DNA of 64,000 bases from Stomorhina lunata. Taxonomy: Eukaryota; Arthropoda; Insecta; Diptera; Rhiniidae. The stretch is taken from positions 4,508,001-4,572,000 of the forward strand of contig OW121740.1 in the NCBI GenBank assembly GCA_933228675.1, given 5' to 3'. The notes under the pieces are model-generated. The model saw only the letters and a program-made list of their open reading frames with translations. It had not been told where the DNA came from and ran no database searches. Position 1 is the stretch's first letter. Each line of letters begins with the position of its first letter. The translations under genes were made by a program, and so were the position numbers. Positions 1-64,000 of the stretch are shown one piece after another.

Positions 1-1010
1 AAATGTAATAGCGAGTCTTATTTTATAGGCTATTGTTTTTTTCTTTGCTTTATTAGCTTAATCCTTTTTTATATTAGCCATAAATTTTTTCCATGTCATT
101 TCATTTATGATAATATTTAATTAATATTCACTTATTTGTTTGTTTTTACACAAGTACAATGTCCATACATATGTATGTATTTATAAAATGTATTTAAATT
201 CATATACACGTACACACATATTGTTTCTGTATGTGCCATTATACCATTTATCAATATGTCTAATTATGTCATATCTTTATTATTTATTTCAAACATTTGA
301 TTTTCTATTATTATTAAATTAAATCAATTTATCTGCTGCTGCGACTCCCCCTTTGATATATAATATTTTTTCTTATTATAAATTGCTTCATATTACATTT
401 CGCACATAATATAAATATATTTGAAATGAAAAAAATGTTATTACATTTGCAAATAATAAATATAACAATAGAAGTAAGATAGAACGAAAAAAGTTGACAC
501 ACACATTCTTAAGGTATTTATATGTATTGAAATATCTCACTATAACTATAATAATCGTATATTTAAAAAAATAAAGGCAGTATTAAAAAACATTGAGTTA
601 TGTTGCAATTTAGTTTAATGAACAATATATTTACATACAAATAACTAAATCGAAAATAAGCCTTTAACAATTTTATAATTCGTTTAAGAGTTAGGGGTAA
701 GTATGTAATAGAAATTCTAGTGAGGGCCTGGAAATTAAAACAAACCGATTTGAAGCTACTATAAGGAATACATTTGAGAAAGGACCTTTCCTTACGCAGT
801 ACAACATTTTTCAGGTGATCCTGATAATTGTTTATGAAAGTAGCCCCAAAACGAAGAACTTCTGCATCATTCGTTTTGTCATGGTACATCCAATAATAAT
901 TTTAAATTTATTTGAAGTTAGTAAATATCGTAGGGCCCTTTTGTTTTAGAAAGGTTGGTTGCGTATATTTAATATATAATGTTAAACAAATACAAAATAT
1001 CAATTACACG
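1..1010. other. AT-rich DNA without a recognisable gene
   Basis: The stretch is strongly AT-rich with short TATGTATG-like microsatellite around 165-185. Short open frames on both strands have no recognisable motif and low-complexity composition. I see no coding, RNA or transposon signature before the hAT-type element that starts at 1011. Confidence 0.6.
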
Positions 1011-1529
1011 TAGAGATGGGTTTAGACCTGGGTATTTACCCATTTGTACCCACTTTTATACCCAGGTATTTATCTAATTTTGGGCAAATACTTATCTGAT
1101 TAACAAATACTCGTTGTTACGTAGTGTAACAGAAATGTAAACATTTTCGAACTTATTTTGAACACAACAAAAATTCTTAATAAGAACCGTTTATCAGCGT
1201 GCTTGTGTCAAATAGAAAATGCCATAAATTTTTCATTAGAAGGTATGCAAGACGATATACATTCAACTTCAACAGGAATTACGAAATCTACTCAATATGA
1301 GTTTTTATCGGATACGGATAACGACAGCGATTACGATTAAATTCAAAAATTATTTCATTTGTTATTAAAAAATTTAATTCAAAATTAAGTTCTTTTAATT
1401 TATTTAAATTTTTCTTTATTCTGATTTATACCCATATGAGTAAATACCCAAGTGCTTGGGTAAATACCTGGGTATTTACCTTTAAGTACCCAATTTACCA
1501 TTTGGGTATTTATACTTGTCCCATCACTA
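1011..1529. mobile_element. Non-autonomous hAT-type transposon
   Basis: The left end is TAGAGATGGG and the right end is CCCATCACTA, whose complement TAGTGATGGG differs at one base. The element is flanked by a perfect 8-bp direct repeat ATTACACG at 1003-1010 and 1530-1537. An 8-bp duplication and a TAG-type terminus fit the hAT superfamily. Both subterminal regions are packed with inverted copies of a GGGTATTTACCC-like motif, as expected for transposase binding sites in a short hAT derivative. At 519 bp it is far too short for a full transposase and must depend on one elsewhere. The clean duplication argues for a fairly recent insertion. Confidence 0.85.
1125..1340 (+). pseudogene. Possible C-terminal remnant of a hAT transposase
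   Basis: An open frame inside the hAT-type element runs from a stop at 1122 to TAA at 1338-1340. It has no ATG near its start, so it is not an independent gene. The residues NKNRLSACLCQIENAINFSL resemble the loose pattern RNRL-x-VE-x-L-x-F at the extreme C-terminus of hAT transposases, and the tail is acidic (DTDNDSDYD). Its position just upstream of the right inverted repeat suits a deletion derivative that kept the 3' end of the parent gene. The similarity is weak and by eye; it could be a chance frame. Confidence 0.35.
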
Positions 1530-1537
1530 ATTACACG

Positions 1538-2631
1538 TAATATAAGCTTTATTTCTTACAATTGCTCTAAAGAAAACATATGAGATATCTTTAAAAAAAC
1601 CAGCAACACACTTGCCTACTTTTCCATAAAACTAGATATTTTTCGATAACTCATTTTGGTTATAATCACTTGGCTCAAATTTATTGGAAAACACATGAAC
1701 TCGTTAACTTATTCTTATTTTAAAGTACAGTTTAATTGTATTCTTAAGTTACCCTAATCATATAATTTTGTTTATTTTTAAAGGAAAAACATGAAAGAAA
1801 TGAAATTATGACATCAAAAGTCCTACATAAGTCTCCAATTTCATTTACCATTATTAAAGTTACAACAGCTTTATAACCAGTTAAACCAACTAACAGATAA
1901 TTTGTATAAAGCAAAGGAAGGAAATAAATAAGACATATAAAACCTCAAAATGTACAAAAAATAATGACATGATATTTGAGATTTTTAAAATACCAAATAA
2001 TTTAATTGACAAAGGGTTTAAAGAAATCTTTGAAAATTCTTAAAATTGTTTATCAATCTTTAACAACTGGCTGTAGTGTTTTTTATAAATAAAAATATAT
2101 AAAATCACATACTTGGAGCTTTTCAAAATCATTTAAAAATATATCCACAAAAAGATTTTTATAATACAAAATTCATGTTTAAATTTTTTAGTCGATTGAA
2201 AAAAAATTGTGGAAAATTGTTAACTGAAAACATGAATCAAATTTCAGCAAATTGCCAAAATAACAATAACAGCCGCAGCAGCTCAAGCAACAGCATCAAA
2301 TTAAATCAACATTGAAATGACATAGACTGTTTTCTTTGCAAGGATGAAGGGAAAAACAACTAGAGCTCCAACATCAAAATTAATAAATTCAAACATGAGA
2401 ATATTCTTTTGGAGGAATATGGAAAATTGTTTTATTTTATTATATTCCTATATTTTTCTTTGTATGCAACAAAGTTGTGTAGACACAATTGGTAATTTAT
2501 TAAATTGATTTAAAGCACCTAAAAATATACTACAGTTTTTGGTGCAAAAAAAGTAATAAAAACATATGGTAACAAATACGATCAAATATGGCATAGACTT
2601 AAATATAGAAAAAAACAAAGAAGCTGTAGTC
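1538..2631. other. AT-rich DNA without a recognisable gene
   Basis: Nothing gene-like is visible. A small CAG/CAA-rich patch around 2262-2302 is the only compositional break. The right edge grades into the 12-bp satellite through degenerate units. Confidence 0.55.
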
Positions 2632-3924
2632 AAAGACATATACTAAGGCATAGACAAAGACATAGACTAAGACATAGACTAAGACATAGACTAAGACATA
2701 GACTAAGACATAGACTAAGACATAGACTAAGACATAGACTAAGAAATATACTAAGAAATAGACTAAGTAATAGACTAAGACATACCCTAAGACTTAGACT
2801 AAGACATAGACTAAGACGTAGACTAAGACATAGACTAAGACATAGACTAAGACATAGACTAAGACATAGACTAAGACATAGACTTAGACATAGACTAAGA
2901 CATAGACTAAGACATAGACTAAGACATAGACTAAGACATAGACTAAGACATAGACTAAGACATAGACTAAGACATAGACTAAGACATAGACTAAGACATA
3001 GACTAAGACATTGACTAAGACATAGACTAAGACATAGACTAAGACATAGACTAAGACATAGACTAAGACATAGACTAAGACATAGACTAAGACATAGACT
3101 AAGACATAGACTAAGACATAGACTAAGACATAGACTAAGACATAGACTAAGACATAGACTAAGACATAGACTAAGACATAGACTAAGACATAGACTAAGA
3201 CATAGACTAAGACATAGACTAAGACATAGACTAAGACATAGACTAAGACATAGACTTAGACATAGACTAAGACATAGACATAGACTAAGACATAGACTAA
3301 GACATAGACTAAGACATAGACTAAGACATAGACTAAGACATAGACTAAGACATAGACTAATACATAGACTAAGACATAGACTAAGACATAGACTAAGACA
3401 TGGACTAAGACATAGACTAAGACATAGACTAAGACATAGACTAAGACATAGACTAAGACATAGACTAAGACATAGACTAAGACATAGACTAAGACATAGA
3501 CTAAGACATAGACTAAGACATAGACTAAGACATAGACTAAGACATAGACTAAGACATAGACTAAGACATAGACTAAGACATAGACTAAGACATAGACTAA
3601 GACATAGACTAAGACATAGACTAAGACATAGACTAAGACATAGACTAAGACATAGACTAAGACATAGACTAAGACATAGACTAAGACATAGACTAAGACA
3701 TAGACTAAGACATAGACTAAGACATAGACTAAGACATAGACTAAGACATAGACTAAGACATAGACTAAGACATAGACTAAGACATAGACTAAGACATAGA
3801 CTAAGACATAGACTAAGACATAGACTAAGGCATAGACTAAGACATAGACTAAGACATAGACTAAGACATAGACTAAGACATAGACTAAGACATAGACTAA
3901 GACATAGACTAAGACATAACCTAA
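2632..3924. repeat. 12-bp tandem satellite (GACTAAGACATA)n
   Basis: About 107 near-identical copies of a 12-bp unit run without interruption. The first 200 bp are more variable (for example ACTAAGAAATA and ACATACCCTAAG), and a 6-bp phase slip (GACATAGACATAG) occurs near 3271-3290. Because 12 is a multiple of three, the minus strand reads as a long VLVYVLVY open frame, which I treat as an artefact. High internal identity with decayed edges is the usual signature of unequal exchange. Degenerate units also occur at 5216-5265 and either side of the MITE at 7211-7560. Confidence 0.95.
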
Positions 3925-5215
3925 AGGTATTCCTATAGGTATCGAATAATACATATAATACAAACAGAAAAGTGACAGATGAAAATTTATTTATTTCAGT
4001 TACTCAACCATAGGAGACATTTTAAACATACATTTAAGCCAAATTGCTCAACAAAGGACAAACTCATTCTTTGTTGTCACAAATACTTTAGAGAATTTTA
4101 ATTCATTATTTATACATATTTGAAAAGGGTTCAGTTTTCAAAGTTTCAAATTATTTAATTATTAACTACTTTGGGATAATTATTAAATGAAATCAACAAA
4201 ATCATTAATTATTGCATTTAAACTTTGTGCGAAAAGTTTTGCTATTAATTTAAAGAAACTTAAGACAAACTTTAAAAAGCGGTTTCTGTAGAAATGATAA
4301 ATGAAGTCCTGTTTGGTATTTAAAATTTTGAAAATATTAAAAAGACCTCAAAAGTTTTCTTGATTCAAGTGAGAAAATTAGAAGACAATAAGTTACTGTG
4401 ACGAAAGTGCTAATTAAGGGTTAAGAATTTAAGTAATGTATTCGAAAAGCAATAAAATTATGCCAGTAATAAAAAACCATTTTACTGTTTATATATATTT
4501 TCAATTATAAAAATATATTAATATTTTATTTTTTATATGTACATAAGAATGTGGTTCGAAGATATATGTATGTATGTACAATGTACATTATACATGTAAG
4601 CGGTTTTTCTATTTTGTATATATTTTTAATTATCACAACACCTTTAGACTAATAAAATTTGGTTGTCAGAACAAACACCTTATAAATTAGTCATCTAGTT
4701 TTTGCTCTAACATATAAATTACACATGCATACATGCAGAGTTTGAACCCATAATAAATATGTAATAGTGTCTGCTAATTATCTAATGATAAGATTCTGTA
4801 AAAACCTGTAGGTTTTTATAATTTTATTATTTTTTTTTCTAATTAATTATCAGTTGTATCATCGTCATGCTGTGATAATGACATAAATTACATTTATTAC
4901 ATATTTTTGGCTTAATCACATAAATATATATATATTTTTTTTTTTTTTTTGTAAATGTTAGATCTATTTAGATTTTGTTGAAATACTTGTTTTTATTATA
5001 ATGTATTTACTTAGTTACACATGTATATGTTATGTACAATGTACGCATTAACATAGTTGCTTATGTTACAGGCTATTAAATTTTTTGTGTATTTAAGTGG
5101 AAATTTTTATACGTGAGTTTACATGTGTCATTGTGAAAATATCTAATGAGTGCACTGATAAAAAATTCTTATCACAGACTAACAATCTTTAGAAAGAAGG
5201 ACAACTTATCCGGTA
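3925..5215. other. AT-rich DNA with microsatellites
   Basis: No gene is visible. The stretch holds a short TATATATA tract followed by a long T run at about 4920-4951 and TATGTATG-type repeats near 4563-4580. Confidence 0.55.
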
Positions 5216-5265
5216 AGACTAAGAAATTGATGAAGATATATACTAAGATATAGACTAAGATACTT
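5216..5265. repeat. Degenerate outlier of the 12-bp satellite
   Basis: About four imperfect units (GACTAAGAAATT, ACTAAGATATAGACTAAGAT) lie 1.3 kb beyond the main array, immediately upstream of the LINE remnant. Confidence 0.6.
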
Positions 5266-5289
5266 AATAACTTTATATTTTACTCAAAG

Positions 5290-6020
5290 ATCGTAGTATA
5301 AGATATATGTGATCTCTTCAAATGAGTTTAAGATTAATTTAGCGGGACCGCAAGGCTCTGTACTTTTTTTTATATATTTCTTATATTCAAAAGCTTTTAA
5401 TCCTAAATAATATTTACAGATGATAGTAACGTCTGCCATTCGTATTTATTCAATTATAGACCAAGTCTTTTTTATGTTCGTGCTATGAGACAAAATATGA
5501 ATGAATCATTAACTAGCTATTTAGAAACAATCTCTAAATGGGGTCGTGAGAAGACATATGTAATATTTGGCTGATCTTGTTACTTCATCTGTATTCATGG
5601 GTGGAGTAAATATCAATTAATCAGATGCTCTTTATGTTTTCAGAATTCAGTATGTTCGATGGACCAACCATGGTTCTCAAGAGTGGAAATTAGCATTAAG
5701 GTGTACGAGATGCTGACCCTGATGTTCCTTGGAAAACTGATCAAGTGAGTTTTGGATTTTCATAAACTTTCCTTGAATAGCATCACAAACATCGGCATTG
5801 TAACCAAGTGCCTCTAAAACCGAACTGTAGTAGATTTGTGTGTCTTACTTCGAGCAACAATTCTACTTTATCTGTCGTTCTAATGGTATTCCTTTATTAT
5901 AAGAATATTCCATCTAGAGAGCTTTTGACACTTCTGTGGGTCGCCTTTTATGAATTAAATTACCTATATTACAACCTTCTAAGGTCAAAATTCAAGCATA
6001 TTTTAGATTTCCATGAGCTT
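5290..6020 (+). pseudogene. Decayed non-LTR retrotransposon reverse transcriptase
   Basis: Several separated blocks read like ORF2 of a Jockey-type or related LINE. At 5324-5365 the frame gives EFKINLAGPQGSVL, the conserved block before the catalytic loop. At 5413-5427 it gives FTDDS, matching the (Y/F)ADD active-site box, and the same frame continues open to about 5557 through CHSYLFNYRPS, MRQNMNESL and WGRE. After further frame breaks, DVPWKTD near 5720 and YYNLLRSKFKHIL near 5964-6005 fit the C-terminal part. Frameshifts and stops, with sequence missing between the PQG and DD blocks, make it a dead copy. The subfamily is inferred from memory of motif spacing, not a search. Confidence 0.75.
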
Positions 6021-6300
6021 TGACTACTGCGCTTGATAAATTTCCCGGCCTAGTTTTGAAAGATTTTCCTCTATTTTGTCTTTCTATCGAAGTTTTGGAC
6101 TTCATATACTAATATAATTTTATCTTTTTCATAGTAATTGTTTTTTCCTAGAGTGAGTTACTAGCCCGACGTCCCAAAGCATATTTTTATCGTTCTTATG
6201 GGACCTCGAAGCACATGTTGCCTCACTGCATTTATAAGTGCTAACGTAGTTCCACGCACAGTAGAATTTCTTTATACATTCCTTGGCAAAAAATATAATA
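6020..6300 (+). repeat. 3' region of the LINE family, copy 1
   Basis: This stretch aligns by eye with 29060-29300 and more loosely with 9780-9990. Shared words include TCTTTCTATCGAAGTTTTGG/TCTTCCTATCGAAGTTTCGG, TTCATAGTAAT/TTCATTGTATT, GTTACTAGCCCG and ATCTTATGGGAC. It follows directly from the YNLLRSK tail of the reverse-transcriptase remnant, so it is probably the 3' untranslated region. Confidence 0.55.
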
Positions 6301-6780
6301 GAGCACTAAAACTTGGTATGCTTCTATCAACTTACTTAACTAAGTTTAAGTTTTTTTTAAAGTTTCATCAAAATTTACATTGCCCATAGCCCCGCTCGTA
6401 TAAGCTGAAAATATTCTTTCGCCCCAAATCTTTGTTTCTTAACCTAACCTGATGAAACTCGACACAGACTAGCAATATTGTTGTTGAAATAAAAATAAAG
6501 TTTCATTGGAAATTTGCCACGCCCATCCTTCCCCGCCCTTTAAGCCCGAAAAAACGTTTTCACCCCAAACGGTTGTTTCTTAACCAATCGCGACGAAACT
6601 TGGCACAAATTATCAGCATTACAAAGTTAAAATATAAGGAAAGTTTCATGGAAATCTGCCACACTCAAACCGAAAATATATTTTTTTTCATTTTTATTTC
6701 TTCACCAAAAGCCATAAAACTTATAACAAATTATCTGTGTTATAAAACTGAAATATATACAAAGTTTAATGAATAACTAT
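6300..6780. repeat. Four diverged ~130-140-bp tandem units
   Basis: Related blocks recur at about 6306, 6446, 6586 and 6718. Each carries a GAAACTTGGCACA-like start (TGAAACTCGACACAGAC, CGAAACTTGGCACAAAT), then an AAAGTTTCATGGAAAT-like stretch and a GC-richer CCACGCCCATCC/GCCCG block. Units are heavily diverged, so this is an old tandem duplication. It directly follows LINE copy 1. Confidence 0.65.
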
Positions 6781-7210
6781 CAAAATTAATAATTGTTACT
6801 GACTTATGGTGAAGTGTAACTAAGATTCGGAGTAGCCAGATATTGTACTCCAATTTGTAAATTTTGTTTTGTTTATCTTATTCATCACTTTTTTCAAATA
6901 CCCGTTAAATAATCCTTAATCTTTATTAATTGTAATATGAAAATAATTAATCCTAAAAGTATGCAATACATTTTCTTTGAAATATTGAGGTGAAATTTCA
7001 TATGATTTTTTTTATAAAATTAATAAATTTGTTCAACAGTATGAAATATTATGGGAATTTTATTTATTAATTCGAAAGAATACACTTTTACCCTTTATTT
7101 GATTGTAACCAGAGAACGAAGCTAGGCAAAGCTAACCTTTTTTCCATCCAAACATCCCTAGAGTGTCTAATTGCTCTATGTAAAATTTTATTACCAGAAC
7201 ATCAGAACGA
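6781..7210. other. AT-rich DNA without a recognisable gene
   Basis: No motif, repeat or coding signature was found. Confidence 0.5.
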
Positions 7211-7226
7211 CATAGACTAAGATATA

Positions 7227-7469
7227 TGTGGCTTAGTGCTAAAAGGGCCATTGTCAAAAAAAAATAGTTTTGAGAAAATTTGATTTAAAGTTTTTATTTT
7301 CCATATAAATTCATAGTAACATTGCCCAGAAATACCCTTTTAAATCTGTTCTGAGTTAAGTTAGAAATTACCAGTTGAAGCCAAATAAAAGAGCATAAAG
7401 AAGGAAATAAAATGAAATGATTAACCCAAATCAGAAAATCGACATAGGTCCTTTTAGATCCAAGCCACA
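7227..7469. mobile_element. MITE family M, copy 1
   Basis: A 243-bp element has terminal inverted repeats of nearly 30 bp: TGTGGCTTAGTGCTAAAAGG at the left and its imperfect complement ending AAGCCACA at the right. It is flanked by GATATA on both sides (7221-7226 and 7470-7475), a candidate 6-bp duplication. Removing the element and one duplication joins ACATAGACTAAGATATATAC, that is, degenerate 12-bp satellite, so it inserted into an old satellite block. A second copy lies at 43822-44040. No coding capacity; the superfamily is not clear to me. Confidence 0.8.
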
Positions 7470-7475
7470 GATATA

Positions 7476-9719
7476 TACTAAAGCATAGATTAGTGAAATT
7501 AAAAGACATAAGTAATTAGATAGATTAATGAATATATTAAGACAATGACTTAGTGGTCATGCTATAGTCGGATCTTCGTGCCACAACAACTCAGTATTTT
7601 TAGGATTCTGACCAAGTCCTACCACTTTTATGATATTCGCTGTTACAACTTCTTTTTCTGTTATCCTGGACTCAAAGTGGAGCATAGGTCCTCGCTTACC
7701 TAAACATATGAATTTCAAAATTGATGTCCCTAATAAACCAACTTTTTTCTCTGCGTGTACTGTATAAAACTCAATAGTAGATGGTTTTAGCTTGATTTAC
7801 CACACATTGATTGCTTTTAACATTTTCTGTGTATTTTTTTACAATACAATTCACATTTTCAATAAGTACTTATGTACTTTTAGTTTAAAACATACCTAAA
7901 TTCTGTAATTTGTTATATTTTGTGTAAACACATTTATGGAGAAAAGCGAATAAATGTCTAGACTAATAAATATATAATTTATATTTGGCAATTTAGCCAA
8001 ATAAATCTATAGGAAAAATAGAAAAGTAAGCATTATTTAATGTTCAACAATTTTTTACCCTTTACCTCTATAGATGGATTTTGGTATACTTAGTTAATGT
8101 TGATGTTTGTAATAAATAGAAATATTGATAAAACATTGGAATGGCAGGTAAACCTTTTTAAGTCCACAAATCGTTACACAAAGTGTATTCTAATTAAATT
8201 TTAGCTCAAAAGTGTAAGGTATCAAGGAGTAGGCCTCAACCTACTATAGTACTTTCTTGCACGTTGTTTTTTTTTTTTAATTTTAAAAATACCTTTTCTA
8301 AAATCACCAAAAGTTTAACAAATTTAATCAAAAGTATTTTGATAAAACTTTACTTTCAACAGTGTCAAATTTTCTTAACACAAGTCAATTCTTTGGAGAT
8401 CTAAAATATACAACAAAAATTTATCACAAAAACAAAATTTTCTTTTATTAAAGTGCAAAAGAATATAAAGTTTTTGACACTAAACCTCAAATGGCTTAAA
8501 ACTGTTCGTTTTTCTTCGATTTTTTTGCTTTCAAAGCAACTCACACAAACATAGATAATACTTTGGGAAATTCTTAGTTCAACCCCCTATTTGCCAGTTT
8601 TTCGCCTCAACTTAAGTTTCGAGAAAATCTGGTTTGGCAAAAACAAATACCTGGAATAATGTCAAGAAAATATTGTTGCAAACCCAAATCTCATATAAAA
8701 TCACTTTAATAAAATGTATTAAAACTAGACTAAAACAATAACTATAATAACACGTATCAATTTAGGATGACAATATTTTTTTGCTCTTATCTTAAAAATT
8801 AGTATGGCAAAGATAACATAAATTAATGACAGCTATTGAAAGGAATGTAAACCTTTTTTGCAAAATAATTTAATATAAAGAAAATAATTTAAGCCAGTGC
8901 CAGCTGACAAATTTTATTTACTAAGGTTCTGAAAATTTATCTTATAATTTTTTTTTTATTTTGTCTTCTAATATAAACTTCTAATGACAATAGCAGTTTG
9001 CCAATAAATGTCGATAAAAGTAATAAGACATATTTTCTTTATCTACCTTAAACAAGTATAATGATATATATAAAATACATATGTACAAAATATACAAGTT
9101 AGAAAAATATTCTTCAGGGATGGGAGTTTTACACTTTTGTACAAATCCTAATCTATTGAGAAACTGTCTTAGTTCCAAATAAATATTCACAAAACTCACA
9201 ATTATAAATGGATTTTAATGAATTTTAAAAACTGTATTTTTTGCCAAATCTTATTCGCATTTTTATTTTCCATCCCTGCTTTAATTCCCAAATATTTCTT
9301 ACTTTTACGTGTCTTTTGCAAATTTGGTTATTGTAGTTTTTCTTGTATCTTATATATTTAGTTTTTTTTTTATTATTTGGCAAAGTCATTGACCAAATTA
9401 GAGTTGTCATTTTAACAAAGACACAAATGGGAATAACTGTCTTATAAATCAAATTAATATTAAATCTAAGAAAAAAAGTCCCATAACCAAAAACTAATAA
9501 GGCAGAGTTCTTATTTCGGATAACATCAACCTATTTGCCCAAGCAAATAAAATGGTTTTGGAAATATGGAAAAACAAAAAACATAATTTAATCATTCTTA
9601 AAGCAATAGAAATCTTAACACTTTATCAAAAATTTCAAATTCTTAGACTTTTTTGCACTTTTCTTGGTCAATTGTAAAATAATATTAAACAAGCTGATTA
9701 TAACTTACACGTTTTGTTT
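7476..9719. other. AT-rich DNA, no recognisable gene
   Basis: A few degenerate 12-bp satellite units trail to about 7560. The block 7550-7780 is slightly richer in GC but has no open frame I recognise. The rest is plain AT-rich sequence with homopolymer runs. Confidence 0.5.
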
Positions 9720-9990
9720 CTCTTAATTACTTAAATGGCCTATATTTACAAACTGTTAAGGTCAAAGGCCTACCATATTTTAGAATTACATGCGCTTCGA
9801 TCTTGAGTTCATATTCTCCAATTTCGTAGAACAATCTTTAAAAGGTTTTGCTATACTTAGTCTTTCCGTGGAAGTTTCGGATGTCCTTTTTTAACACTTT
9901 TTGTAGATTATGAGGGACCTTTTTCATTTTAATTTTAGCTTTTTCATAGTAATCTTTGTTTCTCTAGAATTCCATAATTTCTTTATAACA
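9720..9990 (+). repeat. 3' region of the LINE family, copy 2
   Basis: The block beginning CTGTTAAGGTCAAAGGCC matches 5975-6180 and 29015-29215 across about 250 bp, including ATTTTAGAATTACATG, the TCTTTCCGTGGAAGTTTCGG stretch and CTTTTTCATAGTAATC. Only the 3' part is present, which is typical of a 5'-truncated LINE copy. The A4T4-type array starts immediately downstream. Confidence 0.55.
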
Positions 9991-10429
9991 GACCTTGGGC
10001 TGTTGTTTTCTAATCAAAATTGAAATTTTTATTATTTTCCAAAAATAATAGGAGTTCTGCGAAAAATGTAGTATTTTAACAAAAACCAAAATGGTACAAA
10101 ATTAAGATGAAAAAGGGTTGAAATACAAATTTAAAAATATTTTTAATTCAAATTTTCTATGGAAATAACGAAAAAATTGTCCATATAAAAATTTAATAAC
10201 GGAAATTTATCTGTAGAAAAGTTTATGATAAAAGGTTTTCCAAAAAATTCTAGTACATAAAAGTATTTTATTACAAAAAATTAATAAAAAAAACTTATTT
10301 TTATAAGGAAAAAATATTACAGATAACATTATAATAAACAATTTTATTTGGAAAAATTTGACGATGAAAAATTTTCAATACAAAATTTTTTAATGAAGTG
10401 AAGGAAGATGAAAACTGAAAATTGTTTGT

Positions 10430-10700
10430 GTTTTGTTCAGTCGATGATCTAGGCTTTTACTTTTGGTTTATGAACATGATTCTAAAAAGTTTTGTTTGTA
10501 AATAAGTACTAATGCAAGGTTTTCGATCTGTCTAAATTGGGGATAATCCTCCTGAAGAGATGGCCTAACCAACCATTGAAACGCGTCGAGGAATTTTGAT
10601 TTCTCCGCAAACAATTTTTGGCTTTTTATCAATAAATTGGTCTGTTATATTAATAAATAAATGTAACAGGTTTGAAATCAAATGCGAATAGTCATTCTTT
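10430..10700 (+). mobile_element. Candidate retroelement fragment carrying a hammerhead motif
   Basis: This stretch is not satellite but lies inside the A4T4 array. Its 10564-10650 part matches the complement of 60250-60330 (CTAACCAACCATTGAAAC, CGTCGAG, then a TTTTTGGCTTTTTATCAATAAA-like tail), so it is a dispersed element. Penelope-like elements are known to carry minimal hammerhead ribozymes in their terminal repeats, which makes that class the first guess. No protein-coding part and no clear target duplication was found. Confidence 0.5.
10547..10592 (+). ncRNA. Type I hammerhead ribozyme-like motif
   Basis: The order of parts fits a type I hammerhead. Stem I pairs TCCTC (10547-10551) with GAGGA (10588-10592). 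The core CTGAAGA (10552-10558) fits CUGANGA. Stem II pairs GATGG (10559-10563) with CCATT (10573-10577) around a 9-nt loop. GAA follows at 10578-10580. Stem III is minimal, AC/GU around GC (10581-10586), and C at 10587 completes a GUC cleavage triplet. The very short stem III and a G-U pair at the base of stem II are weak points. Short stem III forms that work as dimers are known from Penelope-like elements. Activity is not shown. Confidence 0.6.
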
Positions 10701-12480
10701 TTGAAAGATAAATTTTATGACTAAAAGTATTTTTGTCAAAAATTTTTTTAAAATTTTTTTTTTAAAAATTAATGACAAAAATTTTTTATAGAAAAATTAT
10801 ATTAAAAAAAGTTCTAATAGAAATATTTTTATAAAAAAAAATTTTTGGATGTAAATTATTTGCCGAAAAAAGGTCGATAGAAAAATTTCCTATTAAAATT
10901 TTCTATAGAAAAATTTTCTATTAAAATTTTTTATAGAAAAATTTTCTATTAAAATTTTTTATAGAAAAATTTTCTATTAAAATTTTTTATAGAAAAATTT
11001 TCTATTAAAATTTTTTATAGAAAAATTTTATGATGAAAATTTTTATTAAAAAATATTTTTATGAGGAAACCATTTTTCAAGAGAAAAATTTTTGACAAAA
11101 AATTGTATATAGAAAAATTTTAAGAAAATTTTCTATAGAAAAAGTTTTCTAGAGAAAAACTTGATCACGATAAAATTTCTAAAGATATATTTTATGACTT
11201 AAAATATTCTTTAGAAAAAAAATTAACAAAAGATTTCTAATAAAATTTTTTTACAGGGACACAATTTTTAAAGATATAACTAAATGATGAAAAATTGCTA
11301 ATGGAAAAACTATATGACGAAAAATTTTTTATGGAAAAATTATATGAAAAAAAATGTCTATAGAAAAATTATTTGACAAAAATATTACTATGAGAAAACT
11401 ATTTTATAACTATTTATGACCAAAAAAATTTCAAAAAAAAATATGTTATATTCTAAAATTTTCTATAGAAACATTTTAAAAGGAATTTTTTCCTATAGAA
11501 AAATTTCCTTAAGATAAATTATATGATAAAAAAATTCTATATACTATTTTTTCATAAAAAAACTCATATTTTTTATTTTTGTAGCAAAAATCGTCTGCCA
11601 AAAAATTTTATGACAAAAAATTGTCTATAGAAAAATTTTACGACGAAATATTTTCGATGGAAAAAATTCACGACTAAAAAATTTCTAGCAACAATTTTTA
11701 TGACGAAAAATTTTCTAAGGAAAAAGTTTATCGCGAAAAGTTTTCTATAAAAAAATATACAAGTTAAAGATTTTCTATTGAAGTTTCTAAGCAAGTTTTG
11801 CCACATAAAGACAAATTTATGATTAAGCATTTTTTAACTAAAGATTTTCTATTCATAGAAATTTTTTTAAGAAAAAATTATGTATAGTAAAAAGTCAAAG
11901 TTTTTGTTGAAAAATTATATTGACAAAAGATTGAAAATTTTTTTTAAGGAACAAATTTTTATGTCAAAATTTTTATATAGAAAAATTTTATGATAAAATT
12001 TCTTTTAAGGTACTATTTTAGTTTGACAATTTTTCTTTAGAAAATGAAGAAAAATGTCAGTTACATTTTTTTTTTCAAAAATTTTCAATATTAAAAATTA
12101 TTTAACTTTTGTAAACAAATTTTTATTAATAAAATTTTATATAAAAAACTTATATCAAAAAAATTTTTTTAAGGTAAAAATTTGAACTAAGAATTTTTCT
12201 TTTAAACAAGACTTTAAAAGAATGTTTTTTTAAGAAAATTTTGAATGATAAGTTTTCTAAAGAAAAATTAACTAAAAATTTCTTTCATGGAAAAATTTCT
12301 ATCAAAAATGTTATATTTATTTTCTGTAGGCAATTTTCTTCATAAGTACTCATTTTCTCAAAAATTTTGCTTAGAAAAATGTTTATGGCGAAAAATTGTC
12401 TATAGAAAAATGTTTATGGCGAAAAATTTTCTATCATTTTTTAGAAAAAAAAAATGTTAACTAATTTCTCTTTAGATAGT

Positions 12481-13766
12481 TTTTAAATAGAAACATTTTT
12501 TACATATTAAACTATTGTAGTCTGGTAATCAGACTTAATTAGATTATGAAGTCTATTATCTAATTTTTTATCAAAAAATTTTCCACAAAAAAAAATTTAC
12601 AAAAAATACATTTCGAGTTTTTCCCAACTTTGTAAGACAATACGACTCAAAGTTTTAGGATAATTTCAAACAAATCGTATTTTTACTCAATATTAAACTT
12701 AAATTTTCTATACTGGTTATGCAGTTTATACCAACGCATGCATTTGAATGCATCTACATACATATATATTATGCAAAGATCTTGAATACACAATAATACT
12801 GACTCCTACTAACGTAAAACTTCATAAATTATTATAAATGACAATCTAATATTTCAAAAACTTTTCCTAAGAAATTGCAAGTATTATGTACTTATAGCAA
12901 CGAATCATATATACGAATACATTTTCATATGTGTATGTACATTGTATTTAAATAATATACATATATGTACAACTATGAAAAATCGCATGTGCATACACGT
13001 TTTTCTACTAATTCCATTTTTACAATGACTAATACAACGTTACTAGGATTTCTTTTCATTCTTATCCTTATGGCTCTGGAACAGGACTCTATGACATTAA
13101 TAATAATATACTTTTACTTAGTATTACTTGTATCTTTTAGTCGTTTTTTTTTCTTCTAATATAAAAGCATGCATATGCATGCATGTAATATAATCATATC
13201 AAATCACATCAAATTATGCTCATCACCAGCATTATTTTCTAAGGTTTTGTCATCGCTGCTCTTGCATGCCTTCATTTTATTTCGTTTACTTTTATTTTTC
13301 TTACTTTTTCGAATTTTGCTAAACTTTCTCTATTCATTGACTTGTATTTTATTATTCTAAGAAGACAACCAAAAGACGGGTTGAAAATGTCATATATAGT
13401 ACGCTAGTATGGGAGCATTTACTTTATTAGATATACATATGTATATATGCATGTATATGTGAAGAAGTAACTGAAACTGATAAATTGTTACAAAAAAAAT
13501 CGAAAATATTTTATATGAAGATTTTTTTATAGACATTTAAAGCCTCTGTCTGTCTATGGTTTGAGTGGAGTGATAGAGTGAATGTGGCAGCATTTTATTT
13601 TTTGAATTGCTTTTTATTTGCGCCATTACTACAAAGTCATTTGTTAAGTATTGTTTGCATTAGATGTGCAGAATATGCTGTATACATGTATGTAAATAGT
13701 TGCCAAAGTCAAAGATGCAAAAGCTACTAAGTTCCATTTAATAAAATTTTCAAAATTTGATAATAA
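12481..13766. other. AT-rich DNA with ATGC-type microsatellites
   Basis: Short ATGCATGC and TATATGTATG tracts occur around 12735-12770, 13165-13187 and 13430-13460. Hydrophobic short frames at 12965-13360 reflect T-rich sequence and are not convincing genes. Confidence 0.5.
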
Positions 13767-15411
13767 CACTGCACAACAGCGAAAAAAGTGCAAGGTCGTG
13801 ACTATATAGGTCCGATTCTACTATCAAAATATAGTAAAACCCTATACTCAGTTTGGCCAAGTTAGTGACCGTTTTATTTTTATGGGCCTCCAAAGTTTCC
13901 CAATATTATGATGATGCCTAAAAAAGGTGTCATCAGTTTTTACCAAATAGCTAATCAACACTTAAAAATATCGCTTAGCTATGTTCGGCAAAAATGTAGC
14001 GAAGAGTATGGCGAATACTTTTTTGCTAAAATTTTAATATAAAAATGTATTTTATTGCAGACATTTTTTAAAAAAGTAAAAGAAAAATTTTTTTGTTTTT
14101 AATTTTTTGATCATAACTTTTTGGAAATCCTGATTTTTCCTACACTATATTTGGGAAAATTGTAGCCACAGCAAGGCTAAATAACTTTTGTGAACACACC
14201 ATTATAATCTGATACCAAAAATAGGTAATATAGACTCCCGTGTGAAAACAAAATTAAATTTTTTACTCAAATTTAAGCACATAAAAAATGTTGAAAATTG
14301 CTTTTTGATAGAATCTTTTGACGGTTAAAATGTTCCAAGTGGTACAAGAAATGATTTGTTTAATCACATGTTAACTCCAGTTGCTTTAAATGCAATTAAT
14401 ATATTGAAATTTAAATGAAATCCTATAAAAACTGTCAGATTCGGTGTACTATTGACTACTTTTGCCTCTAGATTCCTTATTTTTGGTCGAAATTTCATCA
14501 CAGACATCTCTTTTGAAACTTTTTGACAGTACCTATTATTGCGTTTCTAAAAATGTTGCAACAAATTGCCGCAAGATGGTGGTGGTATTGCCATGTTTCT
14601 TACAATTGTATCAAATACATTTTATTTGGATGTTTTTCGATGTTGGTACATTCAGAAAAAAACTAGACCAAATACTCCAGAACAAAGTTGCGGAACATAG
14701 TTAAACCATATTTTTTAGTTTTTGTTGTTAAAAATACGATTTCAGTATGTAACCTCAAAATAGCGCCATCTTTTTACAGAAATCAGAAACAAAAAAGTCG
14801 TAGAACAAAAATTGTTTTTATAACCTCAGAGATTTATTTTCCACAACAAAAAAGTTCTTTTTCGCAAAAATACGTTTTTGAGATATTGCTAATAATAAAA
14901 TTTTAGTTAAAAATATATTTTTTTTGGCACAAGGAAGTCTTTATGACCTATTTTTGGTATCCAAATACGTTCAAATTTTATTGGTGTGTTCACAAAAGTT
15001 ATAAAGCTTTACTGTGGCTACAATTTTCCCAAATATAGTGTAGGAATAATCAGGATTTTAAAGAAGTTATGATAAAAAAAATCAAGAAAAAACAAATTTT
15101 TCTTTAACTGTTTAAAAAAAAACTTTAAGATAAAATACATTTTTATCATAAAATATTAGCAAGAAATATTTGTCATACTCTTGCCGAACATAGTTAAGCG
15201 ATATTTTTGAGAGATTATTGGTTATTTGGTAAAAACTGATGACACCTTTTTTAGGCATCATGCAAATATTGGGAAACTTTGGAGGCTCATAAAAATAAAA
15301 CGGTCACTAACTTTTACAAACTGAGTATAGGGTTTTACTTTTGATCGTAGAATAGGACCCATATAGTCACGACCTTGCACTTTTCAAAAGATGTTCATTT
15401 GTTGTGTAGTG
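13767..15411. mobile_element. CACTA-like transposon with long inverted arms
   Basis: The left arm (13767-14244) and right arm (14928-15411) are complementary over about 480 bp with scattered differences. The outer ends are CACTGCACAAC and the complement CACTACACAAC, and the arms share AAGTGCAAGGTCGTGACTAT near the tip. TAA flanks both sides (13764-13766 and 15412-15414), fitting a 3-bp duplication as in CACTA (CMC) elements. The ~680-bp centre has no frame I recognise as a transposase. The left tip has lost about 10 bp relative to the right. The superfamily rests only on the terminal CACT and the short duplication. Confidence 0.75.
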
Positions 15412-15414
15412 TAA

Positions 15415-17129
15415 TGAATAATTTATAAAAATATAGTTTAATTTATTGTAAAGTAAATTTAACTTTATAAATATTTTGATAATTTTGTAGTTAGCACGTT
15501 TTGCCTTTTTACTTATAAAATGTGAAGTTTAAAACAACTAATGTCAAGTCTTTTTAAACATCAATACATGTATATCAATTCAAGAGTTGTCTTATTAATA
15601 GAGATGTTTCTATGGATATGTGTAGCAGACCGGCTCTAATATGACAATAAAAATCAAATTTTTAGTCACCCCTAAAAAATGAATTTTGCTCATTTCAAAA
15701 TTATTAATTTAAAAAATCTTTAAAAAAAAATCGTGAAAAACTTCAGTAAAAATTCGAAAATTTTCACCTAACAGGCAGTAAGATCATAAATTTGTATATA
15801 ACAGTAATCATTATATCGATCAAACTTTACTTTCAAGACCTAACAGACCAATTTTTCCCTTGAAGCCAGCAAGACCCCTTGATCATTAAATTTAAAAAAA
15901 AAATATTCATCTTAAAATCGACCAAGCATTATTTTTAGAAGCCAACAAAACCATTTTATATAAACTAACTGATCTTATTTACTCTAGTTCTTATTTACGT
16001 AAATTGCTTTTACATCAAATTTACTAAAAGTCTACATATTGATGATGTCTATTTTTTCATCATCATTAAGTTTAAATGAATGTTCAATAAGGCATCATTA
16101 TCATCATTATTATTTTCTATGCATGATTGTTCATGCTTTTGTTATCGTACTTATTTGTTCCTATTCTAGAAACTATTAATGCAGCCGCTTTTGTTAAATA
16201 TTCTTGACTAGTTGAGGTATAACAAGCCCTAAGATAGATAGACAACAGACAGTTGGACGGACGAGCTATGAGACGGACAGATAAACCATAGCCATAGTGA
16301 CACAATGACAGCAAATGTGAAGCCACATCATTTGCTGACATCTGTGAAAGTGTTTGTGTGTGTGTGTGGTCATGTATGGAATTGGTATGTGCATACTAAA
16401 AGGATAATAAGGATCTAAATATTTCAAATATCTAAATTAATGGATTTCGCAAGTAAAACAAAGAATCTTAATGATTTTGTGTATTATAATAATCTAAGGA
16501 AATCTTAAATCAAATATTTTGATTAAAAACTTGATATTTTGCTTTGTTTCCGTAATTCTCTGTCATACTGTAGCTGCATTCAATTCTAGAAAACACATAT
16601 TTTGAAATATGGATGTTAACTAGCAGTTTGCATATAAATTTCCATATTCCGCATCATAAGTTGATTTTTTCTTTATTAGCTAAAAATATTGAAATTTGAA
16701 AAAGTTTTTCATAGAATGAAATAAAGTAACAAGTTTTCATAGAACACTTAATATTCTAGAAATGTTGTAAGAAAGTGTAGACAAGTCGATTTATTTTTTC
16801 TGCCCCATTACTTCCATCATTTTCACCATTGAGTTATTTACATGAAAATATACTGAAAACTCATTATTTGTTATCTTCATTAATATTGAAAAATAAACTA
16901 TTCATTGCAATTATTTTTTGATTATTTTAAATTTTCGGTAAAAAAAAAGTATAAATAAATAAATAAGTCTTGAGAAAACAACTTGTATTCAAACTATTTT
17001 ATCAAATGTTAATTAGATTTTGGAAGAAATTTTTCAGTACATTGTATAAGAAGAGAATTAAAAAGTAATATTATGCATTTTTTTTTTTTCTATGAATAAG
17101 CAATTTTTTAGCAAAAATATAGCTTCTGT
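15415..17129. other. AT-rich DNA without a recognisable gene
   Basis: The only distinct feature is a TG dinucleotide run at about 16351-16368. A short minus-strand frame at 16117-16341 has no recognised motif. Confidence 0.5.
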
Positions 17130-18745
17130 TCGAATGTTTAATTTTTCGTAAAGAAAAATTTTGAACAAAATTTGACTAAAGTAAAATTTTGAACAAAATT
17201 TGACTAAAGTAAAATTTTGAACAAAATTTGACCAAAGACAAATTTTCAACAAAATTTTACTTAAGAAAAATTTTGATAAAAATTTTACTAAAGAAAAATT
17301 TTGATCAAAATTTTACTAAAAAAAATTAAGCTAAAGAAAAATTTGGATCAAAATTTTACTAATGAAAAATTTTGATCAAAATTTTACTATAGAAAAATTT
17401 TGATCAAAATTTTACTAAAGAAAAATTTCGATCAAAATATTACTAATGAAAAATTTTGATCAAAATTTTACTAAAGAAAAATTTTGATCAAAATTTTACT
17501 AAAGAAAAATTTTGATCAAAATTTTACTAAATAAAAATTTTGATCAAAATTTTACTAAAGAAAAATTTTGATCAAAATTTTACTAAATAAAAATTTTGAT
17601 CAAAATTTTACTAAAGAAAAATTTTGATCAAAATTTTACTAAAGAAAAATTTTGATCAAAATTTTACTAAAGAAAAATTTTGATCAAAATTTTACTAAAG
17701 AAAAATTTTGATCAAAATTTTACTAAAGAAAAATTTTGATCAAAATTTTACTAAAGAAAAATTTTGATCAAAATTTTACTAAAGAAAAATTTTGATCAAA
17801 ATTTTACTAAAGAAAAATTTTGATCAAAATTTTAATAAAGACAAATTTTGATCAAAATTTTACTAAAGGAAAATTTTGATCAAAATTTTACTAAAGAAAA
17901 ATTTTGATCAAAATTTTACTAAAGAAAAATTTTGATCAAAATTTTACTAAAGAAAAATTTTGATCAAAATTTTACTAAAGAAAAATTTTGATCAAAATTT
18001 TACTAAAGAAAAATTTTGATCAAAATTTTACTAAAGAAAAATTTTGATCAAAATTTTACTAAAGAAAAATTTTGATCAAAATTTTACTAAAGAAAAATTT
18101 TGATCAAAATTTTACTAATGAAAAATTTTGATCAAAATTTTACTAAAGAAAAAGTTTGATCAAAATTTTACTAAAGAAAAATTTTGATCAAAATTTTACT
18201 AAAGAAAAATTTTGATCAAAATTTTACTAAAGAAAAATTTTGATCAAAATTTTACTAAAGAAAAATTTTGATCAAAATTTTACTAAAGAAAAATTTTGAT
18301 CAAAATTTTACTAAAGAAAAATTTTGATCAAAATTTTACTAAAGAAAGATTTTGACCAAAATTTTATAAAAAAAAAAATTTTTACCAAAATTTTATTAAA
18401 GAAAAATTTTGATCAATATTTTAAAAAAGAAACATTTTGATAAAGATTTTGATCAAAATTTTACTAAAGAAAAATTTTGATCAAAATTTCGATCAAAATT
18501 TTACTAAATACAAATTTTGGTCAAAATTTTACTCAATATAAATTTTAATAAAAAATTTACTAAACAAAATATTGATCAAAATTTTACCAAAGAAATATTT
18601 TGATCAAAATTTTACTAAAGAAATATTTTTATCAAAATTTAATTAAAAACAACTTTTTATAAAAATTTTACTAAGGACAAATTTTAATTAAAATATTATT
18701 AAAAACTTTTACTAGTGACAACTTTTGATCAAAAAATTTCTAAAA
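17130..18745 (+). repeat. 28-bp palindromic satellite, array 1 (T subfamily)
   Basis: The unit is the perfect 20-bp palindrome AAAATTTTGATCAAAATTTT followed by the 8-bp linker ACTAAAGA. The centre (about 17380-18350) is highly uniform; both edges decay. The linker reads ACTAAAGA on the plus strand here, opposite to the other four arrays. Each intact unit contains TGATCA. No coding capacity. Confidence 0.95.
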
Positions 18746-20345
18746 GCAATATAAAGGGATATTTTTTTTGTTTTCTTGTTGCCTGGTGTTAATAACAAAA
18801 TGTTTTGTCCACTTCCAAATTATCCGCACCATTTTCATGTGAGTGTTAATAATTGAAAATGGAAAAAAACAGAATTTTAAAAACAATTTTCTCAAAAAAT
18901 CAAAAAATTACTCTAATCAATATGATTAGACAAAAACAGCATGTGTTTCAATTTAAGTAATTACATTTTGATAAAAGTTTCTTGATTACCTAATAACAAA
19001 AAAAAAAGTAATATAAAAAAACAGTATTAAGTCAATCATTCATCCACTCAAACTCGCACCTCTATCATTTACTAACACTGACAACAGCATCTTTTACAAA
19101 TGTAGTCATTTATATAATCACAAAAATAAAAATCGTACATATTTAAGAGAAAACTAGCAGGAAAACCCTGCAGTATTAGTTTATGTGTCCAAACTAGAGC
19201 CACAAAAATTAGATTCTAAAGAAAAAATAGAAATTTTCAGATCTACATATCACTTAGGGCAAACAAAGTAGACTTTTTAAAATGTAGCATTTTCAACTTT
19301 ACACACAAGGATAATTAAACTATTTCTGAATAGAATATATAACATGGTACTTCACCACAAGAAGATTTAGTAACATGATTTATATCTCTTTGTTAGCCAA
19401 TTTTCATCGCTCGATATGTCGGGAAATTCAACTTCTAGCCATAAGTTCACTTATTTGTACAATTTCCCTTTCCATAATAGAAAACATTTAATGTCGTAAA
19501 AAATAAAAACAATTTTGATTTTATGAAAGCAGAAATTAATGATTGATATGAAATGGAATGGATTAGTAGAGCCAGAGTAAAGACAGAATGATAATCATCA
19601 TCAACATCATCCACATCATATCAAAAGAAATCTTACATGTTGTAGGCAAATTATGTCTCCTACTCATCGCACAACTCAATAATGAACGATGTCATAGTCT
19701 CAAACGAATTGAAATATAATCATTTATCACATTAAATGACATATTCTTTTTTTTCTATTTTGTCTTAGAGGGAGAAAAAAAACTGCTGAAAATATTCAAT
19801 CTTAAGTGACATTTTATATTTTTTTAAACAAGATCAATGGGGAGTTGTTTTTCGGATTGAGGAAACAGAAATTAAAAAATTATATATTTTTAAGCTTTAA
19901 AGTAATTTAGTAAAAATTATTATAAAAAAATTTCACTTTTCACAAAAAAATTCAATACTTATTATTAAATTTGGCTGACCAAAATATCTGTCCCTATTCT
20001 TGCTATCAAAGGGTTATTCTTACTTTTTTAAATGAAAAGTCTACACCATTTTCTAAACACCAAAATTTCCTTCTTTTCGTTGTCCTAAATGATTAATGTA
20101 TTTTTTTTTTTTTTTATCAAAATCATTCATAAACATTGCAAGTGCTTTGAGTATATTTTACAATCTCTGTAGACTCAAATAAAGACGTAAAACATATTTA
20201 ACAGGCAAAAATTAAACATTTCTACAGACAGTCAAGTAATTAAATTTTTTGACCACAAAATAACTTTAATCGGTATTTAAAAACATTTTATTATAATTGT
20301 GATTGTCTTTATGTTTACAAAAGGCAATTAGGCAACTCTAAGTCT
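18746..20345. other. AT-rich spacer between inverted satellite arrays
   Basis: No gene or transposon is recognised. It separates 28-bp arrays 1 and 2, which are in opposite orientation, so it is the loop of a potential multi-kilobase inverted structure. Confidence 0.5.
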
Positions 20346-22340
20346 AATGATCAAAATTTGTCTTTAGTAAAATTATGATAAAACTTACTTTTTAGTTAAA
20401 TTTTGATCAAAATTTGCCTTTAGTAAAATTTTGATCAAAACTTGTCTTTAGCAAAATTTTGATCAACATTTTATTAAGTGAGATTTTGATGAAAATTTGT
20501 CTTGAGTGAGATTTTTATCAAAATTTGTCTTGAGTGAAATTTTTATCAATCAAATTTTGTCTTTAGTAAAATCTTGATCAAAATTTGTCTTTAGTAAAAT
20601 TTTAATCAAAATTTGTGAATAGTAAAATTTTGATCTAAAATTGTCTTTATTAGAATTTTGATTAACATTTGTCGTTACTAAAATTTTAATCAAAATATGT
20701 CTTTAGTAAAATTTTGGTCCAAATTGTCTTTAGTAGAATTTTGACCAAAATTTTTCGTTAGTAAAATTTTAATCAAAATTTGTTTTAAGTGAAATTTTGC
20801 TAAAAATGTGTCTTTAGTAAAATTATGATCAAAATTTGTATTAGTCAAATTTTGATCAATATTTGGCTTAGTCAAATTTTGACAAAATTTTGAAAAGTTT
20901 TGATCAAAATTTCACTTTAGTTAAATTTTGATCAAAATTCGACTTTAGTAAAATTTTGATAAAAATATTTTTAGTAAAATATTGATCAAAATATTTTTTT
21001 ATTAAAATTTTAATCAATTTTTTTTTTTTTGATCAAAATTTTTCTTTAATAAAATTTTGATCAAAATTTTTCTTCAGTAAAATTTTGATCAAAATTCAAC
21101 TTTAGTAAAATTTTGATAAAAATATTTTTAGTAAAATATTGATCAAAATATTTTTTTATTAAAATTTTAATCAATTTTTTTTTTTTGATCAAAATTTTTC
21201 TTTAATAAAATTTTGATCAAAATTTTTCTTCAGTAAAATTTTGATCAAAATTGTTCTTTAGTAAAATTTTGATCAAAATTTGTCTTTAGTAAAATTTTGG
21301 TCAAAATTTGTCTTTAGTAAAATTTTGATCAAAATTTGTATTAAGTAAAATTTTGATCAAAATTTGTGTTTAGCCAAATTTTGATCAATACTTGAATTTA
21401 GTCAAATTTTGATCAAAATTTGTCTTAAGTAAAATTTTGATCAAAATTTGTCTTTAGAAAATTTTTGACCAAAATCTGTCTTTAGTAGAATTTGTTATAA
21501 AAATTTGTCTTTAGTAAAATTTTGATCAAAATTTGACTTTATTAAACTTTTGATTAAAATTTGTATATAGTAACATTTTGATCAAATTTGTACTTAGTAA
21601 AATTTTGATTTAATCTGTATTTAGAAAAATGTTGATCAAAATTTGTCTTTAGTAAAATTTTGGTCAAAATTTATCTTTAGTAAAATTGTCTTAAGCAAAA
21701 TTTTGATCGAAATTTGTCTTTAGTAAAATTTTAATCAAAAATTTCTTTTTCTGAATCAAAATTTATCTTAAGTAATATATTAGATCAAAATTTTTCCTAA
21801 ATAAAATTATGATAAAAATTTGTCTTTGGTTAAACTTTTATTAAAGTTTGTCCTTAGTTAAATTTTGATCAAAATTTGTGTTCAGTAAAATTTCGATCAA
21901 TATTTGTCCTTATTAAAATTTTGATTAAAATTGGTCTTTCGTAAAATTTTCATTAAAGTTTGTCTAAAGTAAAATTTTGATAAAAAATTTTCTTTATTTA
22001 AGTTTTAATCAAAATTTTTATTTAGCAAAACTTTAATAAAAATTTGTCTTTAGTAAAATTTTAATCAAAATTTTCAATAAATAATATTTTGATCCAAATT
22101 TGTCGTTAGTAAAATTTTGATCGAAATTTGTTTTTAGTTAAATTTTGATCAAAATTTGTCTTTAATAAAATTTTGATCAAAATTTGTCTTTAGTAAAATT
22201 TTGATCAATATTTGTCTTTTGTGAAATTTTGATAAAAATTTGTCTTGAATGAAATTTTGGTTGTTTTCTTTAATAAAATATTAAGTTACTAAAATTTTGA
22301 TTTAGTGAAATTTTTCTTTAAAAGAATTTTGTTCAAGATT
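20346..22340 (-). repeat. 28-bp satellite, array 2 (G subfamily, degenerate)
   Basis: Units read GATCAAAATTTG then TCTTTAGT then AAAATTTT, the same 28-bp unit in the opposite orientation to array 1 and with a G that breaks the palindrome. The array is much more diverged than array 1. A direct duplication of about 130 bp occurs near 20915-21060 and 21090-21225, each ending in a T run before TTGATCAAAATTTTTC. Confidence 0.9.
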
Positions 22341-23399
22341 CTTCAGTACACATTTGGTTTAAAATTTTTCGTTTTTCTCTTTAAATTAAAAAGCCACATA
22401 AAAATATAAAAAAACATCAACAGGATATAACAATTTTAAATAAAAGTAGACAATACAAATGAAATTAAATATTAAAATCCCAAATGGCCTAAAACTTTCA
22501 CAATTGTTTCATTATTTTCCCAAAGGAAAACTAATTTTTTTCTGATATGAAAACCAAAAAAAAACGATAAAAAAGTTGTCAATTATGTGGACACTAGTAA
22601 CGATGAACGGCTACATATAGAATAGCATGAGAAGTAGAGAACTTTTAGCACAAATTCACTTGATGATATAAAAACACACACATACAAGCATGTTCTTACA
22701 AATGTTTATATAATATTTCATATCGTATGATGATAACCAAAAGGACTAACATTTAAATAATTTGAATGATTTTTATGATATCAACTAAATTTTGATATTA
22801 TATCATTTAGCTGACAGTTTGTTTCAGTTTCTCATATATTTTTTTTTTGGTAATTTGGTAATTTTTTCTTTCTTAGCTTATCAAATACACATACTTTTTT
22901 CAGTTTTGTTTGTACTTTTTTTTGGCAACATTTTTCAAAGTTACACACTGCGAATACTGCATTACACAAAGCGGAAGTTCCGGCTGTTCATACATAAATG
23001 AAAATATACAGTTATATGTATGTATGTCTGGACATAGGAACACATATATGACAAAGTTCGTGCTTATACATTTGTATGTATATGTTTATATGAGACTGTT
23101 ACTACAACTGACACGAGTAAAAAGTTTTAAAATTTTTGCAAACTATTACCCTCTGAGAGGGACCTTTGAATTTTAATTCGCATTATTCATTCATATAGTA
23201 AAAGTATAGATAAAGCAAAGACAAACTATTTACGAACTGACAAAAATACTATTGAATTGAGAAAAAATAATAGTAAATTTAAAAGGTGGCATAACATGAC
23301 CAACTATTAAGACGTCAAAATAGATATTGCCAGCAACCAAAAATACACAAAAAAGCCATCATTTTTTAAAGAATGAAATACTGTTTTGCCATAAATTTG
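22341..23399. other. AT-rich DNA without a recognisable gene
   Basis: No supported feature. T-rich stretches at 22790-23000 give hydrophobic short frames with no motif. Confidence 0.5.
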
Positions 23400-24770
23400 A
23401 ATTAAACAAAAATTATAATCAATACCTATGCTTAGTAAAATTTAAATCAAATATTGTATTTAGTCAAATTTTGATAAAAAATTGTCTTTAGCAAAATCTT
23501 GATCAAAATCTTTCTTCAGTAAAATTTTAGTTACTATTTGTATTTAATAAAATTTTTATCAAAATGTGTCTTAAGTAAAATCCAAAAATTCGATCAAAAT
23601 TTTTTTTCGTAAAATTTTGATCAAAAATGTTCTTTCGTAAATTTTTGATCAAAATTTTTCTTTAGTCAAATTTTGATCAAAATTTTTCTTTAGTAAAATT
23701 TTGATCAAAATTTTTTTTTGATCAAAATATTTCTTTAGAAAACTTTTTATCAAAAATTTTTCTTTAATAAAATTTTGATCAAAATTTTTCTTTAGTAAAA
23801 TTTTGATCAAAATTTTTCTTTGATCAAAATATTTCTTTAGTAAACTTTTTATCAAAAATTTTTCTTTAATAAAATTTTGATCAAAATTTTTCTTTAGTAA
23901 AATTTTGATCAAAATTTTTCTTTAGTAAAATTTTGATCAAAATTTTTCTTTAGTAAAATTTTGATCAACATTTTTCTTTAGTAAATTTTTGATCAAAATT
24001 TTTCTTTAGTAAAATTTTGATCAAAATTTTTCTTTAGTAAAATTTTGATCAAAATTTTTCTTTAGTAAAATTTTGATCAACATTTTTCTTTAGTAAAATT
24101 TTGATCAAAATTTTCTTTAGTAAAAATTTGATCAAAATTTTTCTTTAGTAAAATTTGATCAAAATTTTTCTTTAGTAAAATTTTGATCAACATTTTTCTT
24201 TAGTAAAATTTTGATCAACATTTTTCTTTAGTAAAATTTTGATCAAAATTTTTCTTTAGTAAAATTTTGATCAAAATATTTCTTTAGTAAAATTTTGATC
24301 AAAATTTTTCTTTAGTAAAATTTTGATCAAAATTTTTCTTTAGTAAAATTTTGATCAAAATTTTTCTTTAGTAAAATTTTGATCAAAATTTTTCTTTAGT
24401 AAATTTTGATCAAAATTTTTCTTTGCTAAAATTTTGATCAAAATTTTTCTTTGATCAAAATATTTCTTTAGAAAACTTTTTATCAAAAATTTTTCTTTAA
24501 TAAAATTTTTGACAATAATTTTTATCAAAATTTTTCTTTAGTAAAATTTTGATCAAAATTTTTCTTTAGTAAAATTTTGATCAACATTTTTCTTTAGTAA
24601 AATTTTTATCAACATTTTTCTTTAGTAAATTTTGATCAAAATTTTTCTTTAGCAAAATTTTGATCAAAATTTTTCTTTAGTAAAATTTTGATCAAAATTT
24701 TTCTTTAGTAAAATTTTGACCAAAAAGTTTCCTTAGTTAAATTTGGATCAAAATTTTACTTGTCTTTAAT
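23400..24770 (-). repeat. 28-bp palindromic satellite, array 3 (T subfamily)
   Basis: Units are TCTTTAGT followed by the palindrome AAAATTTTGATCAAAATTTT, so this is the same subfamily as array 1 but inverted. A ~120-bp higher-order block containing a short TTTCTTTGATCAAAATATTTC junction recurs near 23700, 23815 and 24450, showing block duplication within the array. Confidence 0.93.
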
Positions 24771-26040
24771 ATAAATTTTACTTTGCATATGTTTCGTGTA
24801 AAATTTTTACTTTTTGTTTGTATTTATTTCCTTCTTTAGGATATTTAAAATTTTAATTAGTATTTCCTATCTATTTATTTAACATGACCCAGTAATATAT
24901 ATTTAAAACTTCCTCTCTTAACTATTGCGGCCTTCGTTCAGGTGCGTTTTTGCATGTACAACATTTAATATTAATAAACTTAAAACATATATAAATATAT
25001 AATTGTACAAGTATTTGAAGAGATCTAAAAACAACATCATCAATAATTGAACACAAATATAGACACAGACGTTAATGCAAATATGTGCATGAACATGCAT
25101 GCAAACCCACAGGTTAACAACGAAAACAAGACACAAAAATATTTTGCCATAATTGCCAATATCTGCTCATGCACATAAACAAATATTATTGCCACAGCAA
25201 ATATCGGCCAGAGACAAATACAAACAAACACATATCGTATAACAAAGGCAAAGAGACAATTAAAACGAATTTTGTTTACGCTATTGTAGCAGGAATTTGA
25301 AGGTGAAGAACATTCCACATTTTTATTATAATTTCTTTAATTGACATATGATTTGAATAAAGTTGGTTGCAAAATTATAATTACCATATCTGAAAAACTT
25401 ATAGAATTCTAAACATTTATTAGTATTTAATATCTATTTCCATAGACAATGAATTTTTCCAACCAACACCAGAGAAATTGTATATACGAAAATCATCTAC
25501 TGTGAGAAAGTTTGTGAAAAATAACACACATTCAAAAACATGATTCTCATGCCATAGCAAAAATTTAAATATCAACAACAACAATCGAATTGATAACAAA
25601 TTAGAATCCACAAACACATAAATACATTCAAATTTGCATTCATACACACATACATTCATTTTTGAATACGACATTGATATTCAAATTTGTATTTTAATTA
25701 TTGTCATTATTAGAATCATGATTACGTACAACACAAATGTTACTAATTTAAGTTGAAGTATTATTAAATTATCATAAATTATATTGTCATTTTGTATAAA
25801 CTAAAATAATTGACAATTTTATTGCCCTAGAACATTTTGTAAGTCAATCAATACAAATGAATAGAATTGAAATACTCATAAACTAGCGAAATATTCGGCT
25901 GTATATAAATACATACTACACATGGATGCATTTTATCTTATTTACTTGAACAAATACATATATATGTATGTACAAAGCAAAATATCATAAATATAAATAA
26001 ACAATTTATGTCACTGGTATGAAGACACAGTAGTAACATT
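24771..26040. other. AT-rich DNA without a recognisable gene
   Basis: The region holds ACACAAA/CATGCATG-rich patches at 25060-25250 that leave short minus-strand frames open. I see no motif or conserved pattern in them. Confidence 0.5.
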
Positions 26041-27275
26041 TTTATAAATTCCTTAGTAAAATTTTGATCAAAAAATGTTGTTTGCAAAATTTTTATTAAA
26101 AATTTGCATTTCATACAATATTGACCAAAATTTGTCTTTAATAATATTTTGATCAAAATTTGTATTTATTAAAATTTTTATAAAAATTTGTCTTTTGTAA
26201 AGTTTTTATCAATATCTGTCTTTTGTAATATTTTGATCAAAATTTGACTTTAGCAAAATTTTGATCAGAATTTGTCTTTATTAAAGTTTTGATAAAAATT
26301 TGTCTTTATTAAAATTTAAGTCAAAATTTCTTTTTAGTAAAATTTTGATCACAAATTGACTTAAGTAAAAATTTGATCAAAAGTTGTCTTAAGTAAAATT
26401 TTGACTAAAATTTGCCTCTTTTGATCAAAATTTGTCTTTAGTGAAATTTTGATCAAAATTTGTCTTTAGTAAAATTTTGATCAAAATTTGTCTTTAGTAA
26501 AATTTTGATCAAAATTTGTCTTTAGTAAAATATTGATCAAAATTTGTCTTTAGTAAAATTTTGATCAAAATTTGTCTTTAGTAAAATTTTGATCAAAATT
26601 TGTCTTAATTTTGATCAAAATTTGTCTTTAGTAAAATTTAGATCAAAATTTGTCTTTAGTAAAATTTAGATCAAAATTTGTCTTTAGTAAAATTTTGATC
26701 AAAATTTGTCTTTAGTAAAATTTTGATCAAAATTTGTCTTTAGTAAAATATTGATCAAAATTTGTCTTTAGTAAAATTTTGATCAAAATTTGTCTTTAGT
26801 AAAATTTTGATCAAAATTTTTCTTTAGTAAAATTTTGATCAAAATTTGTCTTTAGTAAAATTTTGATAAAAATTTTTATTTATTAAAATTTTGGTCAAAA
26901 TTTGCCTTTCGTAAAATTTGGATCAAAACTTGTCTTTAGTATATTTTTGATCAAAATTTGTCTTAATTTTGATCAAAATTTGTCTTTAGTAAAATTTTGA
27001 TTAAAATTTGTCTTTAGTAAAATTTTAATCAAAATTTATCTTTAGTAAAATTTTAATCAAAATTTATCTTTAGTAAAATTTTGATCAAAATTAGTCTTTA
27101 GTAAAATTTTGATCAAAATTTATCTTTAGCATAATTTTGATCAAAAATTGTTGTTAGTAAAATTTTGATCAAAATTTATCTTTAGTAAAATTTTGATCAA
27201 AATTTATCTTTAGTAAATTTTTGATCAAAATTTGTCTTTAGTAAAATTTTGATCAAAACTTACTTTAAATCATAA
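26041..27275 (-). repeat. 28-bp satellite, array 4 (G subfamily)
   Basis: Units read AAAATTTTGATCAAAATTTG then TCTTTAGT. The centre (26430-26870) is uniform and the edges decay. Short deletions (TGTCTTAATTTTGATC) recur at about 26604 and 26960, marking internal block copying. Confidence 0.93.
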
Positions 27276-28444
27276 TGTCCAGCGAAAATATTCGTTGTTA
27301 TAGAATTTTAAATTAAACCTTGTTTATACACGTGGTGTATGATAAGTAAATAAATATTTTACGAAAATATTAAAATATCACTCATATTTGTGGCAATATT
27401 TTTCAAACTTCTAAACTAACACAAAATGAAATGTTTCTTTCTTTGAATTTCTTGTTTTAACTTCTAGTTCTCTTCAGATCAAATATTTTGCTTTAAATCT
27501 TACCGAAAAGCCCCTTTCCTACTTTTTTACATTCTCTTCAAATAGTCAGTTCCAAAAATTACTGTATCACAAATTATACAAAAAGTAAAACGATTTTCCC
27601 AAGCAAGCAAATATTTCAAGTTTTTTGTTTTCCAATACTCACACCCACTTGATTACTAACCTACTTAGTTACTTACATACACCAATCACTGTAATCTTGA
27701 TAGCTTTACAGGTATGAGTGCAAATATGTACATACAATACAACGACAAAATGACAAACCTATACTTAAACCATTTCATGTAATAGAACTGCTCACTATTT
27801 GCCTTGTGTAACCATAAATTCTTTATAGTTTACTCTTAAAACTGTTAAACCACAAAGTGTATGTAATTTACTTAAAGAGTCTGCAGCAGCAAAAAGAACT
27901 TAGATTTTCAGTTCCAATTTCATTAAATAGGGCAGACTTGTAGGTGGCAGAGTAAGAAAAACCAAAACACTTTAATGCAAATTGTTGTCAAACATTACCG
28001 CAGCATATTTTATTGACGCAAATTGCAATTTATGGAATTGAGAGTTAAGATGGCTGGATTAAATCCCTAACAACTTTTACCAACTCCTTTAAAATTTAAG
28101 ATACCGAAGGAAACTGCTACTGCTTCTACTACTACAAACAAGTCATGTTCCAATAGTTTAAGTTTTCAGCACAATTTACAAAGAACAGAAAAAAATTCAA
28201 TTCAGATTTCCTCATTTTTTGAATGTTTGATTCAATAAGAAAATTTCACAACTGACTGCATTGTTATACCAATATGAAAGTTTAACCGAAAAAAAACTTC
28301 ATATTAAAGTTATAAAGAAATGCAAAACCATTTCGAGTTCTTGGGAAAATTGCTTGGAATTTGAGAAAAAAAAACTAGAATGGATCGAACATGTTAGGTT
28401 TTTTCGAAATGCAGCTGGTAAAGTTTTCAAATATGTATACTTTA
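27276..28444. other. Mostly unique AT-rich DNA
   Basis: No gene is recognised. A 63-codon frame at 28261-28452 begins without ATG context support and runs into the TTAA-flanked element; I do not treat it as real. Confidence 0.45.
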
Positions 28445-28610
28445 CCCAGTAAAACTTTTCATTACCAAATAATGAGTTAAACAGTTAAACTATTGAACAC
28501 GAACTACTTACTCATTCGCTGTTTAAGTCATTACATTAACATGGGGATGTCATTGGAGGCAAGTACTTACCAATTGCAGAAAAGTAATGACTTGGGTAAG
28601 CAATTTGAAA

Positions 28611-28650
28611 GCAACAACAACAACAGCAACAACTTTTTTGTTGTTGTTTT
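28611..28650. repeat. CAACAACAA / TTGTTGTTG hairpin
   Basis: An AACAACAACAACAGCAACAA run is followed after CTTTTTT by GTTGTTGTTTT, giving a stable inverted repeat. Confidence 0.7.
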
Positions 28651-28697
28651 ATTAAAAACATATATTTTTAAACAAAATACAAAATTTTTTCTATGAT

Positions 28698-28770
28698 CCC
28701 ATGGGGGCTCGAACCCAGACCCTCCGACTGCTAGGCAAAGACTCTTCCACTGAGCTACTTCATATGTTGA
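28698..28770 (-). pseudogene. tRNA-like sequence (degenerate)
   Basis: Read on the minus strand it has TAGCTCAGTGG, a perfect RNA polymerase III A box, and GGTTCGAGCC, a perfect B box, at tRNA-like spacing. The would-be anticodon loop CTAGCAG resembles an Ala AGC loop. The acceptor strands do not pair, the T stem pairs at only three positions and the anticodon stem has a mismatch, so it is not a working tRNA gene. It may be a tRNA pseudogene or the head of a SINE. It sits inside the TTAA-flanked element just after an A/T-rich stretch. Confidence 0.6.
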
Positions 28771-28999
28771 AAACTTAGCAGCTTATAATTAATATAAACA
28801 ATTTTTATTTTTAGATAAAAAGTCATGTGAAAATAACTTTGTTTTTCCCTGCTTTTTTTGCTTTGTTGTAATTTTTGGAAAAATATTTTTATACGATTTT
28901 TTGTAATTATTTTAAAACTTTTTTAAAATTATTTTAAAACTTAAACAATTTAAATCTTCTTTTTTGTATAAATTTTTACATAAGATTGACTCTTACTTA

Positions 29000-29440
29000 C
29001 TTAAATGTTACAACCTGTTAAGGTCAAAGTCCGAGCATATTATAGAATTCCATGGATTTTGATCTTGTGCGAATATTCTCCAATTTTATAGGCCAAGGTT
29101 TGAAAAATGTTCCTCTACTTGGTCTTCCTATCGAAGTTTCGGACATCCTTAGATATTAGGTAGTGGGACATTTCAATTCTAATTTTATCCTCTTCATTGT
29201 ATTTTTTTTTCAAGAGAGGGTTACTAGCCCGTAATCCTAACCCATTTTTAACGATCTTATGGGACAACTCTCGAAACATGTTAACTCACAATATTAATGA
29301 GTGTTAAACTAGCTCCCCGGGTGATACCATGAGGAGGTGTGTGTCCACAGTTGAGATGAAGGATGACCCAGATAAGTTGGGCTTACCAAGTTAAGACCAA
29401 TTAGAATCGTGTTTGGTATTCAACATCCCCTACATAATCA
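29000..29440 (+). repeat. 3' region of the LINE family, copy 3
   Basis: It begins with a frame reading CYNLLRSKSEHIIEFH, parallel to YYNLLRSKFKHILDFH in the copy at 5964, then continues with the shared untranslated words (CTTCCTATCGAAGTTTCGG, GTTACTAGCCCGTAAT, GATCTTATGGGAC). It extends further than the other copies to about 29440. It is a 5'-truncated copy nested in the TTAA-flanked element. Confidence 0.6.
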
Positions 29441-29587
29441 AAATTAACTCATGATGGTATTTTTTCATTAACGTGAGTTAGTTTTACAAATATTTTTTAC
29501 AGAAGATAATATTTAAGTTCTTAAAATTCAAAAATCATTTAAAAAGACTCTTTTAATAAAAAAAAACTAAAAAAAAATTGTTGCCCT

Positions 29588-29625
29588 TGGTGGGATTTGA
29601 ACCGGGGCCATTCAGTTTAAATTAC
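29588..29625 (-). other. tRNA T-arm-like (B box) fragment
   Basis: On the minus strand it reads GGCCCCGGTTCAAATCCCAC, containing a good B box (GGTTCAAATCC) with three or more T-stem pairs. No convincing A box precedes it. Like the segments at 28700 and 59820 it follows an A-rich run on the plus strand. Confidence 0.5.
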
Positions 29626-29747
29626 CATCTTAATTACAAATAAGTACTTCTGTAATAACTTATTATTTATTTGGATGGTATGTTGTAGTCGTTACAAGGT
29701 AACCAGTTATCAGAGTACTTGCCATTACCAAAGTTTTGCTGGGTTAA

Positions 29748-30320
29748 ACATCAAATGCAAAGATAATATTTGATTTATATTTCATGCAGAGTTGAAATCT
29801 TTATTAAAAGGAAAAATCTAATTAGAATTTTAATTAAAAATTATTTTGTTACACTATAAAAAAATTTATTAAGGACAATTTGAAAATAAAGTTTAAAGTT
29901 AGTTCCTTAATGAGGAGTAAAAACTATTAAATTTCTGATACAGAAATAAAAATTTTGTTAAATTTTTATTAAAAAATTTAGTTGAAAAATTTTGCTGATG
30001 CAAAAATATTTACTAATCAAAAATTTAATACAAAACTTTTTCCAAAGAACTTAAAAAAATTTAACTTTCCGCTAAATTCAAGATAAAGTTTTGTTTGTCA
30101 TTTTAAAATTAAGAAAATTTTGTTAATAAAATTTCGTATACATCAAATTTTGGCCATTAGAAAAGTTGCACAACGTTTGAGATATCTTCACAACAGAATA
30201 AATTAATGAACATATTCTTCAATTGTAATACTCGGGACTTGATCTAGATGTGAATAAACAAAACTAGCGCCCGATTAACATAGTTCTTTTAACAAAATTA
30301 GTAAGCAGTAAGTGGTGGCC
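29748..30320. other. AT-rich DNA without a recognisable gene
   Basis: No supported feature before the 18-bp array. Confidence 0.5.
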
Positions 30321-32775
30321 CTAAACTTTGAGATGACTTCTCAGTTTAAAATGACTCGAAAGTTTGAGATAACTCAGCTGTTTTAGATTACTCAGCAGTT
30401 CTATATACTTGAGATGAATATGCAGTTCCGGATGACCCATCATTTCGTAATGAATCAGAAGATTGGTATGACTCAGCAGTTTGAGATGACTCATCAATTG
30501 GAGATGACTCAGTTATTCGGGATGGCTCAGCAGATCAAGATGACTCAGTAGTTCGGGATGACTCAGGTTTTTGAGGTGACTCAGCAATTCAAGATGACTC
30601 AGCAGTTTAGGATGAATCAGGTTTTTGAGGTGGCTCAATAGTTCAAGATGATTAAACAATCGCAATATTACAGTTCGAATAATAACAAAATGACTCATCA
30701 GTTTAAAATGACTCGACAGTTCAAGATAACTCAGCTCTTTAAGATTACTCAGCAGTTCTATATACATTAGAATTCGAGATAACTTTGCAGTTTCAGATGA
30801 CTCATCATTTCGAAATGAATCAGAAGATTGGTATGACTTAGCAGTTTGAGATCGCTCATCATTTCGAGATGACTCAGTTATTCGGGATGGCTCAGCAGAT
30901 CAAGATGACTCAGTAGTTCGGGATGACTCAGGTTTTTGAGGTGACTCAGCAGTTCAAGATGGATGAATCAGGTTTTTGAGGTGGCTCAATAGTTCAAGAT
31001 GATTAAACAATCGCAATATTACAGTTCGAATAATAACAAAATGACTCATCAGTTTAAAATGACTCGAAAGTTCAAGATAACTCAGATCTTTAAGATTACT
31101 CAGCAGTTCTATATACATTAGAATTCGAGATAACTTTGCAGTTTCAGATGACTCATTATTTCGAAATGAATCAGAAGATTGGTATGACTTAGCAGTTTGA
31201 GATCGCTCATCATTTCGAGATGACTCAGTTATTCGGGATGGCTCAGCAGATCAAGATGACTCAGTAGTTCGGGATGACTCAGGTTTTTGAGGTGACTCAG
31301 CAGTTCAAGATGACTCAGCAGTTCAGGATGAATCAGGTTTTTGAGGTGGCTCAATAGTTCAAGATGATTAAACAATCGCAATATTACAGTTCGAATAATA
31401 ACAAAATGACTCATCAGTTTAAAATGACTCGAAAGTTCAAGATAACTCAGCTCTTTAAGATTACTCAGCAGTTCTATATACATTAGAATTCGAGATAACT
31501 TTGCAGTTTCAGATGACTCATCATTTCGAAATGAATCAGAAGATTGGTATGACTTAGCAGTTTGAGATCGCTCATCATTTCGTGATGACTCAGTTATTCG
31601 GGATGGCTCAGCAGATCAAGATGACTCAGTAGTTCGGGATGACTCAGGTTTTTGAGATGGCTCAACACTTCAATATAACTCAGCAGTTTAGGATGACTCA
31701 GGTTGTTGGCTCAACAGTTCAAGATGATTTAACATTCACGATATTAGCGCTCGAATAAAAAAGTTATTTTTCAAGATGACTCAACAGTACGTGGTGGACC
31801 TGAACTCCAAGATGAAAATTCGAGATAACTCAGCTGTTTTAGATTACTCAGCAGTTCTAAACACCTTAGAATTCCAGATAACTATGTAGTTTTAGATGAC
31901 ACATCATTTCGAAATAAATCAGAAGATTGATATGACTCAGCAGTTTGAGATTACTCATCAATGAGATGACTCATTTATTCGAGATGGCTCAGCAGATTAA
32001 CATGACTCAGCAGTTCAGGATGACTTAGGTTCTAGAGATGGTTTAGCAGTTCAAGATGAATCAGCAGTTCTAGATGACTTAGGATTATGACTTAGGTAGC
32101 TTAGCTGTTAAGATGATAAAACATTCACAATATTAGCGCTCGAATAATGCAGTTCTTTTAAAAAGATCACTAAATAGTACGATGTGACCCTGAACTTTGA
32201 GATGACTTATCAGTTTAAAATGATTCGAAAGTTCGAGATAACTCAGCTGTTTGAGATTACTCAGCAGTTTTATATATCTTAAAATTCAAGATAAATATGC
32301 AGTGCCAGATGACTCATCATTTCGAAATGAATCAGAAGATTAATATGACTCAGCAGTTCGTGATTTTTTTTTCTAATTGTCTTTTTATTTATTGGATCTT
32401 TCTTTTTCGAAAATTTACAATTTGTTTTAAAATCTTAACCTATACATAGCAGTTCGAGATGACTCAGTTATTTGAGATGGCTCAGCAGATCAAGATAACT
32501 TAGCAGTTTGGGATAACTCAGGTATTTGACATGGCTCAGCAGTTCAGGAAGACTCAAGTTTTTGATCTGTCAGTTCTATATACCTTAAAATTCTAGATGA
32601 CTATGCAGTTCCGGATGACTCATCATTTTGAAATAATTCAGAAGATTGGGATGACTCAGCAATTCGAGACCACTCAGTTATTTCAAATGGCTCAGTATAT
32701 CAAGTTGACTCAGTAGTTCGGGATGACTCAGGTTTTTTAGATGGCTCAGCAGTTCAAGATGACTTAACATTTAGT
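30321..32775. repeat. 18-bp satellite rich in TGACTCA (AP-1/CncC-Maf-like) motifs
   Basis: The unit is close to GATGACTCAGCAGTTCGA. Copies vary (GATGGCTCAGCAG, GATGACTCATCA, AATGAATCAGAAG). A ~360-bp higher-order unit recurs: the phrase TCAGTTATTCGGGATGGCTC appears at about 30508, 30868, 31227 and 31590, each followed by the same run of variants. A roughly 90-bp unrelated AT-rich insert sits at 32360-32447. Minus-strand frames of 84 codons at 30513 and 31229 are near-identical only because the higher-order unit is duplicated. At least ten exact TGACTCAGCA motifs were counted by eye. Confidence 0.92.
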
Positions 32776-34829
32776 ATGCAAATATGTTATGCGCTCAGGA
32801 ATATACCAGGAAAGTGTAGAGCTGAAGAGAAATCAAGACTTAGTACTACCTTACATATTTTAAATTTCAATTATAATTTATGCCTTAAACTCTTAAAAAA
32901 ATTCCTAAATGAAATCGTTTATAAAAATCAATAAATACAGAAATAAATATGTTAATAACCCCAAAAATCTCAATCATTTACCATAATATGTAAATATTAT
33001 AATCCTTTAAATAAGTTTCCTTTTAAGAAATTGAAAAAGAACAGCCCATGAGAGTAGGGACAGACGGTGTTCTTATTAAATTTCCAAAAAAAAAAAATTA
33101 CAGGAAAAAAAACATATCGAGTGCCCATATTCAATACCGAGTATGAATCAAATAGAATATTTTTAAGGGGAGTCAAAAACATACTGCTTAAAATATGGTC
33201 AAAGTTTTAAAACAGATCTTTTCTCCCTAATTTTTACTACAAGTTATGAAATCATCATCATGAAATCAAAAGACAGTTTCCCAATAAAAAGTGATTTTCA
33301 AAATTTGGTTCATAGATGGTATTGAATATAGGCTCTTGATATGCCAACAGCAGCAATAAAAATATTATAAATATAAGAAAAATTTAATGGAAAACACATT
33401 CAAATATTTCAAATACGTAAATAATTTGATACATAATCAGAGAAATATAAAAAAAACCTCTAGTTTCCATTAAATAAAAAGGTTAGTTGTTAGCTAAGGC
33501 AAATTTTGAAGTAAATTAAATTTCATTTAAAGATATTGCGTCTAGCAGACAACTTTTAAAGTGTTCAAACTGATAAACAAATTAATATTACAAGGACACT
33601 TCAGGTATTAGAGGAGTTAGTCATCTAACCCATTCAAGCAATTATATCAAATTAAAATATATAAAATTTCATGTCAATGTATAAGTTATACTAGAACATA
33701 AAAAAACGGAAAATAGAGAGAAAATCTTTTAAGAACCCAACACTAGAACATATCCTTTACACAGCCAATTCCACTTCCTAGTTATGGATTCGTGGAAATG
33801 TCTGTGTTAGTATAATTTATAGTCATATTATGCATGTACACGTTTACTAGGCTCTATATTTTCCTATTCCGCCATTCTTAGTAAACACAAAGATTATCAC
33901 ACATTCAAGGATATTGCAAGGATGTTGTAAGTTTTTAGAATATACAAGGCAGTATCTTTGCACCCCTTTTACCCCTTTTACCCTTTTTATTAGAGTATAT
34001 CACACCTTGGCTTAAGCTTTGTCTTCTTTGTATTTTTACACGTTTATTATGTTTCCACGTTAAAGGAAATAAAAATCTTGACAAATTTATGGTTTTATCT
34101 TTAAAGCAATCTTGGTTTTTCCTGTTTCTTTTTATTCATTTTCCTCCTTAAGTTTCGCGTGTACGCAATAAAATGTAAAAAAAAGAAAAGAAACTGTGAG
34201 AAAATGACTTAAAACCACTTCTGGTCTTTTGTTGTTGCCGAAAGAGGAAAACTGAAATGTATGTAGAAACATTAAGACTACAAAATGGGGCATACATATA
34301 GGCGTCGGTAAAGTATTAGGTGTTGTAAGGCATAAATGAAAGATATTGAAACGTACAAAATCTTTTAAAATTACCTAATCATGGCATATATATCCAAAAA
34401 TTTCATATACCATAATAACTTTGTTTCTAAGTCTTAGGCCTTACTTTCCTGAAAATTTTTTTGAAAAATTTCTTTTAAATTTTTTATCATTTTACTCTTT
34501 CAAGTTAAGCTTAAATCTAAAATTCTGCATATCCTCAATTACAATTTTGTAGGTGACTAGTTATTGCCATTGGTGACTTTGGATGCTCCAGAGCGTCGCC
34601 TTTGCTACTCTGTTTTACCTTTTTCCATTCTACCAATAATTGTTAACTTATGACAATATCTTACTCTTTATACCAGATTCGCCTCAATACTAGATTTTTT
34701 TTTGTTTTTGAAAAAAGGAATATGAATGAAAAACCCTACAAAAATGAAATAATACCATATTTATTATAACATAGTCAGGCAAGGCAACAATATGATACCC
34801 TTTTACAACTAAAAAGACTTACGAAAGAA
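32776..34829. other. AT-rich DNA without a recognisable gene
   Basis: No supported gene. A short C/T-rich repeat ACCCCTTTTACCCC lies near 33961-33980. Confidence 0.5.
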
Positions 34830-35425
34830 AAAATTTTGTACTTTTGTAAGTATTTTTGTAAGTTTTTCCAAAAAAAAAATTGCTAAAAAGTTAAATTTAA
34901 AAAAAATAAATATTATTACTAAATAGAAAATTTTGTACTAAACTTGTACTAAGAGACAAATCTGTACAATTGTTTTTCTAAAATGAAAATTTGTTTAAAT
35001 TGAAAATTGTTTTATTGAAAATGTTTTATTCGCAAAAAGTACTAAATAAAAATCGATACAGAAAGAAAAAAGTTTTGGTTAAAATTTTTACTAAAAAAAA
35101 TCTTTCACCCAAATTTAAATATTAATCGAAATTTTTATAAATTTCTCTAAAAATTTTTCAAAAGTTAATGAACAAGATTAACTAAAGAGAACAATTTGTA
35201 CAAAAGTTTAACTTAAGAAAAAAATTTTATTAAAAACTTTTCAGAAGATTGTACTAAAGGAAACAATTTTGAAAGTTATTACCTACGAGAAAATTTTATA
35301 AAATTCTGCTAAAAAAAAAAAATGGTTAAAAAAATTTATACTAAAAAACTTTGGTCGAAATTTTTATGAAAGAAAAAATTTTGCTCAAAAGAAGAAAAAA
35401 ATTTTGTTCAAAAATTTTGCATGCA
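34830..35425. repeat. Highly degenerate A4T4-type sequence
   Basis: AAAATTTT-like boxes with ACTAAA linkers (for example GTACTAAAGGAAACAATTTT) recur irregularly. It looks like a very old relative of the 28-bp family, with no clear period left. Confidence 0.45.
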
Positions 35426-36425
35426 CATGCAAAAACCTTAAGATCAGTGCTGTAGGGTATAACTTTTGCCTGTTTTATTAACATTTTAATAAGTTTTTCC
35501 AACTGTGCTGCATTCACTTTATCTAAGAATATTGCCTGGTCACAAGTGATTTACAAGATTCTCTAATCTAAACCTACAGTTGCATTTCTAGAAAGTTTCT
35601 TTGTATTATTATATATCTTTTGTTTCTATGGTCATGTACTTTTTTCATTATTTTCCTTTGATTTTTACAATTTTCTTCTGAATGCTATTGTACTGCTCCA
35701 GTATATCACGACTATGAAGCAAAAAAGCTATAGAACTATTTTTATTTACTGCCACAATTGCATTTCATTTCCTTGAAAAATGTATGATTTGATTTGTGAG
35801 CAGTTGCTATCACAACTTTCATTGAACTCCCAGACAAAGGAAATAAAAGAACAGAAATTAATTTAAGCAAGAAGATATTTAAGAAAATCAAAGAAAAACA
35901 ACAAAAATTATTGTTAACAATCAAGTCCATGAATAACTAAAAAAGCAAATTAATCACTTAATTTTTTATTGCTCATAATTTTAAATTAATCTAAACAGCA
36001 AATTCTTATGGATCCCTAATACTTTTATAAATTATAAATGACTGTTGTAAGTTTATTTTATTTAAACCTTTAAAATTTACTTTGTAAAATTCTCTTAATA
36101 ACAGAAATAATAACACTAATTAGTTAAATTTCATTATAAAAGCAAATTTAACACAATTTGTAATTTAAGGGAGTTTTATTTTCTTCCTAAAGAAAACAAT
36201 TTTCTTGAAGCAAAATTGAAAATTAAATAATTAAATTATAATTTATATTCATACAAAATAATGTGTTAGTAAAATGCATGTGTAAGATTCTACACTTGCA
36301 GATTTTTAATGAATACACAGTTACATGCATAAACACCTACATAAATACACCTACAGTTATGACAACATAACCCAGTAGTTCTACATTGCAGGAAATGGCA
36401 AATTTTTCAATAAAAAATTTATTTT
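35426..36425. other. AT-rich DNA without a recognisable gene
   Basis: No supported feature; unremarkable AT-rich sequence with an isolated ACCCAGTAGTTCTA at 36370-36383. Confidence 0.5.
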
Positions 36426-39400
36426 AAGAAAACTTAAAGCTAAATTTGTCTTTGGTAAATTTTAAATCAAAATTTGTATTTAGTAAAATTTTAATTATAA
36501 TTTGTCTTTAGTAAAATTTGATAGAAATTTTTCATTGGTAAAATTTTGATCAAAATTTGTCTCTAGTAAAATTTTAATCAAATTTGACTTTTGGAAAATT
36601 TTGATCTACTTTTGTCTTTAGTAGTTTTGATCAAAATTTGACTTAAGTAGATCTTGATCATAATTTTTCTATAGTAAAATTTTGAATAAAATTTTTTTTA
36701 GTAAAATTTTGATCAAATATTATCTTTAGTAAAATTTTGATCAAATACAGTCTTTAGCAACATTTGGATCAAAATTTGTCTTTAGCAACATTTGGATCAA
36801 AATTTGTATTTAGTAAAATTTTGATCAAAATTTGTTTTTAGTAAAATTTTGATTAAAATATGTCTTTAGTAAAATTTTGATCAAAATTTGTATGCAGTAA
36901 AATTTTGATCAAAATTTGTCTTTAGTAAAATTTTGATCAAAATTTGTCTTTAGTAAAATTTTGATCAAAATTTGTGTTTAGTAAAATTTTGATCAAAATT
37001 TGTCTTTAGTAAAATTTTGACCAAAATTTTTCTTTAGTAAAATTTTGATCAAAATTTGTCTTTAGTAAAATTTTGATCAAAATTCGTCTTTAGTAAATTT
37101 TTGATCAAAATTTGTCTTTAGTAAAATTTTGATCAAAATTTGTCTTTAGTAAAATTTAGATCAAAATTTGTCTTTAATAAAATTTTGATCAAAATTTGTG
37201 TTTAGTAAAATTTTGATCAAAATTTGTCTTCAGTAAAATTTTGATCAAAATTTGTCTTTAGTAAAATTTTGACCAAAATTTGTCTTTAGTAAAATTTTGA
37301 TCAAAATTTGTCTTTAGTAAAATTTTGATCAAAATTTGTGTTTAGTAAAATTTTGATCAAAATTTGTCTTCAGTAAAATTTTGATCAAAATTTGTCTTTA
37401 GTAAAATTTTGATCAAAATTTGTCTTTAATAAAATTTTGATCAAAATTTGTGTTTAGTAAAATTTTGATCAAAATTTGTCTTCAGTAAAATTTTGATCAA
37501 AATTTGTCTTTAGTAAAATTTTGATCAAAATTTGTCTTTAGTAAAATTTTGATCAAAATTTGTCTTTAGTAAAATTTTGATCAAAATTTGTGTTTAGTAA
37601 AATTTTGATCAAAATTTGTCTTTAGTAAAATTTTGATCAAAATTTTTCTTTAGTAAAATTTTGATCAAAATTTGTCTTTAGTAAAATTTTGATCAAAATT
37701 CGTCTTTAGTAAATTTTTGATCAAAATTTGTCTTTAGTAAAATTTTGATCAAAATTTGTCTTTAGTAAAATTTTGATCAAAATTTGTGTTTAGTAAAATT
37801 TTGATCAAAATTTGTCTTTAGTAAAATTTTGATCAAAATTTGTCTTTAGTAAAATTTAGATCAAAATTTGTCTTTAGTAAAATTTAGATCAAAATTTGTC
37901 TTTAGTAAAATTTTTATCAAAATTTGTCTTTAGTAAAATTTTGATCAAAATTTGACTTTAGTAAAATTTTGATCAAAATTTGTCTTTAGTAAAATTTGTG
38001 TTTAGTAAAATTTTGATCAAAATTTGTGTTTAGTAAAATTTTGATCAAAATTTGTCTTCAGTAAAATTTTGATCAAAATTTGTCTTTAGTAAAATTTTGA
38101 TCAAAATTTGTCTTTAGTAAAATTTTGATCAAAATTTGTCTTTAGTAAAATTTTGATCAAAATTTGTGTTTAGTAAAATTTTGATCAAAATTTGTCTTCA
38201 GTAAAATTTTGATCAAAATTTGTCTTTAGTAAAATTTTGATCAAAATTTGTCTTTAGTAAAATTTTAATCAAAATTTGTCTTTAGTAAAATTTTCATCAA
38301 AATTTGTCTTTATAAAAATTTCGATCAAAATTTGTCTTTAGTAAAATTTTGATCAAAATTTGTCTTTAGTAAAATTTTGATCAAAATTTGTCTTTAGTAA
38401 ACTTTTGATCAAAATTTGTCTTTAGTAAAATTTTGACCAAAATTTGTCTTTAGTAAAATTTTGATCAAAATTTGTCTTTAGTAAAATTTTGATCAAAATT
38501 TGTCTTTAGTAAAATTTAGATCAAAATTTGTCTTTAGTAAAATTTAGATCAAAATTCGTCTTTAGTAAAATTTTGATCAAAATTTGTCTTTAGTAAAATT
38601 TTGATCAAAATTTGTCTTTAGTAAAATTTTGATCAAAATTTGTCTTTAGTAAAATTTTGATCAAAATTTGTGTTTAGTAAAATTTTGATCAAAATTTGTC
38701 TTTAGTAAAATTTTGATCAAAATTTGTCTTTAGGAAAATTTTGATCAAAATTTGTCTTTAGTAAAATTTTGATCAAAATTTGTCTTTAGTAAAATTTTGA
38801 TCAAAATTTGTCTTTAGTAAACTTTTGATCAAAATTTTTCTTTAGTAAAATTTTGATCAAAATTTTGATCAAAATTTGTCTTTAGTAAAATTTTGATAAA
38901 AATTTGTCGTTAGTAAATTTTTGATCAACATTTGTCTTTAGTAAATTTTTGATCAAAATTTGTCTTTAGTAAATTTTTGATCAAAATTTGTGTTTAGTAA
39001 AATTTTGATCAAAATTTGTCTTTAGTAAAATTTTGATCAAAATTTGTCTTTAGTAAAATTTTGATCAAAATTTGTCTTTAGTAAAATTTTGATCAAAATT
39101 TGTCTTTAGTAAAATTTAGATCAAAATTTGTCTTTAGTAAAATTTAGATCAAAATTCGTCGTTAGTAAAATTTTGATCAAAATTTGTCTTTAGTAAAATT
39201 TTGATCAAAATTTGTCTTTAGTAAAATTTTGATCAAAATTTGTCTTTAGTAAAATTTTGATCAAAATTTGTCTTTAGTAAAATTTTGATCAAAATTTGTC
39301 TTTAGTAAAATTTTGATCAAAATTTGTCTTAAGTACAATTTTCATCAAAATTTGTCTTTACTAAAATTTTGATCAAAATTTGTCTTTAGTAAAATTTAGA

Positions 39401-40430
39401 TCAAAATTTGTCTTTAGTAAAATCTTGATCAAAATTCGTCTTTAGTAAAATTTTGATCAAAATTTGTCTTTAGTAAAATTTTGATCAAAATTTGTCTTTA
39501 GTAAAATTTTGATCAAAATTTGTCTTTAGTAAAATTTTGATCAAAATTTGTCTTTAGTAAAATTTTGATCAAAATTTGCCTTTAGTAAATTTTTGATCAA
39601 AATTTGTCTTTAGTAAATTTCTGGTCAAAAAATGTCTATAGTAAAATTCTAGTCAAAATTAGCCTTTAGTAAAATTTTGATGAAAACTTGTCTTTAGTTA
39701 AATTTTGAACAAAATTTGTCTTTAGTAATATTTTGATAAAAATTTGTCTTAAGCAGAATTTAAAAAAAAAAATTTGTTTTAAATTAAACTTTAGATGAAG
39801 AATTGTCTTGAGTAAAATTTTTACCAAAATTTGGTATAATAAAGTTTGATCAAAATTTGCCTTTAGTAAAATTTTTAAAAAAATTTGCATTTAGTAGAAT
39901 TTTTTATCAAATTTTGCCTTTAGTACAATTTTGATCAAAATTTGTCTTTAGTAAAATTTTGTTCAAAATTTGTTTTTAGTAAAATTTTGCACAAAATTTG
40001 TCTTTAGCTAAATTTTTATCAAAATTGGTCTTTAGTAAAATTTTGATCAAAATTTGTCTTTAGTAAATTTTTGATCAAAATTTGTATTTAGTAAATTTTT
40101 GGTCAAAATTTGTCATTAGTAAAATTTTGATCAAAATTTACCTTTTATAAAATTTTGATTAAAATTTTTCTTTAGTAAAATTTTGATTAAAATTTTTCTT
40201 TAGTAAAATTTTTATCAAAATTTTTCTTTAGTAGATTTTGATCAAAATTTTTTTAGCAAAATTTTCATCAAACTTTGTCTTTAGTAAAATTTTGATCAAA
40301 ATTTGTCTTTATTAAAATTTTGATCAAAATTTGTATTGAGTAAAATTTTGATCAAAGTTTGACTTTAGTAAAATTTTTATCAAAATTTATCTTTAGTAAA
40401 ATTTTGATTAAATAATTTCTCTAGTCTAAT
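36426..40430 (-). repeat. 28-bp satellite, array 5 (G subfamily, largest)
   Basis: About 4 kb of units reading AAAATTTTGATCAAAATTTG then TCTTTAGT, very uniform from 36820 to 39600 and decaying at both ends. Marker variants GTGTTTAGT and GTCTTCAGT travel together in blocks: successive GTGTTTAGT markers near 37198, 37338, 37450 and 37590 are 140, 112 and 140 bp apart, that is 5, 4 and 5 units. The block AAATTTAGATC twice in a row recurs near 37856, 38516 and 39116. This is recent block amplification. Confidence 0.95.
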
Positions 40431-41079
40431 TAGAAAGAAAAAATTCGGTAAAAGTTCTTAAACTTTGAACTCCTGGTGTATTTCGAATAATGCATGCTTA
40501 AACATGTTTTGCTTACATTCACAAATGGCAATATTTATCAAGTATTAACATTTTCTAAAGAATATATTACGAAATTAACTTATATACAAATGTGTGTATG
40601 TTTTCCCCTCATTGTTAGTTTTTCTATGTAAAACATTATAAATATATTCATGTGCATGCATATGCACGCATTTAAAGACATGCGGTATCCTAGCATGGTT
40701 ATGTGTTACAAACATAGATTAAACGTGTGGCATCTGAAACATGTATGTGTGAGTATGTACATATGTATGCATTCATATTTAGATACCTTAGAATAATAGT
40801 TTAACTTAGTAAAGGAGGACTTAAGCTTAGTAAAGGATATTTCAATACTACTACTTTAGGTTTTGCGTTTCCAAAATTATAAGTCGGTACAAACAATTTT
40901 AAAATTATGTAAAATTATTGTGATAAAACAATTTTATGTAAAATATTTTTAAACACCCTTTTTTAGATTTTTATATAAGACTATGTAAATTATGTTTAGT
41001 TTTATTAAAATATTATTAAATCTGTTTTCTTTGCTAGATATATTATTGGATTAAATAGGTTAAGTATAGTTTTTTTTTA
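40431..41079. other. AT-rich DNA with ATGTATG microsatellites
   Basis: GTGCATGCATATGCACGCAT at about 40652 and TACATATGTATG at about 40757 are short simple-sequence tracts. No gene. Confidence 0.5.
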
Positions 41080-42160
41080 TCGAAAATTTTTCGTCATAAG
41101 AAATTTTTCTATAGAAAATTGTTTGTTATAAAAAAATTTTTCTATAAAAAATTTTTTGTTATAAAAAAATTTTTTCTGTAGAAAATTTTCTGTTACAACA
41201 AAATTTTTCTTTACAAACTTTTTTGTTTTAACATAATTTTTCTGTAGAAAATTGTTTGTTATAACAAAATTTTGTTATAACGAAATTTTTCTATAGAAAA
41301 TTTTTCGTTGAAACAAAATTTTTCTATAGAAAATTTTTGGTTAAAACAAAATTTTTCTAAAGAAAATTTTTCGTTGAAACAAAATTTTTCTATAGAAAAT
41401 TTTTCGTTGAAACAAAATTTTTCTATAGAAAATTTTTCGTTGAAACAAAATTTTTCTATAGAAAATTTTTCGTTGAAACAAAATTTTTCTATAGAAAATT
41501 TTTCGTTGAAACAAAATTTTTCTATAGAAAATTTTTCGTTGAAACAAAATTTTTCTATAGAAAATTTTACGTTGAAACAAAATTTTTCTATAGAAAATTT
41601 TTCGTTGAAACAAAATTTTTCTATAGAAAAGTTTTCGTTGAAACAAAATTTTTCTATAGAAAATTTTTCGTTGAAACAAAATTTTTCTATAGAAAATTTT
41701 TCGTTGAAACAAAATTTTTATATAGAAAATTTTTCGTTGAAACAAAATTTTTCTATAGAAAATTTTTCGTTGAAACAAAATTTTTCTATAGAAAATTTTT
41801 CGTTGAAACAAAATTTTTCTATAGAAAATTTTTCGTTGAAACAAAATTTTTCTATAGAAAATTTTTCGTTGAAACAAAATTTTTCTATCGAAAATTTTTT
41901 CGTTGAAACAAAATTTTTCTATAGAAAATTTTTCGCTGAAGCAAAATTTTTCTATAGAAAATTTTTCGCTAAAACAAAATTTTTCTATAGAAAATTTTTC
42001 GTTAAAACAAAATTTTTCTATAGAAAATTTTTCACTAAAACAAAATTTTTCAAAAAATTTTTCTAAAGAAAATTTTTACGTTAAATAAAATTTTTCTATA
42101 GAAAATTTTTCGTTATGACAAAATTTTTCTCTAGAAATTTTTTGTTAAAAATTTACTTTT
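41080..42160. repeat. 33-bp satellite with TTTTCTATAGAAAA core, array A
   Basis: The unit alternates AAACAAAATTTTTCTATAGA with AAATTTTTCGTTG, 33 bp in all. It is very uniform from 41370 to 42000 and decays outward. Since 33 is divisible by three and the unit lacks stops, both strands stay open for hundreds of bases (plus strand KQNFSIENFSL repeats from 41308, minus strand FQRKIFYRKIL repeats). Open frames on both strands over the same unit show this is a repeat artefact. Confidence 0.94.
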
Positions 42161-43820
42161 AAAATGTTTTTGTTATTATTTTTTTTTATACAATTTATGC
42201 AAATGGCCTTAGCAATAGTCGCTTTGACTTATTCTTTTTATGCATATGAAACATTTTTTTTATATCCTTAAATATTTTTTTTTATTTTTGTTGGTATTTG
42301 ACAAAACCTATTAAGCAAATGCCAAAAATGTCATCAGTTTATTTTTTATATTAAATTTTTAATTTCCATATTTTCATTTAATCTGATCTTTTTTTCTAGT
42401 TAGTAACATATGAATTTTATTTAAATTAAAATAAATCACTTAAGAGTTCATTGACTTTGCACTTTTTAATAAAAAGTTAAAATCTATTTTACCTAAAAAT
42501 TCTTATTATTTATGCAGAGACTTGACAGACATCATAAGTTAAAAAGCAAAACTCATAAATAATGTAAAAGGTTATAAAAAAATTTTAAAAGACTATTAGT
42601 CGGAGTTAAAATTTTACTTTAAGCCCGCAATGAAGAATTTATACATATGTGAAATTCATTTTAGAATAAAAATGTTTTATTAGAATTTTGGACAGAAAAA
42701 AATTTTTTATAATTGCATATTAAATTTTAAAATCCCTTAAAATAGCATTTTTATATAAATTTACAATTATATGATAATATTAGGTTCCAAATGGGAGTCA
42801 ACTTATTGTTTTTCGCTGTCCTATAAGTACATTAAAACTTGCTTAGAACATTCACATTCTCGTATACAGTAGATGCTTTTTTATGATATGAGTAAATGGA
42901 TCCCTTAAAGAACACTCATCATCAGTCATCTCTTTTTAAGAAAGGGAACAAAGCTGTTGCTTGTTTGTTGACAAAACTTTCGAAAAGCTCTAGGATTTAG
43001 AAATAGGAATTCAGGGGAATTTTAAAACTTTATTCAACAAACAAGCAACAGTTTCCTTCCCTTTTTTGTATGTTTGTTTGTTTGATATGTTAAATAAAAT
43101 TTCATTTAAATATTGTTCCATTAACTTTCAGAAACATTTCATCAACAGACATTCAACAAATTATTATAATATTATTTTGATGAATTTTTATTTATGAATT
43201 TTACATAAATTTGTTTGAAATAATAAGAAAAAAAGAATTGAAATATAAATATTCCCTTATTCTGGCTGGCCACATGGAGTATATCGTCTAAATGAGCTGA
43301 AATTTAAACATATTGATTTTTTGGTGAATGAAATGTTCATTTATATAAATAATGTTATAACTCGATAAAATTATGACCTTGTCGAAAATATGGAAATCAG
43401 GGACAAATCTCTGCATTCAATATCGATCAAAAACTCAAACTTTTAAGCAAATATTATGTAGCATACCTTAGGGATTTTGAAATAATTTATTTTACTAAAA
43501 GTTTAAAAAAATTTGATATCGAAAAAAATCCGTTTGTTTGTTGTTGTAACAGTTCTGCTGTTGATGAAAGTTCTGCTGTTGATGAAAGTTCTTTCTTAGG
43601 GTACAAATTTCAGCTTGATACAGCATTTGCTGGCTTGACAATCCATGGCCGAGTTGTACTCAGTTGGCTACAGGGCGTAGATCCCATTTTCATGGGAACA
43701 TCAGTTTATTTTTCAAGACATTTAATTTAAGTGAAAATCTTTTAGTATCAGGGAACTTTGACAAATAATTTACAACGAAGTGAATATTGTAATAAAAATA
43801 TTATTATATTTGATCTAATT
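42161..43820. other. AT-rich DNA without a recognisable gene
   Basis: No gene. At 43551-43586 an 18-bp unit AGTTCTGCTGTTGATGAA is tandemly duplicated, and 43540-43705 is noticeably richer in GC than its surroundings (GGCCGAGTTGTACTCAG, ACAGGGCGTAGATCCC), so it may be an unrecognised dispersed repeat. Confidence 0.45.
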
Positions 43821-43821
43821 C

Positions 43822-44040
43822 TGTGGTTTGGTGCTAAAAGGGCCAATGTCAAAAAAAACATAGTTTTGAGAAAATTAGATTTAAAGTTTTTATTTTCCAT
43901 ATAAATTCATAGGAACATTGCCTAGAAAACCTCTTATAAATATATTCTGAAATAAGCTAGAGATTAGCTTTTAGTAAAAGAAGATAAAGAAGGGAATCTA
44001 ACTGCTAAACTGACATTGGCCCTTTTAGCACCAAGCCACA
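43822..44040. mobile_element. MITE family M, copy 2
   Basis: The left end TGTGGTTTGGTGCTAAAAGG and the right end, whose complement is TGTGGCTTGGTGCTAAAAGG, form ~30-bp inverted repeats. The first ~110 bp match copy 1 at 7227 closely (CATAGTTTTGAGAAAATTAG, TTATTTTCCATATAAATTCA, AACATTGCC). Flanks read AATT on both sides if the element is taken one base longer at each end. No coding capacity. Confidence 0.8.
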
Positions 44041-45500
44041 GAATTAATATTATATATTATTTAGATTATCCTTAAAGTATGCAATACAAATGTTTCTGAA
44101 ATATCTCAAATTTCTATCGATATCGATGAGGCGATTTGGCCCCATATTTTTAGGTTTATGTCGATGTCTTTCTGTCTGTCTGTCTGTGTGTCTGTCTTTC
44201 TGCCTGCCTGTGTGTCTGTCTGTCTTAACAATAAGGAATATAAGAGCAATCAATTTTCATTAATATGGATTCGAGCCACTTTAATATATACGCAAAAGGA
44301 TCTAATAATTTAAATTTTTATTTTTTTATTACATTCCAAAGTAGGTATATTTGTTTGCTTAAATGTATGTACTTAAAAGCACAAAATTTGAAATTAAATT
44401 CAAGGGTGGCCAAGAAAAAATAAGATGTTATTAAAAACGAAAAGGACTGGGGGATCTGGGAGAATGTAAGTATTGTAGAATATTAAAATATAATTTTAAA
44501 TCTGTTTACATATTCAAATATTTTTCACTTAAATGGACGTAATGCGCTTAACTTGTTTTGCTTTGATGACTGACTCTCTTCTGCTTTCATATGACTCAAT
44601 ACATAAACAGAAAATATTGTTTAAGCGAAAAGCTTACGGGTGTATGTGTGTGTGTGTAGGTTATGTGAAAACTAAACTGTGAGGGAAAAAATTGGTAAAT
44701 AAAATTTGTATTGCTTTTATAAAATGCTAAAGAGATAATAAAATACGAGTTAATGGGACTAGATATTGAAGCAATTTCTGTTATTTTTATTTTACCAAAA
44801 ACTTTAAAAACCAAAACTTTCTTGTTTTACTCTTCACTGTAGACAGATGTGTTATAAGTTTTTATTTTCCATGCTGGTATTAAATTATACATTTTTATAC
44901 TTATATGTATTAAAGTTCCTTGTGTTTATTCGTATTTTTTCCTTCTTTGAAAATAATTTCAATTCATTTTATGTTTGAATATGGTATTTATGTATTTATA
45001 TGTATGTGTATGTATGTATTTAGTTTTACATATACATATGTATGTGTAGAATAAAGTGAGATTAAATTTCAATGAATTGAACACAGTTTTATTGATTGCA
45101 AAAATTTATTTAATAGTTTTTCTGGTTATTTTCTTTTTAACTCAAATAAATACTTTCAGTCGATACAAAAAGAAAATTTAAATTAAACTATCTCTTATGA
45201 GTTCAGAGGAATGAGAAAAATTCTTTAAATATTTCATTATAGTTTTTCTTCAAAGTCATTAAATATGTATGACTAATTCTTTAATTTGATAATTAAAACC
45301 TTAAAGACCAATTTATGATATTGACAAAAATATTTTTGCTTTGATGTTTAAGGAATTTATATAATTGCTGATAATAATAAAATAAAAAAAGATTTGATAT
45401 TGCAATTAAAACCAAGTGAGGAAATTTTAAATGTATACAAACAAATATTTAAATTTTATAGCATTTTTTTTTTAATTTGTGGCTTTTTTTAAAGGCCGAA
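44041..45500. other. AT-rich DNA with CTGT and TG microsatellites
   Basis: A GTCT/CTGT tract lies at about 44166-44226 (CTGTCTGTCTGTCTG, interrupted by TGTG and CTGCC) and a TGTGTG run at about 44641-44657. TATGTATG tracts lie near 45000. No gene. Confidence 0.6.
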
Positions 45501-46800
45501 AAAAAATTTTCATAATGAAAAGTTTGTACAAGGAAAAATTTTCTATACAAAAAATTTGTTATAACCAAAAATTTTCTATATAAAAAAAATTTTAACAAGA
45601 TATTCTATAGGAAAATTTTCTAAAGAAAGTTTTTCTAAAAAAAAAATCTAAAAAAAAATTTGTTATAACGAAAAATTTTCTCAAAAAAAATTTTGTTATA
45701 ACAAAACATTTTCTAAAGAAAAATTTTAAAACAACGAAAAATTTTCTATACAAAAATTTTGTTGTAACGAAAACTTTTCTACAGAAAAATTTTGTTATAA
45801 CCAAAAGTTTTAATATAAGAAAAATTTTCTATAGAAAAATTTTGTTGTAACAATAAATTTTCTAAAGAAAAATTTTGTTATAACGAAAAATTTTGTAAAG
45901 AAAAATTTTGCTATAGCGAAAAATTTTCTAAAGAAAAATTTTGTTATAAAGAAAAATTTTCTAAATAAACATTTTGCTGTAACGAAAATTTTTCTAAAGA
46001 AAAATTTTATTGTAACAAAATATTTTCAATAGAAAAATTTTGTTGTAACGAAAAATTTTCTATAGAAAAATTTTGTTATAACAAAAAATTTTCTACAAAA
46101 AAAATTGTTATAACGATCTATTTTCAATAGAAAAGTTTTGCTTTAGAAAAAAATTTTGTTATAACGAAAAATTTTTTAAAGAAAAATGTTCATAAGAAAA
46201 ATTTTGTTATAACGAAAAATGCAAAATTTTTTATAGAAAAATTTTTTTTTATAACAAAAAATTTTCTAAAAAAAAATTAGTTATAGCGAAAAATTTCGTT
46301 ATAAAAAAAATTTTCTAACAAAAAATTTTATTATAACGATAAATTTTCTAAAGAAAAATTTTGTTATAATCAAAAATTATCTATAAAAAAATTCTGTTAC
46401 AACAAAAAATTGTTTATAGAAAAATTTTGTTACGAAAAACTTTCTATAGAAAAATTTGTTATAACGAAATATTTCGATAGAAAAATTTTGGAAAAAAAAA
46501 TTTCTAAAAAAAAATTTTGTTATAACGAAAAATTTTCTATAGAAAAACTTTGTTATAACAAAAAATTTTCTATAGAAAAATTTTGTTATGAGGAAAAATT
46601 TTCTAGAAAAAAATTTGGTAATAACAAAAATTTTTCTATAGAAAAATTTTGTTATATAGCAAAATTTTCTAAAGAAAAATTTTGTTATAAGGAAAAATTT
46701 TCTAAAGAAAAGTTTTGTTATAATTTAAAATTTCCTTTCGAAAAATTTTTTAATAAACAAAATATTATACCGTAAAAAAGTAAAATTAAATATCTTTTTT
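45501..46800. repeat. 33-bp CTATAG/GTTATAAC satellite, array B
   Basis: Units combine AAAATTTTCTATAGAAAAAT with TTTGTTATAACGA, so two different palindromes (TTTTCTATAGAAAA and GTTATAAC) alternate. Divergence is moderate, with many CTAAAG for CTATAG changes. A plus-strand open frame at 46410-46775 is the repeat read through. Confidence 0.9.
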
Positions 46801-46845
46801 ATATCGAAAAATTCCTTAGGAAATAGTTTATAAATTAAAAAAATT

Positions 46846-46965
46846 TCGATTTTCGTATGTAACCTAAAAATAGCGCCATCTTTTAACATACTTTAAAAAC
46901 AAATAATTTGTAAAACAAAGATTGTTTTTGTATTCCCAGATATTCATTTTTAAATTATAATATTG
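46846..46965 (+). repeat. Internal fragment of the CACTA-like element
   Basis: CGTATGTAACCTAAAAATAG followed by CGCCATCTTTTAACA and later GATTGTTTTTGTATTCCCAG parallels 14743-14835 inside the CACTA-like element. It starts just after 33-bp array B. No inverted ends are present, so it is a truncated piece. Confidence 0.6.
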
Positions 46966-48759
46966 AAAAATTTCTTAGAAAAACGGCTTTAAGACCCTAT
47001 ATTTTATATAATAGATCAAATCGAAAAATTTTCTAAAACAATTTTGAATCGAATTGAAATATTTCATGAATTTATTAAAATTGGTGAATAGTTCATCAAC
47101 ATTCAAGCATTCATAGACATCATATGGGACACTTTTGTCATCATAGGTCATCATCAATATAAAAGTTATGAAAAAAATTTTACTCGGTTAAGGCTTCCGA
47201 CCTTTTTATTTAATAGTTAATATGAATTTTGACAAAAAGTTTTGAAGCTATAAAATATAAATCTAAAACTTTTTCGACTGCCTGGAAACAAATACGAATA
47301 TAGAGATTTTCTCAACAAAACTAAAAAAATTAACATACAAAATCATTTCACCAAATGTTACTATAGCAATCTGGCAATTTTTTGTTTAACAAGATAAAAA
47401 CGAACAAAAAATTACAAAAAACATTTTGATGAAATATGAGATGACTACAAAACATTATGGTTTCTGGTGTTTCTCATATACATAGAAAAAAATATTTAAA
47501 TTATGTTCTAATAAGAAAAAAGTTTAAAATGTTCTTCTCAATTTCAGTCATTTAATATTTTTTTTTTTCTTTTTGTAGCAAGAAAAAATGTTAACCCAAG
47601 AAATTTTTTTTCCTTATTATCTTCCAAAAATCAAGTAAATATATAAATAATTTGCGATAATTTTTTAATTTAAAACTTTTATCCAACCGAGGCAAATACA
47701 TAGAAAAAAGTTTTTGTTTCTAATAAAATTTTATAAAAAAATCTGTAACCAAAGACAAGTTTAATCGATTTTTATTTTAATTTTTTTATCATTTTTTTAT
47801 TTAAAATGTTTTTTGTAATATGAAAAACATTAAAAACTTTGAAATTTTTATTAATAGCTTTAGCATTTGTGTACAATATAATCCCAAACTATGACATAAA
47901 ACTTTTATCATTAACCCTAAAAGTATGTGAGTTTTTTTGTCGTTTGGTTCATTTCTCTAATTTTCGCTTTGTTCTTATTTTTATTCGCCTTTATTCCCAA
48001 ATAAAAATTAACTTAACGTTTTATGCCATCAATTTATGTTTATTTTTATACTCTTCCTTTTTTTATTATCATTATTATTACCGACTATTTAAACACTAAC
48101 ACATTCATGCAAACAACTTTGAATCGTACTATTTAATCCCTTGAGGTATACTTTACTTTTTTGTTTTACATTATTATCCAACTCTCTGCCTTACATATCC
48201 AAACACACACACACACGCTTTCAATGTTATTAGCGAGAAATCGTAATTTTATTCGGTGTGACAAACAAACTAAAACTTTTGACATTTTAATCTCTCTGAC
48301 AACTAGAGTTTGCTGTGATTTTCATACTTTTCAGGGAATTGTAATTTATGAGCACAAACAAGAAAAAAACTCGTAGGATTTTTAAAATCTAATTTAATAT
48401 CTAATAAAATAAAAAGGATTTTTAAAACGTGAATTAATTAAAAATTGTTTAATTAATTGAAATCATAAAACAGATTTAATTTGATAATTAGTTAATGAAA
48501 GAATTTATAATTTTGTAATAATTTATACGAAGTTTTACAAAAAAAAAATCAATATTAATTAACTTTTGGTAGTTAGGAAAATATGATTATTATATTATAA
48601 AGTCAAACCTAATTTAAAGCAGATTAACTATGAAAATTGAATAAATATGAAATAGATTTCCATTGTTAAAGGGCTCAGAAATAACAGAGGTTTTTGTTTA
48701 ATTTAATTTCCTTGATAATATGTTTATTGATAAAGTTAATAGGGACTAGGAAATTAAAA
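46966..48759. other. AT-rich DNA without a recognisable gene
   Basis: Short frames at 46975-47157 (minus) and 47839-48376 (plus) are low-complexity and carry no recognised motif. Confidence 0.5.
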
Positions 48760-51300
48760 TATTGGGACAATATTTCTCTTTTAATAGAAAATTGGGCAAT
48801 ATAAACAATTGATTATTAGGACAATATAAACCAGGATTAAAAATTTGAGCAATATTAGCCTTTAGGATTAAAACATATTGCAATATAACCCCCAGAAAAA
48901 AATATAGGGTAATTGTGATTTTATTGATTTAAAAGCCCATCATTGAAACTAAGAACAATATAAGCCTCCTCCCGATTTAAACATTGAACAATATTAAGAC
49001 GCACGATTAAAACTTCGAACAATCTTAAGACTCAGATTGAAATTAGAGCAATATTAAGCACCACGATTAAAACTAAGAACGATATTTAGTCCCACGATTG
49101 AAATAAGAACAAAAATAAGACCCACGACTAAATCTAAGAACAATATGAAGACTCCCGATTGAAATTAGAACAATAATAAGGCCCACGATTGAATCTTAGA
49201 ACAATTTTAAAACTAACGATTGAAATTAGAGCAATATTAAGGAACACGATTGAAACTAAGAACAATAATTAGATTCACGATTGAAATAAGATCAATATTA
49301 AGACCCACGATTAAAACTTAGTACAATATTAAGACCCACGATTAAAACTTAGAACAATATTAAGATCCACGATTGAAACTTAGAACAATATTAAGACTCG
49401 CAATTTAAATTAGAGCAATGTTAAGGCCCATGATTGAAAACAGGAACAATATTAAAGACCCCGATTGAAACTTAGAACAATATTAAGACCCACGATTGAA
49501 ATTAGAGCAATATTAAGAGCAACTATTAAAGCTTAGTACAGTATAAGGTCCCACGATTGGAACTTAGAACAATATCTAGACTCGTGACTCAAATTCGAGC
49601 AAACGATTGAAACTTAGAATAATACTAAGACTCACGATTGACTCACGATTGAAATTAGAGCAATATTAAGGCATACGATTAAAACCTAGAACAACACTAA
49701 GACTCATGATTGAAATTAGAGCAATATTAAGGTCCACGATTAAAACCTAGAACAACACTAAGACTCACGATTGAAATTAGAGCAATATTAAGACCCACGA
49801 TTAAAACTAAGAGCAATATTAAGACTCACGATTGAAATTAGAGCAATATTAAGGCCCACGATTAAAACTAAGAGCAATATTAAGGCCCACGATTGAAACT
49901 AAGAGCAATGTTAAGACTCACGATTGAAATTAGAGAAATATTAAGAAACACGATTAAGACTGAGTACAATATTAAGGCCTACGATTAAAACTAAGAACAA
50001 TATTAAGACTCACGATTCAAATTAGAGCAATATTAAAACCCACGATTGAAACTTAGAACAATACTAAGACTCACGATTGAGAATAGAGCAATACTAAGGC
50101 CCTCGATTAAAACTTAGAGCAATATTAAGACCCACGATTGAAACTTAGAACAATACTAAGACTCACGATTGAGAATAGAGCAATACTAAGGCCCTCGATT
50201 AAAACTTAGAGCAATATTAAGACCCACGATTGAAATAAGAGCAATATTAAGAGCCACGATTAAAACTTAGTACAATATAAGGGCCCACGATTGAAACTTA
50301 GAACAATATCAAGACTCGTGATTCAAATTAGAGCAATAGTAAGGCACACGATTGAAACTTAGAACAATTCTAAGACTCACGATTGCCTCACGATTGAAAT
50401 TAGAGCAATATTAAGACTCACGATTGAAACTAAGAGCAATATTAAGACTCACGATTGAAATTAAAGCAATATTAACCCCCACGATTAAAACTAAGTACAA
50501 TATTAAGGCTTAGGATTGAAACTTATAACAATATTAAGACTCACGATTCAAATTAGAGCAATATTAAAATCCACGATTGAAACTTAGAACAATGCTTAGA
50601 CTCACGATTAAGAATAGAGCAATATTGAAGCCCTCGATCGAAATATTAAGACTAACGATTCAAAACAGAGCAAAATTAAAGCCCACTGTTGAAACTTTGA
50701 ACAATATTAAGATTCACGACTAAAATTAAAGCAATATTAGAATCTAAGATTGAAATTTAGAACAATATTAAGAATCACGATTAAAATAGGAGCAAAATTA
50801 AGGCAGACGATTGAAACTTAGAACAATATTACGACTCACGATTGAAAGCTAAGACAATATTTAGATGCACTATTGAACCTTAACGCAATATTTATTAAGA
50901 CCCACTTGCGATTGAAATTTAGAACAATATTTAGACTTACGATTGAAACTTAGTACAACATTTGAACCAGCAATCGAAAATAGGGCTATATAAGAAACAA
51001 CGATTGAAAAGACCTATAATTGAAAATCGTGTCATTATTAAGACCTAAGACCGAAAATATAATTTGGTATAAAGGGAACCACAATTAAAAATTTGGACAA
51101 TATGAACCCCTATGGCTAAAAATAAGGACAATATTAAGAATCGACTATTCAAAGTTATTACATTTTACAACGATTGAAAGCTATGACAATGCAAATCCCC
51201 CTATATTAGATGTTGGTTCAATACAAACCCGTTAAATTGCAAATTAAACAATATAAGCCCAAACGACCAAAAATTAGGAAAATATAAATACTAATATAAT
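48760..51300. repeat. ~31-bp satellite with two alternating unit types
   Basis: Type A units carry GAAACTTAGAACAATATTAA and type B units carry GAAATTAGAGCAATATTAA; both are bounded by CACGATT. In much of 49600-50600 A and B alternate, giving a ~61-bp dimer. An exact longer duplication (AATAGAGCAATACTAAGGCC with flanking units) lies near 50080 and 50170. Both edges are strongly decayed. The unit has a more mixed composition than the A4T4 families and is unrelated to them. Confidence 0.92.
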
Positions 51301-52435
51301 AGTGGCTCTATGATCCACTGAAAGTTAAGGATAGCAGAAGAAGAAATACTAAAAATACTAGAATTAAAATTAAGTTTTTCGCCAAATATCGTAGAAATAC
51401 AAGCAAAGAGTTAAATGTAATTGTATTTAAACTTTTTACATAAAGTCAAGCACATAACTAATATTATCTTTCCCCTTCTTATATAAATATAACCATAAAT
51501 ATTCTATGGCACTCTTTTAAAAATTACAAAGTCAATAAAATTTAAGTGGCAAGACAGGCGCCAGTTATAAAAAACTGTTTAAAAAATTACACCAAAAGAC
51601 CTCCACAAAAAAATCTCATATAAATATAGTTATTTTTAACATATAGTGAAAAATCCGCTTAAATACCAACAACATGCTAGCGAACAACAAGTATTTTCCA
51701 TATAAAGTATAAAACAGAAAGAAAATACATTACATTTTAACTATGATTCCAACATACACACAAACACACACTCATACACATCAAAAACATGAAAAAATGC
51801 GCCAAAAATACTGTTTAATGGGAAAAACTTAAAACAAATAAATTTTACGAATTGAAATAAAATAAACGAAAAAAATATTTAACAAAAAAAAAAGAAAGAA
51901 ACGAGGAATAAATGTATTTGGTTCTGCATACAAACATTTAAACAAACAAAAATTCCTTATAACAACCAAAGAAAATACTCGAATACAAATAAATAAACGT
52001 GCTTTAAGTTATATTGGCTTCAAAATGAGAGAAAAAGAGTCGGATGAAGAGATCCATAAAAAAAGGATTAAAAAATAATAATTTAATTTTGGTTCACAGC
52101 TGGAAAAATGTTTTATATCCAATCAAACATATGGAGCCAACTTATATTACATTCATTCCAACGTTTACACATACATACAAAAGGATCCAAAATGGAAACT
52201 TTTATACACATTTTGTTACTTGTTCTTGTTGTTATATGATTTTATGTACAAAAGTGAATCATTGAGATTTTTCGTATTCCATACATTTTCGTTTGTAATG
52301 GTCATACGTTAAATTATAATTGATGGTACACCATAGGAGTACTAAGATAAAAAAAAAGCTATTGAAAATGTACTAATTCTGATACTACTACAATTTCTAA
52401 TGCTACATTATCTTACTTATACCGACATTTAAGCA
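51301..52435. other. AT-rich DNA without a recognisable gene
   Basis: No supported feature; ACACAC-rich patch near 51755-51780. Confidence 0.5.
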
Positions 52436-54595
52436 AATTTCTTTAGAAAAATTTTCTATAGAAAAATTTTAATAAGGAAAAACATCCTATAGAAAAATTT
52501 TTATAATAAAAAATTTTGTACCAAAAAATTTTCATAATGAAAAATTTTATAATGAAAAATTTTCTATAGAGAATTTTTCTGTAAAAAAAATTTTTGTAAT
52601 TAAAATTTTTTATAGAAAAATTTTTATAATGAAAAACTTTTCAAAGAAAATTTTAATAATGAAAAATTTTCTCTAGAAAAAATTTTAATAATGAAAAATT
52701 TTCCATAGAAAATTTTCAATACAAACATTTTTATTATGACAAACTTTCTATACAAAAATTTGTGTAATGAAAACTTTTTTATAGAAGAATTTTTATTTTT
52801 AAAATTTTGTAATGAAAAATTTCTATAGAAAAATTTTTTATAAAGAAATTTTTAAATGAAAACTTTTCAAAAGATATAATAAAAACTTTTCTGTACAAAA
52901 ATTTTTACAATAACAAATTTTTTATTGAAAAATTTGTTATAATGAATTTTTCTATAGAATTTTCTATAATAATAAATTTTTTATTGAAAAACGTTTATTA
53001 TGAAAATTTAACATTGATAAATTTTTATAATGAAAAATTTTATAGAAAAATTTTATAATGGAAAATTTTCTATAGAATAATTTTTTTATAATAAAAAAAA
53101 ATTTATAAAAAATTTTCTATAGAAAAATTGTTAAAATAAAAAATTTGCTACCGAAAAATTTTTACAGTTAAAAATGTTCTATAGAAAAAATTTTATAATA
53201 AAAATTTTGTATAGAAAAAAATTTCTATAATGAAAAATTTTCATTAGAAAAATTTTTATAATGAAAAATTTTATAATAAAAAAATTTCTGCAGGAAAATG
53301 TTCACAATGAAAAAATTTACATTAGAAAATTTTTTAATGAAAAATTTCTATAGTCTAATTTTAATAATTAAAAGTTTTCTATACAAAATGTTTTTACAGT
53401 AAAAAATTGTCTATAGAAAAATGTTAATAGTAAAAATTTGTTATAGAAAAATATTTAATAGAAACATTTTTACAATTAAAATGAAAAATTTTAATACTGC
53501 CAAATTTTGTACAGAAAAATTTGTATAATGAAAAATTTTCTATACAAAAATTTTTATATCGAAAAATTTTAAATTTTAATAATGAAAAATTTTATATAGA
53601 AAAATTTTTATAATGAAAAATTTTCTATAGAATTTTTAATAATAAAAAATTTTCTATTGAAAAATGTTTATAATGAAAATTAAATATTGATAATTTTTTT
53701 AATAAAAATTTGTATAGAAAAATTTTAATAATGAAAAATTTTCCATAGAAAAAATTATATAATGAAAAAGTTTCTATAAAATAATTTTTGTATAATAAAA
53801 AATCATTTTATAAAAATTTAGAATAAAAAAGTTTCTATAGAAAAGTTTTTATAATAAAAAGTTTTCTACAGAAAAATTTTTATAATTTAAAATTTTCTGA
53901 AGAAAAAAATTTATAATGCAAATTTTTTATAGAAAAAAAAATTAATAATGAAAAATCTTCTATAGAAAATATTTTATAATGAAAATTTTCAATAGAAAAT
54001 TTTTTATATTAAACAATTTCTAAAGAAAACTTTTATAAAGAAAAAATTTCTGTAGGAAAATTTTTATAATGAAAAAATTTAAATAGGAACATTTTTTTAA
54101 TGAAGAAATTTCTATAGAAAAATTTTAATAATTAAAAATTTTTTAAAATGAAAAATTTTTACAATCAAAAATTTGCTAAAGAAAAATTTTTATAATGAAG
54201 ATTTGTAAAGAAAAATTTTAGAAATTTTTACAATGAAAAATTTTTTGTAAAAAAAAATTATAATGAAAATTTTCGATAGAAAATTTTTTTAATAAAAAAT
54301 TTTTAAAACCAGAAATTTTTATAATGACAAATTTTTAAAACAAAAATTTGTACAATAAAAGATTTTCTAAACAAAAATTTTTATATTAAAAAATTTTTAA
54401 AATTAAAAATTTTGTATAGAAAAATTTTTATAATGAATAATTTTCTATAGAAAAATGTTTTATTATGAAAAATGTTTTATAATGAAAAATTATCTAAACA
54501 AAAATTTTTAAAATAAAAATTTTGTATAGTAAAATTTTTATAATGAATAATTTTCTATAGAAAAATGTTTTATTATGAAAAATGTTTAACAAAAT
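52436..54595. repeat. ~31-bp CTATAG / ATAATG satellite, array C
   Basis: Units combine GAAAAATTTTCTATA and GAAAAATTTTTATAAT, 31 bp together. It is strongly diverged throughout. The last part holds a direct duplication: TTTTATAATGAATAATTTTC followed by TATAGAAAAATGTTTTATTA occurs at about 54428 and 54537. Confidence 0.88.
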
Positions 54596-56229
54596 AGCAA
54601 TACTAATATAAAATAAATACTAATGCATATAAAAACTCTTGGAATTTGTTATCTTCTCAGGCCAAAAAGCTACTTAATCTTTAGCCAAAGAATTTTACAA
54701 AAAAAAAACTAACTTTAAAGAGTTTTTCAAATACCATCATACACATATTACATCTTTATTACCTTGTCTGTATATAAAGCTAAAAATAAAAAGATTTTCC
54801 ACATACTATTACAACAACCCCTCAATACAAACATGCAGTTTGTCCCGGTCAAAACTAATGAAATTCTTAATGCTTTTAAAAGTTGCTTATTTTCCATTTA
54901 ATGTGAAAGCTAGACACCATTTCAGTTGATAACAGATGAAACTGTCTCTATATATAGAACTACTGGGTATAAACACTTTTATATAAATCCCCAGCATTCA
55001 TTTAACACACTAAATTGTGTATGTATGTGTATAAATTGAGTATAAAAATGTTGAATCGAATACACATGAGCAACAGAAGGAAAAAAATAAATTCGTTAAG
55101 TGACGGCATTTATTTTAATGGATTCCCGGGTACAAGTTGTTGCTCTGCCAAGGTAAATCACTGCATCAACAACCAAAACAAAATCAAGTTATTTGACTGT
55201 AATTGCTATTGATTTTATTTCAACTTTAGTCTCTTTGCTTTTGTACGATAACTGCAGATTACCTTAAAGTTTTGCAAAAAACGCTTGAACTCGAAAGTAA
55301 ATTTGTAAATATTTCTTTAGTTAAATTTGGGGTTATTGGTGTTTGTAAAATTCTTAAATATTAAAAATTTAAGTGCTTAAGTGGGTTAATTTTTGTCATT
55401 TTTTAATATAAATTTCTTACATTTTCCTCTTGTTTTGAGTCGAATTTTTACACTTTCCTAGTGGACACTTAAATACTTCATTTGTATTCATTATTCGTCC
55501 ACTTTTTGGGCTTAAGTGTATCCCTAAAATTTGCTTAATTTAACAAGTTCCAATAATGACCTTTTCTGTTTTTGCATACATGATTTTTAAAAACATTTAT
55601 ATTTATTCTTTTTTTTATTAACTATTTTGGGACTTCAAATGTTTCTATACTAATTTATGTTAAAATTCCTAAAAAAAAATTAGGAATAAATAAAAACCAG
55701 ACATTATATACCCAGCAAACATAAAATTAAAATATTAACTTAGAAATTTAATTTCAAAATTAATAAGCTTTCATTACCTTATATGGTTTAAGTACTTAAT
55801 TTCCTTGTTTGCTTCAACAAAAAATTAGTTAGGACAATTTTTGTAAAGAAATATTATCTGTTCATTTTGATAAATTTCTATAAATTTAAAAATGTATTGA
55901 AGGGATATTAAATGAGTTTTTATCGAGTTTTATTCTCTAACCACAATATTATCTAAAATAATTTTTGTAAAAAAATCAATGAAACAGTCCTATTTGTTTA
56001 AGATTGTTTGTTGGGATGTTATTTTTTTTTTTTTAATTTAGTTGTCCGATTATAAATTGTTGGCAAACATTAAAATGGCATATGCTAATAAATATACTAG
56101 ACACATGAATATATAAATTCAAAAATGAAATAGCAAAATACTAATGAATAAATTCATTAAAACAAAGGTCAAGAGTTTATGCTAACGATTCTTACAAAAT
56201 CTGAGTCACACTACAAATTTGTAGTCACA
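54596..56229. other. AT-rich DNA without a recognisable gene
   Basis: No supported gene. A 65-codon frame at 55015-55212 has no known motif. CCCAGCAAACATAAAA at 55711 and TAGAACTACTGGG at 54955-54967 recall the ends of the TTAA-flanked element but are too short to call. Confidence 0.45.
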
Positions 56230-56830
56230 CTACAAATTTTGACCTACGAGTCCTCAATATTAATGCTAAAAGAAACTATAATTGAATACAATTTTTACAT
56301 TGACCATCGTTAGACAAAAACATCGAAAAACTTTAAGATCCGCCAGTAAATAAATATATAATATAATAAATATAACGAAAAGTGTATTTTGGCGATCCCT
56401 ATGTGCGGCAAAATAAGAAATTCCTTGCTTTTAATAGAACGGTTTGAAGAATCGAAAAACTTCCTTAGTAAAAGTTTAACGATTTTTTAAGAGCTTTAAT
56501 TTTCTGATATTAGGGTGTTAGGAACAGAGGTCCGATAAATAAATACCAGAACCGGATACCTGAGAATAATGACTATTGAAGAAAAATGTTGGCCTTCTCG
56601 AGACAATAACATCGATATATCACACTACAAGATCCGACTTTAAATGCCGAAGATATAATGAAAAATGTATTTTGGCGACCCCAATGTGCGACAAAAAAAA
56701 ATTAAATTTTTTTTTTTTCGAAACTGCCTCATAGCAATGCTTTATATTCGATGGTGTACGGCGAACTTTATTTTTTTCCCATATAAGTCGAGACGCTCTA
56801 ATGGGTAGTAAGTGCTCTCGATCATTCATT
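56230..56830. repeat. Diverged tandem duplication of ~295 bp
   Basis: AAGATCCGCCAGTAAA (56334) and AAGATCCGACTTTAAA (56630), then AAAAGTGTATTTTGGCGATC (56379) and AAAATGTATTTTGGCGACC (56659), recur in the same order and spacing. The content is less AT-rich than its surroundings. The 69-codon minus-strand frame at 56620-56829 is not recognised. Confidence 0.6.
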
Positions 56831-57144
56831 AAACGAGTTTTCTAGTATATTTTACTTTCGCAAAGAATGACCACTAAACCCAACATTATTCTAGGCTGAA
56901 TTGCGTTTCAACATTAATTTCAAAGGAATTATCTTACTTAAAGGTTTCTAATATAATGTATTCCCAAAAACGATAGTCAAACACCCGATAGTCAAAAACC
57001 CCTAAAACTACACAATTAATTTGCTCATCACTTTCCATATGTTGAGGGTATGTTTTTAACTACTTTTTGCAAAAATATTTAGAATCTGACAACTTAAATT
57101 ACAATCGATAGTTTGACATACAGGAAGTTATTTCAGCACCTTGT

Positions 57145-57830
57145 AAATTGGGGGAGTGCCGGAAGGCTACTAATGTAATACTAATCGCCCAAAAGGGGAG
57201 GATTATAACCACGAAATTTATAGCTTAATAGCATTTTTTATGCACTTTTCAATCTTAAGTAATAGAGACTAAAGTCAACTTCCAAATATCTGTAGTTTAA
57301 CAACATACTAAACAATGGGTAGTATGGACTTCTCTATGGGAAAAATAGTGCTATTCTGAACACCGTTTAGAGGAAAATAAAGTTATTGCTTTCGATATTT
57401 CCAAGACATTCGATGGAGTGTGGCTTAATGAACTTATATCAAAATTTATTGTTTTTGTGGCGACAATGACTTCTTTTGGTTTACATTAAGCTTTCGCAAA
57501 GATTGCACTATAAGAGTTACTATAGATAGAATATTATCAAGGGAGTTTAAGATTGATTTAGGGATACCACAAAGCTCGGTTCTTTCTCTATTTCATAATG
57601 ACGTTCTATGTGAAGCTTCTAAACCTATATACCTCATAGATGACAGCAGCTATTGCCATTCATAGATATATCCGATATTAGGAACATGAGGCAAAATATT
57701 CATTATACACTATATATAGATTTAAGGATTATTTCTAAATGAACTCATGCTAATAGGGTAGATTTCAATGCTCGTATGGTAAGCTAATACACAAGGGCTA
57801 AATAGCCAATGTTGCTTTATCTGTAGGAAC
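57145..57830 (+). pseudogene. Decayed non-LTR retrotransposon reverse transcriptase
   Basis: VIAFDISKTFDGVWLNELI at 57382-57438 is the catalytic motif A region (usual form ALDISKAFDRVWH). A frame then gives RVTIDRILSREFKIDLGIPQ and SSVLS, the expected block before the active site, and IYLIDDSSYCHS, a mutated (Y/F)ADD box. Further on, NRVDFNAR and QCCF match the region after the palm. Upstream near 57160-57210 a diverged PKKGD-NYRPIA-like block is discernible. Stops and frameshifts interrupt it and bases are missing between the PQ and DD boxes. It appears to be the same broad family as the copy at 5290. Confidence 0.78.
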
Positions 57831-57918
57831 GGGTGATACAAATGGGTGGTACAAATTCAAAATCAAAAATTTTTGTCCATTAAACTGATGTATCAAAAGA
57901 AGCACTCGCATATCTCAA

Positions 57919-58362
57919 TTATTTAAAATGCTGTAAAATGTACTTCACTTCATCTAAAGTGAAGTAAAATTTACTTCCATAATCAAATTCAATATAACTT
58001 TCTTGTATTGTCTGGTAATTCATAGTCAATTTTGGAGCTATTCGACCTCGTTCAAGAGCGGACAAACGTGCTAAACAGTTGCAGTAGTCGCAGTATAAGT
58101 ATTTCAACGAGATTACATTCCTTTGTAATAGATTCTCTAGTTGATCATACAACCAGGCTCGCCAGATTTGCTGAATTATAGGCATTTTAGCTATTTTTAA
58201 CCTAAAAAATAGTAAAGTGCCGATATGAAGATTTTTACTAAAAAATTGGCGTTTTTTGTTGGGAACAACATACAAATTTTGAATAAAAATTGTACTATAT
58301 ACAATTTTTTCTACAGAAAAATTTTCAATATTAATTTTTTTTTTATAAAAAAAAATATTCAT
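57919..58362 (-). CDS. Unrecognised 147-codon open frame, doubtful
   Basis: This is the longest frame not made wholly of tandem repeats, but its N-terminal third (58220-58362) is A4T4-type satellite read through. The rest, from IAKMPIIQQIWRAWLYDQL to the C-terminus, is less biased and contains CDYCNC and LSALERGRI. The latter faintly recalls the helix-turn-helix start of Tc1-like transposases (L-x-x-ERGRI), but no second helix pattern or catalytic region follows. There is no sign of splice sites, promoter or poly(A) signal that I can support. Most likely a chance frame or a fragment of an unrecognised element. Confidence 0.2.
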   Translation of the reverse strand: MNIFFYKKKINIENFSVEKIVYSTIFIQNLYVVPNKKRQFFSKNLHIGTLLFFRLKIAKMPIIQQIWRAWLYDQLENLLQRNVISLKYLYCDYCNCLARLSALERGRIAPKLTMNYQTIQESYIEFDYGSKFYFTLDEVKYILQHFK

Positions 58363-58990
58363 TAAAAATTGTTTACAAACATTTTTAATACAAAATTGTT
58401 TCTACCGAAAAACTTTCAATAATTTTTTTTTTTTCGATAGAAACATTTTAAATTTTTTCTATCGAAAATTTTCCTTATAAATTTTTATATAAAGAAAAAA
58501 TTTTTCATATATAAATTTTTATACAACAAAAAATTTTCTATATATAAGTTTTGCAAAAAAATATTTTCTACATAAAATTATTTTGTATAGAAAAATTTTT
58601 TGGGAACAAAATAAAAATTTTTAATAAAAAATTATAAACTATATAAAATTTTTTCTACAAAAAAAATTTTAATTAAAATTTTTTTTATGAAAAAATATAT
58701 TAATAATTTTCAACATTAATTTTTTTTTTTCTGTTTTGGTAGAAAAATTTAAATTTTTTGCTATCAAAAATTTCCCCTATATAAATTTTTATGTAAAGAA
58801 CAAATTTTCAAATATTAATTTTTTAATGGAAAAATTTTTTAAAAAAAATTTTTTTTGCAAGGAAATATTTTCTATATACAATTTTTTTGTATAAAACAAC
58901 TTTTTGGGAACAAAATAAAATTTTTTAAGAAAAAATTGTGCTAGATAAAATTTTTTCAACAAAAAAAATTTTAATATAAATTTTTTTGAA
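58240..58990. repeat. A4T4-type array with ~310-340-bp higher-order unit, left part
   Basis: The phrase GGGAACAA followed by AAATTTT recurs at about 58260, 58598 and 58907, and each time leads to a TATATAAAATTTTTTCTAC-like stretch, a long T run, CTATCGAAAATTT and a TATATAAATTTTTATGTAAA-like block. The third copy is cut by the foldback element and resumes at 59863. Confidence 0.7.
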
Positions 58991-59019
58991 AGAAATTAAT
59001 TTTAGTTGAACCAGAATTT

Positions 59020-59058
59020 ATGTTGATGGTCGTGGGTTCGAGTCGGGCTCAGGTTCAT
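59020..59058 (+). other. tRNA T-arm-like segment, left arm of foldback
   Basis: GGTCGTGGGTTCGAGTCGGG contains a near-consensus B box (GGTTCGAGTC). TAGTTGAACCAG at 59003-59014 is a poor A-box candidate just outside the arm. It is followed inward by a T run. The mirror copy is at 59819-59857. Confidence 0.5.
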
Positions 59059-59136
59059 GTCATAAATTATTTTTTTTTTTTTAATTTATGATTTTTAAAT
59101 TAGATGAATAAATTTTAGGAATACTGAAAAAACTAT

Positions 59137-59205
59137 GTGACACTTAGCAGTGTGGAATGCTGCATTTTCTGTCCCGCTACGGACTTCATCAGCACACTGT
59201 GTCAC
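59137..59205 (-). ncRNA. Hammerhead ribozyme-like motif, left arm
   Basis: This is the exact mirror copy of the motif at 59673-59741, on the minus strand, with the same stems and core. Because the two copies face inward and outward in opposite senses, a read-through transcript would carry one copy in sense and the complement of the other, and could instead fold into a long duplex that masks both. Confidence 0.65.
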
Positions 59206-59330
59206 CAACTGTTAGATGCCAGTAGTTAAGATCATCTATTTAACTGAATTCTTAAGCGAAATTGAAAACGAGAATTATATTAACACTCATTTCTATTTCA
59301 CCTATGACCATATGATCGATTCAGTTAGAC

Positions 59331-59547
59331 GGTGCATGGGCACCGCGATTTACATGTTTTCATTAACTCTTTCAAGTTGATACTAAATTCAAATTTGCAT
59401 TAACGTAAAAGAATAAACAGAAACTTGTCAAAAAAAAAATCTTTGTCTTCATTACCAGCTGATAGTTGGTTAAAGTACAAAGTAAATGTAGATTAATAAA
59501 GGATAGGAATACAAAACATAAAGGAAAAAACTATGGTGGATAAGTTC
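59331..59547. other. Spacer of the foldback element
   Basis: The 217-bp loop begins with a 5-bp hairpin (GGTGC/GCACC around ATGG) and is otherwise AT-rich. No open frame of interest. TTCATTACCAGCTGATAGTT near 59450 is the only less biased stretch. Confidence 0.6.
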
Positions 59548-59672
59548 GTCTAACTGAATCGATCATATGGTCATAGGTGAAATAGAAATGAGTGTTAATA
59601 TAATTCTCGTTTTCAATTTCGCTTAAGAATTCAGTTAAATAGATGATCTTAACTACTGGCATCTAACAGTTG

Positions 59673-59741
59673 GTGACACAGTGTGCTGATGAAGTCCGTA
59701 GCGGGACAGAAAATGCAGCATTCCACACTGCTAAGTGTCAC
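59673..59741 (+). ncRNA. Hammerhead ribozyme-like motif, right arm
   Basis: All parts of a type I hammerhead are present in order. Stem I pairs GTGACA (59673-59678) with TGTCAC (59736-59741) and CAGTGTG (59679-59685) with CACACTG (59724-59730), with a CTAAG bulge between. The core CTGATGA is at 59686-59692. Stem II pairs GTCC (59694-59697) with GGAC (59704-59707). GAA is at 59709-59711. Stem III pairs AATG (59712-59715) with CATT (59719-59722) around CAG, and C at 59723 is the predicted cleavage nucleotide of a UUC triplet. The weakness is an A-A opposition at the base of stem II, where a pair is normal. Confidence 0.68.
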
Positions 59742-59818
59742 ATAGTTTTTTCAGTATTCCTAAAATTTATTCATCTAATTTAAAAATCATAAATTAAAAA
59801 AAAAAAATAATTTATGAC

Positions 59819-59857
59819 ATGAACCTGAGCCCGACTCGAACCCACGACCATCAACAT
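59819..59857 (-). other. tRNA T-arm-like segment, right arm of foldback
   Basis: The minus strand reads GGTCGTGGGTTCGAGTCGGG, identical to the left arm. On the plus strand it follows a run of 12 A, so a plus-strand transcript would end with an A tract and then the antisense of a tRNA T arm. Confidence 0.5.
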
Positions 59858-59862
59858 AAATT

Positions 59863-60180
59863 TTTTTTATGAAAAAAATAAGCATTAAAAATTGTTTACA
59901 AACATTTTTAATACAAAATTGTTTCTACCACAAAATTTTCAATATAATTTTTTTTTTTTTTTTTTTTTTTTTTTTGTAATAGAAAACTTTTAATTTTTTC
60001 TATCGAAAATTTCTCCTATATAAATTTTTACTCGTATGTAAAGAAAAAATTTTATATATTTTTAAATGGAAAAATTTTCTATACACAATTTTTTGCATAG
60101 GAATATTTTCTACATACAATTTTTTTGTAAAAGAAAAATGTTCAATGAAAAATTAAAAAAAAAAATTTTCGGACATCAAA
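59863..60180. repeat. A4T4-type array with higher-order unit, right part
   Basis: It resumes the pattern seen at 58340-58560: ATTAAAAATTGTTTACAAAC, then TTAATACAAAATTGTTTCTA, a ~32-bp T run, CTATCGAAAATTTCTCCTAT and a shortened end. It confirms that the foldback split a pre-existing tandem block. Confidence 0.7.
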
Positions 60181-60224
60181 CATTTAATTAAAAAGTTTAA
60201 GTATAGTGTATTGCACTAAGATCC

Positions 60225-60355
60225 CAATTTATTACAATTATTTATTATTGTAATAAATAGTTTTTTGATAAAATCAGAAAAATTTTGGTGGGGAAACCTT
60301 TACTCGACGTGTTTCGATGGTTGGTTTAGCTTCCGGAAGAGATGGTCTAAACAAA
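60225..60355 (-). mobile_element. Rearranged relative of the 10.5-kb hammerhead element
   Basis: The minus strand of 60305-60330 reads CTAAACCAACCATCGAAACA then CGTCGAG, matching the 3' half of the motif at 10564-10590, and continues with a similar downstream tail to about 60225. The plus strand of 60333-60352 reads CCGGAAGAGATGGTCTAAAC, matching 10551-10570 with three differences, the 5' half. The halves are therefore joined head to head in opposite directions, so no working hammerhead is possible here. It looks like a junction between two inverted copies. Confidence 0.6.
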
Positions 60356-60359
60356 AATT

Positions 60360-62450
60360 TATATTATAAAAAAAGTGTTTCTGAAATATAAATTTGTTGC
60401 CGAATTAAGATTTTTTTATCTACTTCAAAAAAAAATAAACAGTTTTCGAGTAAGGCGAATATTTATTGCGCAGCCGCCTCTATTGTTTATAAGGCTTTGT
60501 TGGTAACTATATAACCAATACAACTAAGACCAACTCAAGTAGAGGTACAAAGGGATTAGAAACAATTGTAGTAGTACACACGGACCCTACTGGTATCTTC
60601 AAAAGCCATAGATCCCAGGTACAGATGTTGTAGTACACAGGGATACTAGTGGCCAAAGGTCCCAGGCATGGTAGTGACTAGTGACTAACCACCCAAAATT
60701 ATAATTTTTTCTTAAATTTGTTTAATTTTAAGATTAAAGTTATAAATAAAAGAATTAAAAGAAAAAAAAATAATGTGTCCTTTTTACTATCCTGGACTGG
60801 CTGAATTTACCCTGGCAAAGTATATTATAAAACATTCCAGATTTGATCATTTAATTTATCATATGAAAAATTTCATAAATTTCTAATAACTCTTAAGATA
60901 TTTCTTTAAATTAAATTTTATGTAATAAAACCCGTATGTAAACTTAACAACATTTTTGTCTTTATGACAACCAACAATTAAGTCCTAATAACTCTAATAA
61001 TCTCTAATTTAAATTTATCCTTAAATGACTAAAACTTATAAATTTTTTCTATAATATGTATTTGTATGTAAAGATAATTTTTGTTTTGTATAAATTGTTA
61101 TTACACAAAAAGATGTTACTACTTGAGACTTGATTACATGACACATGTTATTTAATGACTTTGAATTTATGTAATTTATTTTGACACTTGTCAATATTAT
61201 AACATACACACGATTACTTACACTTAAGCACACACACTTACACATAACAAGAAATATTAAATAATAAAGACGTAAAACCATGTAAAGTTTTATATATAAA
61301 GATATGAATAAATTAGAGATGAAAAAACAACATCCTAATTTTTTTTTTTTTTTTTTGCTTAATATTTTTATAGCAATTCATTTTTATTCGCAAAATCTTG
61401 TATAAGCAGACACTTTTGTCACATTAATCTTTATGGTGATAAAGTCTTAATCAAGTTGTATATGTTGAGGTATAGGTTTATGTGTGTATGAGTGTCAAGG
61501 AAAATATAAAAAATAAATTGAAAATATTTTTCCAGTGATAAATTTATTGTTTTGATATTTTTTTACAGAATATGTAAATAAAATGATGATGGTTTTTAAA
61601 AATGAGTGTTGTTGCTAACAGATTTTGAGTGTTATTGAATTTTTGTATATCTATGAGAAAAGAAAAAAAATTTATTGCAATATAATTTGATAAGATTTTT
61701 AATTACCTTTTTGAATGTTTTTTAAAAATATTCAAAACATTTTTCCATTCTATAGGAATTCATACATGAGTGTACGTATACGACACAGAGTATACTTTCT
61801 TTAAATTACTTAAAAGGCAAAGGTGTCGTATACTTAATTTTTGTTATTCAATATAAGAAAAGAATACGTATCCGTCACAGTGAACTTTTAAGAAAAGTTA
61901 CTCTGTTAGTAACAAGTTTAATTATATCTAAATGAATGTTTTTTTCATTTAATAAACAACTTTATATTGAAACCTTTAAAATTTCTCAAACTTTATAATC
62001 AAATTTATATAGTCAAACAATTTTAATTGCAACAGCAAAGAACGTGTTTTGTTAGCCACAAATACAAACACATTTCGATTAAATAGCCCCGAAACTAACT
62101 CGTACAGAACAAAGGAATTTATCTACAAAGAGACCTAAAGGCTTCAGACTTATTGTATTCTAATTTACCAGATTACACCATAATAATCATGTGTACTTGT
62201 GTGTATTGCAGCAAAATGATGTTAAAATTATGTTTGTCGGTATTTGAAGTAAAATGAGAAACTACTATTGGGTGTCCAAGAAAGATGTAACTTACACTTA
62301 AATGAGATCATTCTGTGAAAATTATAAGTCTAATGCCAAAGGAAACATTTACTTTATATTATATAAATTCTTCTTCAAAATTGTGTTAGTTTTGAAACTA
62401 ATCTTCGGTCAGAAGTTTTAATTCTATAGGAAACTCTTGGAATGAACATT
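60360..62450. other. AT-rich DNA without a recognisable gene
   Basis: No gene. A short inverted repeat GTATACGACAC / GTGTCGTATAC lies at about 61777-61835 with a ~36-nt loop. A long T run lies near 61339-61356. Confidence 0.5.
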
Positions 62451-64000
62451 TTTTACGGAAAAATTTTAATAACTGAAGATTTTAATAATAAACAAATTCT
62501 CTATAAAAATATTTATATAACAACAAATTGTCTAAAAAATTATTTTATAAAAGAAAAAATTTAAAACCTAAAATTTTTATACAACAAAAAATGTTTTGTT
62601 GAAAAATTTATTCATAAGGAAAAATTTTGTACGGATAATTTTTGTTATAAGAACAATTTTCTATAGAAAATTTTTGTTGTAACTCAAAATTTTCTATAAA
62701 AATTTGTGTTGTAACTCAAAATTTTCTACAAAAAATTTTGTTTTAACGAAATCTTGTCTATAGAAAATTTTTGTTGTAATGAAAAATCTAAGGAAAAGTT
62801 TTCTGTAGAAAAATTTTGTTATAACGAAAAAGTTTGTATAGAAATTTCATTATAATGAAAAATTTTCTATGGACAAAACGAACAATTTTCTATCGAAAAA
62901 TTTTTTATAACGAAAACTTTTGTTTAGAAATATTATATAATAACAAAAAATTTTCTTAAAAAAAAAATTTTACAACGAATAATTTTTTATAGAAAATTTT
63001 TTTATAATAATAAAATTATATATAACAAAAAATTTTCTATAGAAAAAATTTTTTATAACAAAAAATAGAAATAGAAAATTTTGTTTATAACGAAAATTTT
63101 TCTATAGAAAACTTTTGTTAGAACGAAAAGTTTTCTATAGAAATTTTTTTTTATAATAAAACATTTTCTGTAAAAAAATTTTGCTATATCGAAAAATTTT
63201 CTATAGAAAAATTTTGTTTTAACAACAAATTTTTGAAAGAAAAATTTTGTTATAACGAAAAATTTTCTATAAAAATGTTGTATAAAGAAATACTTTCTAT
63301 AAAAAATCTTTGTTAAAACATAAGATTTTCTATAGAAAATTCTGTTATAGCGAATTCTATAGAAAAATTTTGTTATAACGAAAAATTTTGTATATAAATA
63401 TTATGTTATAAGAAAAACTTTTGTAAAAAAAAATTTTTTACAGCGAAAGTTTTTTATAACGAAAAATTTTTTATCGTAAAATTTTGTTAGCACAAAAAAT
63501 TTTCTATAAAAAAATGTTGTTATAAAAAAAAATGTAACGAAAAATTCTATAGAAAAATTTTGTTTTAAGGAAAAATTTTCTTTAGAAAAATTTGTTTGTA
63601 AGGAAAAATTTTCTATAGTTTTGTCATAACGAAAAATTTTCTACAGAAAAATTTGGTTAAAACAAAAAAATTTTCTATCGTAAAATTTTGTTGCAACAAA
63701 AAATTTAAAAAAATTTTGATGTAACAAAAAATTTTCTATAGAAAAATTATGTTGTAATGAAAAATTATTTATAGAAAATTTTTGTTATAACGAAAAATTT
63801 TCTACAGAAAAATTTTGTTATATCGAAAAATTTTCTATAGAAAAATTTTGTTATAACGAAAAATTTTCTATGGAAAAGTTTTGTTATAACGAAAAATTTT
63901 GTATGGAAAAGTTTTGTTATAACGAAAAATTTTCTATAGAAAAATTTTGTTATAACGAAAAGTTTTCTATAGAAAAATTTTGTTATAACGAAAAATTTTC
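62451..64000. repeat. 33-bp CTATAG/GTTATAAC satellite, array D, continues past the window
   Basis: Units alternate AAAAATTTTCTATAGAAAAA and TTTTGTTATAACG. The array is degenerate at its left edge and becomes almost perfect from about 63770 to the last base, so the uniform core, and probably much more of it, lies beyond the window. Same family as array B at 45.5 kb. Confidence 0.92.

Follow-up and report, generated by a model that had tools for sequence, protein, structure and literature searches.

Insertion in the window

The window, by which we mean the whole 64,000-nucleotide stretch of Stomorhina lunata DNA that was analysed, contains an insertion at 58988-59855, in which two partial copies of a 565-nt non-coding unit, here assigned to family A, are joined head-to-head. 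The inverted copy (58988..59331, minus strand) is 5'-truncated, runs from monomer position ~558 down to 215, and has its "tail" end at 58988. The forward copy (59333..59855, plus strand) covers monomer 1-523 and has its "short" end at 59855. A 12-bp target site duplication, ATAAATTTTTTT, borders the insertion on the left (58976..58987) and on the right (59856..59867), and both copies were checked letter by letter. The host sequence is an AT-rich tandem repeat of ~304 bp (58300-59000 and 59861-60180). AT-rich repeats with AAATTTTTCTATAGAAAAAT-like units were seen by eye to host many other family-A insertions. The longest open frame in the 565-nt monomer is 52 amino acids, and the monomer holds neither a reverse transcriptase nor a GIY-YIG endonuclease.

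Perfectly complementary arms of 261 bp were confirmed by sequence comparison; they flank a middle of 215 bp. The foldback-like unit proposed in the initial annotation did not hold up, because the arms belong to two head-to-head copies of a tandem 565-nt unit, with unequal ends, variable 5' truncation, and a 12-bp duplication. The "foldback" of the window is a short example of an array, with less than one unit in either direction.

A terminal stem is predicted by folding in the inverted copy (59007..59057, minus strand), where TGAACC at 59057-59052 pairs with GGTTCA at 59012-59007. In the forward copy, the letters and the family-A fold place the 5' strand TGAACC at 59820..59825 on the plus strand; the partner strand is missing because this copy stops at the short site. 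On its minus strand, the terminal region of the unit reads GGTCGTGGGTTCGAGTC (59015-59058 and 59818-59855), with a possible likeness to a tRNA T-arm or B box.

Hammerhead motif

The forward copy carries a type I hammerhead motif at 59673-59741 (plus strand). Stem I is built from the inner strands CAGTGTG (59679-59685) and CACACTG (59724-59730) and the outer strands GTGACA (59673-59678) and TGTCAC (59736-59741), with the bulge CTAAG (59731-59735) on the 3' side. The core CTGATGA (59686-59692) is followed by stem II, GTCC (59694-59697) with GGAC (59704-59707), at whose base A59693 and A59708 are opposed. Next come the GAA of the core (59709-59711), stem III, AATG (59712-59715) with CATT (59719-59722), and C17 at position 59723, after which the cut is predicted. 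Every part was verified letter for letter, in the order given in the initial annotation. The motif shows the features of a type I hammerhead, with the conserved CUGANGA ... GAA core, an open stem I among its three helices, and UH preceding the cut. A mirror motif, the exact reverse complement, lies in the inverted copy at 59137-59205 (minus strand), with its core at 59186-59192 and its predicted cut beside the C at 59155. The ATG of the core at 59686-59692 also opens an 18-codon frame, MKSVAGQKMQHSTLLSVT (59689-59745); in the Anolis Penelope, an open reading frame likewise begins within the hammerhead (PMC11167929).

The descriptor combined the conserved core with stems I, II, and III of at least 7, 4, and 4 bp and tolerated one mismatch at the base of stem II. 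It matched the 64-kb window exactly twice, at the plus-strand motif and at its minus-strand mirror, and gave 0 matches on both strands of 400 dinucleotide-shuffled windows. When the stems were relaxed to 5, 3, and 3 bp, 6 matches were obtained across the 400 shuffled windows. The covariance-model check proposed earlier was negative: no Rfam family reached its gathering score anywhere in the window, and the Rfam hammerhead models returned nothing at E<=10 on pieces of 1,101 nt or 106 nt around the motif. RF00163 gave one match against the whole genome, with an E value of 6.55 (73 of 59,897 candidates scored). The Rfam model also misses many other family-A copies, and its silence on the window copy therefore carries little information.

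Folding of a 76-nt piece gave -20.1 kcal/mol for the hammerhead fold, compared with -23.2 kcal/mol for the minimum-energy fold; for the circular unit, the hammerhead-bearing fold reached -123.4 kcal/mol and the minimum -128.3 kcal/mol. The base pair 10.1-11.1 of stem II is usually G-C. Here, this position has no standard pair, being A-A in the window copy and C-A in the sister family B. Judged from its sequence, we regard 59673-59741 as a well-supported ribozyme motif with putative catalytic activity.

Copies across the genome

The family-A ribozyme core pattern gave 1,253 matches in the 728-Mb assembly, a number that is not an exact family count, as 2 of the first 100 matches listed bear the family-B loop. 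In tandem arrays, units of ~530 nt are joined by a constant 35-nt spacer, which together make up the 565 nt. We examined 23 insertions (L001 and L034-L055) of 40 counted clusters. Tandem units were present in most of the fetched family-A insertions; with partial copies included, the counts are 4 inverted and 9 forward in L034 and 4 inverted and 7 forward in L035.

Insertion ends were assigned by eye. On this basis, 20 of the 23 insertions have a tail (monomer ~552-565) at one outer end and a shorter end at the other. The shorter end fell at 508-530 in 18 of those 20, with ten exactly at 522, and at 471 and 474 in the remaining two. The exceptions were L041, a diverged copy with ends at 504 and 517, and L043 and L054, which have a single orientation without an inverted arm and end in the tail on their 3' side. 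In five insertions (L034, L050, L051, L053, and the one in the window), target duplications could be read and measured 10-12 bp; they were less clear in the remaining ones, where the flanks are AT-rich. The inner head-to-head breakpoints were scattered (38 values, KS p=0.43, after exclusion of four ambiguous ones in L035, L037, L039, and L041, minus side), and 2 of the 38 lay within 5 nt of the predicted cut (p=0.17). Among the first 100 family-A cores listed, opposite-strand neighbours within 1.5 kb were arranged head-to-head in 16 of 17 pairs.

By eye, the 69-nt motif was unchanged in 91 of 96 full-length copies, the latter being what remained of 105 aligned rows after removal of nine (junctions, partial copies, family B, and one spurious row). 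The copies are young, so this conservation is little evidence on selection. A search of IMG/VR viral contigs with the core pattern CTGATGANGTCC...GGACAGAAA gave one exact match (L075, 2316-2342), which was rejected as a hammerhead after no convincing fold or outer stems were seen by eye.

A sister family

Family B has a unit of ~463 nt and was first found beside L046 (reverse strand, about 3222-3850); it also occurs in L073 and L074. The two families share 72.8% identity over 125 aligned positions from the hammerhead onward. A core pattern that excludes A at the base of stem II had 1,725 matches in the genome and 0 in a reversed control, and nearly all of the first 100 matches listed belonged to family B. 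In these first 100, 17 of 18 opposite-strand pairs were head-to-head. The ends of one family-B array were fetched, and it was short at one side and had the tail at the other.

The family-B hammerhead retains the core and the helices, with one stem I pair swapped from T-A to A-T. In a covariation analysis of three hammerhead rows, this was the one pair altered on both sides, and the count was not significant, since 168 of 500 shuffles scored at least as much. Stem III is palindromic in family B and nearly so in family A, as expected for hammerheads that act as dimers. The occurrence of A-A in family A and C-A in family B makes the stem II mismatch a family trait and not decay of the window copy. 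The proposal of a ribozyme in a foldback unit can be retained for the ribozyme, given the motif, a core that recurs 1,253 times, and helices kept in family B, but not for the foldback unit.

Ten copies start exactly at the family-B cut, compared with 5 that start one base upstream; 7 of those 10 carry T at the cut base and may be point changes. As a genomic footprint of cleavage, these numbers show no clear hot spot. The lack of a clear pile-up at this site is compatible with a circle and also with an uncut template.

Penelope-like elements and the terminal stem

A search of the genome for GIY-YIG domains gave two matches, one of them inside a Penelope-like fragment. An open frame that adjoins an SLX1-like GIY-YIG gene is presumably MED31, a neighbourhood that suggests a fly genome. 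A protein search with a Penelope-like endonuclease yielded 150 scored matches, 11 of which lie in open frames of 830-864 amino acids, and one piece of 627 amino acids contains both reverse transcriptase and GIY-YIG domains. In the Penelope-like elements at L056-L070, the endonuclease is followed by a hammerhead-like core of minimal size. Several of these cores have one extra base at the base of stem II, and the core is degenerate in L069 and L070. Stems I and III of family A are longer than those of these minimal hammerheads.

In four Penelope groups, the hammerhead-like core is followed by GACCTC(G/A)AGCTC, then by AAGGTCGAA, and then by a tail; in two groups, some copies (L057, L059, and L065) end early, ahead of AAGGTC. 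The matching places are GAACCTGAGCCCG ... GGTTCAACTAA in family A and GAACTCAAGCCTG ... AGTTCGAATAA in family B. When aligned by eye, the terminal stems GACCT/AGGTC, GAACC/GGTTC, and GAACT/AGTTC differ in their letters but keep their pairing. By folding, the terminal stem is predicted for families A and B and for one Penelope group out of four. BLAST of family A against 15 Penelope-like loci gave only weak, mostly AT-rich matches.

Family A has the insertion layout of Penelope-like elements, with head-to-head copies, one tail end, and a target duplication of ~10 bp. A hammerhead had been called unusual for the unit in the window; in a Penelope-like layout, it is what one would expect. By analogy with the Anolis Penelope (PMC11167929), we propose that the terminal stem at 59007..59057 may be the recognition and start region for reverse transcription.

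Marker uniformity within insertions

The alignment comprised 56 complete units, 49 of them from ten insertions with at least two units each. Outside the long A-run, 9 within-insertion site-by-insertion differences were observed, compared with a mean of 48.2 and a minimum of 33 in 2,000 label permutations; this test takes in short indels, and some linked columns are counted separately. When only substitutions were counted, uniformity did not reach significance, with 7 differences observed against a permuted mean of 9.7 and a minimum of 5. Private markers were found in all complete units of L034 (10/10), L035 (8/8), and L045 (8/8), in both arms, and in all complete units of L043 (4/4), which has a single orientation. 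Such markers occurred in these 4 of the 10 multi-unit insertions, and the remaining six had none. They are short indels, mostly within A-runs. The length of the long A-run varies even between adjacent units, as slippage would give; the lengths were still more alike inside insertions, with 41 differences observed and a permuted mean of 66.1 (minimum 42).

The private markers suggest that each insertion had a single template, which was a monomer and probably a circle. The simplest account would be one monomer that was copied several times over, starting on both sides of the target. Such a monomer would most naturally be circular, and a circle would most naturally be made by the hammerhead.

Discussion

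The insertion in the window, together with its relatives in the genome, is best read as a metazoan-type retrozyme, with a 565-nt monomer and a type I hammerhead, that is moved by Penelope-like elements via a circle, and we consider this reading probable. It is supported by the tandem 565-nt units with their constant spacer, the insertion ends, the target duplications, the head-to-head pairs, the private markers, the Penelope-like open frames, the terminal stem, and the core kept in family B. Against it stand the negative covariance-model result, the A-A opposition in stem II, the competing folds, and the substitution-only test, as well as the lack of a clear excess at the cut site, the lack of convincing BLAST similarity, and the report that cleavage is dispensable in Anolis (PMC11167929).

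In the proposed mechanism, tandem genomic copies would be transcribed, and the hammerhead would cut the multimer to unit length, either alone or as a dimer formed via the near-palindromic stem III. A host ligase would close the monomer into a circle, as suggested for published retrozymes. A Penelope-like reverse transcriptase-endonuclease, of which open-frame copies were observed, may then bind the terminal stem-loop. Copying would begin at either of two sites and give rise to the "tail" and "short" ends that were observed. The marker uniformity suggests that a single circle is copied again and again, with both cut strands of an AT-rich target as starting points. Two cDNAs would finally meet at scattered 5' positions and produce the head-to-head arrays and the 10-12 bp target duplications that were observed. 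Both cleavage by the ribozyme and the formation of RNA circles are inferred steps. For the most specific version, in which each insertion stems from one ribozyme-made circle that was copied for several rounds by a Penelope-like enzyme from both cut strands of one target, with one start site on one strand and a second, ~36 nt away, on the other, we regard the case for and the case against as about balanced.

Movement by a Penelope-like enzyme is also part of an explanation in which a long tandem transcript, and not a ribozyme-made circle, serves as the template. The A-A would leave the hammerhead with little or no activity, and the arrays would be uniform as their source arrays were. An idle hammerhead would fit the mismatch in stem II and the competing fold. 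However, the mismatch is common to both large families, as A-A and as C-A, and an axolotl hammerhead with U-U at the same place still cleaves (PMC7229834). A tandem-transcript template would agree with copies that do not pile up at the cut site, with Anolis insertion that is independent of hammerhead cleavage (PMC11167929), and with the weak substitution-only test. It does not sit well with markers private to an insertion that recur in 10/10, 8/8, 8/8, and 4/4 complete units, since a new change in one source unit can reach all units only via a one-unit stage. We consider this explanation unlikely, though still worth weighing.

Two further explanations dispense with retrotransposition by a Penelope-like enzyme. 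The first takes the insertion for a foldback or MITE-type DNA transposon, whose terminal inverted repeats are moved by a transposase and carry the hammerhead as a passenger in the arms. The window copy seen alone, with its 261-bp perfect arms round a 215-bp middle and its 12-bp target duplication, would fit such an element. We rejected this explanation as highly improbable because the outer ends are unequal in 20 of the 23 insertions, so that the same inverted termini are not at both ends; the centre is a variable head-to-head junction, tandem units are present in most fetched insertions, and L043 and L054 have no inverted arm. Very improbable, too, is a satellite DNA homogenised through unequal exchange and gene conversion. 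It would account for tandem arrays, for units that are similar within arrays, and for A-run lengths that are more alike within insertions (41 observed against a mean of 66.1 and a minimum of 42). Yet the copies are dispersed, with target duplications and recurrent end positions, their opposite-strand neighbours are almost always head-to-head, and the long A-run differs between adjacent units while the other markers are uniform.

For the retrozyme reading, the insertion ends point to an answer on the helper: like the Penelope-like elements of the same genome, both families have a terminal stem and end in a tail on one side and at a short site on the other. The fixed private markers provide a DNA-level test for a template that is one monomer and probably circular. 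If true, the circle-copying reading would reveal which helper moves metazoan retrozymes, and dual priming rather than self-priming would explain head-to-head Penelope arrays. Among the titles and beginnings of abstracts that were listed from the open-access literature, no report of these findings was found.

Comparison with known systems

Published Penelope copies form inverted repeats, most often head-to-head, may bear a 31-bp tail at one end, and have target duplications of 8-10 bp in the described cases; self-priming is favoured there (PMC3846280). The Anolis Penelope enzyme cleaves and extends both strands and uses two adjacent internal start sites, which explains the tail (PMC11167929). 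In the same study, the Anolis hammerhead cut only in the presence of protein, its cleavage was dispensable for insertion in vitro, and no reads started at the cut. The system described here shares with Penelope-like elements the tandem or head-to-head copies, a tail of 30-40 nt at one end, target duplications of ~10 bp, AT-rich targets, and a hammerhead upstream of the start region of reverse transcription (PMC11167929, PMC3846280). It differs from them in its 565-nt unit without reverse transcriptase or endonuclease.

Among hammerheads, the axolotl HHR_Amex2 is likewise of type I, belongs to a tandem repeat, and has a mismatched stem II base; it works better as a dimer (PMC7229834). The mismatch is U-U in HHR_Amex2 and A-A here, and stem III is longer here, with 4 bp or, in a dimer, with the near-palindromic AATGC-A-GCATT. 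Plant LTR retrozymes are also hammerhead-bearing non-autonomous retroelements that are thought to move via circular RNA, but they have LTRs, type III hammerheads, 4-bp target duplications, and suggested Gypsy-type helpers (PMC7229834).

Metazoan non-LTR retrozymes are tandem repeats of 150-450 bp with type I hammerheads that are found as circles, and Penelope-like elements are their suspected helpers (Cervera and de la Pena 2020, PMC7229834). According to a 2020 review (PMC7761336), and similarly to PMC11722881, no conserved motif names this helper. Common to metazoan retrozymes and the present families are non-coding units that measure a few hundred bp and are repeated in tandem, each with one type I hammerhead, target duplications of more than 4 bp when present, and Penelope-like elements in the genome (PMC7229834). 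Unlike the retrozymes reported there, the family-A unit has 565 nt, the stem II base is mismatched, and the arrays are head-to-head with one tail and one short end. Families A and B fit the metazoan retrozymes and add their insertion ends to what is described for this group.
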